Of a stretch of 64,000 bases of DNA, positions 1 through 64,000 are shown in pieces. The position numbers and the translations under genes are program-made. The stretch covers positions 44,336 through 108,335 of the forward strand of contig NZ_WNDO01000019.1 of the NCBI RefSeq assembly GCF_009912395.1, written 5' to 3'. The DNA comes from Luteibacter sp. Lineage in GTDB: Bacteria > Pseudomonadota > Gammaproteobacteria > Xanthomonadales > Rhodanobacteraceae. Every line of letters starts with the position of its first letter. Position 1 is the stretch's first letter. Below the pieces are notes generated by a model. That model did no database searches. It was not told the origin of the DNA and saw nothing but the letters and a program-made list of their open reading frames with translations.

Positions 1-499
1 CCTTGAAATGCACGAGGGCGGAGAGGATGGCCACGACGAAGACGTCGAGCATCGACCAGTAACCCACCAGCTCCACGAAGCGGTAAAGCTTGGCCCGTTG
101 CCGCGCCCCCCACTCGCTCGCCCTCTGCACGGATACCAGCAGGTAGCCGAGGATGATGAATTTGAGCATGGGTACCACGATGCTCGCCGTGAAGACGATG
201 ATGGCGAGGTCGGGTGACCCCGCCCGCCACAGCTCGATGATGCCGCTGAGGATGGTGTTGTCGTCTTTGCTGAAAAGGCTCTGCGTCCGCATGATCGGAT
301 ATAGGTTGGCCGGCAGGTAGAAGATGGCGGCGGCAATGAGCAGGGCCCAGGCCCGGGCCAGGCTGCCGCGTTTGCGGATGTGAAGCGCGTTGCCGCAACG
401 CGGGCAGCAGGCATGCGGGTCTGGGGAGTAGGTCGTCACCAGCCGGCAGACATGGCAGCTCATCATGCCCAGTTCACGGGCTCTCGGCAGCGCGCTCAT
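1..499 (-). CDS. PqiA-family inner-membrane protein, C-terminal-half type (partial, runs off the left edge)
   Basis: Translating the minus strand from the ATG at 499 gives an open frame of at least 166 codons that leaves the window. The N-terminus holds a zinc-ribbon pattern (Cys15-x2-Cys18, then Cys32-x2-Cys35), followed by a hydrophobic segment ending in YLPANLYPIM, a hallmark of the second half of PqiA. PqiA proteins are inner-membrane partners of PqiB MCE proteins in lipid transport across the envelope. In E. coli both halves are one polypeptide; here this half starts inside the stop codon of the preceding half (ATGA overlap at 496-499), so the two are translationally coupled. A pqiB-like gene would be expected beyond the left edge, which is inference. 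No database search was possible. Confidence 0.85.
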   Translation of the reverse strand, partial: MSALPRARELGMMSCHVCRLVTTYSPDPHACCPRCGNALHIRKRGSLARAWALLIAAAIFYLPANLYPIMRTQSLFSKDDNTILSGIIELWRAGSPDLAIIVFTASIVVPMLKFIILGYLLVSVQRASEWGARQRAKLYRFVELVGYWSMLDVFVVAILSALVHFK

Positions 500-1107
500 G
501 TTGCATCCCCCGCCGTGACGTCCCACAGGTTGCGCGGGTCGTGGCTGGCGAACACCGTGATCAGCACGGTGAGGAAGCCGAAGGCCCAGATCCCCGCGCC
601 CGGAATCACGTCGAAATAGGTGTGCGCCTTCACCACGGCCACGAGCACGCCCAGCATGAAGACTTCGATCATGCTCCAGGGCTTGACCCTGACCAGGGCG
701 GACATCGCCTCGCGGAACCCGGGCGCGCGACGCCCCTGACGGGCGAACCAGAGCACCCAGCCGAACAGCAGGATCTGCGAGAGGGGGAAGAAGAACAGGG
801 TAAGCGCCGTCAGCACGGCCACCACCTGGGCACCGTCGCGCCACATGGCGATCACCGCGCCCCATAAGGTGGTGTCCGCCAACATGCCGGAAAGGCCCAG
901 GGTAACGATGGGCGAGACGTTGGCGATGACGAACACGATGAAGGCGGCCAGGATCAAGGCGAACTGGCCATCCACGCCCAGCCATTGGTGGCGCTCGAGC
1001 ACCGCGTCGCACACCGCGCAACGCGCCACCTCGCCACGGGCGAGCGGGCGCCGACGATAAACGGTATCGCAGTGTTCGCAGACGATCAGGGAGGGGGCCT
1101 TTTCCAT
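496..1107 (-). CDS. PqiA-family inner-membrane protein, N-terminal-half type
   Basis: A predicted 203-residue membrane protein. It opens with a zinc ribbon (Cys10-x2-Cys13 and Cys30-x2-Cys33) followed by about four hydrophobic segments, including one ending in VIANVSPIV, which corresponds to the LSNLFPFV region of E. coli PqiA. I chose the ATG at 1107 because it places the zinc ribbon close to the N-terminus as in PqiA; the frame also stays open to an upstream ATG at 1146 with no better ribosome site. It overlaps the next gene by four bases, so the two halves probably form one complex. The family works with MCE-domain proteins in phospholipid trafficking and is often stress-induced in enterobacteria; regulation is not visible here. 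Confidence 0.82.
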   Translation of the reverse strand: MEKAPSLIVCEHCDTVYRRRPLARGEVARCAVCDAVLERHQWLGVDGQFALILAAFIVFVIANVSPIVTLGLSGMLADTTLWGAVIAMWRDGAQVVAVLTALTLFFFPLSQILLFGWVLWFARQGRRAPGFREAMSALVRVKPWSMIEVFMLGVLVAVVKAHTYFDVIPGAGIWAFGFLTVLITVFASHDPRNLWDVTAGDAT

Positions 1108-1278
1108 GCGTTCCAGTGGCGCGAGGCCGCACTGGCCCGGTGGCATATGATCGCAAATCCGCGTAAACGGCGCATGACGGAGCCGCCAAACGGTTCGCTG
1201 AAGCCCTGTCCGGGGCTTGATATGCTTGGCGGCTTCCCCGATTTATCGCCAGATATCCACCGTATCCAGGAGTCCTCC

Positions 1279-2151
1279 GTGAGCAGCGCCCAGAGCACCA
1301 GCGAACACATCTTCGACGCAACCACGGCCGGCTTCGAGAACGACGTCGTCAATGCCTCCCTCGAAACCCCGATCCTGGTGGACCTGTGGGCCGAGTGGTG
1401 CGGCCCCTGCAAGTCCCTTGGCCCGATCCTCGAAAAGCTCGCGGTCGAATTCAACGGCGCCTTCCGCCTGGCGAAGATCGACGTGGACGCCGAGCAGGAG
1501 CTGGCCGCCATGTTCGGCGTGCGCAGCATCCCGACGGTGATCCTCATCAAGGGCGGCCAGATGGCCGATGGCTTCGCCGGCGCCCAGCCGGAAGGCCAGA
1601 TCCGCGAATTCCTCGCCCGCCACGGCATCGTGGCCGGCGAACCCGGCGTCGCCGACGACGAGGCCCCGGCCGCCGTCGAATCCCCGGAAGACGCGATCAA
1701 CCGCATCCAGCAGGACATCGCCGCCCAGCCGGACAACGCCGAGCTGAAGCTCGACCTCGCCCTGGCACTGATGCGCGCCGGCCGTGTCGAACCGGCCCAG
1801 GCCGAACTCGACGCCCTGCCCGCCAACCTCGCCACGGACGCCCGCGCCGTCCGCCTGCGCAGCCAGCTCGAACTGGCCCGCGCACTCGCCGGTGCGCCCT
1901 CGCTGCCCGAATTGAACCAGCGCATCGCGGCCAACGGCGACGACTGGGAAGCCCGCGACCTGCTCGGCGTGCGCCTGCTCATCGAAGGCGAGGAAGCCGC
2001 CGGCCTCGACCAGTTCCTCGACATCCTCAAGCGCCAGCGCGACTGGAACGACGGCCAGGCCAAGAAGCGCCTCCTCGCCGCCTTCGCCACGCTCGACGAC
2101 ACGGCCTTGGTAGGCACCTACCGCCGGAAGATGGCGTCGCTGGTGTTCTGA
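1279..2151 (+). CDS. cnoX: Thioredoxin-domain/TPR protein, CnoX (YbbN) family
   Basis: A 290-residue cytoplasmic protein with a thioredoxin fold at residues 10-125 and TPR-like helices after residue 140. The start is GTG at 1279, preceded by AGGAG at a good distance; the frame stays open further upstream, but that sequence is not thioredoxin-like. The active site is WCGPC (Cys41, Cys44). E. coli CnoX has lost this redox pair (it has SxxC) and acts as a chlorine-activated holdase that hands clients to GroEL, whereas proteobacterial relatives with CGPC can also reduce mixed disulfides. The cis-proline motif SIPT is present. It is transcribed alone and converges with the DUF4442 gene across a palindromic repeat. 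The family call is confident; the redox behaviour is inferred from the motif. Confidence 0.9.
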   Translation: MSSAQSTSEHIFDATTAGFENDVVNASLETPILVDLWAEWCGPCKSLGPILEKLAVEFNGAFRLAKIDVDAEQELAAMFGVRSIPTVILIKGGQMADGFAGAQPEGQIREFLARHGIVAGEPGVADDEAPAAVESPEDAINRIQQDIAAQPDNAELKLDLALALMRAGRVEPAQAELDALPANLATDARAVRLRSQLELARALAGAPSLPELNQRIAANGDDWEARDLLGVRLLIEGEEAAGLDQFLDILKRQRDWNDGQAKKRLLAAFATLDDTALVGTYRRKMASLVF

Positions 2152-2189
2152 TGTTGCCGGGGCTATCGATGAACCGCGGCTGCTGATGC

Positions 2190-2262
2190 TTTTGTAGGAG
2201 CGCGCTTGCGCGCGATGGGTGCTCGCGGCACCCCCATCGCGCGCAAGCGCGCTCCTACAAAA
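2190..2262. repeat. Palindromic repeat pair (copy 1) between convergent genes
   Basis: Two inverted copies of the core GTAGGAGCGCGCTTGCGCG surround a short spacer, giving one long hairpin between the convergent cnoX and DUF4442 genes. No T-run follows the stem on either strand, so it is not a standard intrinsic terminator. It belongs to a REP-like family with 12 loci in the window. Confidence 0.95.
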
Positions 2263-2267
2263 AATGA

Positions 2268-2744
2268 TTAACGCTTCTTTCGACGCACGTAGAGCTGCTT
2301 GCGCACCGTGGCGACCAGTTCGCCCGACGCGGTGCGAATGTCGGTATCGAACCAGCGCAGGTACTTCTCACCGCCCTCGGTCCCCGCGCGGATCTCGTCC
2401 AGCAACGCATCGTCCACGTGGAACTCCGCGTAGACATCCTCGCGTCCCGGCGCCACGAAGCGGATCTCGCCCGCCTGGTCCCATACGATGTAGTCGTCGC
2501 CGAGACTCTTCAGCACCATGATCATCCAGAACGGATCGGTCATGGAGAACAGGTTGCCGCCGAACTGCGTGCGCACGTAGTTCCGGTTGTACCAGGCAAG
2601 CTTGAGCTTCACCCGCGCATGCCGGTAATCGTCGAACGTCACCACGCGCACGCCGGTGAACAGGAAGGGAGGCCAGGCGTTGAGGATGCGACGCAGGGTG
2701 GGCGCTTTCATGGGCGACGACGGGTCAATGGAGACGACGGCCAT
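2268..2744 (-). CDS. DUF4442-family protein (hotdog-fold thioesterase-like)
   Basis: A 158-residue protein recognisable as DUF4442 by the segment LAWYNRNYVRTQFGG and the following SMTDPFWMIM stretch; the family has a hotdog fold like acyl-CoA thioesterases such as PaaI. No substrate can be assigned. Several in-frame starts exist (2789, 2765, 2744, 2708). I chose the ATG at 2744 because GGAGGGG lies about ten bases upstream. It is monocistronic, and its 3' end abuts a palindromic repeat. The C-terminus is basic (VRRKKR). Its role could be hydrolysis of acyl-CoA or a related thioester, but that is inference from fold only. Confidence 0.8.
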   Translation of the reverse strand: MAVVSIDPSSPMKAPTLRRILNAWPPFLFTGVRVVTFDDYRHARVKLKLAWYNRNYVRTQFGGNLFSMTDPFWMIMVLKSLGDDYIVWDQAGEIRFVAPGREDVYAEFHVDDALLDEIRAGTEGGEKYLRWFDTDIRTASGELVATVRKQLYVRRKKR

Positions 2745-2833
2745 GCTAGCCATCCCCTCCGTCATGGCGAAGCCCCCCGTTTCAAACATGCCCGGCCCGT
2801 GACCTCTGGCACAGGCTAGCTGAACAGTCGTTC

Positions 2834-4744
2834 ATGAAGATCGGGACTTCCCTTGTCGCCGGAATCCGCGCCATGCGCCATCCGCTTCGCCGAGCCCTGC
2901 TCGCCACGTCCCTCGCCCTGGCCTTCGCCGCTCCGGCCTTCGCCCAGGAACTTCCCGCTGCGGTCGACCAGCCCTACCCGGGCAACCTCAAGCTCACGGT
3001 GGACCTCACCGATGTCGGCCGCCGCATCTATCACGTACGCGAAAGCATCCCGGTCACGCCCGGCGCGGTCACGATCTACTACCCGAAATGGATCCCCGGC
3101 GAGCACGGTCCGACGGGACCGCTCGCCAACGTCGTCGGCCTCATCGCCACGGCGAACGGCCAGCGCGTGCCCTGGCGTCGCGACCTGAAGGAGATGTACG
3201 CGTTCCATCTCGACGTGCCGGCCGGCGTGGACACGCTCGACCTCCAGTTCGAATACCTGGCACCGACCATGCCGAACTACGTGCCGCTGTCCTTCAACGA
3301 AGTGGCGTTCTATCCGGCGGGCCACTACACCAGCCGCATCACGATCGAGCCCAGCGTGAAGCTACCAGCGGGATGGAAGTTCGCCAGCGCGCTGGAAACC
3401 GCCGCGCAGGATGGCGACACCGTGCGCTTCAAGCCGGTGAGTTTCGAGAACCTCGTGGACTCGCCAGTACTGGCCGGCAAGTACTTCACGCGCGTGGACC
3501 TCGCGCCCGGCCAGAAGGTACCCGTGCACCTGAACATCGTCGGCGACACCGCCGCCGGCGTAAAGCCCACCGACAAGCAGATCGAAGCGCAGCGCTCGCT
3601 CGTCGTACAGGCGAACAAGCTGTTCGGCGCCCACCACTACGAGCATTACGACTTTCTGCTGGTCACCTCCGAGCACACGCCGCACTTCGGCCTGGAGCAT
3701 CACCAGTCCAGCGACGATCGCCTGCCCGCCGACTTCCTCACCGATGCCGACCTCAACGTCGCGGCGGGCTCGTTGCTGCCGCACGAATACATCCATTCGT
3801 GGAACGGCAAGTTCCGTCGCCCGGCGGACCTGTGGACACCGACCTTCATGGAGCCGATGCAGGACGACCTGCTGTGGGTTTATGAAGGCCTGACCGATTA
3901 CTGGGCCGGCGTGCTCACCGCCCGCTCAGGCATCTGGACCACCGAGCAGTGGCGCGATTCGCTGGCCGGCTTCGCTGCCGACATGACGGCGCGCACGGGA
4001 CGCTCGTGGCGTTCGCTGCAGGACACCGCCGACGGCATTCCGCTGACCTCGCGCGGCACGCCGGGCTGGGGCAACTATCGCCGCGGCTCCGACTACTACC
4101 CCGAAGGCCAGATGCTCTGGCTCGACGTCGACACGAAGATCCGCGAACTCTCCGGAGGCAAGCACACGCTCGACGAATTCGCGCGCTCGTTTTACGGGAT
4201 GGACAACGGTAGCTACGTACCGAAGACCTATACCTTCGAGGACGTCGTGAACACCCTCAACGGCATCCAGCCCTACGACTGGAAGACCTTCCTGCGCCAG
4301 CGCCTCGACGACCATGGCAACGCGCTGCCCGAGCATGGTATCGAGGGCGGCGGCTGGAAGCTGGTCTACGACGACAAGCCCACTCCGTTCGCGAAGACGG
4401 TCGAAAAGAACCGCAAGATGGTCAACCTCAGCTACGGGCTGGGTATCTCGGTCAACGACAAGGGCGAGGTGAGAGATGCCCAATGGGAAGGCGTGGCGGC
4501 AAAGGCCGGCCTCGTACCCGGCGTGACCATCGTGGCCGTGAACGGCAAGGACTATTCCACCAAGGGATTGAAGGACGCCATCACCGACGCGAAGAACACC
4601 ACCACGCCCATCGACTTCCTGATCAAGGACGTGGACGACTATCGCCACGTCACCGTGGACTACCACGGCGGCCTGAAGTATCCGCACCTCGTGCGTGGCG
4701 ATGGCAAGGACCTGATCGGCGCGATCGCCACGCCGTTGAAGTAA
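2834..4744 (+). CDS. M61-family aminopeptidase with C-terminal PDZ domain
   Basis: A 636-residue exported peptidase. A signal peptide covers residues 1-38 with a likely cut after AFA; a second start at Met14 (position 2873) would give a more typical signal length. The central M61 domain carries the zinc motif HEYIHSWN (His317, Glu318, His321), characteristic of glycyl aminopeptidases. The last 130 residues contain a PDZ-like region (YGLGISVNDKGE, then a GLVPGVTIVAVNG loop). M61 enzymes remove N-terminal Gly or Ala from peptides, probably in the periplasm here. It is one of several exported or membrane peptidases in this window (M13, M14, rhomboid), which fits a protein-degrading lifestyle. 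It is convergent with the histidine kinase gene, with only six bases between the stops. Confidence 0.92.
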   Translation: MKIGTSLVAGIRAMRHPLRRALLATSLALAFAAPAFAQELPAAVDQPYPGNLKLTVDLTDVGRRIYHVRESIPVTPGAVTIYYPKWIPGEHGPTGPLANVVGLIATANGQRVPWRRDLKEMYAFHLDVPAGVDTLDLQFEYLAPTMPNYVPLSFNEVAFYPAGHYTSRITIEPSVKLPAGWKFASALETAAQDGDTVRFKPVSFENLVDSPVLAGKYFTRVDLAPGQKVPVHLNIVGDTAAGVKPTDKQIEAQRSLVVQANKLFGAHHYEHYDFLLVTSEHTPHFGLEHHQSSDDRLPADFLTDADLNVAAGSLLPHEYIHSWNGKFRRPADLWTPTFMEPMQDDLLWVYEGLTDYWAGVLTARSGIWTTEQWRDSLAGFAADMTARTGRSWRSLQDTADGIPLTSRGTPGWGNYRRGSDYYPEGQMLWLDVDTKIRELSGGKHTLDEFARSFYGMDNGSYVPKTYTFEDVVNTLNGIQPYDWKTFLRQRLDDHGNALPEHGIEGGGWKLVYDDKPTPFAKTVEKNRKMVNLSYGLGISVNDKGEVRDAQWEGVAAKAGLVPGVTIVAVNGKDYSTKGLKDAITDAKNTTTPIDFLIKDVDDYRHVTVDYHGGLKYPHLVRGDGKDLIGAIATPLK

Positions 4745-4750
4745 CCCGGC

Positions 4751-6154
4751 TCAGGCGATCGGGGCACGGGGAATGCGAACCACGACACGCAGTCCCGCGC
4801 CCCGCTCGCCATCGAGCAGTTCGATCGTCGCGCTGTGCAGTTCGGCGGCGCGCTGGACGATGGACAGGCCGAGTCCGTAGCCCTCGCCCTGTGTATCCAG
4901 TCCTCGCTGGAAACGCGTGAACATGCCCGCGCGACGTGCTTCGGGGATACCCGGGCCGTCGTCCACGACCTCGATGACGGCGGTGCCGTCGTCCGCGCGC
5001 GACATGGACAACGCAACATGACCACCGCGCGGCACATGGCGGAACGCGTTTTCCAACAGGTTGCGGAGCAAGGCGCCCAGGGCGACGGCATAGCCCTCCA
5101 CCCACAGTTGCTCAGGCAGCTCACGTAGCTCCAGTTCGACGCCACCCGCGCCAATCACCGGCGAGAGCTCCTCGATCACGTCCAGCGCCAGCTCACCCAG
5201 GTCGACCCGTCCGCGCGGACCGGAGGCGGCCCCCACTTCAAGGCGTGCGAGCGCCAGCAACTGCTCGGTGCGCCGCGCGAGCGACACGAGGCATTCGCGG
5301 GCCGCTTCCAGCGCCAGCTGTGCTTCGTCGGGGCGCGCCGAAACCATGGCGCTCTCCAGGTTGATCATGGTGGACGCCAACGGCGTGCGCAGCTCGTGCG
5401 CGACGTCGGCGCTGAACCGCCGCTCACGCTCCAGCGCGCTCTCCAGGCGTCCGATCTGGTCGTTCAACGCGGCGAGCACGGGCGATAGCTCGGCGGGTGC
5501 GTCGTCGAGGTGGATCGGCGCCCGGCTTCCGGGCTCGCGATGGGCCAGCGCATCGGCCAGGGATTCAAGCGGACGCAGGCCGCGGCGGATCGCCCAGCCC
5601 ACCAGCACCGCCAGCAACGGCAAGCCAAGCAGCGTCGGCAAGCCGTGCTCGATCCACAACGCGTGGGTGATCTCGTGACGGCTGTCGTATCGCTCGCCCG
5701 CACGGATCGTGATGCCCTTGTTCTCCATGATCAGCGTGAACACCCGCCATTTATAGCGTCCGCTGCTGATGTCCTCGAACTGGCCGTCAGGCGCATGCGT
5801 GCGCGGCACGCCGGAAAGGTTCTCCGTGGCGAGCAAAAGGCTGCCGTCGCTGTCGAACACCTGGAAGCCCACTTCCGATTCGTAAGTGCGCCCCTGGACG
5901 GTGACTTCCTGGGGGTGGTTCGAATAACTCGGCACCAGGGCGGGAATGGCGCGTTGCTCGCGCAACTGCTCGACGCCGATCCGGCCGACCAGTACTTCCA
6001 GCGTCCGTGCCGCCTGGGCCAGTCTGCCGTCGGAAAGCTCGTCAACCTCCTCCAGCGTACGCATCGCGCTGAGGATACCCAGCGGCAACAGCACGGCCGC
6101 CAGCACGAGCACGATCAAGGCCAGCAGGCGGGAACGCAGGCTGACTGCCTTCAC
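4751..6154 (-). CDS. Two-component sensor histidine kinase
   Basis: The 467-residue frame starts at GTG 6154, which overlaps the stop of the response-regulator gene (GTGA); the frame is open for 89 codons further upstream, but those lie inside the regulator gene. A transmembrane helix spans residues 10-29, a periplasmic sensor domain about 30-170, and a second helix about 172-189, followed by HAMP. The H-box is HELRTPLA (His253), followed by an N-box (NLLENAFRH), G1 (DDGPGIP) and G2 (GLGLSIV). The arrangement is like QseC/PmrB-type sensors. The signal cannot be inferred from sequence. It phosphorylates the partner regulator encoded just upstream; the two are translationally coupled. Confidence 0.93.
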   Translation of the reverse strand: MKAVSLRSRLLALIVLVLAAVLLPLGILSAMRTLEEVDELSDGRLAQAARTLEVLVGRIGVEQLREQRAIPALVPSYSNHPQEVTVQGRTYESEVGFQVFDSDGSLLLATENLSGVPRTHAPDGQFEDISSGRYKWRVFTLIMENKGITIRAGERYDSRHEITHALWIEHGLPTLLGLPLLAVLVGWAIRRGLRPLESLADALAHREPGSRAPIHLDDAPAELSPVLAALNDQIGRLESALERERRFSADVAHELRTPLASTMINLESAMVSARPDEAQLALEAARECLVSLARRTEQLLALARLEVGAASGPRGRVDLGELALDVIEELSPVIGAGGVELELRELPEQLWVEGYAVALGALLRNLLENAFRHVPRGGHVALSMSRADDGTAVIEVVDDGPGIPEARRAGMFTRFQRGLDTQGEGYGLGLSIVQRAAELHSATIELLDGERGAGLRVVVRIPRAPIA

Positions 6155-6816
6155 TTCGGCTCCCGCGGCACCATGTAGCCGAAACCGCGTACCGTCTGAA
6201 TGGCATCGTGGCTGAGCTTGCGGCGCAGCGAATGCACGAGCACCTCCAATGCGCTGGTGCTCATGGCGTTGTCCGGTCCGTACAGGGAGTTCTCCAGCGA
6301 CTCGCGCCGCACGATCCGCCCTGCCCGCTCCATCAAGGCCTGGAGCAAGGCGAACTCGCGCCGTGTGAGGTCCACCTTGGCGCCGTGCCAAAACACCTCG
6401 AAGGTGCCCAGGTCGAGGCACAGCGCGCCGGCTTCGAGGCGATTCACCGCCGAACCACGCACCCGACGGGCCAGCGAGCGGATGCGCGCGGCCAGTTCGT
6501 CGAGGTGGAAGGGCTTCACCAGGTAGTCGTCCGCACCGCCGTCGAGGGCACGGATACGCGCGTCGAGCTGGTCGCGCGCGGACATCACGATCACGGGCGT
6601 CGTCACCTGCAGGCGGCGCGCCTCGGTCAGCACGTCGAAACCATCCTTGCCCGGCAGGCCCAGGTCGAGCAGCACCAGGTCCGCGTCGTGATCGCGCAGC
6701 GCGGACAAGGCCTCGTTGCCGTCACGGAACCAGCTGATCGTATAGGCGAGCCGCTCCAGCGCGCGGCGGATGGCGTCGCCAAGCTGGGCATCGTCTTCGA
6801 CGAGAATGATGTGCAA
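6151..6816 (-). CDS. OmpR/PhoB-family response regulator
   Basis: A 221-residue regulator with a receiver domain at residues 1-115 and a winged-helix DNA-binding domain at about 125-218. The phospho-acceptor is Asp51 (LLDLGLPG), with acidic residues EDD at 7-9 and the switch Lys101 in LVKPF. The C-terminal domain shows the OmpR-family pattern LTRREFALLQAL and the end motif VRGFGYM. It is the first gene of a two-gene operon with the sensor kinase. Similarity is to the QseB/PmrA group, but no target is identifiable. No clear operator was seen upstream, where a repeat-rich 390-base gap begins. Confidence 0.93.
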   Translation of the reverse strand: MHIILVEDDAQLGDAIRRALERLAYTISWFRDGNEALSALRDHDADLVLLDLGLPGKDGFDVLTEARRLQVTTPVIVMSARDQLDARIRALDGGADDYLVKPFHLDELAARIRSLARRVRGSAVNRLEAGALCLDLGTFEVFWHGAKVDLTRREFALLQALMERAGRIVRRESLENSLYGPDNAMSTSALEVLVHSLRRKLSHDAIQTVRGFGYMVPREPK

Positions 6817-6903
6817 GGGCTCTGGACCTGTGCTCTCGGCGCTCGGAATTATCTGCGGCCGCAGCTTAGCGCCTGCTTAGAATCCCGCCAAATCGCCGGC
6901 CTC

Positions 6904-7125
6904 GTCGTTCCTGTGAAAACAGGAACCCAGCGCCTCGGTTTGCCAGCACGGCGAGGGCGTCGCATCGGCTTTTGCGTAGGAGGCCGCGAGGCGACAACCC
7001 ATTGCCCCGCGCTGGGTTCCAGCGTGCGCTGGAACGACGGATCGCGAGCTTGTCGTTCCTGTGAAAACAGGAACCCAGCGCCCCAGTTCACCAGCACCGC
7101 GAGGTCACTGCATCGGCTTTCGTGC
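6904..7125. repeat. Second dispersed-repeat family, two direct copies plus an inverted partner
   Basis: The 390-base gap between the response regulator and the M14 peptidase contains no gene. It holds two direct copies of an element starting CGTTCCTGTGAAAACAGGAA followed by CCCAGCG (6906 and 7054), each about 75 bases long and similar beyond the core, and between them an inverted-type element (about 7009-7038) reading CGCTGGGTTCCAGCG then TGCGCTGGAACGAC. Each element folds on itself, and the 6906 copy can pair with the 7009-7038 segment. The motif resembles the widespread proteobacterial REP sequences with GTTCC/GGAAC arms; this is from memory, unsearched. Promoters for the flanking divergent genes must also lie in this gap, but I could not place them. 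Confidence 0.8.
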
Positions 7126-7206
7126 AGCAATGCGCATGGGGACCAGCCATTCGCTCCGTGAGGCCAAAAGCCACACAATGGCCCGGTTTCCCTGCCGGAT
7201 ATCCCC

Positions 7207-8997
7207 ATGACCGCAACGCTTTCCTCCCGTCTCCTGCTCGCCCTGCTCTGCGCTGCGCCCCTGGCGAGTCCGGCGAAAGACGCCTGGACCACGCCTGCGG
7301 AAGCCTCGGCGTTCCGGACCACACCCTCCTATGCGGACACCCTTGCGTGGCTGCATCGCCTGGCCGATGCCGCGCCCGGCACGATCCGCGTCGAGACCTT
7401 CGGTACCACGCCCGAGGGACGCCCCATGACCGTGGTGGTGGCCGCGAAGGACGGCGACCTCACGCCCGAGCGCGCGCGGGCCGCCGGCAAGCCGATCGTG
7501 CTGCTCCAGGCCGGCATCCATCCCGGCGAGATCGAAGGCAAGGACGCAGGCCTGATGCTCCTGCGCGACATCGCCGTCACCGGTCGCCTGCCTCACCTGC
7601 TCGACCACGCGGTGCTGGTCTTCATCCCCGTCTACAGCGTGGACGGCCACGAGAATTCCGGCCCCTACTTCCGCATCAACCAGAATGGCCCCGAAGAAAT
7701 GGGCTTCCGCGGCCAGTCGCAGTACTTGAACCTCAACCGCGACTACGTCAAGGCAGACGCGCCGGAAACCCGCGCCTGGCTGTCGCTGTGGAACACCTGG
7801 CGCCCAGACCTCCTGATCGACATCCACACCACCGACGGCGCCGATTACCAGTACGACCTCACCTGGTACACCGAGGACGCGCACAAGCTGCCGCCCTCGA
7901 TCGCCGCATGGCAGCGCGACGCCATCGCGAAGGACGCCATCGCACGCTACGAAGCTCTCGGCCATCTCGCCTCGCCGTACCTGGAGTTCCGCGACGGCCG
8001 CGACATCACCAAGGGCATCGCCAACTTCGGCTCGGGCCCGCGTTTCTCCACGGGCTATGCGGCCATCCGCAACCGCGCCGGCCTGCTCGTCGAAACGCAT
8101 ATGCTCAAGCCCTACGCCGTCCGCGTGCGCGCCACCTATGACATCGTCCGCAGCGTGCTGGAACGCATCGACCGCGATCCCGCCGCCTTGCTTCGTGCAT
8201 CGAAGGATGCCGACGCCTGGGCCGCGTCGCTGGCGACGAAGCCCGACGCGTCCCTGCCGGTCACCTTCAAGGAAGACCCTACGCCAACACCCTTCACCCT
8301 CAAGGGCTTCGCATTCACCCAGACGCCCAGCGACATCTCCGGCGATACCTGGGTCCGCTACGACCCGTCGGTGAAGAAGAACTACGCCATCCAGAGCTGG
8401 CTGGGCCTGCTGCCCGACGTCTCGGCGCCGATCCCCGCCGCGTGGGCAATCCCGCCACAGTGGACGGGTGTGATCGAACGCCTGGATGCCCACGGCATCC
8501 CGTACACCCGCACCACTAAGGCAACGAAGATCGCCGTGACCCACGACCAGCTCACCCAGCCCTCGTGGTCGGAGAAGCCGTTCGAAGGTCATCACATGCT
8601 GAAGGACGTGACGATTACCGCCTCGGACGAGGACATCGAGCTTCCCGCCGGCACCGTGATCGTCCGCACGAACGATCCGCAGGTCGTTTTGGCCCTGAAC
8701 CTGCTCGACGCCCGTGCGCCCGATTCCCCGCTGCGCTGGGGCTATCTCGACGCGATTTTCGAGCCGAAGGAATACGGCGAGCCTCGCGTGGTGGAAGCGC
8801 TGGCCCGGAAGATGATCGCGGAGCAACCCGCGCTCAAGGCCGAGTTCGACGCGAAAGTAAAAAGCGACTCGGCCTTCGCATCAAGCCCACGGGCCAGGCT
8901 GGCGTTCTTCTTCGAACGCAGCCCCTGGTACACGGCACAGAAGGTCGGAGACTATCCCGTGCTTCGCCTCGACGCCAAGGCCCTGAACCAGTTGTAG
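7207..8997 (+). CDS. M14-family zinc carboxypeptidase, exported
   Basis: A 596-residue protein with a short signal peptide (residues 1-23). The peptidase domain follows directly: zinc ligands His105 and Glu108 in HPGE and His207 in DIHTTDG, preceded by TPEGRPM, which is typical of M14 carboxypeptidases. The C-terminal 250 residues form a less conserved extension. It probably removes C-terminal residues of peptides in the periplasm or outside the cell. The ribosome-binding site before the ATG at 7207 is weak. The stop codon TAG (8995-8997) is formed by the first bases of a palindromic repeat (TGTAGGAG), so the present C-terminus was probably set by repeat insertion. Confidence 0.9.
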   Translation: MTATLSSRLLLALLCAAPLASPAKDAWTTPAEASAFRTTPSYADTLAWLHRLADAAPGTIRVETFGTTPEGRPMTVVVAAKDGDLTPERARAAGKPIVLLQAGIHPGEIEGKDAGLMLLRDIAVTGRLPHLLDHAVLVFIPVYSVDGHENSGPYFRINQNGPEEMGFRGQSQYLNLNRDYVKADAPETRAWLSLWNTWRPDLLIDIHTTDGADYQYDLTWYTEDAHKLPPSIAAWQRDAIAKDAIARYEALGHLASPYLEFRDGRDITKGIANFGSGPRFSTGYAAIRNRAGLLVETHMLKPYAVRVRATYDIVRSVLERIDRDPAALLRASKDADAWAASLATKPDASLPVTFKEDPTPTPFTLKGFAFTQTPSDISGDTWVRYDPSVKKNYAIQSWLGLLPDVSAPIPAAWAIPPQWTGVIERLDAHGIPYTRTTKATKIAVTHDQLTQPSWSEKPFEGHHMLKDVTITASDEDIELPAGTVIVRTNDPQVVLALNLLDARAPDSPLRWGYLDAIFEPKEYGEPRVVEALARKMIAEQPALKAEFDAKVKSDSAFASSPRARLAFFFERSPWYTAQKVGDYPVLRLDAKALNQL

Positions 8998-9060
8998 GAG
9001 CGCGCTTGCGCGCGATGGGTGCTCGCGGCAAGGTCCATCGCGCGCAAGCGCGCTCCTACA
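8994..9060. repeat. Palindromic repeat pair (copy 2), supplies two stop codons
   Basis: An inverted pair of the GTAGGAGCGCGCTTGCGCG element between the convergent M14 peptidase and multicopper oxidase genes. The TAG in its left arm (8995-8997) stops the peptidase, and the complementary TAG in its right arm (9058-9056) stops the oxidase. The whole intergenic region is the repeat. Confidence 0.95.
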
Positions 9061-10675
9061 CCACCTCGAACGGTCGCATCATCTCGTTCGCTTCGTGTTC
9101 CGCCAAATGGCAATGCCATGCGTAACGCCCCGCATAACCGTCGAAAGTGGCAACGATGCGGGTCACCATGCCGGGAAAAGCCTGCACCACGTCCTTCCAG
9201 CCGCGTTCGTGTGGCGGCGGAATCTGCGCGGGACCGACATAGCGGATCGTCTTCTTCTCCATGTACTCGTCCACGTCGTAAGGGCGCCGATCGAGGATCT
9301 GGAAACGCACCAGGTGCAGATGGATGGGATGCGTGTCCTCGGTGAGGTTCACCAGGTTCCACATTTCCGTGCTGCCCAGCGCCACCCGCTCGGTCACCGG
9401 CTCGTGCCAGCGTTTGCCGTTGAGCAACATCAGCATCGGCGTGGCGATGCAGTCACTGTACTCGTCCAGCGTCAACTCGCGGGTCTTCGATGCACTCGAC
9501 TCGGTGAAACGAGCAATATCGCGTAGCGTGGTGGGTACGCGGCTATCGTCCTTGACCTCGCCCTTCCCCACCGCGAATCGCATCAGCGGCATCGCGTCGT
9601 TCATCAGCTCGATATCCGTGCCACGTGCCGCGGCAAACTCCACGATCACATCGGCACGCTCGCCCGGCGCCAGGAACAACGAACGCACCGTCGCCGGTGA
9701 GGCCAGCAGGCCCTGGTCGGAGCCGATGACCTGGAACGGCCGGCCATCGCGAAAACGCAGATGGTAGAACCGCCCGTTCGCCGCATTCAGCACACGCAGG
9801 CGATACCGTCGCGGCTGCACGTCCGCACGAGGCAGGATCGCCCCGTTGACGAGCGTGAGGTTGCCGAACACCTCCGGCACCCAGGGCGCCTTCGCGTCGC
9901 CGGAGTCGGGGTAGTAAAGGCGTCCATCCGCATGCAGCAGGCGATCGGCCAGCACCAGCGGCAGCTCGAACTCCCCCGCAGGCAGGCCCAGCGCTAGCTC
10001 CTGTTCGTCGCGAAGCAGGTACAGGCCCATCAGGCCGGCGTACATGTTCAGCCGATTGATGCCCATCGCGTGGTCGTGATACCAGAGCGTCGCGGCATCC
10101 TGCGCGTTCGGATAATGGTGGCGGCGCGACTTGCTGGGCACATACCAGTCCTCCGGATACCCATCATCCTTGTGCGGCACCTTCGCGCCATGCAGGTGCA
10201 CGATCGCGCGTACTTCCGGCTTGTCCGCCTCGGCGCCGCAGATCGCATGATCCACAGGCAGGAAATGTCGTTCCGGTAACGCGTTTTCCCATACCACGTC
10301 GAACGGCACGCCCTTGTGCGCCTCGATGGTGGGGCCGGGGAAATGCCCGCCATACGTCCACAACTCCGTCGGCGGCAAATCGCGATGGAGCTTCTGCGCG
10401 CTGCGTGCCATGCGAACGTTCAATACCTGCCCCTTCCCCGGGCGCATCATCGCAGGCACGGGCAACGGATCGACAAAGGCCGCGAGTTTCGCGGGATCGA
10501 CCAAACCCGGCATATGCGTCGTGTCGCCCATGGCGTGCATGCACAGCGTGTTGCCGACCTGGCCGGACTGAGCCGGCTTCATCGCGTGCATGTCATGCGC
10601 GAGCAGCCGCGACGGGATCCATCCCATCGCAGCTGCCCAACCCGCTACCGTCAGGAACCGGCGGCGATCAACCAT
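9056..10675 (-). CDS. Multicopper oxidase (CotA/bilirubin-oxidase-like), Tat-exported
   Basis: A 539-residue periplasmic oxidase. The N-terminus has a twin-arginine signal (RRRFL at residues 4-8 followed by a hydrophobic stretch). All four copper-binding clusters are visible: HLHG at about 160, WYHDHAMG at about 198, HPIHLHLV, and HCHLAEHE near the C-terminus, so the trinuclear and type-1 sites look intact. Such enzymes oxidise phenols, bilirubin-like compounds or metal ions with O2. Met-rich stretches near residues 27-55 might bind copper. The ATG at 10675 overlaps the end of the upstream phosphoesterase gene (stop 10670-10668), so the two are coupled; an in-frame GTG lies two codons earlier. 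The TAG stop comes from the palindromic repeat. Confidence 0.92.
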   Translation of the reverse strand: MVDRRRFLTVAGWAAAMGWIPSRLLAHDMHAMKPAQSGQVGNTLCMHAMGDTTHMPGLVDPAKLAAFVDPLPVPAMMRPGKGQVLNVRMARSAQKLHRDLPPTELWTYGGHFPGPTIEAHKGVPFDVVWENALPERHFLPVDHAICGAEADKPEVRAIVHLHGAKVPHKDDGYPEDWYVPSKSRRHHYPNAQDAATLWYHDHAMGINRLNMYAGLMGLYLLRDEQELALGLPAGEFELPLVLADRLLHADGRLYYPDSGDAKAPWVPEVFGNLTLVNGAILPRADVQPRRYRLRVLNAANGRFYHLRFRDGRPFQVIGSDQGLLASPATVRSLFLAPGERADVIVEFAAARGTDIELMNDAMPLMRFAVGKGEVKDDSRVPTTLRDIARFTESSASKTRELTLDEYSDCIATPMLMLLNGKRWHEPVTERVALGSTEMWNLVNLTEDTHPIHLHLVRFQILDRRPYDVDEYMEKKTIRYVGPAQIPPPHERGWKDVVQAFPGMVTRIVATFDGYAGRYAWHCHLAEHEANEMMRPFEVV

Positions 10676-12353
10676 GCCCACCGTTCCCGAATGGCCAGTA
10701 CGGCCAATCCGGACGCTTCGGCTGACCGGTCGTTTCGTCGAGGATCAGCTTGCGGTCGAACAGGCGCGGCAGGAAGAAGTCGAACATGTTGTCGATACGA
10801 CCGGCATTGGCGTCGCTGGAACCGCCACCGATGCGCTTGCCGTCGAGCCAGTTGTCTTCGATGAAGCGCGTGATCGAGCTCTGGTCGGTCAGCGTGTGGT
10901 CGACCATGTTTTCGCGGGCCCACGGCGACACGACCAGCAGCGGCAGGCGCGGGCCGAAGCCGCAACGTCCCTGCGCCGGCGTCTTGCCGTCGAGGCCGGG
11001 CAGCGTCGCGCGACCGTTGCACACGCCGGTGCCGTCGAGCGCATCGGTGTTGCCGGTGGAGGCGTTCACGCGCGGCGAGGCCTGGTGGTCATACCAGCCA
11101 TCGGAGTCGTCGTACGCGATCACCACGGCGGTGTCCTTCCACTGGCCGCTGTGCTGCAAGGCGTTGATGACGTGCACCACGAAGGCCTGCTCATCCAGCG
11201 GATCAGAATATCCCGCGTGCCCATCCTGGTAGGCGGAGGCTTTAAGGAAGCTCACCGACGGCAGGTTGCCGGCATCGATGGCGTCGTAGAAGTCCTCGAT
11301 GTCGTACTGGTGGTTGGCTTGGTCGGTCTTGCCGATCGAGGCCACCGAAGCAGGCCGCGCATGCGTCGGATTCGCGGTGGAGGGGTAGTACTGGAACGGC
11401 TGGTGGTGCGGGCTGTAGTCGTTGGACGTAGCGTTGGTCACCTTCGACAGCGTGCGACGCGTGCAACCGGTGCTGCCGTCCGGGTTGGTACGGGTCAGGT
11501 CGAAGCCGCCCTGGAACCAGCCCCAGGTGATGCCCTGCTCGTTGAGCAGGTCGCCGACGTTCTTGCCGCCCATGGTCACCTGGTTGGCGGTGGGCGACGA
11601 GCAGACGTCGCCGATGGGATCGGGGTCGCCGATCATCGTCAGGCCGCCGTTGCCGTCGTCGGTCTCCGCGCCGGTCCCGTTGAGCGTGTCGACCACGCCG
11701 GCGGTCTGGCCCGAGATGAAGTTGATCGCGCCCGGCGTGGACGGCCCGAACACCGTACCGAAGCTGTTGTCGTTAAGCGCGTAGTTCTGCGCGTAGTTCC
11801 AGAAAGCCGTGACGGTATTGCCGTCGTAATAGCCCATGACCTGGCCCTTGCCTTCCTGCGACGGATCGGCGCCCGGCAGGTCTTCGCCATGGCCGGTGTA
11901 CTTCGGGAACAGGTCCATTTTCCCGCCGTTGAAGGCGCGCTGTTCCGAGGTATAGCCATGGTCCTGGTCGGCCGTGGCGGCCTGTGCGCGATCAAGGCGG
12001 AACGGGTTGATCGCACCGTCGCCGTTGCCAGCATTCTGCGCGTTCGGATTCTTCGTCAGCAGGCGACCGTCGAAACCGTTTACCGGCGGCGTGAAGGGAC
12101 GCGGGTAGAACGCCGGCTCGCCCTTCGGGTTGCGGGCATACGGATAGGTGCCGAAGTAGTGATCGAAGGAGACGTTCTCCTGGAAGATCACCACCAGGTG
12201 GCGGATCGGCGTGGCCGTGTGTGGACCGCGACCGTGGCCGGGCCAGAAGCCCAGGGCGCTGGCCGATTCGGCCGGGGCGAGTTGCTGCGCCGCGATGGAG
12301 GCGGCGGACAGGGTGAGCACGCAGGCGATGCCCGCGGCCAGTAGCTTGCGCAT
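10668..12353 (-). CDS. Phospholipase C / acid phosphatase-type phosphoesterase (PF04185-like), exported
   Basis: A 561-residue protein starting at ATG 12353, with AGGAG nine bases upstream. A signal peptide covers residues 1-21 (cut near ASIAA-QQ). The family signature ENVSFDHYFGTYP begins at residue 59; in the PLC/AcpA superfamily the Ser or Thr of this ENxSFD motif is the nucleophile (Ser62 here). A later YDDSDGWYDHQ stretch supplies metal ligands. It cleaves phosphate esters such as phospholipids or phosphomonoesters outside the cytoplasm; the substrate is not predictable. It is the first gene of a two-gene operon with a multicopper oxidase, with a 243-base divergent gap to the M13 peptidase that must contain the promoters. 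Confidence 0.9.
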   Translation of the reverse strand: MRKLLAAGIACVLTLSAASIAAQQLAPAESASALGFWPGHGRGPHTATPIRHLVVIFQENVSFDHYFGTYPYARNPKGEPAFYPRPFTPPVNGFDGRLLTKNPNAQNAGNGDGAINPFRLDRAQAATADQDHGYTSEQRAFNGGKMDLFPKYTGHGEDLPGADPSQEGKGQVMGYYDGNTVTAFWNYAQNYALNDNSFGTVFGPSTPGAINFISGQTAGVVDTLNGTGAETDDGNGGLTMIGDPDPIGDVCSSPTANQVTMGGKNVGDLLNEQGITWGWFQGGFDLTRTNPDGSTGCTRRTLSKVTNATSNDYSPHHQPFQYYPSTANPTHARPASVASIGKTDQANHQYDIEDFYDAIDAGNLPSVSFLKASAYQDGHAGYSDPLDEQAFVVHVINALQHSGQWKDTAVVIAYDDSDGWYDHQASPRVNASTGNTDALDGTGVCNGRATLPGLDGKTPAQGRCGFGPRLPLLVVSPWARENMVDHTLTDQSSITRFIEDNWLDGKRIGGGSSDANAGRIDNMFDFFLPRLFDRKLILDETTGQPKRPDWPYWPFGNGGHG

Positions 12354-12596
12354 GACTTGGCTCCTCGGAACAGAAAGTCGACCGAATAGCTGGCCCGCAT
12401 CCCCTGTCATGCGGTGGGGGCGAGGCTAGGCCTGCGTTATGACAGGTGGAGGACAACGCTCGCGAAAACCTGCGATGTCCACCGATCCATGACTTTCGTC
12501 ACGGATTCCCCTTCGCACGGCCCTCAGAGGCTATGCTCGGAGCCTGCCGGTGCCGGGGGGGCGCCGTTCAACCGCAATGAGAACAGAGGGATTTAC

Positions 12597-14735
12597 ATGA
12601 CCAAGCAGTACCTGAAGCCGCTCGCGCTGGCCCTGAGCATCGCGCTCGCGGGCACCGCGTGCAGCAAGCAGAACGACGCCGATAACGCCCAGGCCGGCAC
12701 CCAGCCCGCCGCCACGGGTAGCGCCGCTCCGGCCGCCGCAAGCACCGCCGCCGCCAAGCCGGCCGCTCCGTCCTTCAACGTGGCCGATATCGACACCGGC
12801 ATCGACGCTTGCGACGACTTCAACGGCTTCGTCAACGCCAAGTGGGTCGCCGCCAACCCGATCCCGGACGACCGCACCCGTTGGGGCGCGTTCGACCAGC
12901 TCGCCGAAAACAGCCTGAACACCCAGCACGACATCGTCGATGCCGCCGACAAGGGCGTGGACAGCGCGAAGGCCGGCTCGATCGAACAGAAGATCGGCCT
13001 GCTCTACCGCTCGGGCATGAACGAAGACGCCATCGAGAAGGCCGGCCTCGAGCCGCTCAAGCCGGAACTGGCCAAGATCGATGCGCTGAAGTCCTCCAAG
13101 GACATCGTCGACTTCCTCGACGCCAGCTTCAACGATGGCGACGGCTACGTGTTCTCGTTCGGCTCGGGCGCCGACTTCCAGAACGCGAAGGTGCAGATCG
13201 CCTACGCGAACCAGGACGGTCTGGGCCTGCCGACCAAGGACTACTACACCGATCCGAAGCAGGCCGATAACCGCAAGGCCTACGTCGACTACATCGCCAA
13301 GACGCTCGTCCTCGGCGGCGCATCCGAAGCCGACGCGAAGAAGCAGGCCGACGAGGTCATGAAATTCGAGACCGAACTCGCCGCCGCCTCGCTCGCCCCG
13401 GTGGAAATGCGCGCTCCGGAAAACCAGTACCACTTCGTTTCCGTCGCCGACGCCGACAAGGTCACCCCGCACTTCAACTGGGAGAAGTTCTTCGCCGCCC
13501 AGGGTGTGACCATCGACAAGGGCTTCTCGCTGTCGCAGCCGAAGTTCTTCAAGCAGGTCGACAAGATGCTGGCTAGCACGCCGGTGTCCACGTGGCAGGC
13601 CTACCTGCGCTTCCACGCCCTCGACAGCGCGTCGCCGTATCTGTCCAAGAATTTCCAGGACAACAAGTTCGACTTCTACGGCAAGACCCTCGCCGGTCAG
13701 CCGCAGCAGAAGCCGCGCTGGAAGCGCGTGCTCGGCACCGTCAACTCGTCGATGGGCGAAGGCCTCGGCCAGCTCTATGTGGCCAAGGTGTTCAAGCCGG
13801 AAGCCAAGCAGCGCGCCAACGAGCTGGTCGACAACGTGCGCAACGCCCTCAAGGCACGCCTCGAGAAGCTCGACTGGATGAGCGACGAGACCAAGCAGAA
13901 GGCCATCGCCAAGTGGAACACCTTCCTGCCGAAGATCGGCTACCCGGACAAGTGGCGTGACTGGTCCGGCCTGGAAGTCACCGGCGACAACTTCTTCGCC
14001 AACGTGCAGGCCGCCAGCAAGTTCAACTACCACTACGACATCGCCAAGATCAGCAAGCCGACCGACCGCCTGGATTGGGGCATGACCCCGCAGACGGTGA
14101 ACGCGTACTACAACCCCACCGACAACACGATCAACTTCCCGGCCGCGATCCTGCAGCCGCCGTTCTTCGACGCCAACGGTGACGACGCGATCAACTACGG
14201 CGGCATCGGCGCGGTGATCGGCCACGAGGCCAGCCACGGCTTCGACGACGAGGGCAGCCAGTTCGACGGTGAAGGCAACAACAAGAACTGGTGGACCAAG
14301 GACGACCGCAAGAAGTTCGAGGCCCGCACCGCCAAGCTCGTGCAGCAGTTCAACGACTACGCCCCGCTGAAGGACCACCCGGACCTCCACGTCAACGGCA
14401 AGCTGACCCTGGGCGAGAACATCGCCGACCTGGGCGGCATCAACGTCGCCTACGACGCGCTCCAGGAAGCCCTGAAGAAGAACCCGAAGGAAGCCGGCGA
14501 GAAGATCGACGGCTACACCCAGGACCAGCGCTTCTTCCTCAACTGGGCCCGCGTGTGGCGCGGCAGCGTCCGCGAGAAGCAGGCGATGCTGTACCTCAAC
14601 GTCGATCCGCACGCACCGGCCTCGCTGCGCGCCATCGGCGCCCCGTCGAACATGGAAGCCTTCGCCACGGCCTTCCAGTGCAAGCCGGGCGCGAAGATGG
14701 TCCGTGAAGGCGACAAGCAGGTGAAGATCTGGTAA
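12597..14735 (+). CDS. M13-family (neprilysin/PepO-like) metalloendopeptidase lipoprotein
   Basis: A 712-residue protein. The start is ATG 12597 after AGAGGG. The N-terminus is a lipoprotein signal with lipobox LAGTAC (Cys22), followed by an Ala-rich linker to about residue 60. The zinc motif is HEASH (His543, Glu544, His547), with the third ligand in ENIAD (Glu607) and the conserved Asp611. The C-terminus ends in the family pattern CKPG...VKIW. It degrades oligopeptides, presumably anchored in the envelope and facing the periplasm. It is monocistronic with a clear intrinsic terminator downstream. Full length for the family. Confidence 0.95.
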   Translation: MTKQYLKPLALALSIALAGTACSKQNDADNAQAGTQPAATGSAAPAAASTAAAKPAAPSFNVADIDTGIDACDDFNGFVNAKWVAANPIPDDRTRWGAFDQLAENSLNTQHDIVDAADKGVDSAKAGSIEQKIGLLYRSGMNEDAIEKAGLEPLKPELAKIDALKSSKDIVDFLDASFNDGDGYVFSFGSGADFQNAKVQIAYANQDGLGLPTKDYYTDPKQADNRKAYVDYIAKTLVLGGASEADAKKQADEVMKFETELAAASLAPVEMRAPENQYHFVSVADADKVTPHFNWEKFFAAQGVTIDKGFSLSQPKFFKQVDKMLASTPVSTWQAYLRFHALDSASPYLSKNFQDNKFDFYGKTLAGQPQQKPRWKRVLGTVNSSMGEGLGQLYVAKVFKPEAKQRANELVDNVRNALKARLEKLDWMSDETKQKAIAKWNTFLPKIGYPDKWRDWSGLEVTGDNFFANVQAASKFNYHYDIAKISKPTDRLDWGMTPQTVNAYYNPTDNTINFPAAILQPPFFDANGDDAINYGGIGAVIGHEASHGFDDEGSQFDGEGNNKNWWTKDDRKKFEARTAKLVQQFNDYAPLKDHPDLHVNGKLTLGENIADLGGINVAYDALQEALKKNPKEAGEKIDGYTQDQRFFLNWARVWRGSVREKQAMLYLNVDPHAPASLRAIGAPSNMEAFATAFQCKPGAKMVREGDKQVKIW

Positions 14736-14763
14736 TCGCCTGATCGAAAGCCCTTGAGGCCCG

Positions 14764-14796
14764 AAGGCGCCGCACGCGAGTGCGGCGCCTTTTTTT
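14764..14796 (+). terminator. Intrinsic terminator after the M13 peptidase gene
   Basis: A GC-rich 12-base stem (AAGGCGCCGCAC and its complement) with a four-base loop, followed by seven T residues, 28 bases after the stop codon. Confidence 0.92.
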
Positions 14797-14824
14797 ATCC
14801 CGCGTGACGACGTCACCCCACCTC

Positions 14825-14889
14825 GTAGGAGCGCGCTTGCGCGCGATGGGGATCGCCACAAGCCCCATCGCGCGCAAGCGCGCTCCTAC
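14825..14889. repeat. Palindromic repeat pair (copy 3)
   Basis: An inverted pair of the repeat family between the M13 terminator and the Fur-box region of fiu. It lies between co-oriented genes. Together with the terminator and promoter elements it accounts for the 356-base gap 14736-15091. Confidence 0.95.
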
Positions 14890-14929
14890 AGGACAAGGCA
14901 TGCCTCGCTACATCGGACACATAACAAAA

Positions 14930-14952
14930 TAATTGCAACTCATTCTCATTAA
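14930..14952 (+). promoter_or_regulatory. Probable Fur box upstream of fiu
   Basis: AT-rich sequence reading AATTGCAACTCATTCTCATT stands out from the GC-rich surroundings and matches the usual Fur-box form (complement GAGAATGAGTTGCAATT). It lies about 140 bases before the siderophore receptor start. The match is to the remembered consensus only; it implies repression by iron-loaded Fur. Confidence 0.7.
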
Positions 14953-15091
14953 CATTACGATACATATTCGTAAGTCATCGCTCAGCTTTGCCAGGGACCC
15001 AACGAGGATCTCCGCCCGCAGGCCACCAGGCCCGCGCGGATAGCCGCGCCCGCGATGCAGCCACCTTTCGAAAACCGTTCGAGGAACCTCC

Positions 15092-17392
15092 ATGGCCTTC
15101 ATCAAGAGCCGCAAGCACGCCGCTCCCGCCGCGCGCACCGTCGGTGCCGCCGTCCTGCTGACCCTGGCGCATGGCGCCACCGCCGCCGATGCACCGCCGC
15201 AGCAGGTCAAGCTCAACGACGCCCAGGCCCTGCCTGGCATGCAGGTGGATGCCGACCGCTCCTCCGACTATCGCGTGGAGAAGGTCTCCTCGCCCAAGTT
15301 CACCCAGTCCCTGCTCGACACCACCCAGACCATCCAAGTGATCGGCAAGGAGCTGATCCAGCAGCAGGGCGCCACCACGCTGACCGAGGCGCTGCGCAAC
15401 AGCCCGGGCGTGGGCACCTTCTTCGTGGGCGAGAACGGCTCGACCAGCACCGGCGATTCGATCTATATGCGCGGTTTCGATACCTCGGGCAGCATCTTCG
15501 TCGACGGCGCCCGCGACATCGGTACCGTGTCGCGCGACGTGTTCAACATCGAACAGGTGGAAGTGACCAAGGGTCCGGACGGTACGGAATACGGCCGCAC
15601 CGCTCCGACCGGCGCGGTCAACCTCGTGACCAAGCAGCCCGTGCTCGGCAATGGCGTGTCCGGCTCTGTGCAGGTCGGCAGCGGCCAGCGTCGCCGCGCC
15701 ACCGCCGACTGGAACCAGTCGCTCGACGGCGACAAGGCCTTCCGCCTCAACGTCATGAACCAGGACAGCGGCGTCTACGGCCGCGACCGTGTGAAGAACG
15801 ATCGCTGGGGCTTCGCCCCCTCGCTGGCCTTCGGCCTGGGCACGCCTACGCGCGTCTACCTCGACTACCTGCACATCAAGCAGAACAACCGCCCGGACGG
15901 CGGCGTGCCGACCATCGGCCTGCCCGGCTACACCAGCCCGGACAAGCGCGGCTTCCTCAACGACGCCGCCAAGGTCGACCCGAGCAACTACTACGGTACC
16001 GACCAGGACCACGACCATGTCACGCAGGACATGTTCACGGTGATCGTCGAGCACGACTTCAACGAGAACGTGGCGCTGCACAACACCACGCGCTGGGGTC
16101 GCACCACGCAGGATTACCTGCTCACCTCGTTCATGGGTGCCTCGACGAACCTGCTCACGCCGAACCCGACGGATCCGTCCACCTGGACGATCACGCGCAA
16201 CCTGCCCACGTTCAAGCACCAGTCCAACCGCATCGCCACCAACCAGACCAACGTCACCGCTCACGTGGGCGACGGTCCGGTCACCCAGGACATCAGCGCC
16301 GGCATCGAGCTGACCCAGGAAACCGCACGCATCATCGGCCTGGGCGCGCTCAACGGCAGCACCTGGGCCGCGGCCAACCTCTATCACCCGAACTCGCACG
16401 TGCGCGGCCTCAACTACGGTGAAACCGGCGCGCGCAGCCAGGGCAAGACGAACACCGCCGCCGCCTACTTCTTCGATACCGTGAAGTTCGGCGAGCACTG
16501 GCAGGTAAATGCCGGCGTGCGCCTGGACCACTACAAGACCGACTTCGACAGCCTCGTCGCCTGCGGCGTCCGCGGCGCACCCGCCTGCGGACGCCTGCCC
16601 ACCGGCGCCATCGTGCCGGGCGTGGACGCGAAGAAGAGCGACAACCTGGTGAACTACAAGGTCGGCGTGCTCTACAAGCCCACCGCCAACGGCAGCATCT
16701 ACGTCAACTTCGCCCAGTCACAGGAGCCGCCGGGCGGCAACACGCTGACGCTGTCGTCGTCGGCCAACAGCGCCGACAACCCGCTGTTCGATCCGCAGAA
16801 GGCGCGCACCGCCGAAATCGGCACGAAGTGGGATCTACTCGACCAGCGCCTGCTCGTCACCGCCGCGCTGTACCGCACCACCGTCACCAACGAAGTGGTG
16901 CAGGACCCGACCGACCTGCAGTACTACCAGGTGGGCAAGAAACGCGTGCAGGGCGTGGAGATTTCCGCGATCGGCAAGATCACCGAGAACTGGGCCGTCA
17001 CGGCTGGCTTCACCACCATGGACGCCTCCGTGAAGAAGGGCCAGGTGGTCTCGGCCGACGGCTCGGAAGACCTGGCGTACACGCCCGACAAGGCGTTCAC
17101 GGCGTGGACCACGTACCACCTGCCGTTCAACCTCACCATCGGCGGCGGCGCGCGTTACTCGGGCGAACTCAAGCGCGGCACCGACGGCGCGGTGGGCACC
17201 CCGGCCTACACCCAGGCCTACTGGGTCTTCGACGCGATGGCCAGCTACCCGATCAACCGTCACTTCGACCTGCAGCTCAACGTCTACAACCTGTTCGACA
17301 AGACCTACGTGTCGGCGATCAACAAGAGCGGCTATCGTTACACCCCGTCCACGCCGCGTTCGGCGATGCTCACGGCCAACGTCCGCTTCTGA
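15092..17392 (+). CDS. fiu: TonB-dependent catecholate siderophore receptor, Fiu type
   Basis: A 766-residue outer-membrane receptor. It has a signal peptide (residues 1-32), a plug domain at about 60-200 and a 22-strand barrel ending in Phe (VRF). The plug closely follows E. coli Fiu: GATTLTEALRNSPGVGTFF, GDSIYMRGFDTS and VSRDVFNIEQVEV are near-identical patterns. Fiu imports iron complexed to catechols such as dihydroxybenzoylserine monomers. The start has GAGGAACC upstream. It is followed by ybiX at 20 bases, the same pair as in E. coli and Pseudomonas (fiu/piuA with ybiX/piuC), and preceded by a Fur-box-like site, so iron-limitation control is likely. Confidence 0.93.
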   Translation: MAFIKSRKHAAPAARTVGAAVLLTLAHGATAADAPPQQVKLNDAQALPGMQVDADRSSDYRVEKVSSPKFTQSLLDTTQTIQVIGKELIQQQGATTLTEALRNSPGVGTFFVGENGSTSTGDSIYMRGFDTSGSIFVDGARDIGTVSRDVFNIEQVEVTKGPDGTEYGRTAPTGAVNLVTKQPVLGNGVSGSVQVGSGQRRRATADWNQSLDGDKAFRLNVMNQDSGVYGRDRVKNDRWGFAPSLAFGLGTPTRVYLDYLHIKQNNRPDGGVPTIGLPGYTSPDKRGFLNDAAKVDPSNYYGTDQDHDHVTQDMFTVIVEHDFNENVALHNTTRWGRTTQDYLLTSFMGASTNLLTPNPTDPSTWTITRNLPTFKHQSNRIATNQTNVTAHVGDGPVTQDISAGIELTQETARIIGLGALNGSTWAAANLYHPNSHVRGLNYGETGARSQGKTNTAAAYFFDTVKFGEHWQVNAGVRLDHYKTDFDSLVACGVRGAPACGRLPTGAIVPGVDAKKSDNLVNYKVGVLYKPTANGSIYVNFAQSQEPPGGNTLTLSSSANSADNPLFDPQKARTAEIGTKWDLLDQRLLVTAALYRTTVTNEVVQDPTDLQYYQVGKKRVQGVEISAIGKITENWAVTAGFTTMDASVKKGQVVSADGSEDLAYTPDKAFTAWTTYHLPFNLTIGGGARYSGELKRGTDGAVGTPAYTQAYWVFDAMASYPINRHFDLQLNVYNLFDKTYVSAINKSGYRYTPSTPRSAMLTANVRF

Positions 17393-17412
17393 TCGCTTCG
17401 AGGTAAGCCGCC

Positions 17413-18093
17413 ATGCTCCTGCACATCCCCGAGGTCCTGAGCACGTCGCAGGTCGCGGATATGCGCAGGCGCATGGACGCCGCCGAATGGACCGATGGTC
17501 GCCAGACCGTCGGTCCGCAAGGCGCGAAGGTGAAACGCAACCTGCAGCTGCCCGACGCGTCGCCGCTGCGCAAGGAACTGGGCGACTTGGTCGTGGCCGC
17601 CCTCGCCCGCCATCCGCTCTATCATGCCGCCGCGCTGCCGCTGCGCACGCTGTCGCCGCGCTTCAACCGCTACGAAGGTGGCGGCGAATACGGGTTCCAC
17701 ATCGACGGTGCGGTGATGGCCAGCGGGCATGGCGATACCCACATCCGCAGCGACATCTCCTGCACGCTGTTCCTCTCCGATCCGGAGGAATACGACGGCG
17801 GCGAACTGATCGTCAGCGACACCTACGGCGAGCACGAGGTGAAGCTGCCCGCCGGCGACGCCATCGTGTATCCGTCGTCGAGCCTGCATCGCGTCACGCC
17901 CGTCACCCGTGGCGCCCGCGTGGCTTCGTTCTTCTGGGTGCAGAGCATGGTCCGCGACGACGGCACCCGGCGCCTGCTGCTGGAGATGGATACGGCGATC
18001 CGCAAACTCTCCGCCGACGGTGCCGACCCGGCCTCGATCCTCCAGCTCAGCGGGGTGTACCACAACCTGCTCCGTCGCTGGGCCGAGGTCTAA
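17413..18093 (+). CDS. ybiX: Fe(II)/2-oxoglutarate-dependent PKHD-type hydroxylase, YbiX/PiuC
   Basis: A 226-residue cytoplasmic oxygenase. The iron-binding triad is visible as His96, Asp98 (GFHIDG) and His159 (SLHRVTPV), with Arg169 as the likely 2-oxoglutarate anchor, at the positions expected for YbiX. The start ATG 17413 follows GAGGTAAG. It lies 20 bases after fiu and surely shares its transcript. The product is always linked to catecholate siderophore receptors; its substrate is unknown, with siderophore processing often suggested. No terminator was seen in the 87 bases before rapA. Confidence 0.93.
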
Positions 18094-18180
18094 GTCACGG
18101 CCGGAAGGCCAAAAAAGGTAGGCAGGGGACCCTCGGGGGCGGATAATTGGCGCCCCTTGATGTAGCGGCTATCCCCACGC

Positions 18181-21012
18181 ATGTTCCAACCCGGTCAACG
18201 CTGGATTTCCACCGCCGAGCCTGAGCTCGGCCTCGGCACCATTCTTCGCGTCGAAGGACGCGGCGTGCAGGTGCTTTTCGCCAAGGCGGGCGTGCTGCGC
18301 CCCTACGCCGTCGACAGCGCCCCCCTGGTGCGCGCGGAGTTCCGCGCCGGGCAACGCGTCTCCGGCAAGGGCATCGCCTTTCTTGTCGAACGAGTGGAAG
18401 AACGTGAGGGCCTGCTGGTCTACCGCGGCGAAGGTCGCGAACTGGAAGAAGGCCAGCTCGACGACGAACAGGCCATGTCGCAGGCCGACGACCGCCTGAT
18501 CGGAGGCCGCACGGAACCCAACGACCGCTTCGACCTGCGCCTGGAAGCCCTGCGCCGCCGTGCTAACGCCCGTCGCTCGCCGGCCTGGGGCCTGGAATCC
18601 TCCCGCATCGGCCTCGTACCGCACCAGTTGCGTGTGGCCGGCATCGCCGCCGCCCGTCGACCGCCGCGCGTGCTGCTCGCCGACGAGGTGGGCCTGGGCA
18701 AGACCATCGAAGCCGGCATGATCCTCGCCCGCCAGCTCGCCACCGGCCGCGCCGGCCGCGTGCTGTTGCTGCTGCCCGAGACGCTGGTCTACCAGTGGTT
18801 CGTGGAACTGCTGCGCCGCTTCAACCTGTCCTTCGCGATCTTCGATGAAGAGCGCTGCGAGGCCATCGAGCAGGGCAACGACGGACGCAATCCGTTCGAG
18901 GACGAACAGCTCGTCATCGCCGACTTCGCCTTCCTGGAAAGCGCGCCGCGCCGCGCGCGCCAGCTGGTCGAGGCCGGTTGGGACCTGATCGTGGTCGACG
19001 AGGCACACCACCTCGCATGGACACCCGAAGGCGCCAGCCCGCGCTACCTCCTCGTGGAGGAACTGGCCGCGGCGACGCCGGGCGTGATCCTGCTGACCGC
19101 CACGCCGGAACAGCTCGGCCGCGCGGGTCACTTCGCCCGCCTGCGCCTGCTCGACCCGCAGCGCTATAGCGACCTGGACGCCTACCTGGCCGAATCCACC
19201 GGCTACGGGCCGCTGTCGGACCTCGCCAGCGCCCTCGCCGAAGGCAAGGCGCTCGACGCCGACCAGCGTGCCCTGCTCGCCCAGCGCTTCAAGGGCGACC
19301 GCGAACTGGCCCACCTGATCGACAAGCCCAACGCGGGCAACGCGCTGCTTGCCGCGCTGATCGACCGCCACGGCACCGGCCGTGCCATGTTCCGCAACCG
19401 CCGTGCGGGCATCGGCGGCTTTCCCCGCCGCGTACCGGAGATCCTCGCGATCGATCCGGACGCCCTGCCGCCCGGCCGTCGCGACGCCCTGCTCGCCGAA
19501 TTCCGTTCCGATATCCAGCAGCCGCCGTCGCCGCTGGAATACGACTACAACGACGATCCTCGCCTGGCGGCGCTGATCGGCCTGCTGGACGCCCATCCGT
19601 CCGACAAATTCCTCCTGCTCTGCCGCAGCCAGTCCAAGGTGCTCGCCATCGAGGACGCCCTGCGCACGAAGAGCGGCGTCGGCGTGGCCCGTTTCCACGA
19701 AGGCCTGGGCATCGTGCAGCGCGACCGCAACGCAGCCTTTTTCGCGCAGCCGGATGGCGCGCGCCTGCTGATCTGCTCCGAAATCGGCTCCGAAGGTCGC
19801 AATTTCCAGTTCGCCCATCGCCTGGTCATGTGGGATCTCCCGCTCGATCCGGACCTTTTGGAGCAGCGCATCGGCCGCCTGGACCGCATCGGCCAGCGCC
19901 ATGACATTTCCATCCATGTCCCCGTGGTGGCGCAGAGCGCACAGCACATGCTGGCTCGCTGGTACGACGAAGGCCTGGACGCCTTCCGTGGCAGCCCCTC
20001 CGATGGCCGCGAACTGCTGCGCCGCTTCGGCGAACTGCTTTCGCAGCTCGCCGATGAACACGCACGCGGTGACGACGCCCGCGACCAGGAACTGGACTCG
20101 CTCATCGCCGAAACGCGTGCCGCGCACGAAGAACTCTCGGCCCTGATCCACGCCTGTCGCGACCACCTGCTCGAGCTTGCCGCCAGTCGCGATCCGCACG
20201 CGGACGACCTCACCGGCAGCTTCGCCAGCGAAGACAACGATCCGGCGCGCGACGCGTTCATCCAGCGCCTGTTCGAAGGCTATGGCGTGCACACCGAGGA
20301 ACTGAGCCGCGACATCGTCCTGCTCGATCCGCAGTACCTCTCCACCGACGGTCTGCACGGCTTTGCCGATGGCCCACTCTCGGTGACGTTTTCGCGCGAC
20401 GTGGCCCTCGCCCGTGAAGACCTGCCCTTGCTGCGCATGGATCACCCGATGGTGGCCGGCGCAGTGGATCTGCTCGTCTCCGGCGAAGCCGGCAACGCCG
20501 CCTTCCTCGTGGACGACGCGCTGCCCGTGCGTACGGTGCTGCTGCAAGCGGTCTATGTGGTGGAAGTAGTCGCCGACCGCAAGCTCGACGCCGAACGCTT
20601 CCTGCCGACCACGCCGGTCGTGCTAACGGTGGACACGCGCCTCAACGAGCGCTCCAACTTCCGCCCCAGCGACGTGGCGCTGCGTCGCGCACCGGATCGC
20701 AACATCGACGTGGCCCGCTACCGGAAGTTCCTGTCCAAGCTGGTCCCGCCCATGCTCGAACAGGCCAAGGACCTCGCCGAAGGCCGAGCCGAAGTGCTGA
20801 AGTACGAAGCCGCCGAAGTCGCCACGCGCGAACTGGGCGCCGAGTACACCCGCCTGCTGGCACTGCGCACGGTGAATCCGTCGATCACCGCCGCGGAGGT
20901 CGAGGCCGTGGCCAGCGAGCGCGACGCCCTGCTGGCGGCGATCCCCGAAGCCCGCGTCCGTCTGGACGCGGTCCGCTTCGTGGTCAGCCCCGACTTCCTG
21001 GCGATGCGCTGA
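18181..21012 (+). CDS. rapA: RNA polymerase-associated SWI2/SNF2 ATPase RapA (HepA)
   Basis: A 943-residue protein, slightly shorter than the 968 residues of E. coli RapA. The N-terminal Tudor-like domains (FQPGQRWISTAEPELGLG) lead into a SNF2 helicase core with Walker A DEVGLGKT at about residues 168-175 and DEAH at about 272; the helicase C-terminal motif EQRIGRLDRIGQ is present. RapA binds core RNA polymerase and helps recycle it from post-termination complexes. It is transcribed in the same direction as ybiX but has its own function. It is convergent with the rhomboid gene, the stops being only three bases apart. Confidence 0.95.
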   Translation: MFQPGQRWISTAEPELGLGTILRVEGRGVQVLFAKAGVLRPYAVDSAPLVRAEFRAGQRVSGKGIAFLVERVEEREGLLVYRGEGRELEEGQLDDEQAMSQADDRLIGGRTEPNDRFDLRLEALRRRANARRSPAWGLESSRIGLVPHQLRVAGIAAARRPPRVLLADEVGLGKTIEAGMILARQLATGRAGRVLLLLPETLVYQWFVELLRRFNLSFAIFDEERCEAIEQGNDGRNPFEDEQLVIADFAFLESAPRRARQLVEAGWDLIVVDEAHHLAWTPEGASPRYLLVEELAAATPGVILLTATPEQLGRAGHFARLRLLDPQRYSDLDAYLAESTGYGPLSDLASALAEGKALDADQRALLAQRFKGDRELAHLIDKPNAGNALLAALIDRHGTGRAMFRNRRAGIGGFPRRVPEILAIDPDALPPGRRDALLAEFRSDIQQPPSPLEYDYNDDPRLAALIGLLDAHPSDKFLLLCRSQSKVLAIEDALRTKSGVGVARFHEGLGIVQRDRNAAFFAQPDGARLLICSEIGSEGRNFQFAHRLVMWDLPLDPDLLEQRIGRLDRIGQRHDISIHVPVVAQSAQHMLARWYDEGLDAFRGSPSDGRELLRRFGELLSQLADEHARGDDARDQELDSLIAETRAAHEELSALIHACRDHLLELAASRDPHADDLTGSFASEDNDPARDAFIQRLFEGYGVHTEELSRDIVLLDPQYLSTDGLHGFADGPLSVTFSRDVALAREDLPLLRMDHPMVAGAVDLLVSGEAGNAAFLVDDALPVRTVLLQAVYVVEVVADRKLDAERFLPTTPVVLTVDTRLNERSNFRPSDVALRRAPDRNIDVARYRKFLSKLVPPMLEQAKDLAEGRAEVLKYEAAEVATRELGAEYTRLLALRTVNPSITAAEVEAVASERDALLAAIPEARVRLDAVRFVVSPDFLAMR

Positions 21013-21015
21013 TCG

Positions 21016-21666
21016 TCAGGACATCCTCTGGCGTGGCGGCGGTCGCACGCCCCACGCCCAGAGCAAGGCCAGCCCGGCCACCAGTCCGCCCAGATGGGCG
21101 AAATGCGCCACACCGGCCACTGTGCCGGTGATGCCGAAGATCAGTTCGGCCAACCCGTAAAGCGTGACGAACAGCCAGGCCGAAATCGGCACCGGAATCG
21201 GGATCAGCATCAGCTTCTCCCGCGGGAACAACATGGCGAAGGCACCGAGCAAGCCGAAGATGGCGCCGGACGCGCCGACGGTCGGGAACATGCGCCCCGG
21301 CTCGAAGAAATACACCACGGCCAACTGGGCCACGGCCGCCGCCACCAGGCAAGTGAAGTAGTACACGGTGAACCGCCGCGCACCCATCACCCCTTCCAGC
21401 AAGCTGCCAAACATGTACAGCGCGTACATGTTCAGCACGATATGCATGACGCCGCCATGCATGAAGCCGTAAGTCACCATCTGCCACAGACGAAAGCCGA
21501 GACTTCCGCCCTCGCTGGAGAACACGACGTCGGGGCCCAGCGGCCACAACGCGAACCAGCGTGAGAGCGCCAGCGTCTGGTCGTCACCCAGCAAGGTCTG
21601 CAAGGCGAACACTAAGACGTTCGCGATCAATAGCGCACGGGTCACCGGCAACATACGCGACGGCAT
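21016..21666 (-). CDS. Rhomboid-family intramembrane serine protease
   Basis: A 216-residue, six-helix membrane protein. I chose the ATG at 21666, preceded by GAGGGAGCTG, although the frame is open for 33 more codons. The catalytic serine is Ser133 in GASGAIFG and the catalytic histidine His191 in AHLGG; the family pattern GFMHGGVMHIVLNM (oxyanion/helix 2 region) is intact. It cleaves substrates within membranes; the natural substrate is unknown. It is the last gene of a block with gloA upstream (13-base gap) and probably co-transcribed with it. Confidence 0.93.
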   Translation of the reverse strand: MPSRMLPVTRALLIANVLVFALQTLLGDDQTLALSRWFALWPLGPDVVFSSEGGSLGFRLWQMVTYGFMHGGVMHIVLNMYALYMFGSLLEGVMGARRFTVYYFTCLVAAAVAQLAVVYFFEPGRMFPTVGASGAIFGLLGAFAMLFPREKLMLIPIPVPISAWLFVTLYGLAELIFGITGTVAGVAHFAHLGGLVAGLALLWAWGVRPPPRQRMS

Positions 21667-21679
21667 CGATGCAGCTCCC

Positions 21680-22210
21680 TCAGGCCGCCAGCGGGGTCGG
21701 CTGGAGGATCTCGATCCAGTATTCGTCCGGATCGCGGATAAAGGCGATATGGCGCATGCGACCATCCGTCAGGCGCTTCTGGAAGGTGACGCCAAGCTCC
21801 TCAAAACGCGCGCAGGCAGCATTTACATCCGGCACGCTGACGCACAGGTGACCGAAACCGCGCGGCTCGCTGTTGCCGTTGTGATACGGCGTGGCCGCCT
21901 CCTTCTCGGTGCCGTGGTTGTGCGTGAGTTCCAGCACACCCGGCTGGCGCAGCATCCACTCGCGACGCGCCGCATCGTCATCGGGAATCACGGACGTATC
22001 GCCGACCAGCACAAGGTAAACGATGGTGAACGCGGCTTCGTCGAACACGTTCTTGTAGACCGGCGTGAAGCCGAGCACGCGCGTGTAGAAATCCAGCGAC
22101 ACGTCCAGATCGCGCACGCGGATCATGGTGTGGTTGAACACGTAGCCATGGGTCACGGCATCCGGCGATGCGGTGACGCCCGGCAGCGAAGTAAGGTCGG
22201 AAAGGGGCAT
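21680..22210 (-). CDS. gloA: Glyoxalase I (lactoylglutathione lyase)
   Basis: A 176-residue metalloenzyme that converts the hemithioacetal of methylglyoxal and glutathione to S-lactoylglutathione. Metal ligands can be placed as His27, Glu94, His121 and Glu167. The length and the long N-terminal arm resemble the eukaryote/Pseudomonas long form more than the 135-residue E. coli enzyme, but the first ligand is His as in bacteria rather than the Gln of the human enzyme. The ATG at 22210 has AGGAG ten bases upstream. It is probably transcribed with the rhomboid gene. Confidence 0.93.
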   Translation of the reverse strand: MPLSDLTSLPGVTASPDAVTHGYVFNHTMIRVRDLDVSLDFYTRVLGFTPVYKNVFDEAAFTIVYLVLVGDTSVIPDDDAARREWMLRQPGVLELTHNHGTEKEAATPYHNGNSEPRGFGHLCVSVPDVNAACARFEELGVTFQKRLTDGRMRHIAFIRDPDEYWIEILQPTPLAA

Positions 22211-22320
22211 GGGGAAGGCTCCTGGGGCAAACCTTAGAGGGTGGGCATGAAAGAGTGACAAATCAAGCACTCAGGCCCCTCGAAGATTCCTACGTCAACG
22301 CGACGACAACGCAAGATGGT

Positions 22321-22389
22321 TGTAGGAGCGCGCTTGCGCGCGATGCACGGTTACCGCAAGAACCCATCGCGCGCAAGCGCGCTCCTACA
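22321..22389. repeat. Palindromic repeat pair (copy 4)
   Basis: An inverted pair of the repeat family in the 559-base gap between gloA and the permease gene, upstream of a second, unrelated repeat complex. Confidence 0.95.
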
Positions 22390-22442
22390 GGTGAAACGGT
22401 TCGCGAGCACCCATCGCCGATGCGATTGCCACAAGGGTGCCT

Positions 22443-22757
22443 CAGCGTACGGAGAGCCGTCGGGCCGCCGCCGGGGCGCGACTTGAGGAGCCGAGGGTAG
22501 GTGGTCGGACAAGACCGCGCAGCGGGGCCGGTCAGGATGACCGGCCTTTTTCGCCGAGACAGGGATGTCGAGTCGAAAAATCCCGACCACCTGCCCGAGC
22601 CCGAAGGGGCGAAGCCATAAGACGCGGGCCGCGCAGCGTCCCTCCTTTCCCGAGGGACGGCGGAGCGGGAGCGCCCCGGCGGCGGCCCGACGGCTCCCCC
22701 CGCCACGCCCGAGCGCCGCGAGCAATGCCGCAGGCGAGCCCCACCTACGAAGCGACT
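22443..22757. repeat. Composite GC-rich repeat with long inverted arms, non-coding
   Basis: The rest of the 22211-22769 gap has no convincing gene. A 26-base sequence at 22454-22479 is repeated exactly in inverse orientation at 22671-22696, with an inner inverted pair GTGGTCGG (22501) / CCGACCAC (22583). Between them is a terminator-like hairpin. The right part (about 22640-22757) is the reverse complement, with some mismatches, of the last 120 bases of the window, so it is a dispersed element. Open frames crossing it are low-complexity Arg/Pro/Gly translations with no protein character. It might encode a structured RNA, but that is conjecture. Confidence 0.75.
22526..22551 (+). terminator. 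Terminator-like hairpin inside the composite repeat
   Basis: A nine-base perfect stem (GGCCGGTCA with its complement) with a three-base loop followed by five T residues on the plus strand. No plus-strand gene lies upstream: gloA and the permease are both on the minus strand. It therefore either ends an unannotated plus-strand RNA starting near 22400 or is simply part of the repeat. Confidence 0.55.
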
Positions 22758-22769
22758 ACCTCAGCCACA

Positions 22770-24350
22770 TCAATCGCGCTTCGGCGCAAACGACAGCAAC
22801 AGCAACACCACCGCCAACGCACCGTACGCGGCGACGAACTGCCACACCAGCGAACGCGACGCCGCGTCGAGCACCCACGGTAGATAGACCGAGCCGATCG
22901 GCTGCACCGAGTGGATGATGCCGAAGGCCGTCAACACGCCACCCAGCGCGACGATCGCCGCGGCCTTGCGCACGTGCCCATCGATCATCGCCACGACAAA
23001 ACTTGCCCACACCATCGAGGTGATGATGAAGCCGTTGCCGAGAATCACGATGACTGCCATGTCCGAAATGCCATGGCTGTTCTCCGCGTACAACGCGGCG
23101 AAATGCGCCGGATCGACGATGGACGGATCACCGAGCTTGATCGCCAGCAGCCGTGCGATGGCCGGGAAAAATGCGAAGACCACCGCACCCGCATAACGCA
23201 CGGGTGTTGCCTCGAACGCCTGCGTCGTGATGCCGATGGAAACAAACACGAGGATCGGCGCCAGCACGGCGACCGGCAGCAGCTCCACGAGGTTCGACAG
23301 GTAACCGAACACGCCACCCAGGCCGATGATGAGACCGGTTGCCAACGTGTAACCCGTGCGCGCGCCCATCGCCTTGTACGCGGGCTGGCCGATGTACGGC
23401 GTGGTCTGTGCGACACCGCCGCAGAAACCCGCCACCAGCGTCGCCAGCGCCTCGACCAGCAAGATGTCGCGCGTGGAGTAATCGTCACCCGCCGCACGGG
23501 CGCTCTCGGTGACATTGATACCGCCCACCACCATCAGCAGGCCGAAGGGCAGGATCAGCGGCAGGTAAGGCACCGTGGCCGGAAGGCCATCCAGGAAGCC
23601 CAGGCTGGGCAACGGCAGGCCCAGGCGCCACTGCCACGCGGCTGGCGCGTGGTAGCCGCTACCGAGCAGCCCTGAGGGCCCCAGGCCGTAATACAGCGCG
23701 ACACCGACGATGAAGGCACCCAGCACGCCGGGCAAGCCGAACGGCAATCGTCGCTTCGCGATCAACGCGTACAGCACGATGCCCAGGCCCGCGAAACCGA
23801 CCACCGGCACGCGCAGAATCTCGATCAAAGGCAGCAGGCCCATGAGCACCAACGCGATGCCCGCGATGGAACCCAGCAGGCCGGCGCGCGGCACGGAACG
23901 CTGTACCCAGGCGCCGAAGAACGACAGCACGAACTTGAGCAGGCCCATCACGACCAGCGAGGCCATGCCCAGGTGCCAGGTCGCTTCGGCCGCCGCGTTG
24001 GCATCCAGGCCCGCCTGCCGATAACCGGCGAATGCAGGCCCCAGCACCAGCAGGGCCATGCCGATGGTCGTCGGCGCGTCGATGCCCAGCGGCATCGCGG
24101 TGACATCATCGCGCCCCGTACGGACGGCCAGACGGCGGGCCATCCAGGTGTACGCAAGATTACCCAGCAGCACGCCAAACGCCGTACCCGGAAACATGCG
24201 ACGGAACACCAGGTCGGCCGGCATGCCGAAGATGCCGATCAGCGCCGTGGCGAGAAAGGCCAGCAGGGAAAGATTATCGACGACGAGTCCGAGCACGCCG
24301 TTGAGGTCGCCGCCGCCGAAGCGACGACGCGTGGAGATCGTGCCGCTCAT
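22770..24350 (-). CDS. Multi-pass permease, NCS2-like (uracil/xanthine transporter-type)
   Basis: A 526-residue, very hydrophobic protein with about 12-14 predicted membrane segments. Segments such as MPLGIDAPTTIGMALLVLG and GGVAQTTPYIGQPAYK resemble the nucleobase-transporter (NCS2/AzgA) fold, including a Gln/Thr-Pro motif in the eighth-helix region, but the substrate cannot be given. The ATG at 24350 shares one base with the stop codon of the upstream DUF3574 lipoprotein gene (TGATG), so the two are translationally coupled. The frame extends further upstream inside that gene and was not used. Alternatives are a SulP-like or other permease; the family call is moderate. Confidence 0.65.
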   Translation of the reverse strand: MSGTISTRRRFGGGDLNGVLGLVVDNLSLLAFLATALIGIFGMPADLVFRRMFPGTAFGVLLGNLAYTWMARRLAVRTGRDDVTAMPLGIDAPTTIGMALLVLGPAFAGYRQAGLDANAAAEATWHLGMASLVVMGLLKFVLSFFGAWVQRSVPRAGLLGSIAGIALVLMGLLPLIEILRVPVVGFAGLGIVLYALIAKRRLPFGLPGVLGAFIVGVALYYGLGPSGLLGSGYHAPAAWQWRLGLPLPSLGFLDGLPATVPYLPLILPFGLLMVVGGINVTESARAAGDDYSTRDILLVEALATLVAGFCGGVAQTTPYIGQPAYKAMGARTGYTLATGLIIGLGGVFGYLSNLVELLPVAVLAPILVFVSIGITTQAFEATPVRYAGAVVFAFFPAIARLLAIKLGDPSIVDPAHFAALYAENSHGISDMAVIVILGNGFIITSMVWASFVVAMIDGHVRKAAAIVALGGVLTAFGIIHSVQPIGSVYLPWVLDAASRSLVWQFVAAYGALAVVLLLLSFAPKRD

Positions 24351-24802
24351 CAGAACGAGACCTCGGCCGGCTGGGTCACACGCAACACCGACTGGTCGCC
24401 GGTCTTCGCCTTCCAGGCGACGCGGATCGCATCGACCGCCGCGCGATGCGCGGGCGAATCCGGGTAGAGCAGCACGATCAGTTTCGAACGCAACCGTTCC
24501 GGTGCGGATTGATCCTTGCCCTGCCACTGGCCGTAGACATCGACCACGCTCAGCCCATCAGGAAAACGCGGTGTCACTTCCTTGTCGAGGAACTGCCTCC
24601 ACCCCGCTTCGTCGATGCCACCTGGACGGCCCTCCAGGCCCAGGCCGAAATACAGTTCGGTGCGCACCCAGCCCTGGGTGGCGCCCGGGTGGGCCGCGTC
24701 GCCGCTGAGCGTGGCGGCCCCGCTCGCCTGCGGCGGATTGGCCGCGCAGGCGGACGTTGCCGCCAGCAAGGCGGCGAGCAGAAAACCGTGGGAGAGCTTC
24801 AT
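24350..24802 (-). CDS. DUF3574-family exported lipoprotein
   Basis: A 150-residue protein. The N-terminus is a signal with a lipobox-like ATSAC, so it is probably lipid-anchored. The body (WVRTELYFGLGL, FLDKEVTPRFPDGLSVVDVYGQW, then SKLIVLLYPD) matches what I know of DUF3574, a small domain of unknown function. The ATG at 24802 has GAGGT seven bases upstream. It is coupled to the downstream permease by a one-base overlap, suggesting an accessory role in uptake; that link is inference only. Confidence 0.75.
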   Translation of the reverse strand: MKLSHGFLLAALLAATSACAANPPQASGAATLSGDAAHPGATQGWVRTELYFGLGLEGRPGGIDEAGWRQFLDKEVTPRFPDGLSVVDVYGQWQGKDQSAPERLRSKLIVLLYPDSPAHRAAVDAIRVAWKAKTGDQSVLRVTQPAEVSF

Positions 24803-25099
24803 CCGGACCTCGACATGGAACATTTCAAACGGACGTCCATACGGCTAGGCGTCCGATGTGTTGACAGAGCGTACACTGCAATGCAACAAATAGGGAAACT
24901 GGCGCGACGCATCGGCGCCACAAGGGCCTCTACGTGATTCCGCATCCTGTCCTACCGACCTTCCGCGCCGGCCGCTTCGTGGCCTGCCGATGTCGGCTGG
25001 ATGCGTCCCCGCGCGGCTGAAGCCGCCCTTCCATCGCCGTACCGATCCCTGCCGCTGCCCTTGACGGGCGGCGTCCGTCCCGTATTCCCAGGAACGTCC

Positions 25100-27529
25100 A
25101 TGCGCCACACCCGCTTGTCCTTCGCCCTCGCACTCGCCCTGCCCGCCAGCGCCCTCGCACAGCAGGCCGAGCCCACCCAGGCCTCCACCCTCGAACAGGT
25201 CGTGGTCACCGGCACGCACGCGAAGGATCGCACCGTTCTCGACTCCCCGGTGCCGGTGGACGTATTGACCCCCGAAGACCTCCGCTCCGCCGGCGCCGTG
25301 AACGGCGAACTCGGCCAGGCCCTGGCTACCCTGCTGCCCTCGTTCAACTTCCCCCGCCAGTCCAACTCGGGCGGCTCCGACCACGTCCGCGCCGCCCAGT
25401 TGCGCGGCATGAGCCCTGACCAGGTCCTCGTGCTGGTCAACGGCAAGCGCTTCCACACCTCCGCCCTGGTCAACAGCGACACCAAGATCGGCCGCGGCAC
25501 CACCCCGGTGGACTTCAACGCGATCCCGGTCAGCGCCATCAAGCGCATCGAGGTGCTGCGCGACGGCGCGGGCGCCCAGTACGGCTCGGACGCCATCGCG
25601 GGCGTGATCAACATCATCCTCGACGATGCGCCCGAGGGTGGCGAGGTAACCACCACCTACGGTGCCTTCCATACCAATTTCCGCCCCCTGGGCCGCGAGA
25701 TCACGGATGGCCAGAGCAGCTTCTTCAGCGCCAAGGCGGGCACCAAGCTGGGTGGCGCCGGGGGCTTTCTCCGCGCTGGCATCGAGAGCAACAACCACGA
25801 CGCCACCAACCGCGCAGGCCCCGACCAGATCCCCTCCTGGAAAAACCCTTCGCCGGCCAACCTCGCCCTCCAGGGCAAGCGCAACTACGCCGCGGGCGAC
25901 CCGCAGAACGAGAGCTACAGCGGCTGGTTCAACGCGGAGCTACCGCTTGGCGACACAGTGAAAGGCTATGCCTTCGGCACCTACACCCAGCGCCGCACGA
26001 TCGGCGACAACTACTTCCGCTACCCCGACAGCGACGCCAACATCCCGTCCATCTACCCGAACGGCTACCGGCCCGAGTCGCTGGGCCACAACCGCGACCT
26101 CAACCTCACGGCCGGTGCCCGCGGCCGCCTGGGCGAGTGGGACATCGACGGCAGCCTGACCTGGGGCAGCAACACGTTCGACTACGACCTGCGTGACTCG
26201 CTGAATGTCTCGCTGGGCGACGCCAGCCCCACCCAGTTCCATGTGGGCAAGTACAACAGCACCCAGGGCACGGCCAACCTCGACCTGAGCCGCTCCATCG
26301 AGTGGGGCTCGAAGCTGTTTACCCTGGCGACGGGCGTGGAGTTCCGCAGGGAGGGCTTCCGCACCTATGCCGGCGACCCGGCGTCCTACGCGGTCGGTCC
26401 GGTGATCGGCGCGCCAACGGGAGCCCAGGCTGGCGGCGGCCTGACCCCGCAGGACACGGCCAACCTGCACCGGAACGTCGGCGCGGCCTACGTCGACCTG
26501 TCCGGTGACGTCACCGACCGCTTCTTCGTCGATGCGGCCGCCCGCTATGAGCACTACAACGACTTCGGCTCGGCCTGGACAGGCAAGCTCAGCGGTCGCT
26601 ACGCCATCACCGACGCCATCGCGATCCGTGGCGCCGTGTCCAACAACATCCGTGCCCCGTCGCTCAGCCAGGTGGGCTTCGAGTCCACGGGTACCGGCTA
26701 CGGCGCGGACGGCAAGCTGGTGGAGACCCGCGTCCTTTCGGTCAACGACCCCATCGCCCAGGGGCTCGGCGCCCGGCCGCTGCGTCCGGAGAAGTCGCGC
26801 AATGTCAGCCTGGGCGTCACCGCCCAGCTCGGCCAGGGATTCGACGCCTCTCTGGACATCTACCAGATCGACGTGAACCACCGGATCACCCTGTCCAAGC
26901 AGATTTCCCCGGACGGCCTACAGGACTACATCGCCAACCGCTTCGGCGTGCAGGGCATCCAGGGCGTGTCGTTCTTCACCAATGCGGTGGATACGCGGAC
27001 CCGGGGTGCCGAGCTGGTCTCCAACTACCGACAGGCTGTCTACGGCGGCAACCTGATCCTGACGGCCACGTACAGCTACAACAAGAACACCATCCGCCAT
27101 GTCCTGGCCACCCCGCCGGAACTGGCCGTACTGGGGGCCGACGCGGTGCTGTTCGGCCTGGAGGAGCGCAACACGCTCACCGATGCCGCCCCGCGCCAGC
27201 GCGGCGCGTTCACGGCGAAGTGGGACAGCTCCCGGTGGTCGCTGCTGGGTCGCCTGACCCGCCAGGGTGCGACGACACGCGTCTTCGACTTCGGTGGCGG
27301 CTTCGTGCCCCAGCAGACCTATGGTGCCCGCTGGCAGTTGGATGCCGAGGCGGAGTGGCACGTCACCGATCGCTTCTCGGTCGCGCTCGGCGGACAGAAC
27401 ATCACCGACCAGTATCCGAAGCGCTCCATTCCTGACATCGCCTATGCGGGCAATTTCCCGTACGACGTGATCTCGCCGATCGGTACGAACGGGGCGTACT
27501 GGTACGGCAGGCTGCGTTACAGCTGGTAA
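25100..27529 (+). CDS. TonB-dependent outer-membrane receptor
   Basis: An 809-residue receptor. The signal peptide ends near ALAQQ (residue 20), followed by a plug domain (VVVTGTHAKDRTVLDSPVPVDVLT, then EVLRDGAGAQYGSDAIAGVIN) and a long barrel with C-terminal LRYSW, an aromatic end as required for outer-membrane insertion. The ATG at 25100 is preceded by AGGAA; the frame opens about 100 bases earlier. The sequence is of the general iron-complex/carbohydrate TBDR type without a distinctive ligand motif. No Fur box was seen in the 297 bases upstream, so iron need not be the substrate. Its 3' end converges with the OmpA-like gene over a palindromic repeat. Confidence 0.9.
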   Translation: MRHTRLSFALALALPASALAQQAEPTQASTLEQVVVTGTHAKDRTVLDSPVPVDVLTPEDLRSAGAVNGELGQALATLLPSFNFPRQSNSGGSDHVRAAQLRGMSPDQVLVLVNGKRFHTSALVNSDTKIGRGTTPVDFNAIPVSAIKRIEVLRDGAGAQYGSDAIAGVINIILDDAPEGGEVTTTYGAFHTNFRPLGREITDGQSSFFSAKAGTKLGGAGGFLRAGIESNNHDATNRAGPDQIPSWKNPSPANLALQGKRNYAAGDPQNESYSGWFNAELPLGDTVKGYAFGTYTQRRTIGDNYFRYPDSDANIPSIYPNGYRPESLGHNRDLNLTAGARGRLGEWDIDGSLTWGSNTFDYDLRDSLNVSLGDASPTQFHVGKYNSTQGTANLDLSRSIEWGSKLFTLATGVEFRREGFRTYAGDPASYAVGPVIGAPTGAQAGGGLTPQDTANLHRNVGAAYVDLSGDVTDRFFVDAAARYEHYNDFGSAWTGKLSGRYAITDAIAIRGAVSNNIRAPSLSQVGFESTGTGYGADGKLVETRVLSVNDPIAQGLGARPLRPEKSRNVSLGVTAQLGQGFDASLDIYQIDVNHRITLSKQISPDGLQDYIANRFGVQGIQGVSFFTNAVDTRTRGAELVSNYRQAVYGGNLILTATYSYNKNTIRHVLATPPELAVLGADAVLFGLEERNTLTDAAPRQRGAFTAKWDSSRWSLLGRLTRQGATTRVFDFGGGFVPQQTYGARWQLDAEAEWHVTDRFSVALGGQNITDQYPKRSIPDIAYAGNFPYDVISPIGTNGAYWYGRLRYSW

Positions 27530-27542
27530 CCCTCACCCGACC

Positions 27543-27610
27543 TGTAGGAGCGCGCTTGCGCGCGATAGACCTTGCCGCGAGCCCCCATCGCGCGCAAGCG
27601 CGCTCCTACA
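27543..27610. repeat. Palindromic repeat pair (copy 5)
   Basis: An inverted pair of the repeat family between the convergent TonB-dependent receptor and OmpA-family genes, 13 bases after the receptor stop codon. Confidence 0.95.
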
Positions 27611-27631
27611 ACGGCACCGCAAGCGCGACAC

Positions 27632-27662
27632 AAAAAAAGAGCCCGGCTTTCGCCGGGCTCCT
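27632..27662 (-). terminator. Intrinsic terminator of the OmpA-family gene
   Basis: On the minus strand GAGCCCGGC, a loop GAAA, then GCCGGGCTC followed by seven T residues, 27 bases after the OmpA-like stop codon. Confidence 0.92.
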
Positions 27663-27688
27663 TTCTGTAGCTACCGATCTTGCAAGGA

Positions 27689-28786
27689 TTACTGCTGAAC
27701 CTGCAGTTCCGTGCGACGGTTGCGAGCGCGGCCTTCGGCCGTGTCGTTCGTGTCGATCGGGTTGTTCTTGCCGTGACCGATCGGGCCTTCCAGGCGGTCA
27801 GCCGAGATGCCGTGCGAGGTCAGGTAATCGAACACGATCTTGGCGCGACGCTCCGACAGGCCCTGGTTGTAAGCGTCCTTACCGACGCTATCCGTGTAAC
27901 CGGCAACCGTGACCTTGACCTGCGGGTAACGCTGCAGGGTGTCGACAGCCTGGTCGAGGACGCCCAGCGACTCGCTGGTCGGCTCCTGCAGGGACGGACC
28001 GATGTTCGTCTCGCCCTTCTTCGGACGGTCGAACTTGAAGTTGACGCCGCGCAGGTCGATGACGACCTTCTGCGGGCAACCGTCCGGACCGACGATCGTG
28101 CCAGCCGGGGTACCCGGGCACTTGTCGTCGCAATCGTTCACGCCGTCGCCATCGCTGTCGAGGGTCGAGCAGTCCGGCTGGGCCGGAGCCGGGGCAACAG
28201 CCGGGGCCGGAGCGGCCGGCGGCTCGCCGAAGCGCGAGACGAGCGAGAAGCCAAGGAACCAGTCGCCGTAGCCATCTTCACGACGGGTGGTCTTGTCGTC
28301 CCAGTCGTAACGGTAGCCGGCTTCCACGCGGAAGTCCGAGCTGTCGGTCAGGGTCTTGGACACGCCGACGCCGAGCTCGGCAGCCGGGGACCAGCCGTTG
28401 TTCGACGGGTTGTGGTGGTACGAGCCCATCACGCCGGCGAGCAGGTACGGACGCCAGCTGTCCCACGCACCGGCGTAGAAGCGAGCGGCAACGCCGTAGC
28501 TGTTGTTGGCCCAGTGGCCGTTACCGTCGTTATCACGCTTGGTGCGATCGGCGAAGATGTCGATCGAAGCGTTGTTGGAGATGAACTTGCCGAAGCCCAG
28601 ACCGTAGTAGACCTGGCGGCTGTTGGTGTGGCGATCGGTGTCGTTGTAGTAACCGCCAACGGTCGGGGCGATGTACCAGCGGCCGTCATAGCCGTTACCC
28701 GCCGTGTCGGCGGATTCCTGCGCGTGAACGGCACCCACGCCGCCCAGGGCCAAACCAATCAGCAAAAACAAGCCCTTACGTTTCAT
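27689..28786 (-). CDS. OmpA-family outer-membrane protein (OprF-like) with thrombospondin type 3 repeat
   Basis: A 365-residue protein. Signal peptide residues 1-23 (VHAQ), then an eight-strand beta-barrel domain to about residue 185, an Ala/Pro linker (APAPAVAPAPAQP), a Ca-binding-type TSP3 segment (DSDGDGVNDCDDKCPGTP), and a C-terminal OmpA peptidoglycan-binding domain (GYTDSVGKDAYNQGLSERRA). It links the outer membrane to peptidoglycan and may be a major structural protein, as OprF is. The ATG at 28786 follows GGAGACACC. It has its own terminator, so it is probably monocistronic and strongly expressed. Confidence 0.94.
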   Translation of the reverse strand: MKRKGLFLLIGLALGGVGAVHAQESADTAGNGYDGRWYIAPTVGGYYNDTDRHTNSRQVYYGLGFGKFISNNASIDIFADRTKRDNDGNGHWANNSYGVAARFYAGAWDSWRPYLLAGVMGSYHHNPSNNGWSPAAELGVGVSKTLTDSSDFRVEAGYRYDWDDKTTRREDGYGDWFLGFSLVSRFGEPPAAPAPAVAPAPAQPDCSTLDSDGDGVNDCDDKCPGTPAGTIVGPDGCPQKVVIDLRGVNFKFDRPKKGETNIGPSLQEPTSESLGVLDQAVDTLQRYPQVKVTVAGYTDSVGKDAYNQGLSERRAKIVFDYLTSHGISADRLEGPIGHGKNNPIDTNDTAEGRARNRRTELQVQQ

Positions 28787-28982
28787 CGGTGTCTCCTCAT
28801 TATTGGTATTCGCGTCCGCGCTCCACCCCAGACGGAAATCGCGCGTAGAACTCTTATCGAATCCGGGGACTTCGGCCGTCCCTCGCTTTGATACCCCTTC
28901 AACGGGCGGCGGCAGTTTAGCAAAAATCAAACAATTGAACACGTGCTAAAAACCGCCGTTCATACTTGAGTCACGGCCATTA

Positions 28983-30434
<1,452 letters not shown>

Positions 30435-30541
30435 GGACTTCACTCGTGAGGGGTTGGGAAAGCCCACGATTTTAGCCGGGTCGCCTGCGGACAGTCTTGC
30501 CGCGCCGCAACCGACGAGGGAGAATGCCCGCCACTATAGCC

Positions 30542-30654
30542 CAAAAGGGAGTAGTTCCGCGAGGCATACCCGCCTCGTGCGCGCCGATCGTCAGTACGGA
30601 CGCCTCATGCGTCCCGGTCGTCGCGGCGGCTTCGCGCCGGGAACGAGACTTTTG
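30542..30654 (+). ncRNA. yybP-ykoY-type Mn2+ riboswitch upstream of terC
   Basis: The leader of the TerC gene contains the conserved blocks of the yybP-ykoY aptamer: GGGAGTAG shortly after the first stem strand CAAAAG (30542-30547), the second block CCGATCGTCAGTACG (about 30584-30598), and the closing strand CTTTTG (30649-30654). Two GC hairpins lie between the blocks. A further strong hairpin (about 30661-30682, CGACGGG/CCCGTCG) follows and could be the expression platform. TerC-family genes are the classic targets of this riboswitch, which binds Mn2+. Recognition is from the remembered consensus; a covariance-model search was not possible. Confidence 0.8.
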
Positions 30655-30724
30655 CGGTGACGACGGGCGCGCGTACCCGTCGCCGCCGCATTTGTCTTCA
30701 CCGAGCGCGCGAAGGACCCGCCCC

Positions 30725-31420
30725 ATGGATTTCCTCACCCCCGAATTCTTCTCCGGCCTGGCAGCCATCGTGCTGCTGGACCTCGTGCTGGCCGGTGACA
30801 ACGCCATCGTGATCGCCTTGGCGGCCCGCAACCTGCCCAAGCACCTACAGACCAAGGCGGTGTTCTGGGGCACCTTCGGCGCCATCGCCGTACGCATCGC
30901 CCTCACCTTCGCGGTGATCTGGCTGCTCAAGCTCCCGGGCCTCATGTTGGTGGGCGGCCTGCTGCTCCTGCCCATCGCCTGGAAGCTCCTGACCCAGGAC
31001 GACCACGACCCGGACGTGGTGGCGGCCACGGGCTTCTGGCCCGCCATTCGCACCATCGTGGTCGCCGACGCCCTGATGGGCCTGGACAACGTCCTGGCCA
31101 TCGCCGGCGCGGCCAAGGGCCACATGGGCCTGGTCGTGCTGGGCCTGGCGATCAGCGTGCCGCTGGTGGTGTGGGGCTCCACCTTGATCCTGAAGCTGAT
31201 AAGCCGCTTCCCGGTCATCGTCTACATCGGCGCGGGCGCCATCGCCTGGACCGCCGCCCGGATGATCGCCCACGACCACCTGACCGCTCCGTGGTTCGAT
31301 GCACGCCCGTGGGCCCCGTGGGCGCTCGACGCGCTGCTGGTGGTGGCCGTGTGTGGCGGAGGCTGGCTGGCGGCCCGTAGGAGCGCGCTTGCGCGCGATG
31401 GGGGTAGTGGGAAGGCTTGA
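30725..31420 (+). CDS. TerC-family membrane protein (YjbE/YkoY group), probable manganese exporter
   Basis: A 231-residue protein with about seven membrane helices. The TerC signatures are two acidic membrane motifs, LDLVLAGDNAIVIALA near the N-terminus and DALMGLDNVLAIAGAAKG in the middle. TerC proteins of this group export Mn2+ (shown for Alx and for Bacillus YkoY/MeeF), and the manganese riboswitch in front supports that role. The last 14 residues (218-231) are encoded by a palindromic repeat, whose usual translation RSALARDG is visible; the native C-terminus has been replaced or extended. It converges with the broken outer-membrane gene. Confidence 0.88.
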   Translation: MDFLTPEFFSGLAAIVLLDLVLAGDNAIVIALAARNLPKHLQTKAVFWGTFGAIAVRIALTFAVIWLLKLPGLMLVGGLLLLPIAWKLLTQDDHDPDVVAATGFWPAIRTIVVADALMGLDNVLAIAGAAKGHMGLVVLGLAISVPLVVWGSTLILKLISRFPVIVYIGAGAIAWTAARMIAHDHLTAPWFDARPWAPWALDALLVVAVCGGGWLAARRSALARDGGSGKA

Positions 31421-31465
31421 TGGGGCGTTATCGCCAGCTCCATCGCGCGCAAGCGCGCTCCTACA
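31377..31465. repeat. Palindromic repeat pair (copy 6), overlaps the terC coding end
   Basis: The left arm lies within the 3' end of terC and encodes its final residues; the right arm is intergenic. The spacer is longer (about 40 bases) than in other copies. Confidence 0.93.
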
Positions 31466-31480
31466 GTGGGTGAGGCATCC

Positions 31481-31510
31481 AAAAAAAAGGCCGCCCGAAG
31501 GCGGCCTCCT
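31481..31510 (-). terminator. Intrinsic terminator downstream of the outer-membrane (pseudo)gene
   Basis: On the minus strand GAGGCCGCC, a short TTCG loop, GGCGGCC and eight T residues, 22 bases after the stop codon at 31532. It would also end read-through from the Fap-like operon. Confidence 0.9.
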
Positions 31511-31531
31511 GGATCCCCACGAACGACTCGC

Positions 31532-32392
31532 TCAGAAGCGGAAGCGGACGTAAGCGGCTGGACCGTTGAGCTTCATGTCCAGGTCGAGGTCGTAGCGACG
31601 CTTGTTCTGGTTGAGGCGGATCTTCGTATAGGCGTACTCGGCGCCGAAGCCGACGTTCTGCCACGGGAACCACTCCAGGCCGATCGCGGCATCGTAGATG
31701 TGGCCGTTGAGGCTGCCGCCGTTCTTCTTCACGCCCGACGCATTGACGTACATGCGCCACTGGTCGTTGAACGAGTGACGCCAGCCAAGCTGCAGGTTCG
31801 GCGCCCAGGCGCTCTCGTTGGCGCTGGCACCGGCAGAGAAGTTGTCGCCGTTGACAGTGGCCGAACCGTAGATGCTGGCGTGCACCTTGTAGTACGCCGC
31901 ACCCAGGCCGACGCCGAACACATCGTTGCCGGTACCGAACCACCACTTGTATGCAGCGCTGCCGAAGGTGAACTTGAGATCACCCTTCGCGCGGGCCGTG
32001 GCTTCGATCGGCGTACCGAGGAAGTTGATGCCGTCGGACAAGGTCTTCGAATGATCGCGATCGACTTCGTAGTAGTCGAACGAGAAACCCTGATGCTCGC
32101 CGATCAGGAAGTCCAGCCGCACGCGAGGCACGGCCTAGTGCTTCTTGAAGTCGAGGTCGCGCTCGAGATTCAGGTTGCCGCGCGAGTTCAGGATATCGGT
32201 GTGCGCACCGATGTTCGTGTCGTTGTTGCTGTAGTAACCGCCCACCCAGAGGCTGATGTTGTCCAGCGCGGGGGACTGGGATTTCTTGACGTAACCGCTG
32301 TCCTGCGCATGCGCGACGGCACCGAAGACAGCGAACGAAGCGAGTGCGAGGCCCGCGGTGGCCTTGCCGAAGCGATGATGGCGAATGCGCAT
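31532..32392 (-). pseudogene. Outer-membrane beta-barrel protein interrupted by an in-frame amber codon
   Basis: Translation from ATG 32392 (AGGGAG upstream) gives a signal peptide (cut after AVAHA), then SLWVGGYYSNNDTNIG and further barrel-like sequence, until a TAG at 32137-32135. The same frame continues at once with AVPRVRLDFLIGEHQGFSF and about 195 more residues of alternating, aromatic-rich strands, ending in YVRFRF with a C-terminal Phe. The two parts are clearly one barrel of about 285 residues broken by a single nonsense codon. No frameshift is present. Either it is a recent pseudogene, a sequencing error, or an amber-suppressed gene. The family is not recognised. It follows the FapF-like gene by 155 bases and has an intact terminator. 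Confidence 0.82.
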
Positions 32393-32547
32393 GTAAGGAA
32401 ACTCCCTGCAAGTCTTTTCTATGTGTGTGTTCGAACCCCCGTTTGAAATCTTAACGAACACTTATGTGTGCGGGATGTGCACGGGAACTTGCGAGTGTTC
32501 CAGACACGCATGGTGAATGCATTGTGAAAACATTGCGCACGCGTTAA

Positions 32548-33891
32548 CTACAACGTGATGGGAAGCCGCACGGTGATCGTCGAATCCGGCGTATCGCGAG
32601 TCACGCCAACACCCAGCGTCACGTTCAGCGTTTCCTTGTCGTTGAAGCGATACGAACCGCCAATCAGCAGCGAACCCAGCGTTACACGCGCCGAACCGGG
32701 CACGGATTTTCCGTTTTGCGTGGTGCGTCCCACAAAGCTCTGGTCGTAGCCGACGCTGATCGACGCCTTCTCGTTCAGCGAAAGGCCCATGCCCAGGCTG
32801 ACATCCGCGATGTCGCCGGCTTTCACGTCGCCGAGAAACTGCGTTCCCTCGCCCAGCACATGCCTGCTGACATTGCTGCGCTCGAAATTATGCAGGTAGC
32901 TGACATTGCCGAAAAACACGACAGGATCTGACGGATAGAGCCACGTCACGCCGGCCTGCGCCGAGTAGAAACCCGTGCCGGTGGGGCTTTGCAGCGGCAG
33001 ACCTGTGCCGGTGAAGTTCTCCAGGCAACGGGTGATGCAATCGGTGGTCACGTCGAAAGGATCGCGTCCGGTACGCGACTTGGCGCGTATCCATCCCACG
33101 TAGTAAGGCTTGTCGGCACCGCCGTCGTTCAGCTGGTAACGCAAGGTCGCCTCGATATCGCCGATACCCTTGCCACTCGTCGTGTAGAGGCTGTCCTGTG
33201 CGGTACCGGTGAAGATCTCGCGGCTGATCGTGTCGGTATGCGTATCCACGTAAGGTACGCGTACTTCCAGTTCCATGCGGTTGGTCAGGCCATAGCGGAA
33301 CGCCACTGCGGCGGTTTGCGTGGTGGTCTTCACCTGCCTCACGTCGATGAGGCCGATGAGGATCGCGGGAATCACCGTATAGCCCACTAAGGCCACGCGA
33401 TCGCTCGACGAGTAGCCGTACTGGTACGACGGCTCGACGATGAGTTTGCCGCGCGGCGTGAGCACGCCGGGCTGGTCGAAGATGGGTGCAACCTCCGGCG
33501 GTCGTTCATCCTCCGCAGGACGGCGCCCCACGGGGCTGGCCGCCACCGTATGCGATGACGAGGGTGGCGGCGGATCGGCCGCGGTCGCCACGGCCGCCGA
33601 TCCGCCACGTGCCTCGTCCAGTGAGTTCAATCCCACCGCCTTGCGCAGGTCGGCGTACTGCGCCTCCTGCGCGGCGAGATCGCGCTTCATCTGCTCCAGT
33701 TCGGCCAGTTGCTCGGCCATGCGGCTTCGCATGGCGTCGAGCTTGCGCCCCTGCGCTTCGATCCTGTCGCGCAACGCAGGATCGGTCCCGGCATCCTGCG
33801 CGAAACAGGTACCTATCCACATGGGCAACAACGCGAGCGACCATGCGCCCGCGCGTACGCCCGCCTGCATCACCCTGCCATTGCGATACAT
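32548..33891 (-). CDS. FapF-like outer-membrane transporter (coiled coil plus beta-barrel)
   Basis: A 447-residue protein. A signal peptide (residues 1-31) is followed by a coiled coil (about 38-86, ALRDRIEAQGRKLDAMRSRM onwards), a Pro/Ala/Ser-rich linker (about 90-138) and a beta-barrel from about 145 to the end. The barrel opening LIVEPSYQYGYSSSDR, then GYTVIPAILIGLIDV and RYGLTNRMELEVRVPY, matches the FapF group as I remember it. In Pseudomonas FapF, the trimeric coiled coil gates a barrel that secretes amyloid subunits. The start follows GGGGGAA and lies three bases after the preceding stop, so it is the last gene of the operon. The position after C39 peptidase and E-like genes reproduces the fapD-fapE-fapF order. 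Confidence 0.8.
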   Translation of the reverse strand: MYRNGRVMQAGVRAGAWSLALLPMWIGTCFAQDAGTDPALRDRIEAQGRKLDAMRSRMAEQLAELEQMKRDLAAQEAQYADLRKAVGLNSLDEARGGSAAVATAADPPPPSSSHTVAASPVGRRPAEDERPPEVAPIFDQPGVLTPRGKLIVEPSYQYGYSSSDRVALVGYTVIPAILIGLIDVRQVKTTTQTAAVAFRYGLTNRMELEVRVPYVDTHTDTISREIFTGTAQDSLYTTSGKGIGDIEATLRYQLNDGGADKPYYVGWIRAKSRTGRDPFDVTTDCITRCLENFTGTGLPLQSPTGTGFYSAQAGVTWLYPSDPVVFFGNVSYLHNFERSNVSRHVLGEGTQFLGDVKAGDIADVSLGMGLSLNEKASISVGYDQSFVGRTTQNGKSVPGSARVTLGSLLIGGSYRFNDKETLNVTLGVGVTRDTPDSTITVRLPITL

Positions 33892-33894
33892 GCG

Positions 33895-34374
33895 TTAGTT
33901 CCCCCGAAACTGGATCGTCGCGTCCTGTACCGCCTCGGCGAGCCGCAGGTTCTGCAGCATGTGCGCGGCGTTCACCGACGCGTCGATCGATGTGGTGGCC
34001 GAGATGGCCTGGTTGTTCAGCGAGTTCTGTATAACGAGTGCGCCGCTGGACGCTCCCATGTCGGTGGACACGCCGCCGATGCCGTTGGTGACGACCGTAG
34101 CGCGCAGGGCATTCGAGAGCGCCGTCGCCTGGTCGGCGGTGACGTGGGACAAGTCGGGGATGGTGACGCTGTTCTGCACCACCGCCTCGCCGTTGACCAA
34201 CACCGTGCGCTTCAACGACAACGACGCGAGCAAGCCATCGCCGATATCGAAGCCACCACGCACCTCGTCGAGACGTGCGTCGGGCAACGCCGCCTGCGTC
34301 GTGAAGTCAGCCGCACGCACCGGCGCGCACACCGCCGCCAGGGCCATGCCAACGGCCAGGATTCGCCTTTTCAT
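33895..34374 (-). CDS. FapE-like exported protein with a Gly-Gly leader motif
   Basis: A 159-residue protein. Signal peptide residues 1-21 (VRAA), then LPDARLDEVRGGFDIG: the Gly-Gly at residues 40-41 preceded by Leu and Val at spaced positions looks like a double-glycine cleavage site. After it, SLSLKRTVLVNGEAVVQNSV and a later GALVIQNSLNNQAISATTSI give an Asn/Gln/Ser/Thr-rich, beta-prone sequence. There are no cysteines in the mature part. The ATG at 34374 overlaps the stop of the C39 peptidase gene (ATGA). It is assigned E-like by position in the operon; homology to FapE itself is not established. Confidence 0.7.
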   Translation of the reverse strand: MKRRILAVGMALAAVCAPVRAADFTTQAALPDARLDEVRGGFDIGDGLLASLSLKRTVLVNGEAVVQNSVTIPDLSHVTADQATALSNALRATVVTNGIGGVSTDMGASSGALVIQNSLNNQAISATTSIDASVNAAHMLQNLRLAEAVQDATIQFRGN

Positions 34375-35051
34375 ATATCCCCCGGCCCGCGCTTGGGCAT
34401 CACGATGGGCGCGAGACCGTTGCGTTCGATGCCTTCGCCCAGCGGCGCGGCGGGCGCCACGGCCCAGTCGCGTGGACTGTTGAAGATCGCGCGGTCGCGC
34501 TGGTTGTGGATCACGAAGACGATGCGGTTCTTCCACAGATCGTCGAAGCGACGCTGCGACATCGAGCGCGTGCCGCGCGCGGGGTCGCCGATGAGCACGC
34601 GGCCATTCCGGTAGCCCTTCACCACCACGAAGTGGTGATAACCGCGCTCGTCGATCAGCACGATTGCGGGAATGCCCTCCTCGTCCAGCTTCGCCAGCGG
34701 CACCGCGAAACCGTCCGCCTCGAACCCACGCGAAGCCAGGAAACGCTTGATATCGAGCAGCGAGAACCCTTCACGACCGATCTTCGTGCGATCGCCCGAG
34801 GCATACATCACATCGAACGCCGCCTGTTCGTCGATGGGATAGGCGTACTGGTAGGTGAGCAAGGTCGCCACGGCCGCGGAGCCACAGCTGAAGTCGTATT
34901 TCTGCCGGATGGTGTTGCGGAATCGCGCTTCCTTCAGGCTCGTCAGGTGCATCGGATACGACGTGCCCGGCGAGGTCTGCACCTCGGCCCTGCCGGCGTG
35001 GACGACGGGTGTCGCCAGCAGGAAGAGGCTGAGGATGCAGGCGGTTTTCAC
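34371..35051 (-). CDS. Periplasmic C39-family cysteine peptidase (FapD-like)
   Basis: A 226-residue protein without ABC-transporter domains. It has a signal peptide (residues 1-19, HAG), and the C39 catalytic set is visible: Gln50 and Cys56 in QKYDFSCGSAA, His140 in GYHHFVVVKG and Asp156 in GDPARGT. C39 enzymes cut leader peptides after Gly-Gly; the stand-alone exported form is typical of FapD in functional-amyloid operons. The start is GTG 35051, overlapping the previous gene's stop (GTGA) with AGGA upstream. The following gene overlaps its end by four bases, so the three middle genes are tightly coupled. Its likely substrates are the two neighbouring small proteins with GG motifs. Confidence 0.88.
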   Translation of the reverse strand: MKTACILSLFLLATPVVHAGRAEVQTSPGTSYPMHLTSLKEARFRNTIRQKYDFSCGSAAVATLLTYQYAYPIDEQAAFDVMYASGDRTKIGREGFSLLDIKRFLASRGFEADGFAVPLAKLDEEGIPAIVLIDERGYHHFVVVKGYRNGRVLIGDPARGTRSMSQRRFDDLWKNRIVFVIHNQRDRAIFNSPRDWAVAPAAPLGEGIERNGLAPIVMPKRGPGDI

Positions 35052-35374
35052 GGTGTCATCCTGACGTTGACGATGGTCGCGTTCTGGATGAGCACGTTGT
35101 TGCCCGAGTTCTGGATCACCGTGGGCAGGCCCGCCGAACCACTGAACGCCGAGCCGGAGACAAGATTGCCGCCGCTGTAGGTACCCTTGGCCTGGTTGTC
35201 CGAGACGGTGCCGTTGAGCCGTTGGCGGGTGAGGTTGTTCGTGATGTCGCTACCGCCGGTCATCGTGGACAGCTGCGCGTTCGGCACCGGCGTGTCGAAC
35301 GTGGTCTGCGCCAGGGCGCCCGTGGTCAGGACCAGCGCCAGGACACCGACACATGCTTCGCGAAACATGGGCAT
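35048..35374 (-). CDS. Small exported Asn/Gly/Ser-rich protein with a Gly-Gly leader motif
   Basis: A 108-residue protein starting at ATG 35374, with GGAGG eight bases upstream. Signal peptide residues 1-22 (ALA-QTT). Then VPNAQLSTMTGGSDIT places Gly-Gly at residues 40-41, exactly as in the E-like protein. The remaining 67 residues contain LNGTVSDNQ, Ser/Gly-rich turns, and VIQNSGNNVLIQNATIVNV, a repeat-like, amyloid-prone pattern. No cysteine occurs after the signal. I do not recognise a named family; by position and composition it may be a minor or nucleating subunit, processed by the C39 peptidase encoded immediately downstream. Confidence 0.75.
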   Translation of the reverse strand: MPMFREACVGVLALVLTTGALAQTTFDTPVPNAQLSTMTGGSDITNNLTRQRLNGTVSDNQAKGTYSGGNLVSGSAFSGSAGLPTVIQNSGNNVLIQNATIVNVRMTP

Positions 35375-35395
35375 GGCATACCTCCGTTGACGAAC

Positions 35396-35422
35396 GTCAC
35401 GGGGCGCGATACGCCCCGTGAC
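35396..35422 (-). promoter_or_regulatory. Intercistronic stem-loop between the Gly-rich subunit gene and the export genes
   Basis: A perfect 11-base stem (GTCACGGGGCG with its complement) and a five-base loop in the 62-base gap between the first and second operon genes. No T-run follows on the minus strand, so it may slow polymerase or protect the upstream mRNA end, giving more subunit than machinery. The function is inferred. Confidence 0.6.
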
Positions 35423-35436
35423 ATCGTCATCTAGGC

Positions 35437-36369
35437 TCAGTGGCCGGCGTTTACGTTGGCCTGGACATTCACGCTCTGCTGGATGAGCGAGGCCGCGCCG
35501 TTGTTCAAGGCGAGATTCACGATGCCTGCCGCGCCGGTACCCGCGCTGCCGGCGTTGTTGGTCATCGCGAACGAACCCGCGTTCACGTCATTGGAGCCGC
35601 CTGCGGCACCCGCGCCACCGGCGCCGCCTGAACCGGCACCGCCGGTGCCATCGCCGCCTGCCGCGCCCGCGCCACCCGCGCCCGTGCTGGCCGTGGCCGT
35701 GCCACCCGCGCCACCCGTCGCGGCACCGCCCGTGGCGGTCGCCGTCGCATCGCCCGAGGTACCGGCACCGCCCGAACTGGTGCTGGCACCACCCGTGCTG
35801 GTCGAGGCGCCGCCGGTCGACGCGCCACTGCCCGCACCACGCGAGCGCGCGTTGCCACCGTCACCGGAGCCGTCGCCACCATTGCCGGAGGCCCGACCGC
35901 CCGCCGACGCGGTAAGCGAGCTGGCGTCGCCGCTGCTGCTGGAGCCATCGCCGCCGACAGCGCCATGGGCGCCAGCTCGACCGGTGGCGCCGCCGTTTCC
36001 GCCATCGCCACCGCTACCGGAGGCCCCACGACCTGCGCCGCCCACGCCGCCGTTTCCGCCATTGGCGTTACCGGTGTTGCTGGCCCAGTTGCCCATCGGG
36101 TTGACGGTGATGTTGGACACCGTGCCGTTGAGCGTGCTGTTCGCCACCGCCGTGGTGGTGTTGAACGAATTGCTGGTGGTGTTGGTGGTGGTCGCGGTGC
36201 TCGTATGGGTCGAGCTGTCCGTGGCCTGGGAGTTGTCCGTGTACTGGACGGCAATCGACTTGCGCTGGGCAGACGGACCGGCCGCACCGTTCTGGGTGTC
36301 GTCGGCCAGGGCCGGCAGGGCGAATCCGATGGCGAGGCAGATCGCCGAGGCAATGAGAGTCTTACGCAT
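35437..36369 (-). CDS. Gly/Ala/Ser/Thr-rich secreted protein, candidate major fibre subunit
   Basis: A 310-residue protein starting at ATG 36369 after AGGAG. Signal peptide residues 1-22 (ALADD). Residues 25-100 are Thr/Ser/Asn-rich (TATTTNTTSNSFNTTT, then STLNGTVSNITVN). Residues about 100-265 are a Gly-rich low-complexity tract of GGxGG and SSGG units, like PE_PGRS or polyglycine-II proteins. The C-terminus (AMTNNAGSAGTGAAG, NLALNNGAASLIQQSVNVQA) returns to Asn/Gln/Ala-rich sequence resembling amyloid repeats. There are no cysteines. It is the first gene of the Fap-like operon, the position of the fibre subunits. It lacks an N-terminal GG leader motif. No known family was recognised, and the fibre role is inferred. 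Confidence 0.72.
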   Translation of the reverse strand: MRKTLIASAICLAIGFALPALADDTQNGAAGPSAQRKSIAVQYTDNSQATDSSTHTSTATTTNTTSNSFNTTTAVANSTLNGTVSNITVNPMGNWASNTGNANGGNGGVGGAGRGASGSGGDGGNGGATGRAGAHGAVGGDGSSSSGDASSLTASAGGRASGNGGDGSGDGGNARSRGAGSGASTGGASTSTGGASTSSGGAGTSGDATATATGGAATGGAGGTATASTGAGGAGAAGGDGTGGAGSGGAGGAGAAGGSNDVNAGSFAMTNNAGSAGTGAAGIVNLALNNGAASLIQQSVNVQANVNAGH

Positions 36370-36449
36370 GGGAGAGTCTCCTGTGAGCGTGGTGAACCCG
36401 TGTGTCGAATGACTGGCCGCCCCTGCCGCTGCACCGGTCGAGCGTGCGG

Positions 36450-36465
36450 AGCAAGTTGCGTGCCT
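36450..36465 (-). promoter_or_regulatory. Sigma-54 (RpoN)-type promoter of the Fap-like operon
   Basis: The minus strand reads AGGCACGCAACTTGCT, matching the -24/-12 consensus TGGCACGNNNNTTGCW at every fixed position but the first, with ten bases between the GG and GC dinucleotides. Transcription would begin near 36439, about 70 bases before the subunit start codon. A single match by eye can be chance. Confidence 0.55.
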
Positions 36466-36534
36466 TCGCCAAGGCGGCCCTCCAGCCGCGCCAGCGCGCC
36501 ATTTCGGCCCACGAGCACGATCCGGCCCTGTTAA

Positions 36535-38646
<2,112 letters not shown>

Positions 38647-38651
38647 CGCAA

Positions 38652-38699
38652 ATCGCGCGCAAGCGCGCTCCTACGGGTAGGAGCGCGCTTGCGCGCGAT
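38652..38699. repeat. Palindromic repeat pair (copy 7), tail-to-tail
   Basis: Here the two units are arranged in the opposite order to most copies (complement form first), with a three-base junction, filling the gap between convergent fadH and prpC. Confidence 0.94.
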
Positions 38700-38708
38700 G
38701 GTGTTACC

Positions 38709-39857
38709 TCAACGCTTTTCGATCGGCACGTAGGTCTGGTCTTCCGGACCCGTGTAGTTCGCGCTTGGGCGAATGATCTTGCCGTCCTGGCGCTGTTCGA
38801 TCACGTGCGCGCTCCAGCCGGAGGTGCGGGCGATCACGAAGAGCGGCGTGAACATCGCGGTCGGCACGCCCATCATGTGGTAGGCGGACGCCGAGAACCA
38901 GTCGAGGTTCGGGAACATCTTCTTCAGTTTCCACATCAGCTTTTCGATCTTCTCCGACACCTCGAACAGGCGCGGGTTGCCGCCTTCGGTGCAGAGCTTG
39001 CGCGAGACTTCCTTGATGATCTCGTTGCGCGGATCGGACACGGTGTACACCGGATGGCCGAAACCGATGATGATTTCCTTGCGCTCGACACGCGCGCGAA
39101 TATCGGCTTCCGCCTCGGCGGCGTCACGGTAGCGGGCGATGATTTCCATCGCCACTTCGTTCGCACCGCCATGCTTGGGACCACGCAGCGCGCCGATGGC
39201 GCCCGTGATGGCCGAGTACATGTCCGAACCGGTACCGGCGATGACGCGCGCCGTGAACGTGCTGGCATTGAACTCGTGCTCGGCGTAGAGCACCAGCGAG
39301 CGGTCGAGCGCGTGCGAATGCAGGTCGCTCGGCTTCTTGCCGTGCAACAGGTGCAGGAAGTGGCCGGCGATCGACTCGTCGTCGGTCTCGGTCTCGATGC
39401 GCTTGCCGTTGTGGCTGTAGTGGTACCAGTACAGCAGCATGGAGCCGAAGCTGGCCATCAGGCGGTCGGCGATGTCGCGCGCGCCGGTGACGTTGTGGTC
39501 TTCCTTCTCCGGCAGCACGGTGCCGAGCATCGAGGCGCCCGTGCGCAGCACGTCCATCGGGTGCGTGGCGGCGGGCAGCAGTTCGAGCGCGCCCTTCACC
39601 GGGGCGGGCAGGCCACGCAGGCGCTTGAGCTTGGCGCGGTAGGCGTTCAGCTCCATCCAGTTCGGCAGCACGCCGTGAACGAGGAGGTAGGCCACCTCTT
39701 CGAACGAACCCTTGGCCGCGAGGTCGTGGATGTCGTAGCCACGGTAGTGAAGATCGTTGCCGCTGCGACCGACGGTGCACAGCGCGGTGTTGCCGGCCGC
39801 GACGCCGGAGAGGGCGACCGACTTCTTCGCCTTCGGCTGGGTGGTGGTGTCGCTCAT
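38709..39857 (-). CDS. prpC: 2-methylcitrate synthase
   Basis: A 382-residue citrate-synthase-family enzyme that condenses propionyl-CoA with oxaloacetate. The short length and motifs such as [19 protein letters not shown] and [13 protein letters not shown] identify the PrpC rather than the GltA group. The ATG at 39857 follows GGAGAG, 12 bases after prpB, so the two are co-transcribed. It works with PrpB, PrpD and PrpE in propionate breakdown. Its 3' end meets a palindromic repeat shared with fadH. Confidence 0.95.
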
Positions 39858-39869
39858 GCGTGACTCTCC

Positions 39870-40757
39870 TTAACCCTTCTTCGAGAAAAGAGCGTCGAGA
39901 CGACGCTCGTATTCGTGGTAGCCGATCCGGTCGTAGAGCTCTTCGCGCGTCTGCATCGTGTCGATGACGTTGCGCTGGTGACCGTCGCGGCGGATGGCGG
40001 TGTACACGTTCTCCGCGGCCTTGTTCATGGCGCGGAAGGCGGACAGCGGATAAAGCACGATGCCGACGCCGACGCTACCCAGCTCTTCGGTGCTGAACAG
40101 CGGGGTCTGGCCGAATTCGGTGATGTTGGCGAGCACCGGCACCTTGAGTGCCTCGGTGAAGCGCTTGTAGGTGGGCAGGTCGTAGGCGGCCTCGACGAAA
40201 ATCGCGTCGGCACCGGCCTCGGCGCAAGCAATGGCGCGCTCGATGGCAGCATCCACACCGTCGACGGCAATGGCGTCGGTACGGGCGATGAGGAAGAAGT
40301 CCGGGTCGGTCTTCGCATCGGCGGCCGCCTTGACGCGATCGGCCATCTCGCCGGCGCTGACGATTTCCTTGCCCGGACGATGACCGCAACGCTTGGCGCC
40401 GACCTGGTCCTCGATGTGGCAGGCGGCCGCGCCGAACTTGATGAGGCTCTTGACGGTGCGCGCAATATTGAAGGCGCTGGGGCCGAAGCCGGTGTCGATA
40501 TCCACCATCAGCGGCACGTCGCACACGTCGGTGATGCGGCGGACGTCGGTCAGCACGTCGTCGAGGGTGTTGATGCCCAGGTCCGGCAGGCCCAGCGAGC
40601 CGGCGGCGACGCCGCCGCCGGAGAGGTAGATGGCACGGTAACCGGCCCGTTTCGCCAGCAGGGCGTGGTTGGCGTTGATCGCGCCGATCACCTGCAGCGG
40701 CTTCTCTTCCGCCAGCGCGGCGCGGAAACGGGCGCCGGGCGAGGATTGCTGTGCCAT
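39870..40757 (-). CDS. prpB: 2-methylisocitrate lyase
   Basis: A 295-residue member of the PEP mutase/isocitrate lyase superfamily that splits 2-methylisocitrate into pyruvate and succinate. The catalytic cysteine is Cys124 in KRCGH, and the substrate loop [16 protein letters not shown] and metal site VDIDTGFG are intact. The ATG at 40757 follows GCGGAGAG. It is the first gene of a tight prpB-prpC pair; prpE lies 111 bases upstream in the same direction, with half a palindromic repeat between. Confidence 0.96.
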
Positions 40758-40828
40758 GGAACTCTCCGCGTAAAGACCGCCATTTTAGCGCGAAGGATTG
40801 TTTAAGCCTTGTTGCGGTGCGGCTAAAC

Positions 40829-40854
40829 CCATCGCGCGCAAGCGCGCTCCTACA
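40829..40854. repeat. Palindromic repeat, single half-unit (copy 8)
   Basis: Only the complement-form unit is present, in the gap between prpE and prpB. It is the only solitary half in the window. Confidence 0.92.
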
Positions 40855-40868
40855 TGGGGTGCCGTTGG

Positions 40869-42776
40869 CTAGGCCTCTCGGCGATGCCCGCATAGGGGAC
40901 CGGCCGCGATGGCCCGGCGGATCCCCTCCAGCGCGCCGGGATCGTCCAGCGTCGAAAGATCCCCCGGATCGCGCCCTTCCAGCACGGCCTGCAAGGAGCG
41001 GCGCAGCAGTTTTCCGGAGCGGGTCTTCGGCAGCGCGCTCACCACGTAGATGCAGCCCGGCCGCGCCACGCCGCCCAGTAGCTCCACCACGCGGCGCTCC
41101 ATGGCTTGCGCCACGGCGGTCGCATCGCCGCCCGCCTCCTGCTTCAGCGTGGCAAACACGGCCGGCACCTGGCCCTTGAGTTCGTCGGCCACGCCGACCA
41201 CCGCGACCTCGGCCACCTCCCCCAGCGTGGCGACGGATTCTTCGATCTCCCGCGTGCCCAGCCGATGCCCGGCCACGTTGATGACGTCGTCGGTGCGACC
41301 CAGGATGAAGGTATAGCCATCGGCGTCGCGTACCGCCCAGTCCAGCGAGCTATATAGCGAGCCCTTGAAGTGGCCGAAGTAACTGCGCACATAACGCTCA
41401 TCGTCGCGCCAGATCGTGCTCAGGCACCCCGGCGGCAGCGGCGGCTCGATCACCAGCACGCCCTTCTCGCCCGCCGGCTTGTCCTCGCCCGTGACATCGT
41501 CGATCACCCGCATGCGATAGCCGAAGGTCGGGAATCCGGGTGACCCCGGCCGCACCGGCTTCAGGTCCAGCCCCGGCATCAGCGACAGCGCCGGCCAGCC
41601 GGTCTCGGTCTGCCAGTAGTTGTCGATCACCGTCTTGCCGGTGCCCCGCGAGAGCCAGTCGTAGGTCGGCTGGTCCAGCGGCTCGCCAGCCAGGAAGATC
41701 CAGCGCAGCGCCGAGAGGTCGTACTTGCGCAGCCACTCCTCGTCCTGTTTCTTGAGGATGCGGATGCCGGTGGGCGACGAGAACATCGTGCGCACCTTGT
41801 ACGTCTCGCACAAACGCCACCAGATGCCAGGATCGGGGCGCGTGGGCAACCCTTCGTAGAGGATGGCCGTGCAGCCGCCAATCAGGGGACCGTAGACGTT
41901 GTACGAATGTCCCACCGCCCAGCCGACATCGGACGTGCAGAGCATCGCCTGTCCGGGTGCCAGATCGAAAATCGTCGTCATGGAAAGCGCCAGCGCCACG
42001 GCATAACCACCGGTATCGCGTTGCACGCCCTTGGGCTTGCCGGTAGTGCCCGAGGTGTAGAGCAGATAGCTCGGCTCGTTGGATTCGAGCCAGGTCACCG
42101 GCACGTCGGCATGCAGGTGTTTCTCGCGCAGCGGCGCGTACAGCGCATCCCGACCTTCGACGAGGTGCATGCTTTCGTCGAGGCCGCGATCGACCACCAG
42201 CACATGGGCCGGCGGTGCGTTCGCCTCCGCCAATGCGGCATCCACCAGCGGCTTGTAGGGAATGACCTTGCCACCGCGCATGCCTGCATCGGCGCAGACC
42301 AGCACCGCGGGCTCCGCATCGTCGATGCGCATGGCGAGGTTATGCGCGGCGAAGCCGCCGAAGACCACCGAATGGATCGCGCCGATGCGAACGCAGGCCA
42401 GCATCGCGAACACCGCCTCGGCGATGTTGGGCATGTAGATGACGACTCGATCGCCCTTGCCCACCCCCAGCGCCACCAGCGTGGCGGCGAAGGCGTTCAC
42501 CTCGCGATGCAGTTCGCGATAGGTGATCTCGCGGGTGATATCCGTTTCCGTGGACACCGCCACGATGGCGAGCTGGTCGGCCCGTTCGGCCAGGTGCCGA
42601 TCCAGCGCGTTGTGGCAGAGATTGGTGGTGCCACCGACAAACCAGCGCCGGAACGGCGGGCGGGATACGTCGAGGATCTGTCGCGGCGGTTCCTTCCAGT
42701 CGATGAGCCGGGCCTGCTCGGCCCAGAACACTTCCGGCTCGTCGACCGACTGCTTCCAGCTTTCCTCGTAACCCAT
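40869..42776 (-). CDS. prpE: Propionate--CoA ligase (propionyl-CoA synthetase)
   Basis: A 635-residue acyl-CoA synthetase that activates propionate. The start is ATG 42776 after GGAGG; a long in-frame extension upstream lies inside the esterase gene and was ignored. The AMP-binding motif is YTSGTTGKPKG, the hinge region RDADGYTFILGRTDD, and the acetylatable lysine is near PKTRSGKLLRRSL. The stretch GHRLGTREIEESV and overall length favour PrpE over acetyl-CoA synthetase. It is followed by prpB and prpC in the same direction, forming the activating and cleaving end of the methylcitrate pathway. Confidence 0.93.
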   Translation of the reverse strand: MGYEESWKQSVDEPEVFWAEQARLIDWKEPPRQILDVSRPPFRRWFVGGTTNLCHNALDRHLAERADQLAIVAVSTETDITREITYRELHREVNAFAATLVALGVGKGDRVVIYMPNIAEAVFAMLACVRIGAIHSVVFGGFAAHNLAMRIDDAEPAVLVCADAGMRGGKVIPYKPLVDAALAEANAPPAHVLVVDRGLDESMHLVEGRDALYAPLREKHLHADVPVTWLESNEPSYLLYTSGTTGKPKGVQRDTGGYAVALALSMTTIFDLAPGQAMLCTSDVGWAVGHSYNVYGPLIGGCTAILYEGLPTRPDPGIWWRLCETYKVRTMFSSPTGIRILKKQDEEWLRKYDLSALRWIFLAGEPLDQPTYDWLSRGTGKTVIDNYWQTETGWPALSLMPGLDLKPVRPGSPGFPTFGYRMRVIDDVTGEDKPAGEKGVLVIEPPLPPGCLSTIWRDDERYVRSYFGHFKGSLYSSLDWAVRDADGYTFILGRTDDVINVAGHRLGTREIEESVATLGEVAEVAVVGVADELKGQVPAVFATLKQEAGGDATAVAQAMERRVVELLGGVARPGCIYVVSALPKTRSGKLLRRSLQAVLEGRDPGDLSTLDDPGALEGIRRAIAAGPLCGHRREA

Positions 42777-42816
42777 GCGCCGCCGCCTCCGCTGCAGGAT
42801 CGAAACCCCGAGGGTA

Positions 42817-42845
42817 GTCCAGGGCGGCACATGCCGCCTCTGGAC
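42817..42845 (-). promoter_or_regulatory. Stem-loop in the leader of prpE
   Basis: An imperfect inverted repeat (GTCCAGGGCGGCA with its complement, one bulge) in the 83-base gap between the esterase stop and the prpE start. There is no T-run. It may affect transcript stability or be an operator; low certainty. Confidence 0.4.
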
Positions 42846-42859
42846 CTTGGTCGAACCGT

Positions 42860-44470
42860 TCAGTGACGGCCCTGCCCCGGACGCGCCACCTCGTACATCT
42901 CCCACGCGATCTTCTTCAGCAGCGCCTGGCGATCGTCGCCCTCGGTATACAGATCGAAGTGCGTACGGCCCGGGATAAGCCGGATATCGCTCTTCGCGTG
43001 CAGGCTGTCGAGCGTGTCCTTGAGAAGCTTCGCAGGCCCGTCGAGGTAGAAGGTATCCGCCGTGCCGACGATGAGGTGGATCTTGCCGTCGAGGTCGGGC
43101 TTCAGCTCGGGCCAGTGCGTGCGCAGGCGCTGGGCGATGTCGAAGTGGTCGCGCCAGTAGGTGGCCACGGCCGGGTCCACCGCGCCCGTATCGCGATTGA
43201 ACATCGGCAGCGGTCGCCCGTCGCCCCCGCGCGGCGAGAACACCCATTCGAACGACGCGAGCTGGCCGCCGTAGGGGCCGAGCACGCGCTCCAGCTTCGC
43301 GAAGGTCTCGAAGCTGGCGATCACCTGGCCCTTGTCGCGGATCAGCGGATTGGAAGTGCCATCCGGCTTGCGATACGCATTGGCGTTCGCGGCGTACAGA
43401 TCGGTGCCGGTGAAGTCGTGGAAGTCGACCGGGTCGGGTGAGGTGGACCAGGTGCCGCCGAAGATCTTCGGATAGCGCGTCTGCAACCACATGGTGGCCC
43501 AGCCACCTGAGGAATGGCCGTTGAGGAAACGGCCGTTCACCTTGGCGTCCATCCGGTAGCGCGATTCCAGCCAGGGAATGTACTCGGTGGTGAGCGCCTG
43601 GCCCCACGGGCCGTTATTCACCGAATCGGCGAATTCATGCGTACCCGTGGGGAGGGATTCATCCAGCAGCACCCAGATCATCGGCGGCATCTGCTTGCTC
43701 GCCATGGCCTGCCACAGGCTGGCGATGGTGCCCGCGTAGCGGTCGAAGCTGCCGGTGAAGCCGTGGGTGAGGTACACCGTGGGATAGCGCGTGCTTCCCT
43801 TCGGATCGTAGCCCGGCGGCGTCAGCACCCAGGCGCGGATGGACTGCGAGCGGCCCGAAAAGGCCGTAAGGGCCGGGCTTTCCATGATCTCCGCATGCGC
43901 GTGCTGGCGCGCCTCGGGCAGCGCGTCGCGCACGGCCTGCGGCGCGCTCGGCGCGAGTTGCCACGGATCGCGGGGCGGCACGCCCTTGCTGAGCTTGATG
44001 GCGGGCAGCGACGCACCCGGTGCGAAGCGCATGGTCACGACATCGCTCACGAAGTCGCCCGCGTGGCGCGCGTTGTAGTTGTAGTCGTGGCCGACATCGA
44101 GCACGGCCTGGACGGCGTAGTCACCTGCCGGCAGCGTGGAGAACGGCTGCGGGAAGGCCTCGCCGTCGGTATCGATGTCCACGGACTGGCCCGGTGCGAT
44201 CCAGCTGATGTCGCGGGCCGCCACGGCGACCGCCGTCGGGTGGAACGGGTTGATGTCCACCTCTTCGACCTTGCCGTCCTTTGCGGCTTCGCGGGCCTTG
44301 TCGGCCGGCATCGCGAACAGCAGGAGTCGCCCGGAGGCAGGCTTGTCCGAAGCGCCGTCCAATGTCACGCGAACGATGCGATGGGCCAGCGGCGCGTCGT
44401 CCGCGTGGACAAGCAGTGGCGCCACGGCCAGAGTGAACGCTAGCCAGGCGCAGGTGGATCGGGCCTTCAT
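42860..44470 (-). CDS. Exported esterase, alpha/beta-hydrolase (esterase D / enterochelin-esterase-like)
   Basis: A 536-residue protein with a signal peptide (residues 1-23, HAD). Residues about 25-155 form a beta-rich N-terminal domain. The C-terminal part is an alpha/beta hydrolase with nucleophile Ser320 in GHSSGG, an earlier PTVYLTHGFTG strand, and probable Asp and His (TRTHFDL-like end region GRTHFD) near 505. The putative-esterase (PF00756) family includes Fes, but no ferric-siderophore context is visible nearby. The substrate is unknown. The start follows AAGGGGAA. It lies upstream of prpE in the same direction and might be co-transcribed. Confidence 0.8.
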   Translation of the reverse strand: MKARSTCAWLAFTLAVAPLLVHADDAPLAHRIVRVTLDGASDKPASGRLLLFAMPADKAREAAKDGKVEEVDINPFHPTAVAVAARDISWIAPGQSVDIDTDGEAFPQPFSTLPAGDYAVQAVLDVGHDYNYNARHAGDFVSDVVTMRFAPGASLPAIKLSKGVPPRDPWQLAPSAPQAVRDALPEARQHAHAEIMESPALTAFSGRSQSIRAWVLTPPGYDPKGSTRYPTVYLTHGFTGSFDRYAGTIASLWQAMASKQMPPMIWVLLDESLPTGTHEFADSVNNGPWGQALTTEYIPWLESRYRMDAKVNGRFLNGHSSGGWATMWLQTRYPKIFGGTWSTSPDPVDFHDFTGTDLYAANANAYRKPDGTSNPLIRDKGQVIASFETFAKLERVLGPYGGQLASFEWVFSPRGGDGRPLPMFNRDTGAVDPAVATYWRDHFDIAQRLRTHWPELKPDLDGKIHLIVGTADTFYLDGPAKLLKDTLDSLHAKSDIRLIPGRTHFDLYTEGDDRQALLKKIAWEMYEVARPGQGRH

Positions 44471-44550
44471 GTGGATTCCCCTTCGTTAGCCGCGTACCCC
44501 GCGGCATGGCAACATCCCCGATCCTGCCATGAGACGAGGATCAGACGGAA

Positions 44551-45330
44551 ATGGATGCGGATTGGATCAGCAGGCACGCCCTGTCCCTCTGGGCCGTGCT
44601 GCTGGCGGTCGCCCTGCTCGGCGCCGACGTGGTCTGGCGGCGGGCCGTCCGTCGGCAGGAAGGCCTGGACCCGGCGGCGCGACGCCTGTTGCGGCCCGGC
44701 ACGGCCATGGTGGTGGTGGTGGCGATGCTGCTGATCTCCACGGCGATCGGCGTCGAGGTGCGCGAGCAGGCAGGGCTCACAGTCTTCGACGCGGCGCTTG
44801 CCAGCGACCTGCGCGACAACATGCCGCTGCCGGTGCTGCGCGGCATCGCCATGCTCACCCACACGGGCGATCCGCTGGTCGTCGCCATCGCGGCCTTGCT
44901 CGTCTTCGTCGTGCTGCTGGTTCGCCGGCATCGGCGGCTGGCCGTAATCTGGATCGTGACGCTGGTCGGCACGGGCCTGATCAATAGTGCTCTCAAGGCC
45001 TGGTTCCAGCGCCAGCGTCCCCTGCACGACCACGGATTCATCACGGAACACAGCTTCAGTTTCCCGAGCGGCCATGCGTCGGGCTCCATGGTGTTCTACG
45101 GCATGCTGGCCTACGTGCTGCTCGTGCTTTGCCCGCCACGCCTGCATCGGACCATCGTGATCGCGGCCGTGGCGATGATCACGCTGATCGGCATCTCGCG
45201 CATCCTGCTGCAGGTGCATTACTTCAGCGACGTGATGGCCGGCTATGCGACGGGGCTCGGCTGGCTGGCCCTGTGTGCGGGCAGCGCCGAGTACTTCCGT
45301 CTTCGCGAAGGCACGAAAGCCACCACGTAA
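44551..45330 (+). CDS. PAP2-superfamily membrane phosphatase
   Basis: A 259-residue protein with about six membrane helices. The three phosphatase motifs are complete: KAWFQRQRP (KxxxxxxRP), PSGHAS, and SRILLQVHYFSDV (SRxxxxxHxxxD). Members dephosphorylate lipid phosphates such as phosphatidate or undecaprenyl pyrophosphate. The ATG at 44551 is the first of three same-strand genes; the next encodes a diacylglycerol-kinase-like protein, so a shared role in lipid phosphate turnover is plausible. Confidence 0.9.
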   Translation: MDADWISRHALSLWAVLLAVALLGADVVWRRAVRRQEGLDPAARRLLRPGTAMVVVVAMLLISTAIGVEVREQAGLTVFDAALASDLRDNMPLPVLRGIAMLTHTGDPLVVAIAALLVFVVLLVRRHRRLAVIWIVTLVGTGLINSALKAWFQRQRPLHDHGFITEHSFSFPSGHASGSMVFYGMLAYVLLVLCPPRLHRTIVIAAVAMITLIGISRILLQVHYFSDVMAGYATGLGWLALCAGSAEYFRLREGTKATT

Positions 45331-45392
45331 TTTCATGCGACCCACACGCGGGCGATGTTCTCTTGGGCGCCGCCCCCTGAGGATGCAGCCGC

Positions 45393-46340
45393 ATGCCCGA
45401 CGCCCCGCCCCTCGCCATCGTGATGAATGCCGGCTCGGGCCGGCGCGACGCGGAGACGGCGCGCGAGACCATCCGCGCCCTCCTCGACGCCGCCGGGCGA
45501 CCGCATCGCTTCTTCCTCATCGACGAAAACCACCCCATCGACGATGTCGTGCGCGACGCGGTGACCCATGCCAAGGCGGAAAACGGTGCCCTGGTCGCCG
45601 CTGGCGGCGACGGCACGATCAACTGCGTCGCTGGCGCAGCATGGCGCGAGGAACTGCCGATGGGCGTGCTGCCGCAGGGCACGTTCAATTTCTTCGGCCG
45701 CACGCACGGCATCTCCGCCGATCCGGCGGAAGCGACCAAGGCCCTGCTCGACGGTGCACCGATCAACGTGCAGGCCGGCCTGGTGAACGACCGCCTGTTC
45801 CTGGTGAACGCCAGCCTTGGCCTGTACCCGCAGGTGCTGGAGGATCGCGAGGCCTGGAAGCAACGCCTCGGCCGTCACCGCATCGTCGCCCTGTGGTCGG
45901 GCCTGGCCACGCTGATGGGCGACTATCGTCCCCTGCGCATCGAGGTCGACGACGGCGCACGCACTCGCCAGCTGCGCACCCCCACGCTGTTCGTGGGCAA
46001 CAACGCGCTGCAACTGGAAAAGATCGGCCTTCCCGAAGCCGCCGCCGTACATCGCAACGACGGCACGCTGGCGGGATTGGTGCTCAAGCCCATCGGCAAG
46101 CCCACCATGCTCGGCCTGCTTCTGCGTGGCGCGATCGGCCGCCTGGGCGATGCCGAGCACGTGGTGAGTTTTCCCTTCCGACAGATCGTCGTTACGCCGA
46201 AGCGGCATCGCGCGAAGGTGAAGGTGGCCGTGGACGGCGAGATCGTCTGGATGGATGGGCCGCTGGTTTTCCGCGCCGCGCCCCGTCCCCTGGTGCTGAT
46301 CTCGGGTGGGCGTCGTGAACCCGGCGAGGATCCGGGATGA
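45393..46340 (+). CDS. Diacylglycerol/lipid kinase catalytic-domain protein (YegS/DagK type)
   Basis: A 315-residue cytoplasmic protein. The N-terminal nucleotide-binding domain has the signature AAGGDGTIN and LPQGTFNFFGRTHGI; the C-terminal domain is beta-rich and ends VKVAVDGEIVW, as in YegS. Such kinases phosphorylate diacylglycerol, ceramide or related lipids; the substrate cannot be chosen. The start follows GAGGATG. It overlaps the next gene by four bases (ATGA) and lies 62 bases after the PAP2 gene, so the three are probably one operon with opposing kinase and phosphatase activities. Confidence 0.9.
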   Translation: MPDAPPLAIVMNAGSGRRDAETARETIRALLDAAGRPHRFFLIDENHPIDDVVRDAVTHAKAENGALVAAGGDGTINCVAGAAWREELPMGVLPQGTFNFFGRTHGISADPAEATKALLDGAPINVQAGLVNDRLFLVNASLGLYPQVLEDREAWKQRLGRHRIVALWSGLATLMGDYRPLRIEVDDGARTRQLRTPTLFVGNNALQLEKIGLPEAAAVHRNDGTLAGLVLKPIGKPTMLGLLLRGAIGRLGDAEHVVSFPFRQIVVTPKRHRAKVKVAVDGEIVWMDGPLVFRAAPRPLVLISGGRREPGEDPG

Positions 46341-47113
46341 GCCTCGTCGTCCAGATATCGGATACGCATTTCGGTACCGAGCGCCCCGAGGTGGTGCGCG
46401 CGTTGCACGACGCCATCGGACAACTGGCGCCGGACCTCGTGGTGTTGTCGGGCGACGTGACGCAACGGGCCCGACGCACGCAGTTCGACGCGGCGCGACG
46501 TTTCATCGATAGCTACGCTCGCCCCACGCTCGTTGTTCCCGGCAACCATGACGTGCCGCTGTTCAATCTCGCCGCGCGGTTGTTCGATCCCTTTGGCGGC
46601 TACCGCCGTGTGTTCGGTAGAACGCTCGAACCCGTCGTCGATACGGACGACCTGCTGGTCATCGGCGTGAACACGGTACGGGCCGCACGACACAAGAACG
46701 GCGAGGTGTCGCGTAAGCAGATCGCCCATATCGCCGAACGCCTGCGCCACGCACGCGATACACAGCTACGCATCGTCGTCACCCACCAACCGGTGCACGT
46801 GATTCGCGAGAAAGACATCGACAACCTGCTCATCGGCCACGAGGGCGCCATCGACGCTTGGAGCGACACAGGCGCCGATCTCGTCCTCGGTGGACATATC
46901 CACCTGCCCTATGTGCGGCCGTTGAAGAACGGCTTGTGGTCGGTGCAGGCCGGCACTGCGTTGTCCACGCGTATTCGCGAGGGCATCAGCAATTCGTTTC
47001 ATGCGATCCGACACGAGGGGATGCTCGCGCGGGTGGATCAATGGAATTTCGACGAAGGCTCGCAGGTGTTCAGGGCCGGAACAGCAACCGATATCCCTCT
47101 GCGTCGTCGTTGA
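46337..47113 (+). CDS. Metallophosphoesterase (CpdA/Icc-like)
   Basis: A 258-residue calcineurin-type phosphoesterase. The metal-binding motifs are in order: ISDTHFG (DxH), LSGDVTQ (GD), PGNHDVP (GNHD), TH in VVTHQPVHV, and GGHIHLP (GHxH). The architecture fits the class III cyclic-nucleotide phosphodiesterase group including CpdA, but many of these act on other phosphoesters. It is translationally coupled to the lipid-kinase-like gene, which argues for a lipid or phosphodiester substrate rather than cAMP. It converges with the SDR gene over a palindromic repeat. Confidence 0.88.
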   Translation: MSLVVQISDTHFGTERPEVVRALHDAIGQLAPDLVVLSGDVTQRARRTQFDAARRFIDSYARPTLVVPGNHDVPLFNLAARLFDPFGGYRRVFGRTLEPVVDTDDLLVIGVNTVRAARHKNGEVSRKQIAHIAERLRHARDTQLRIVVTHQPVHVIREKDIDNLLIGHEGAIDAWSDTGADLVLGGHIHLPYVRPLKNGLWSVQAGTALSTRIREGISNSFHAIRHEGMLARVDQWNFDEGSQVFRAGTATDIPLRRR

Positions 47114-47115
47114 TC

Positions 47116-47162
47116 TGTAGGAGCGCGCTTGCGCGTGATCGCGCGCAAGCGCGCTCCTACAA
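47116..47162. repeat. Palindromic repeat pair (copy 9), no spacer
   Basis: The two inverted units are fused with one mismatch (GCGTGATCGCGC at the centre), between the convergent metallophosphoesterase and SDR genes. Confidence 0.94.
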
Positions 47163-47172
47163 CGGCCGGATA

Positions 47173-47979
47173 TCAGACGTACTGCATCTTCCTCGCAACG
47201 CCACCATCCACCGTGAAATTCTCCCCGGTGATGAACCCTGCCTGCGACGACAGCAGGAACACGGCCAACGCGCCGATATCGGGCGGCACGCCCGCGCGGC
47301 CGACCGGATGTTGCGCATGGTCCGCCACCGACAGCTTCGGCTTGCGGCGCGCCGACGGTTTCTTCCAGTCATCCACGACGATCCACCCGGGATTGATCGC
47401 GTTCACCCGTACCGGCCCCGCGCTGATCGCCAGCGCATGGGTGAAGGCGACAACCGCGCCCTTGCTCGCCGCATAGGCCTCGGTATCCGGTTCGGACTGG
47501 TGCACACGCGACGAGGCGATGTTGACGATGGCGCCGTTGGCCTTTCGCAGGTCGGGCAGCGCGTGCTTGCAGCACAGGAAGGTCCCGCCCAGATTGGTGT
47601 CGATGCGCCGCTTCCATTCGTTCCAGTCCAGTTTCTCCAGCGGACCGGTATGCGGGTCGGCGATGCCCGCGTTGTTCACCAGCCCGTCGATGCGACCGAA
47701 ACGATGCCGGGCGACGTCGACAAAGCGCTTCACGCTCGACTCGCGGGAGACATCCAGCGCCAGGAAGGCCGCTCGATCGCCCACGTTCCACTCGTCCAGG
47801 CAGGCCTTGCCCGCCTCCGCGTCGATGTCACCGATGAAGACACGACCGCCGGCTGCCAGCACGGCTTCCGCGATGCCCTTGCCGACGCCCTGGGCGCCAC
47901 CCGTCACCAGGATGACCTTGTCGGGCCATTCGCTCGCGGCGGAAGCGGGAACGGGAGCGGCCTGCTTGCGTGTGGCCAT
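47173..47979 (-). CDS. Short-chain dehydrogenase/reductase (SDR)
   Basis: A 268-residue NAD(P)-dependent oxidoreductase. The cofactor loop is TGGAQGVGKG, followed by NNAG at the beta-4 strand, a Ser in ASSRVHQ and the active-site YAASK. The Asp after beta-2 (GDID) suggests NAD preference. The ATG at 47979 follows GAGGA; the frame is open upstream but that part lies across the POT transporter 3' end. The substrate is unknown. It lies 58 bases after the POT transporter gene on the same strand. Confidence 0.88.
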   Translation of the reverse strand: MATRKQAAPVPASAASEWPDKVILVTGGAQGVGKGIAEAVLAAGGRVFIGDIDAEAGKACLDEWNVGDRAAFLALDVSRESSVKRFVDVARHRFGRIDGLVNNAGIADPHTGPLEKLDWNEWKRRIDTNLGGTFLCCKHALPDLRKANGAIVNIASSRVHQSEPDTEAYAASKGAVVAFTHALAISAGPVRVNAINPGWIVVDDWKKPSARRKPKLSVADHAQHPVGRAGVPPDIGALAVFLLSSQAGFITGENFTVDGGVARKMQYV

Positions 47980-48037
47980 GGCGTGGATCCTCGGGCGGAG
48001 TGGCGACGATGGTCCGCCGCCCTCCGTCGAGGTGGCG

Positions 48038-49594
48038 TCATGCGGACCGGTAGTAATCGACCTCGCGGTAGCGGCGCGCGTACAGCCCGAAGGCCAACGC
48101 GGCCACACCGGCGAATGCCGCGAAGAAGAACATCTGGAAGGCCGTCGTGCCAAGTCCCGTGCCGGCGATGGCCGCCAGCACACCCTCGTTGCGCACGCCG
48201 GCATTCGCCAGCAGCACCCAAAGGTTGCCCAGGGTCACGCTCAGCGTCCAGAAGCTCATCAGGGTGCCCTTCATGGCCGGCGGCGCCTGGCTATAGGCAA
48301 ACTCCAGGCCCGTCGCGGAGACCAGCACCTCGCCCATCGTGAGGAACACGTAGGGCAGGATCTGCCAGGCGATCGACACCGCGTCGCCACCGTCCAGCGC
48401 CAGCTGCAACGCGCCCACGATGATCCAGGCGATGGCTGCCAGGACGATGCCGGCGGTCATCCGGCGCAGCGTGGTCGGCTCGATGCCGGCCTTGCGCAGC
48501 AACGGGTAGGCCACGAGGTTGTTGAACGGGATCAGCAGCAGCACCAGCAAGGGGTTGATCGCCTGCATCTGTGCCGGATGCAGCCAGTCGGGCGCACTCA
48601 TCGCATTGGCCTGGAGCACCCAGGTGGAGGCCTTCTGGTCGAACAGCGACCAGAACGGCGTGACCAGCGCGAACACCACCAGCACGCGCAGGACCACCGC
48701 GACACCGTCGATCGCCTCGTCAGGGTGATGACCGCGCGCGCGTTCGAGCTGCATGCGCGTGCCGGCACCCACGCCGCCGATCAGCAGCACCAGGGCGATG
48801 CACAGCGTCGCCACGATGCCCAGCGACGGGATCAGCGTGAGCGCGGCAAGCGCCAGCGCGATCGTGGCGCCGGCGACCGCAAGACCGGGGCGCGACTGGC
48901 CCGGTGCTCGCGCCAGCAAAGCCGTGCGAACCACGCGGAGGAAGCTGTCGGGATCGTCGCGCGTGGGCGGCATCATCACGTAGTGACGGCGGCCCAGCCA
49001 GAACACCACGGTCGCCACGAACATCAGCGCGCCGGGCAGACCGAAGGCCACCGCCGCCCCGTACTTGCGCAGGAAGAACGGCATCAGCAGCGAGGCCAGG
49101 AACGAGCCGACGTTGATGATCCAGTAGAAGGCGTCGAACACCACCTTGGCGAGCTTGCGGTTGCTCTCGTCGAACTGGTCACCGACGAAGGCCGCCACGC
49201 AGGGCTTGATGCCTCCGGCACCCAGAGCGATGAGCGCGAGGCCGGTGTAGAACCCGGTGACGCTGTGCTCGAACAGCGCCAGGCACAGGTGACCCACGCA
49301 GTAGACCAGGCTCAGCCAGAGCACCGTGCGGTACTTGCCAAGGAAACGGTCGGCGAGCCAGCCGCCCAGCAGCGGAAAGAAGTACACGCCGATGACGAAG
49401 GTGTGGAACACGTCCTTGGCCGCTCCCGGGCGTTCGCTTTCCGGCAGGTACATCAATAGCGAGGTCACGAGGAACGGCGTGAGGATGTTGCGCATGCCGT
49501 AGAAGCTGAAGCGCTCGCAGCCCTCGTTGCCGATGATGAACGGGATCTGGCGTGGCAGGCGCGGGCGACCGGCGGCGGATTCGGATGGGCTCAT
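48038..49594 (-). CDS. Proton-dependent oligopeptide transporter (POT/PTR family)
   Basis: A 518-residue MFS-type symporter with about 14 membrane helices, as in bacterial POTs (DtpA type). The POT signature is present: EGCERFSFYGMR (ExxERFxYYG-like, with Phe for the first Tyr) and the later FYWIINVGSFLAS motif. It imports di- and tripeptides with protons. The many exported peptidases in the window would supply its substrates. The ribosome site before the ATG at 49594 is weak. It is divergent from the Gfo/Idh/MocA gene. Confidence 0.92.
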   Translation of the reverse strand: MSPSESAAGRPRLPRQIPFIIGNEGCERFSFYGMRNILTPFLVTSLLMYLPESERPGAAKDVFHTFVIGVYFFPLLGGWLADRFLGKYRTVLWLSLVYCVGHLCLALFEHSVTGFYTGLALIALGAGGIKPCVAAFVGDQFDESNRKLAKVVFDAFYWIINVGSFLASLLMPFFLRKYGAAVAFGLPGALMFVATVVFWLGRRHYVMMPPTRDDPDSFLRVVRTALLARAPGQSRPGLAVAGATIALALAALTLIPSLGIVATLCIALVLLIGGVGAGTRMQLERARGHHPDEAIDGVAVVLRVLVVFALVTPFWSLFDQKASTWVLQANAMSAPDWLHPAQMQAINPLLVLLLIPFNNLVAYPLLRKAGIEPTTLRRMTAGIVLAAIAWIIVGALQLALDGGDAVSIAWQILPYVFLTMGEVLVSATGLEFAYSQAPPAMKGTLMSFWTLSVTLGNLWVLLANAGVRNEGVLAAIAGTGLGTTAFQMFFFAAFAGVAALAFGLYARRYREVDYYRSA

Positions 49595-49690
49595 GGCAAG
49601 GCTTCGACGGCGACAAACCGCTCGATCCTAAACGAAACGCTCAGGCCCGCCGCGCTACCCTTGCCCACATCGCCCACTGATGGAGCCACC

Positions 49691-50725
49691 ATGCACCCGA
49701 TCCCCACCGGTCTCATCGGCTACGGCACGGCCGGCGCGTTCTTCCATGCGCCGCTGATCGCGGCCGCCGATGGCCTGCGCCTCGCCGCCATCGGCAGCCG
49801 GCGCAAGGACGAGATCCAGCGCGACTTTCCCGAAGCGATTGCGTACGAAAATCCTCAAGATTTGATCGCCGACCCCGCCATCGAGCTAGTGGTGATCGCC
49901 ACGCCCAACGAGAGCCACGCCTCCTTGGCGCGCGCCGCGCTGGAAGCCGGCAAGCATGTGGTCGTCGATAAGCCGTTCACGCTGGACGCCGCCGAGGCGG
50001 AGGCACTGATCGCCCTGGCCGAGCGCGTCGGTCGTCGCCTGTCGGTGTTCCAGAACCGTCGCTGGGACAACGACTTCCTCACCGTGCGCCGATTGGTCGA
50101 GGATGGTCGGCTGGGCGAGGTTGCCTACTATGAAGCCCACTTCGACCGCTTCCGCCCCGAGATCAAACAGGGCTGGCGCGAGACCGAGGCGCCGGGATCG
50201 GGCTTGCTCTACGACCTGGGCGCCCACCTCATCGACCAGGCGCTGGTGCTGTTCGGCCTGCCGCAGGCCGTGACCGCCGATGTCACGCGCCAGCGTGCCG
50301 CCGCGCGAGCCGACGATTACTTCCATCTCGTGCTCGACTACGGCCACCGCCGCGCCGTGCTGCATGCCGCGGTACTGGTGCGCGATCCGGGCCCCCGCTA
50401 TCTCGTGCATGGCGACGGCGGCAGCTTCGTGAAGTACGGCATCGACGGCCAGGAGGCCGCGCTGCGCGAAGGCAAGCGCCCAGGCGGCGAGCGCTGGGGC
50501 GAGGACGACCCGGCCTTCTTCGGTCGCTTCACCGATGCGGATGGCACCGGGACCACCATCGATACCCTGCCCGGCCGCTACACGGCGTTCTACGAAGGCG
50601 TAGCCACCGCGATCCGCGACGGTTCGCCGTTGCCGGTGGACGCACGCGAAGCCCGGGACGTGATCCGGGTGATCGAAGCGGCGCAGGCATCGGCGCGCGA
50701 ACGCAGAACGATCCCCCTTCTGTAG
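49691..50725 (+). CDS. Gfo/Idh/MocA-family oxidoreductase
   Basis: A 344-residue NAD(P)-dependent sugar-type dehydrogenase. The N-terminal Rossmann fold starts GLIGYGTAGAFFHAPLI, and EAGKHVVVDKPFTLD contains the conserved catalytic-region EKP-like motif (DKP here). The sequence is closest in pattern to the YdgJ/YvaA group (scyllo-inositol dehydrogenase-like). The ATG at 49691 follows GGAG. The stop TAG (50723-50725) is part of a palindromic repeat. The substrate is not known. Confidence 0.88.
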   Translation: MHPIPTGLIGYGTAGAFFHAPLIAAADGLRLAAIGSRRKDEIQRDFPEAIAYENPQDLIADPAIELVVIATPNESHASLARAALEAGKHVVVDKPFTLDAAEAEALIALAERVGRRLSVFQNRRWDNDFLTVRRLVEDGRLGEVAYYEAHFDRFRPEIKQGWRETEAPGSGLLYDLGAHLIDQALVLFGLPQAVTADVTRQRAAARADDYFHLVLDYGHRRAVLHAAVLVRDPGPRYLVHGDGGSFVKYGIDGQEAALREGKRPGGERWGEDDPAFFGRFTDADGTGTTIDTLPGRYTAFYEGVATAIRDGSPLPVDAREARDVIRVIEAAQASARERRTIPLL

Positions 50726-50802
50726 GAGCGCGCTTGCGCGCGATCACGGCGGGCGGGTAACTCACATCTTCGTACCGGATCGCGCGCAAGCGCGCTCCTA
50801 CA
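50721..50802. repeat. Palindromic repeat pair (copy 10), supplies a stop codon
   Basis: An inverted pair between the convergent Gfo/Idh/MocA and sseA genes. TAG of the left arm terminates the oxidoreductase gene. Confidence 0.95.
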
Positions 50803-50810
50803 ACGGCGGA

Positions 50811-51671
50811 TCAGGCGTGGCCGGTGGCGACCGGTCGTGTGCGGTCCGATACCCAGCCTGACCATGACGGGGCGTAGAGGCGCGAGCCGCACAGGCCCGC
50901 GTACTCCATCGCCAGCAGGTTATGGCAGGCGGTGACGCCCGAGCCACACATGTGCACCACCTCTTCGGAGGCGTGCGGCCCGATCACACCCTCGAATGCC
51001 TTGCGCAGTTCTTCCGGGCGACGGAAGAAACCGTGCGCGTCGAGGTTGTCGGCGAACGGACGGTTGCGCGCGCCCGGCACATGGCCGGCGACAGGGTCCA
51101 GCGGCTCCACCTCGCCGCGATAGCGCGGTGTCGCGCGCGCATCCAGTAACACGAAGCGACCGCTCGCGAGACCGTCGCGAAGTTCGTCGGCGGACACGGC
51201 GCCGCTTTCATCGAAACGCGCATGCACGCTGGTCGGCTCGCGTGTCGGCACCACGTTGTCCACGGGAAGCTTCGACGCGATCCATGCCGGCCAGCCCCCA
51301 TCGAGCACCGCCACGTTGTCGATGCCGGCCAGACGCGCCAACCACCAGAAACGCGACGCGGCAAGCGCACCGCCCGCACCGTCGTACGCGACGACCTGCA
51401 GGTCGGGCCGCCAGCCGATCCGCGCCAGGAACGCCTCGAAGTCGTGCGGTGCCGGCAACGGATGGCGGCCGCGTCCGTTCGCGGGTGTCGTCATGTCGGC
51501 CAGTTCGCGATCCAGATCCGCGCGCACCGCGCCGACGATGTGACTCTCGGCGTAATCCCTGTCGCCCTTGGTCGCATCCGCGAGATCGAACCGGCAATCG
51601 ACGAACACCACCTCGTCGAGCGGAATGTTGGCGGCGGTCGCCGCGTCGATGAGGGTGCGCGAGATCAGCAT
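50811..51671 (-). CDS. sseA: 3-mercaptopyruvate sulfurtransferase
   Basis: A 286-residue protein with two rhodanese domains. The active-site cysteine is Cys242 in CGSGVTA, the loop typical of mercaptopyruvate rather than thiosulfate sulfurtransferases. The linker and first domain carry GAVRADLD and VAYDGAGGALAASRFWW, as in SseA. It transfers sulfur from 3-mercaptopyruvate to acceptors such as cyanide or thioredoxin. The ATG at 51671 lies seven bases inside the upstream Nudix gene, so the genes are coupled; the longer open frame upstream was discarded. Confidence 0.92.
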   Translation of the reverse strand: MLISRTLIDAATAANIPLDEVVFVDCRFDLADATKGDRDYAESHIVGAVRADLDRELADMTTPANGRGRHPLPAPHDFEAFLARIGWRPDLQVVAYDGAGGALAASRFWWLARLAGIDNVAVLDGGWPAWIASKLPVDNVVPTREPTSVHARFDESGAVSADELRDGLASGRFVLLDARATPRYRGEVEPLDPVAGHVPGARNRPFADNLDAHGFFRRPEELRKAFEGVIGPHASEEVVHMCGSGVTACHNLLAMEYAGLCGSRLYAPSWSGWVSDRTRPVATGHA

Positions 51672-52270
51672 GGTTGGCCCATTCGCCGGATGAGGTTGAG
51701 GAGGATGGCCGCCGTCACGCCCCAGATGCGGTAACCCGCGTGGAGGAACTCGACCATGTCGCGGCGATGGCCGCGAAAATCCATCGTGTAGCGACGCAGG
51801 TTGTCCGGGTCCATGAAGAAATCGAACGGCACCTCGAACACCTCGGCCACCTCGCCGGGGTCCGGCTTCACCCGCGCGTCGGCAGAAACCCGCGCGACCA
51901 CCGGGGTCACGGTGTAGCCGCTGATCGTCTCGAAGGCATCGAGGAAACCCAGCGGCGTGACGAAGCTGGCATCCAGGCCGATCTCCTCGTGGCTCTCGCG
52001 CAGGGCCGTGGCAATCACGTCGGGGTCGTCCGGTTCCACGCGTCCACCGGGAAACGCGACCTGCCCCGCATGCTGCTGCAAGGTGTCGGTGCGCACGGTA
52101 AGCAGCACGTTCTGCTCGCGGTCGTCGCGGATGCCCAGCAACACCGCCGCACGGCGGCGCGGACCCGCACCGATCAGCTGGGCCATGTCGTCGTGGTTCC
52201 AGCCGCGCGGGCCAGGAGGACTCTCCAGCGGCAGCAACGCGCCATGCAGGCGGGCGAGCATGTCCTCCAT
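51665..52270 (-). CDS. CoA pyrophosphatase-type Nudix hydrolase (NudL-like)
   Basis: A 201-residue protein. The Nudix box is recognisable as FPGGRVEPDDPDVIATALR followed by ESHEEIGL (about residues 73-99), preceded by LLTVRTDTLQQHAGQ, the UPF0035/CoA-pyrophosphatase signature. It hydrolyses CoA-like pyrophosphates. Its ATG shares a base with the DUF1289 stop (TGATG), and its end overlaps sseA, giving a three-gene coupled operon (DUF1289, nudix, sseA). Confidence 0.92.
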   Translation of the reverse strand: MEDMLARLHGALLPLESPPGPRGWNHDDMAQLIGAGPRRRAAVLLGIRDDREQNVLLTVRTDTLQQHAGQVAFPGGRVEPDDPDVIATALRESHEEIGLDASFVTPLGFLDAFETISGYTVTPVVARVSADARVKPDPGEVAEVFEVPFDFFMDPDNLRRYTMDFRGHRRDMVEFLHAGYRIWGVTAAILLNLIRRMGQPC

Positions 52271-52464
52271 CAGCCGGCCCTCCGCGCGGGCAGCGACGCC
52301 ATGATGCGGCGGCGGCGGGCCTCATCAAACGCGGACCAGCCGGCAATTTCGTCCAGGGTGCGCAGGCAGCCCTCGCACAGCCCGTGCGCGCCGAGGCGGC
52401 AAACGCCGGTGCAAGGAGTCGATGGCAGCGGGGACGGGGACGAAGTGGCCATACCGCCGGCCAT
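52270..52464 (-). CDS. Small DUF1289-family cysteine-rich protein
   Basis: A 64-residue protein (60 if the second ATG at 52452 is used). It shows the DUF1289 arrangement: TPCTGVCRLGAHGLCEGCLR (four cysteines, probably a zinc or iron-sulfur site), then TLDEIAGWSAFDEARRRRIM. It lies at the end of a longer open frame that is otherwise antisense noise over the FKBP gene. It is coupled to the Nudix gene. The function is unknown, though DUF1289 proteins are common next to such housekeeping genes. Confidence 0.85.
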   Translation of the reverse strand: MAGGMATSSPSPLPSTPCTGVCRLGAHGLCEGCLRTLDEIAGWSAFDEARRRRIMASLPARRAG

Positions 52465-52496
52465 TCTAGCGCGCCGGCACGGGCTTCGCTGGCACG

Positions 52497-53219
52497 TTAC
52501 TGGCGAATGTCCATCAGCTCGATATCGAACACCAGGGCCTCGTTGGGCCCGATGCGCGGCAACTCGCCCCGCTCGCCGTAAGCCAGGGCCGGCGGGATCA
52601 CCACCTTCCACTTGTCGCCCACGTGCATGCGCGGGATGACGTCCTGCCAGCCGGGGATCACCCGGTTGACCGTGAAGGTGACCGGCTTGCCATGGGCGTA
52701 GGAACTGTCGAACTCGGTACCGTCGATCAGGGCCCCGCGGTAATTCACCACCACGGTACTGGTGAGCTGGGCCTGCGCGCCATTGCCCTTGCTGAGCACG
52801 GCATACTGGATACCCGACGGCAGCGTGACGACACCCGGGCGCGTGCGGTTCTTCGCGAGGAAGTCGGCGCTGCGCTTGGCGTTGGCTTCGGAGACGCGGC
52901 GGAACTCCACGAGCGAGTCGCGCTGCACCTTGGCGTCGAAGTTCACCAGTTGCTGCTGCATGGTGTCGATCGGCACGCCGGGCGGGCGCTTCGCATAGCC
53001 GTCCTGCAAGGCCTTCACCAGCACGGCGATGTCCACGTCGGGCTGGGCGCTGTTCGCGAACTGCGTGCCGATCTGGTAGCCAATGGCGTAGGACAGCTTG
53101 GCCTTGTCGATCGCCGGGGCGCCCGAGACGGGCGCGGACGGCGCCGATTGCGCATGCACCTGCGCGGCGCCCACGATGAGCGATACGGTGGCGATGGCTA
53201 GGAAACGCAAGCGTGACAT
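52497..53219 (-). CDS. FKBP-type peptidyl-prolyl isomerase, Mip/FkpA-like, exported
   Basis: A 240-residue protein with a signal peptide (residues 1-24, VHAQ). A helical N-terminal dimerisation domain (about 38-120, KLSYAIGYQIGTQF) precedes the FKBP domain (VVVNYRGALIDGTEFDSSY, then VIPGWQD and PPALAYGERG). It catalyses proline isomerisation and acts as a chaperone in the periplasm. The ATG at 53219 follows GGAGAACGGG. It is divergent from the crotonase gene and upstream of the DUF1289 operon. Confidence 0.94.
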   Translation of the reverse strand: MSRLRFLAIATVSLIVGAAQVHAQSAPSAPVSGAPAIDKAKLSYAIGYQIGTQFANSAQPDVDIAVLVKALQDGYAKRPPGVPIDTMQQQLVNFDAKVQRDSLVEFRRVSEANAKRSADFLAKNRTRPGVVTLPSGIQYAVLSKGNGAQAQLTSTVVVNYRGALIDGTEFDSSYAHGKPVTFTVNRVIPGWQDVIPRMHVGDKWKVVIPPALAYGERGELPRIGPNEALVFDIELMDIRQ

Positions 53220-53366
53220 CCCGTTCTCCGTGAACCCGGAACTTCTGGCGTGGGTGAGGATAGTCCATCGGCCGTCCGCCCGTCCGTACGCCCTCAGACG
53301 CCGCCGGATGGGGAAAGGTTCCCCTGCTACCATCCAGGCCCTCATTCTCCAGCCAGGAAATCCCCC

Positions 53367-54149
53367 ATGGCCTTCCGCAACCTCCTCACCGCGGACCGCG
53401 GCGCCGTCCGCACGATCACCGTCAACCGCCCCGACAAGCTCAACGCGCTGAACCGCGAGACGATCAACGAGCTGACCCTCGCCTTCCGCCAGGCGGCGCA
53501 GGACGACGCCGTACGCGTCGTGGTGCTGGCCGGTGCCGGGGAGAAGGCCTTCGTGGCCGGTGCGGACATCTCCGAGATGAGCGCGTGGTCGCCCGTGAAG
53601 GCGCAGGCCGCCTCGCGTGCCGGGCAAGACCTCATGCTCACCGTCGAGCGCCTGGGCAAGCCGGTGATCGCGAAGATCCAGGGCTACACCCTCGGTGGCG
53701 GCATGGAGCTGGCCATGGCCTGCCACCTGCGCGTCGCCAGCGAAAAGGCGAAGTTCGGCCAGCCGGAGATCGGCCTGGGCCTGATCCCGGGCTTCGGCGG
53801 CACCCAGCGCCTCACCCGCCTCGCCGGTCGTGGCGTGGCGCTGGAGCTGTGCCTGCTCGGCCAGCAGATCGACGCCGCGCGCGCGGAGCGCGTGGGCATC
53901 GTCGCCCGCGTGGTGGCGCCGGAGGAACTGGACGCCACTGTCGACGCGATGGCCGACCAGCTCGCCGCCGCCGCGCCCCTGGCGCTGAAGGGCATCCTCG
54001 ACGCGGTGATCGAGGGCGGCGAATGCGCGATCGACCAAGGCCTGGCGTTTGAAACGCAGGGCTTCGCCATCGCCTTCTCCACCGAAGACATGCGTGAAGG
54101 CACCAGCGCGTTCCTGGAACGCCGGAAGCCGACGTTCAAAGGGGTCTGA
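53367..54149 (+). CDS. Enoyl-CoA hydratase (crotonase family)
   Basis: A 260-residue protein. The crotonase oxyanion-hole and acid/base residues are clear: GADISEM, GGGMELAM (Glu114) and QPEIGLGLIPGFGGTQRL (Glu134); both catalytic glutamates match the mitochondrial hydratase. It hydrates trans-2-enoyl-CoA in fatty-acid or amino-acid breakdown. The ATG at 53367 follows AGGAAA. The specific substrate chain length is not predictable. It converges with the DUF1684 gene across repeat copies. Confidence 0.93.
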   Translation: MAFRNLLTADRGAVRTITVNRPDKLNALNRETINELTLAFRQAAQDDAVRVVVLAGAGEKAFVAGADISEMSAWSPVKAQAASRAGQDLMLTVERLGKPVIAKIQGYTLGGGMELAMACHLRVASEKAKFGQPEIGLGLIPGFGGTQRLTRLAGRGVALELCLLGQQIDAARAERVGIVARVVAPEELDATVDAMADQLAAAAPLALKGILDAVIEGGECAIDQGLAFETQGFAIAFSTEDMREGTSAFLERRKPTFKGV

Positions 54150-54158
54150 ATCCTTGGG

Positions 54159-54235
54159 ATCGCGCGCAAGCGCGCTCCTACAAAGGCCCGGTCACGCGCG
54201 ACGAATACCGCTGTAGGAGCGCGCTTGCGCGCGAT
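54159..54235. repeat. Palindromic repeat pair (copy 11), tail-to-tail with 28-base spacer
   Basis: A complement-form unit (54159-54183) and a direct unit (54212-54235) face away from each other in the gap between crotonase and DUF1684 genes. Confidence 0.93.
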
Positions 54236-54259
54236 AGCCAACGAAGCGGCGACGCCACG

Positions 54260-55087
54260 TCAGTCATGCCCCCGATACTTCAGCTCCCCCGCCTCCACGC
54301 GCACATCCAGCCGGTTCTCCGGCGGAGCCAGGGGACAGGTGGCATAAGGCGTAAACGCGCAAGGCGGATTCCGCGCCTCGTTGAAATCCAGCACCAGCTT
54401 GCCGTCCTTCGGCAAGCCGGTGTCCAGGAAACGGGCAGCCCCGTAGGTCTCCTTGCCGCTGGTGAGGTCGCCGAAGACGAAGAACAGCGAATCCGGCGTC
54501 TCCTGGATCGGAAACAGCTCGAACGTGCGCCCATCGCGCACGAAGACGGCCTTGCCCGGCACCTTCTCCTTGTCGATGGTGCCCAGCACCGTGCCCATTT
54601 CCAGCTCCATCGGCGGATCGAACGGCACCCAGTCGGCTTCGACGCGCCATGATGCGTCGATCGGGAAATACTCCAGCCCCCTGAAGAACAGGCGCGTACG
54701 CGCCTGCTCGTCCTTCACGCGCAGGGCCTTGCGGCCGTCGCGTGCGATGACGAAGAAGTGCGCGTCACCGAAACGTACCTCGCTCGGTGTGCCGGAGGCA
54801 TCGTCCACGAGAACGACACGCTCCACTTCGCGCCCATCGACCGTCACCGCGACGCCCTCCATCGGCACGAACGTCGCCTCGCCATCATGCGCCAGCGTGA
54901 TCGAGCCCAGATGGGCAGGGCCGGCCCGCAGCACGATGTCGTTGTCGTGCTGCGCGCTGCCGATCCGGTTGACGCCCGTTTCCAGCCATTCGAGGCCGAT
55001 CAGGCTGAGCCAGCCACCGGGGGCCCGCAGCAGGTCGAGACGACGGGTGCGCGCAGCGGCGACGGATTGTTCGAGAGCGGACAGCAT
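54260..55087 (-). CDS. DUF1684-family protein
   Basis: A 275-residue soluble protein without signal peptide. The C-terminal motif DFNEARNPPCAFTPYATCPL, followed by APPENRL, is the hallmark of DUF1684 (about 30 residues with conserved Asn, Pro and Cys). Two cysteines in that motif could bind a ligand or metal. The function is unknown. The ATG at 55087 follows GGAGAT. It lies after mutL on the same strand with a perfect palindromic repeat between them. Confidence 0.88.
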   Translation of the reverse strand: MLSALEQSVAAARTRRLDLLRAPGGWLSLIGLEWLETGVNRIGSAQHDNDIVLRAGPAHLGSITLAHDGEATFVPMEGVAVTVDGREVERVVLVDDASGTPSEVRFGDAHFFVIARDGRKALRVKDEQARTRLFFRGLEYFPIDASWRVEADWVPFDPPMELEMGTVLGTIDKEKVPGKAVFVRDGRTFELFPIQETPDSLFFVFGDLTSGKETYGAARFLDTGLPKDGKLVLDFNEARNPPCAFTPYATCPLAPPENRLDVRVEAGELKYRGHD

Positions 55088-55114
55088 GCGAGATCTCCGG
55101 GGATGTCGAATCGC

Positions 55115-55164
55115 CTTGTAGGAGCGCGCTTGCGCGCGATCGCGCGCAAGCGCGCTCCTACAAG
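55115..55164. repeat. Palindromic repeat pair (copy 12), a perfect 50-base palindrome
   Basis: From CTTGTAGGAG to CTCCTACAAG every base is paired about a centre between 55139 and 55140, with no spacer. It lies between mutL and the DUF1684 gene (co-oriented). Confidence 0.96.
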
Positions 55165-55172
55165 CAATGGGG

Positions 55173-57011
55173 TCAGCGACCGCGCAGGAAAAGCCTGTCG
55201 AGTTCGCCCAGCGACAGCTGCACCCAGGTCGGTCGACCGTGGTTGCACTGCCCCGAGCGCTCGGTGGCTTCCATCTCGCGCAGCAGCGCGTTCATTTCGG
55301 GAATGCCCAGACGACGCCCCGCGCGCACGGAGCCGTGGCAGGCCATGGTCGAGAGCAGTTCGTTCTCCAGCTCTTCGAGGCGGCGCGAACTACCGTGCTG
55401 CGCAAGCTCCGCAAGCACGTCGCGAGTAAGCTGGGCGACATCGGCACCGTCAAGCAGCGACGGAATGCGCCGCACCACCACGCCCGTCGGACCACTGCGC
55501 GACAGTTCGAGGCCCCAGTCGGCGAGCGCTTCGGCATGCTCCTCGGCGGCGGCAGCCTCCTTCGCGCTCACCGCGATGCTCAGTGGCACCAGCAGCATCT
55601 GCGAACGCAGGTTGGCGGTGACGCGACCGTTCTTGAGCTTTTCGTAGGTGATGCGTTCGTGCGCGGCATGCATGTCGACGAGCACGAGACCATGCTCGTT
55701 TTCCGCGAGCACGTAGATGTTCTTCAGCTGCGCGATGGCGTAGCCCAGCGGCGGCACATCGTTGGCCGGGTCGACCTCGATGCCCGGCGACGACACGGGC
55801 CGTTCGGCCACCGCCGTGGACGACGACGGACCGAACAGCGTGGCGTAATCCGCCAACGGCTGGTCGCGCACACCGAGGTTCAGTCGCGGCTGGCTGGCGG
55901 ACGACGGCCACGCGGGCATCAGCGCCTGCGGCGCCGACATGCGCGAGGGCATGCCCGGAGACATCGCCGCCATCGGTGCCATCGCGTCCTGCGCCGGCGA
56001 GGACGAACCTCCGGCACGCGTATGCGACAGCGCCTCATGCAGCGTGCGGAAGAGGAAATCGTGGATCAGGCGTTGTTCGCGGAAACGCACTTCACTCTTG
56101 GCCGGATGCACGTTGACATCCACGCCCACCGGATCGAGTTCGAGGAACAACACGAACACCGCGTGGCGACCATGGAACAGCACGTCCGCGTACGCCTGGC
56201 GCACGGCATGCGCCACGACGCGGTCGCGTACCAGGCGGCCGTTGACGTAGAAATACTGTTGATCCGCCTGCGCACGCGAGGCGGTGGGCAAGCCGACCCA
56301 ACCCGACAGGCGCAGTCCGGCCGCCTCGTGATCCACGCGCAGCGCCTGCCCCGGAAACTCAGGACCCAGCACCTCGGCGACACGCGCCAGCGCGGCGTTT
56401 TCGTCGCGCGCGGGCTTGAGCAGGCGCACGGGCTTGCCGTTGTGGGTCAGGCGGATATCGACGCCTTCGCGCGCCAAGGCGAGCGATTTCAGCAGGTCGT
56501 CGATATGCGCGAATTCCGTGCGCTCGGCGCGGAGAAACTTGCGTCGTGCCGGCACGTTGTAGAACAGGTCGCGCACTTCGATGGTGGTGCCCGGCGGATG
56601 CTGCGCGGGGCGAGCGTCCTGCAGGCGGCCGCCGTCCACTTCGATGCGCCACGCGGCGTCTTCACCCGTGTGCCGCGAGGTCAACGAGAAACGCGCCACG
56701 GACGAGACCGACGCCAGCGCCTCGCCACGGAAACCCATGCTGGCGACGCGTTCCAGGTCGTCGAAGCTGCCGATCTTGCTGGTGGCGTGCGAGGCCACGG
56801 CCAACGGCAGTTCGTCACGCGGGATGCCGCCACCGTCGTCGCGCACGCGGATGAGGCGCGAGCCGCCTTGCTCGATGTCCACCTCGATGCGGCGCGCGCC
56901 GGCGTCGATGCTGTTCTCGACCAGCTCCTTCACCACTGAAGCGGGACGTTCGATCACTTCGCCGGCCGCGATCTGGTTGATCAGCTCGGGCGGCAGGACA
57001 CGGATGGGCAT
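55173..57011 (-). CDS. mutL: DNA mismatch repair protein MutL
   Basis: A 612-residue protein. The N-terminal GHKL ATPase has [26 protein letters not shown] and GFRGEAL; a variable linker follows (about 330-420), then the dimerisation domain. The C-terminal domain has [11 protein letters not shown], a form of the endonuclease motif DQHAxxExxxxE (Met in place of Gln), and CNHGRPT near the end. This points to a nicking MutL like that of Pseudomonas rather than the E. coli type that depends on MutH. The start is ATG 57011. Confidence 0.95.
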
Positions 57012-57089
57012 GACGGAAAGACCTGACGTGTTGCAAGCCGAAAGGATAGCCCAAGGGGAGGCCGACCGCTCTCCGGCGCTTGCGGCGGT

Positions 57090-57731
57090 TCAGTGTCCCA
57101 GCGCGCGATACGGCGCCAGCAGGGCCTCGTCGGCGAAGCACTCCGACGGCATCAGGAAGCGCGGCTCATGACCGGCGGCGAAGGTCTCGCGGATGGCCGT
57201 GGCGGCGATGTCCAGCGGCGTGATCGCGATGTCCACCACCAGGCCGGCCGGACCGTGCACGCGCGGCGCGCGGCGGTCGGCCACGAAGGCGGCCAGTTCG
57301 TCAGGCAGCGGATGCACGCCACCCGGCCGGGTCAGCACGCCGATATGGGCGAGACGGAACAGGTCCTTCCACAGATGCCAGGACGACAGGCCGGCGAAGG
57401 CGTCGGCGCCCACCAGCAGCACCAGCGGGCGATCCGGGCCGATCTCGGCGCGCAGCGAGGCCAGGGTGTCGACGGTGTACGACGGACCGTCGCGATCCAG
57501 CTCGCGGGTATCGATGGACAGGCGCTGCTGCCCCGACAGCGCGGCGCGCAGCAGGGCCACGCGCCCGGCGGCATCAGCCACCGGCGGCGGCCGGTGCGGC
57601 GGCGTGCGCGCCGGCACCATGCGGACCTCGGCGTCGAGCGCCTCCACGGCCTCCCACGCGGCGCGCAGGTGGCCGTTGTGGATCGGATCGAACGTGCCGC
57701 CGAGAATGGCGAGCGGACGCGCCTCGCTCAT
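57090..57731 (-). CDS. nadD: Nicotinate-nucleotide adenylyltransferase
   Basis: A 213-residue enzyme that adenylates nicotinate mononucleotide in NAD synthesis. The nucleotidyl-transferase motifs are GGTFDPIHNGHL at the N-terminus and ATAIRETF (ISxTxIR-like) near the C-terminus. The ATG at 57731 overlaps the holA stop (ATGA). In most relatives the next genes are rsfS and rlmH; here the next gene is mutL after 78 bases, so the usual arrangement is broken. Confidence 0.94.
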   Translation of the reverse strand: MSEARPLAILGGTFDPIHNGHLRAAWEAVEALDAEVRMVPARTPPHRPPPVADAAGRVALLRAALSGQQRLSIDTRELDRDGPSYTVDTLASLRAEIGPDRPLVLLVGADAFAGLSSWHLWKDLFRLAHIGVLTRPGGVHPLPDELAAFVADRRAPRVHGPAGLVVDIAITPLDIAATAIRETFAAGHEPRFLMPSECFADEALLAPYRALGH

Positions 57732-58738
57732 GCGAAGGCCGCCGCGGCGCGGGGCTCGGCGATGGCCGCGATCAGGCGCTCCGCTTCCAGCCACGGATCG
57801 CCCTGCTGGCGGCCCTTGGCCATGCGGTCGATTCGCGCGGCACGGGCGAGGCAGCCCATCCAATGCTCACGGGGCGCACGACGCAGGGCCTTGCGGAACA
57901 GTTGCTCACGCGCGGGCCAGAGGCGCTCGGCCTTGGCCTGCGACGAGAAATCGCGCGCGTTGGCGAGACGCAGCGCGAGCTGGAGCTGGTTCACGATCCA
58001 GCCCATCAGGGCGATCAGTTCCTCGCCCTCGGCACGCAGCCCGGCGAGGATGCGCAGCGCGCGGCCGCCCTCCCCGGCGAACGCCGCGTCGGTGAGCTTG
58101 AAGGCGTCGAAACGGGCGCTGTCGGCCACGAGGCTTTCCAGCGCTGCCGCGTCGAGACGGCGGTCGCCCGCCAGCACCACGAGCTTGTCGATTTCCTGGG
58201 CGGCGGCGAGCAGGTTGCCCTCCACGCGCTCGGCGAGCATCGACACCGCGTCGGGCGTGGCCTGGACGCCGCGTGAGGCGAGACGCGCGCCGATCCACTG
58301 CGTCCACTCATGCGGGCGCGGTGCATTGAAGACGATCTGGATACCTGCCTGGTCCACATGCTTGGTCCAGGCCGCATCGTGCTTGCTGCTCCACTCTGTA
58401 GCGGTGATCAGCAGCGTGGTGTCGGGCGGTGGGTTACCCACGAACTCAGTGATGGCCGCACCACCGTCCTTGCCCGCCCTGCCGCCGGCGAGGCGCAGGT
58501 CGAGCAGGCGTTGCGTGGCGAACAACGACAGGCCCGCCGACGCGCGCGCCAGGTCGTTCCAGTCGAAGCGGCTGTCGGCTTCCAGCACTTCGCGTTCGCT
58601 GTAGCCGAGCCGGCGCGCCATGGCGCGCACGGCGTCGGCCGCTTCCAGCACGAGCAGCTCTTCGCCCACCAGCAGGTAGACCGGCGCCATGCGATCGCCG
58701 GCGAGGTGCTTCTGCCACTGGCCGGGATTCATCGGCAC
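57728..58738 (-). CDS. holA: DNA polymerase III delta subunit
   Basis: A 336-residue clamp-loader subunit. The N-terminal MAPVYLLVGEELLVLEAADA and following AAA+-like fold without Walker residues are typical of HolA, as is the C-terminal AARIDRMAKGRQQGDPWLE. It opens the sliding clamp as part of the gamma complex. A GTG at 58738 follows GGAG; an ATG two codons later is an alternative start. It is part of the leuS-lptE-holA-nadD cluster. Confidence 0.94.
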   Translation of the reverse strand: MPMNPGQWQKHLAGDRMAPVYLLVGEELLVLEAADAVRAMARRLGYSEREVLEADSRFDWNDLARASAGLSLFATQRLLDLRLAGGRAGKDGGAAITEFVGNPPPDTTLLITATEWSSKHDAAWTKHVDQAGIQIVFNAPRPHEWTQWIGARLASRGVQATPDAVSMLAERVEGNLLAAAQEIDKLVVLAGDRRLDAAALESLVADSARFDAFKLTDAAFAGEGGRALRILAGLRAEGEELIALMGWIVNQLQLALRLANARDFSSQAKAERLWPAREQLFRKALRRAPREHWMGCLARAARIDRMAKGRQQGDPWLEAERLIAAIAEPRAAAAFA

Positions 58739-58751
58739 CGGAGGTATCTCC

Positions 58752-59291
58752 TTACTGCGCGGAGGACGGCGCCGCCACCGACGGATGCGCGCCGGCCGCC
58801 TGCAGACGGAACAGGATGGACTGCACCATGTCGCCGATCAGGCTGCGCTGCAGTTCTTCGGTCTGGCTGGCGGTACCGATGGTGTTCGTGGCGTCGTAGC
58901 TGAACTCACGCGACATATCGACCGACTGCGTCGGAATGATCTGCGTGCCATCCGGCGCCTTCGCGTTGAAATCAACGTGATAGCGCACGGCGTATTCGGT
59001 CACGCGGGCCGTACCGCTCACCGTCAGCGAATCGGTGCGGAAGGCGTTGGTGGTGATGGCCAGCTCAGCCGAATCCGCACCAGGCTTGTCCACGATGGTG
59101 GCACCGGAGTTCTCGAGCGCGCGCGTGAGATCGCGCTCGAGCTTGCCGCCGCCGGACACCGTGAGGTGGATCTTCTTCATCCCCGGCGGCAGCGCGGCCG
59201 ACTGGCGAAGATGGAAGCCGCAACCGGCCAGCAGGGCGACGGTGGCGACGACCAGGGCGGCACGCAGCGAACGGGAAAGCTTCAGGCTCAT
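58752..59291 (-). CDS. lptE: LPS-assembly lipoprotein LptE
   Basis: A 179-residue outer-membrane lipoprotein with lipobox LLAGCGFHLR (Cys at residue 24). It is the plug of the LptD translocon that inserts lipopolysaccharide. The start ATG 59291 follows AGGAT, three bases after leuS; the longer open frame upstream is inside leuS. Position between leuS and holA is the conserved gammaproteobacterial arrangement. Confidence 0.95.
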   Translation of the reverse strand: MSLKLSRSLRAALVVATVALLAGCGFHLRQSAALPPGMKKIHLTVSGGGKLERDLTRALENSGATIVDKPGADSAELAITTNAFRTDSLTVSGTARVTEYAVRYHVDFNAKAPDGTQIIPTQSVDMSREFSYDATNTIGTASQTEELQRSLIGDMVQSILFRLQAAGAHPSVAAPSSAQ

Positions 59292-59293
59292 GG

Positions 59294-62113
<2,820 letters not shown>

Positions 62114-62224
62114 CTATCCCACGGGGGGTATCCCGGCCAAGTCCGGCCACCGGCCCGGCGGGCGGGGCGACGGGGCAAATCCGCGCTAGAATAGGCGGTT
62201 AGCCCCATCCACGGCCTCGATTCC

Positions 62225-63826
<1,602 letters not shown>

Positions 63827-63880
63827 TCGGTTAATCGCTGCGCGATTCGTGATTTAACGGCTTACGCCGTAACGCCGCTT

Positions 63881-64000
63881 CGTAGGGTTGGCTCGCCTTC
63901 GGCATCGCGCGCGGCGCTCGGGCGTGGCGGTGGAGCCGTCGGGCCGCCGCCGGGGCGCGCCGGCTCCGCCGTCCCTCGGGAAAGGTTGGCCGCTGTGCGG
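63881..64000 (+). repeat. Second copy of the composite GC-rich repeat (cut by the window end)
   Basis: From CGCTTCGTAGGGTTGGCTCG to the window end, this sequence is the near-complement of 22640-22757. It includes the 26-base segment also found at 22454-22479 and (inverted) at 22671-22696, here at 63933-63958. No gene lies in 63827-64000; a small stem (ACGGCTTACGCCGT) precedes the repeat. Confidence 0.8.

Follow-up and report, generated by a model that had tools for sequence, protein, structure and literature searches.

A five-gene Luteibacter operon with a FapD-type peptidase, a FapF-type barrel and two proteins bearing Gly-Gly leaders

The operon and its conservation

The window analysed here is a stretch of 64,000 nucleotides from Luteibacter sp. 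Its ORF list and translations place five genes, A-B-C-D-E, on the minus strand at 32548-36369 (Table 1), encoding in this order a Gly-rich protein, a small exported protein, a C39 peptidase, a FapE-like protein and a barrel protein, as the initial annotation had proposed. Overlapping, coupled starts had also been described. We find them at B/C, where the stop of B and the GTG start of C overlap by 4 nt, and at C/D, again with a 4-nt overlap, but not at D/E, where a 3-nt gap separates the genes; the gap between A and B is 62 nt. Signal peptides were assigned by eye and with a crude scripted score.

Table 1. Features of the operon and its low-end flank, with positions in the window.
Feature	Position	Strand	Basis
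Gene A, Gly/Ala-rich protein with signal peptide, 310 aa	35437..36369	-	ORF, composition
Gene B, small protein with signal peptide and Gly-Gly leader, 108 aa	35048..35374	-	ORF
B leader motif L35-S-T-M-T-G-G41 (-7 to -1)	35252..35272	-	alignment of 79
Gene C, FapD-like C39 peptidase with signal peptide, 226 aa	34371..35051	-	ORF, family searches
Catalytic Cys56 codon of C	34884..34886	-	alignment to 6mpz
Gene D, FapE-like protein with signal peptide and Gly-Gly leader, 159 aa	33895..34374	-	ORF, profile match to FapE
D leader motif L35-D-E-V-R-G-G41	34252..34272	-	alignment of 79
Gene E, FapF-like, coiled coil (by eye) then outer-membrane barrel, 447 aa	32548..33891	-	ORF, family searches
Leader-like motif of E, coil/barrel junction, L91-D-E-A-R-G-G97	33601..33621	-	alignment of 80
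Outer-membrane barrel gene, outside the system	31532..32392	-	ORF and family search
Terminator-like hairpin 3' of the outer-membrane protein gene	31485..31510	-	hairpin scan

The interval first given for the operon, 31532..36465, does contain it, but its low end takes in a further gene, for an outer-membrane barrel, that lies outside the system. The frame of this gene is broken by an in-frame TAG (32137-32135), and a gene of its type occurs in 22 of 80 loci, the window counted in. Four terminator-like hairpins were found, compared to 3.7 expected from shuffles, and the same scan found no promoter-like site.

Conservation was assessed in 80 loci, one per genome, of the host's family. Because the order A-B-C-D-E is kept in 79 of these loci, the remaining one being broken by a contig end, we do not regard the operon as a chance arrangement. 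Synteny across the family had been suggested as a check, and the genes did prove to be conserved together. Gene A itself is present in 79/80 loci.

Peptidase, barrel and Gly-Gly leaders

The C39 identity assigned to C in the initial annotation is confirmed by Pfam C39 (E 9.1e-20), of which C is the only match in the host genome, and by NCBIfam C39_FapD (E 2.8e-39; 134.7 bits, below the cut-off of 330). C also matches PDB 6mpz (E 2.1e-9), and alignment to this structure predicts Cys56 with Gln50, His140 and Asp156 as catalytic residues. Of 79 rows, 76 keep Q50, C56 and H140 and three are gapped at these positions; D156 is likewise kept in 76/79. C thus resembles the FapD-type C39 peptidase of Fap systems, catalytic Cys included, with a signal peptide judged by eye. 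As a free-standing protein that has a signal peptide, C is likely periplasmic.

The barrel was likewise correctly read as FapF-like rather than as a different transporter family. E matches NCBIfam FapF (E 9.5e-43) with 146.5 bits, below the cut-off of 700, which a canonical-type FapF of a relative also misses (365.5 of 700), and it matches the crystallised FapF (PDB 5o67) at E 1.8e-27. By homology, E is therefore the coiled-coil barrel transporter of the FapF type. One weak PHROG match falls on E (0.0074), and A, B, C and D match no PHROG.

The proposed kinship of D with FapE stands for the leader region, where comparison with the canonical FapE profile gives a probability of 93.8 and E 1.8e-7; it spans only 38 columns, and the NCBIfam FapE model does not match D. 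That model has matches in 15 of 369 genomes of the class, none above its cut-off. Across the order, 95 of 398 genomes have a match to the D profile. Profile comparison also indicates that B and D are homologous (probability 93.9). B has no Pfam or NCBIfam family above chance, and profile searches of the PDB with D and B returned nothing up to E 1.

Both B and D carry a textbook C39 double-glycine leader, with hydrophobic residues at -12, -7 and -4 and Gly-Gly at -2 and -1, and this is new. In B, L-7 and G-2 are invariant (79/79 each) and G-1 is kept in 78/79; position -12 is V, I or L in 60/79, while -4 is M or L in 52/79, Tyr in 14/79 and Ser in 8/79. D is near-invariant at -12, -7, -2 and -1 (V/L/I at -12, L-7 and GG in 78/79 each) and keeps R-3 in 77/79; these counts leave out an 80th row (L052), which is cut and has no letters at the motif. 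The register is that seen in a C39 co-crystal (PMC6363468). Among the A proteins, only 1 of 79 (L110) holds the motif, and the frame concerned has a match to B as well.

A similar site lies at the coil/barrel junction of E. L-7 is kept in 76/80 rows and R-3 in 77/80; the last two positions are GG in 35/80 and AG in 33/80, with neither in 12/80 (3 of them gaps). Four loci of a second family read RARG (three) or RGRGG (one). Of 80 Pseudomonas loci, 42 yielded a FapF sequence, and L-x4-[GA]G is present in the linker of a single one of these 42. We considered whether coil and barrel are separable at this motif, given separate coiled-coil genes in L166, L167 and L169, and rejected the idea, as FapF in those loci keeps its own coil; no coil is shown in the FapF of L164, L168, L172, L173, L174 and L177.

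The motif pattern itself occurs 8 times in the 320 open frames of at least 100 aa in the window (77,741 residues), 3 times in B, D and E and 5 times outside the operon. Ending in RGG, it occurs only twice in the window's open frames, both times within the operon. The leaders of B and D, and the site in E, had been missed in the initial annotation.

A predicted export route and its cargo

We propose, with a probability of roughly 0.7, that the FapD-type C39 peptidase and the FapF-type barrel of this operon export A, B and D to the cell surface, that these three likely assemble there into a fibre or matrix, and that C likely cuts B and D behind the Gly-Gly leader. All five proteins would cross the inner membrane by Sec, judging from signal peptides assigned by eye, and E, like its homologue FapF, would form trimers in the outer membrane, the coil lying in the periplasm. 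C could then hold the leaders of B and D through the hydrophobic residues at -12, -7 and -4 and cut behind GG, as the motif and the C39 co-crystal suggest. By analogy with the Cys of Pseudomonas FapD, this cut might commit first B and D and afterwards A to passage through E. A lacks a leader of this kind; it would be the bulk product, its Gly-rich middle setting surface properties. More speculatively, C may open or shut the channel via the similar site in E.

A is likely the main secreted substrate. Gly and Ala account for 78 and 60 of its 310 residues (25% Gly), and it matches no Pfam, NCBIfam or PHROG family; up to E 0.5, no NCBIfam model hits A, B or D. As the initial annotation had noted for the Gly-rich protein, A has no CxC motif, its single Cys sitting in the signal peptide. 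The C-terminal ends of A and B look alike by eye, and we considered whether A might be a paralogue of B that carries a Gly-rich insert; the profile probability is only 13, and this stays a hint. AlphaFold models of A (41 sequences) and D (43 sequences) reached mean pLDDT values of 40.4 and 48.3, and because of this low confidence we claim no fold or fibre form.

It is possible, if rather less probable, that the export depends on FapF and yields a non-amyloid surface coat or adhesin, with A as a Gly-rich surface protein and B and D as anchors or caps. A has no FapC match past its signal peptide, its Gly content would suit such a coat, and in several related operons of other families an Asp/Asn/Ser/Thr-rich low-complexity protein takes its place. 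However, B and D contain stretches rich in Asn and Gln (VIQNxGNNVLIQN) in which a resemblance to Fap and curli repeats is visible by eye, and the nearest studied system makes amyloid. We infer a likely fibre composed of A, B and D.

As to cleavage, a close comparison is with the C39 proteases of AMS/PCAT transporters (LahT; PDB 6mpz), which share the catalytic residues and whose substrates likewise have hydrophobic residues at -4, -7 and -12 and Gly-Gly at the cut. Unlike these, C stands alone with a signal peptide and no ABC transporter, and its proposed substrates also have signal peptides. The motif L-x-x-x-x-GG could instead be a docking signal for C or E at which C does not cut. Some C39-like domains are catalytically inactive and serve as chaperones (PMC5557850), and in canonical FapE the hydrophobic register is retained while -1 is R (77/80 Pseudomonas loci, 3 unread), a residue that would not be expected in the narrow C39 pocket. 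We nevertheless consider docking alone unlikely: GG is kept in 78/79 of both B and D, and C retains its catalytic residues. Cleavage of B and D by C is what we infer.

In Pseudomonas, the catalytic Cys of FapD is required for FapC secretion (PMC5557850, PMC6173800), peptides from the first ~70 residues of FapE were never seen in the work described in PMC5557850, and the target of FapD is treated as unsettled in the relevant passages of both papers. No title on this target appeared among the matches listed for FapD/FapE cleavage. With a textbook Gly-Gly leader in B and D, the question becomes testable in this system: a motif likely cut by the operon's own protease would point to that protease's target, and two proposed cargo proteins with such a leader, together with the same register in canonical FapE, open it to experimental settling. 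It is tempting to speculate, as a tentative extension, that bacteriocin-style recognition of leaders in the periplasm drives Fap-type fibre export, that all FapD peptidases read the hydrophobic residues of the FapE leader (-12/-7/-4), and that in the lineage with Gly-Gly leaders one peptidase cuts two secreted proteins and, between coil and barrel, the transporter, both maturing cargo and gating the channel.

Relation to Fap and other systems

With fapABCDEF of Pseudomonas, whose machinery exports the amyloid fibres of biofilms, the Luteibacter operon shares a C39 peptidase, a FapE-like protein and a FapF barrel, arranged as D-E-F; this part was correctly described as conserved in type and order (for the FapE-like protein, in the leader region). 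The proposed substrates also lie upstream, and the FapE leader region is in identical register. The Luteibacter operon differs in having GG where canonical FapE has GR at -2 and -1, a second leader-bearing protein (B) and no FapA. The reported lack of a FapA chaperone extends to the host genome as a whole, where FapA has no match; three relatives with canonical fap served as positive controls. FapA loss is common in Fap (PMC3792158).

The canonical order of the FapD-, FapE- and FapF-like proteins could also mean a standard fap operon changed by drift alone, with A as FapC, B as FapB and the usual Fap amyloid as product, particularly as FapC linkers vary widely (PMC3792158). We regard this as quite improbable. 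The upstream proteins are indeed unlike FapB and FapC, as first noted: A aligns with FapC in the signal peptide only, and B, considered as a relative of FapB or FapC, was rejected at a profile probability of about 6. The host genome has no FapB or FapC match, whereas the three relatives with canonical fap did match as positive controls; profile comparisons and this genome search thus revealed no FapB/FapC with GN-x-G-N repeats. Moreover, this FapF lineage is separate from canonical fap and Pseudomonas in the tree (support 100/100), and canonical-type FapF co-occurs with it in 12 of 197 family genomes. The exporter proposed here would represent a second class of Fap-type export among Luteibacter relatives.

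That the operon instead belongs with the putative Fil pilus system of Acinetobacter is very improbable: Fil also combines a C39 peptidase with a FapF-like barrel, and C scores FilB practically as well as C39_FapD (E 1.3e-38; 133.0 vs 134.7 bits), but E, although it matches FilC (E 3.8e-12), scores far better on FapF (146.5 vs 46.2 bits), and none of A, B and D hits a family in NCBIfam, the collection that includes the FilB and FilC models.

FapD-FapF pairs with co-located peptidase and barrel genes have been reported from five other phyla (PMC6173800); the passages concerned give them as co-located genes, with neither leaders nor substrates. By titles and abstracts, literature searches on Luteibacter and amyloid returned nothing relevant, those on "Fap-like" amyloid found none, and for Fap in the host's family or order only PMC3792158 concerned Fap. 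The co-occurrence of both FapF types had not been seen in the initial annotation. In several public records, the barrel carries the name 'acetate kinase'.

Family assignment and operon layout

The operon is genuine and conserved, and it encodes Fap-type export machinery of a separate lineage. Initial annotation had placed a five-gene minus-strand operon at 31532..36465. Its five genes (A to E) and their overlapping starts stand, but the interval also includes an outer-membrane barrel gene that lies outside the core system, given that 22 of the 80 loci, the window among them, have a homologue. The frame of this gene is uninterrupted in all 17 other loci compared, in contrast to the TAG-broken copy in the window. 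Beyond the operon locus, positions 30497-31420 (plus strand) hold what we take to be a TerC-like membrane protein gene; counting the window, 73 of the 80 loci have a homologue, so the operon site itself is largely conserved. The host genome comprises 5.39 Mb in 56 contigs. It is treated here as Luteibacter, because among named organisms that genus supplies the nearest relatives of D and E.

Features of the operon and the adjoining downstream gene (window coordinates)
Feature	Position	Strand	Remarks
A (Gly/Ala-rich)	36369-35437	minus	open reading frame
B (small protein)	35374-35048	minus	open reading frame; 4-nt overlap with C
C (C39 peptidase)	35051-34371	minus	open reading frame; 4-nt overlap with D
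D (FapE-like)	34374-33895	minus	open reading frame; 3-nt gap before E
E (FapF-like barrel)	33891-32548	minus	open reading frame
Outer-membrane barrel gene	31532-32392	minus	downstream of E; in-frame TAG at 32137-32135

The proposed C39 peptidase and Fap-type barrel were both borne out. C belongs to the C39 peptidases (Pfam, 9.1e-20) and is the sole match to that family in the host genome. Its top NCBIfam model is C39_FapD (2.8e-39), whose 134.7 bits fall short of the 330 cut-off and scarcely exceed the 133.0 bits for FilB, from the Acinetobacter Fil system. Catalytic Gln50, Cys56 and His140 are kept in 76 of 79 rows, the other three being gapped, and Asp156 in 76 of 79. In the PDB, C is closest to 6mpz (2.1e-9), a double-glycine protease identified as LahT from its molecule name and from Gln21 and Cys27 in the alignment with C. 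E matches FapF in NCBIfam (9.5e-43; 146.5 bits, below the cut-off of 700) and the FapF crystal structure 5o67 over residues 128-444 (1.8e-27). A, B and D gave no above-chance match in Pfam or NCBIfam. Profile comparison relates D to canonical FapE (probability 93.8, E 1.8e-7, 38 columns) and B to D (probability 93.9, E 1.6e-7, 78 columns).

Conservation and separation from canonical fap

FapF-like genes are present in 108 of 197 family genomes, evenly sampled from a larger group. A copy 60-100% identical to E occurs in 80 (split in two pieces in G178) and a distant copy, 23-30% identical, in 40; 12 genomes carry both types. When we compared the close loci, all 79 others plus the window, A-B-C-D-E lay on one strand in fixed order in 79 of 80, in line with the expectation that the neighbouring genes are conserved together across the family. 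The remaining locus, L052, starts at a contig end and has D and E only. At locus L110, A and B match one shared open frame (L110:3034-4485) as if fused in that genome, possibly a frame artefact.

Distant loci were retrieved from 19 (L053-L071) of the 40 genomes that carry one, and eight were examined in detail; among the 12 genomes carrying both types, the distant locus was retrieved from four (G007, G042, G066 and G136). C- and E-like genes are present in all 19, and FapA, FapB, FapC, FapD, FapE and FapF models match, all under curated cut-offs, in family searches of one locus in full and another partly. L060 (G107:C28) carries two canonical-type fap operons about 8 kb apart on the same contig.

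Searched across 398 genomes of the order, the D profile hit 95, including two weak matches at about 1e-3. A second family, f2, accounts for 25 of these, and each of its four loci examined (L163, L180-L182) has all five genes. For the E profile the search covered 369 genomes of the class and gave 36 with a match, a figure that includes the host genome and three from the same order. In several related operons of other families an Asp/Asn/Ser/Thr-rich low-complexity protein replaces A, and three have an extra small coiled-coil protein gene between D and FapF (L166:6070-6573, L167:3106-3549, L169:2973-3434).

A tree of 50 FapF sequences, including f2 and a genus other than Luteibacter (L076), gives 100/100 support to the split between E's group and the canonical fap and Pseudomonas sequences; other families of the class contribute 14 loci to E's group. 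The host genome holds one FapF, since the only further hit is a 23-residue stretch on the reverse strand of that gene. FapA, FapB and FapC found no match there, while three relatives with canonical fap do match. This agrees with the earlier observations that FapA is absent and that the substrates are unlike FapB/FapC. Because these three proteins are missing, the operon is not Fap in the strict sense. Canonical FapE likewise found no match in the host genome, in a search run without a positive control.

Gly-Gly leaders and the canonical FapE register

B and D both show the C39-substrate leader pattern: hydrophobic residues at -12, -7 and -4 and Gly-Gly at -2 and -1, the register of a C39 co-crystal (available part of PMC6363468), with positions numbered backwards from the proposed cut. 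B has L at -7 and G at -2 in 79/79, G at -1 in 78/79 and V/I/L at -12 in 60/79, with M (29), L (23), Y (14) or S (8) at -4. D has L at -7, Gly-Gly and V/L/I at -12 in 78/79 each and R at -3 in 77/79; L052 has no letters at these positions. The segment between signal peptide and motif is of variable length and sequence. Where its coiled coil ends, E carries a motif with L at -7 (76/80), R at -3 (77/80) and GG (35) or AG (33) in 68/80; at this site three of four f2 loci have RARG and one RGRGG. Among A proteins the motif occurs in one of 79 (L110, whose frame also matches B). A scan of the window's 320 open frames of at least 100 aa gave eight hits to the loose pattern, three in the operon and five elsewhere; the form with RGG gave two, both in the operon.

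In the available parts of PMC5557850 and PMC6173800, Pseudomonas FapC secretion requires the FapD Cys, the FapD target is unclear, Fap proteins are described as having no canonical C39 sequences, and no peptides from the first ~70 residues of FapE were detected in mass spectra. Pseudomonas FapE was sampled from the best 80 of 207 loci, all near the query. All 77 that yielded sequence have L/I/M/V at -12, M/L at -7, L/M at -4 and R-G-R at -3 to -1. Among the best 120 of 433 FapE relatives, all 120 fit a search pattern for the motif and carry L/M at -7, M/L at -4 and RGR; 119 have I/L/V at -12. Canonical FapE thus shares the register of the B and D leaders but has R instead of G at -1. Given this common register, the Gly-Gly variant probably displays openly the site that canonical FapE carries with R at -1. 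R at -1 is unsuited to a typical C39 pocket. Because trypsin likewise cleaves after R, the published FapE mass spectra are indecisive on such a cut. The corresponding motif is nearly absent from Pseudomonas FapF: 80 loci yielded 42 sequences, and one of these has it. The operon offers a directly testable hint at the FapD substrate.

Proposed pathway and public records

Gene order, homologies, motif and catalytic residues are the firm part of a model in which the operon proteins would be exported by Sec, C would cut B and D in the periplasm, and export would pass through E, with a fibre or matrix built from A together with B and D. More speculatively, C might also cleave E between coil and barrel; FapD cleavage of the FapF linker is raised as a possibility in the part of PMC5557850 available, and the linker is described as disordered in that of PMC6173795.

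FapD and FapF were considered likely members of two larger protein families (Dueholm 2013, PMC3792158, in part), and fapD-fapF pairs are reported from five further phyla (Rouse 2018, PMC6173800, in part). Our literature search, with most subscription literature outside it, found nothing on E's lineage or on Gly-Gly leaders in Fap systems. Among the best 120 of 4436 records, the FapF-like protein is named 'acetate kinase' in several from Luteibacter, Dyella, Frateuria, Fulvimonas and Rhodanobacter; close E homologues so named include P0142, P0143, P0155, P0162, P0183, P0198 and P0238. This is evidently a misannotation that has spread, and it may be why the system stayed hidden.
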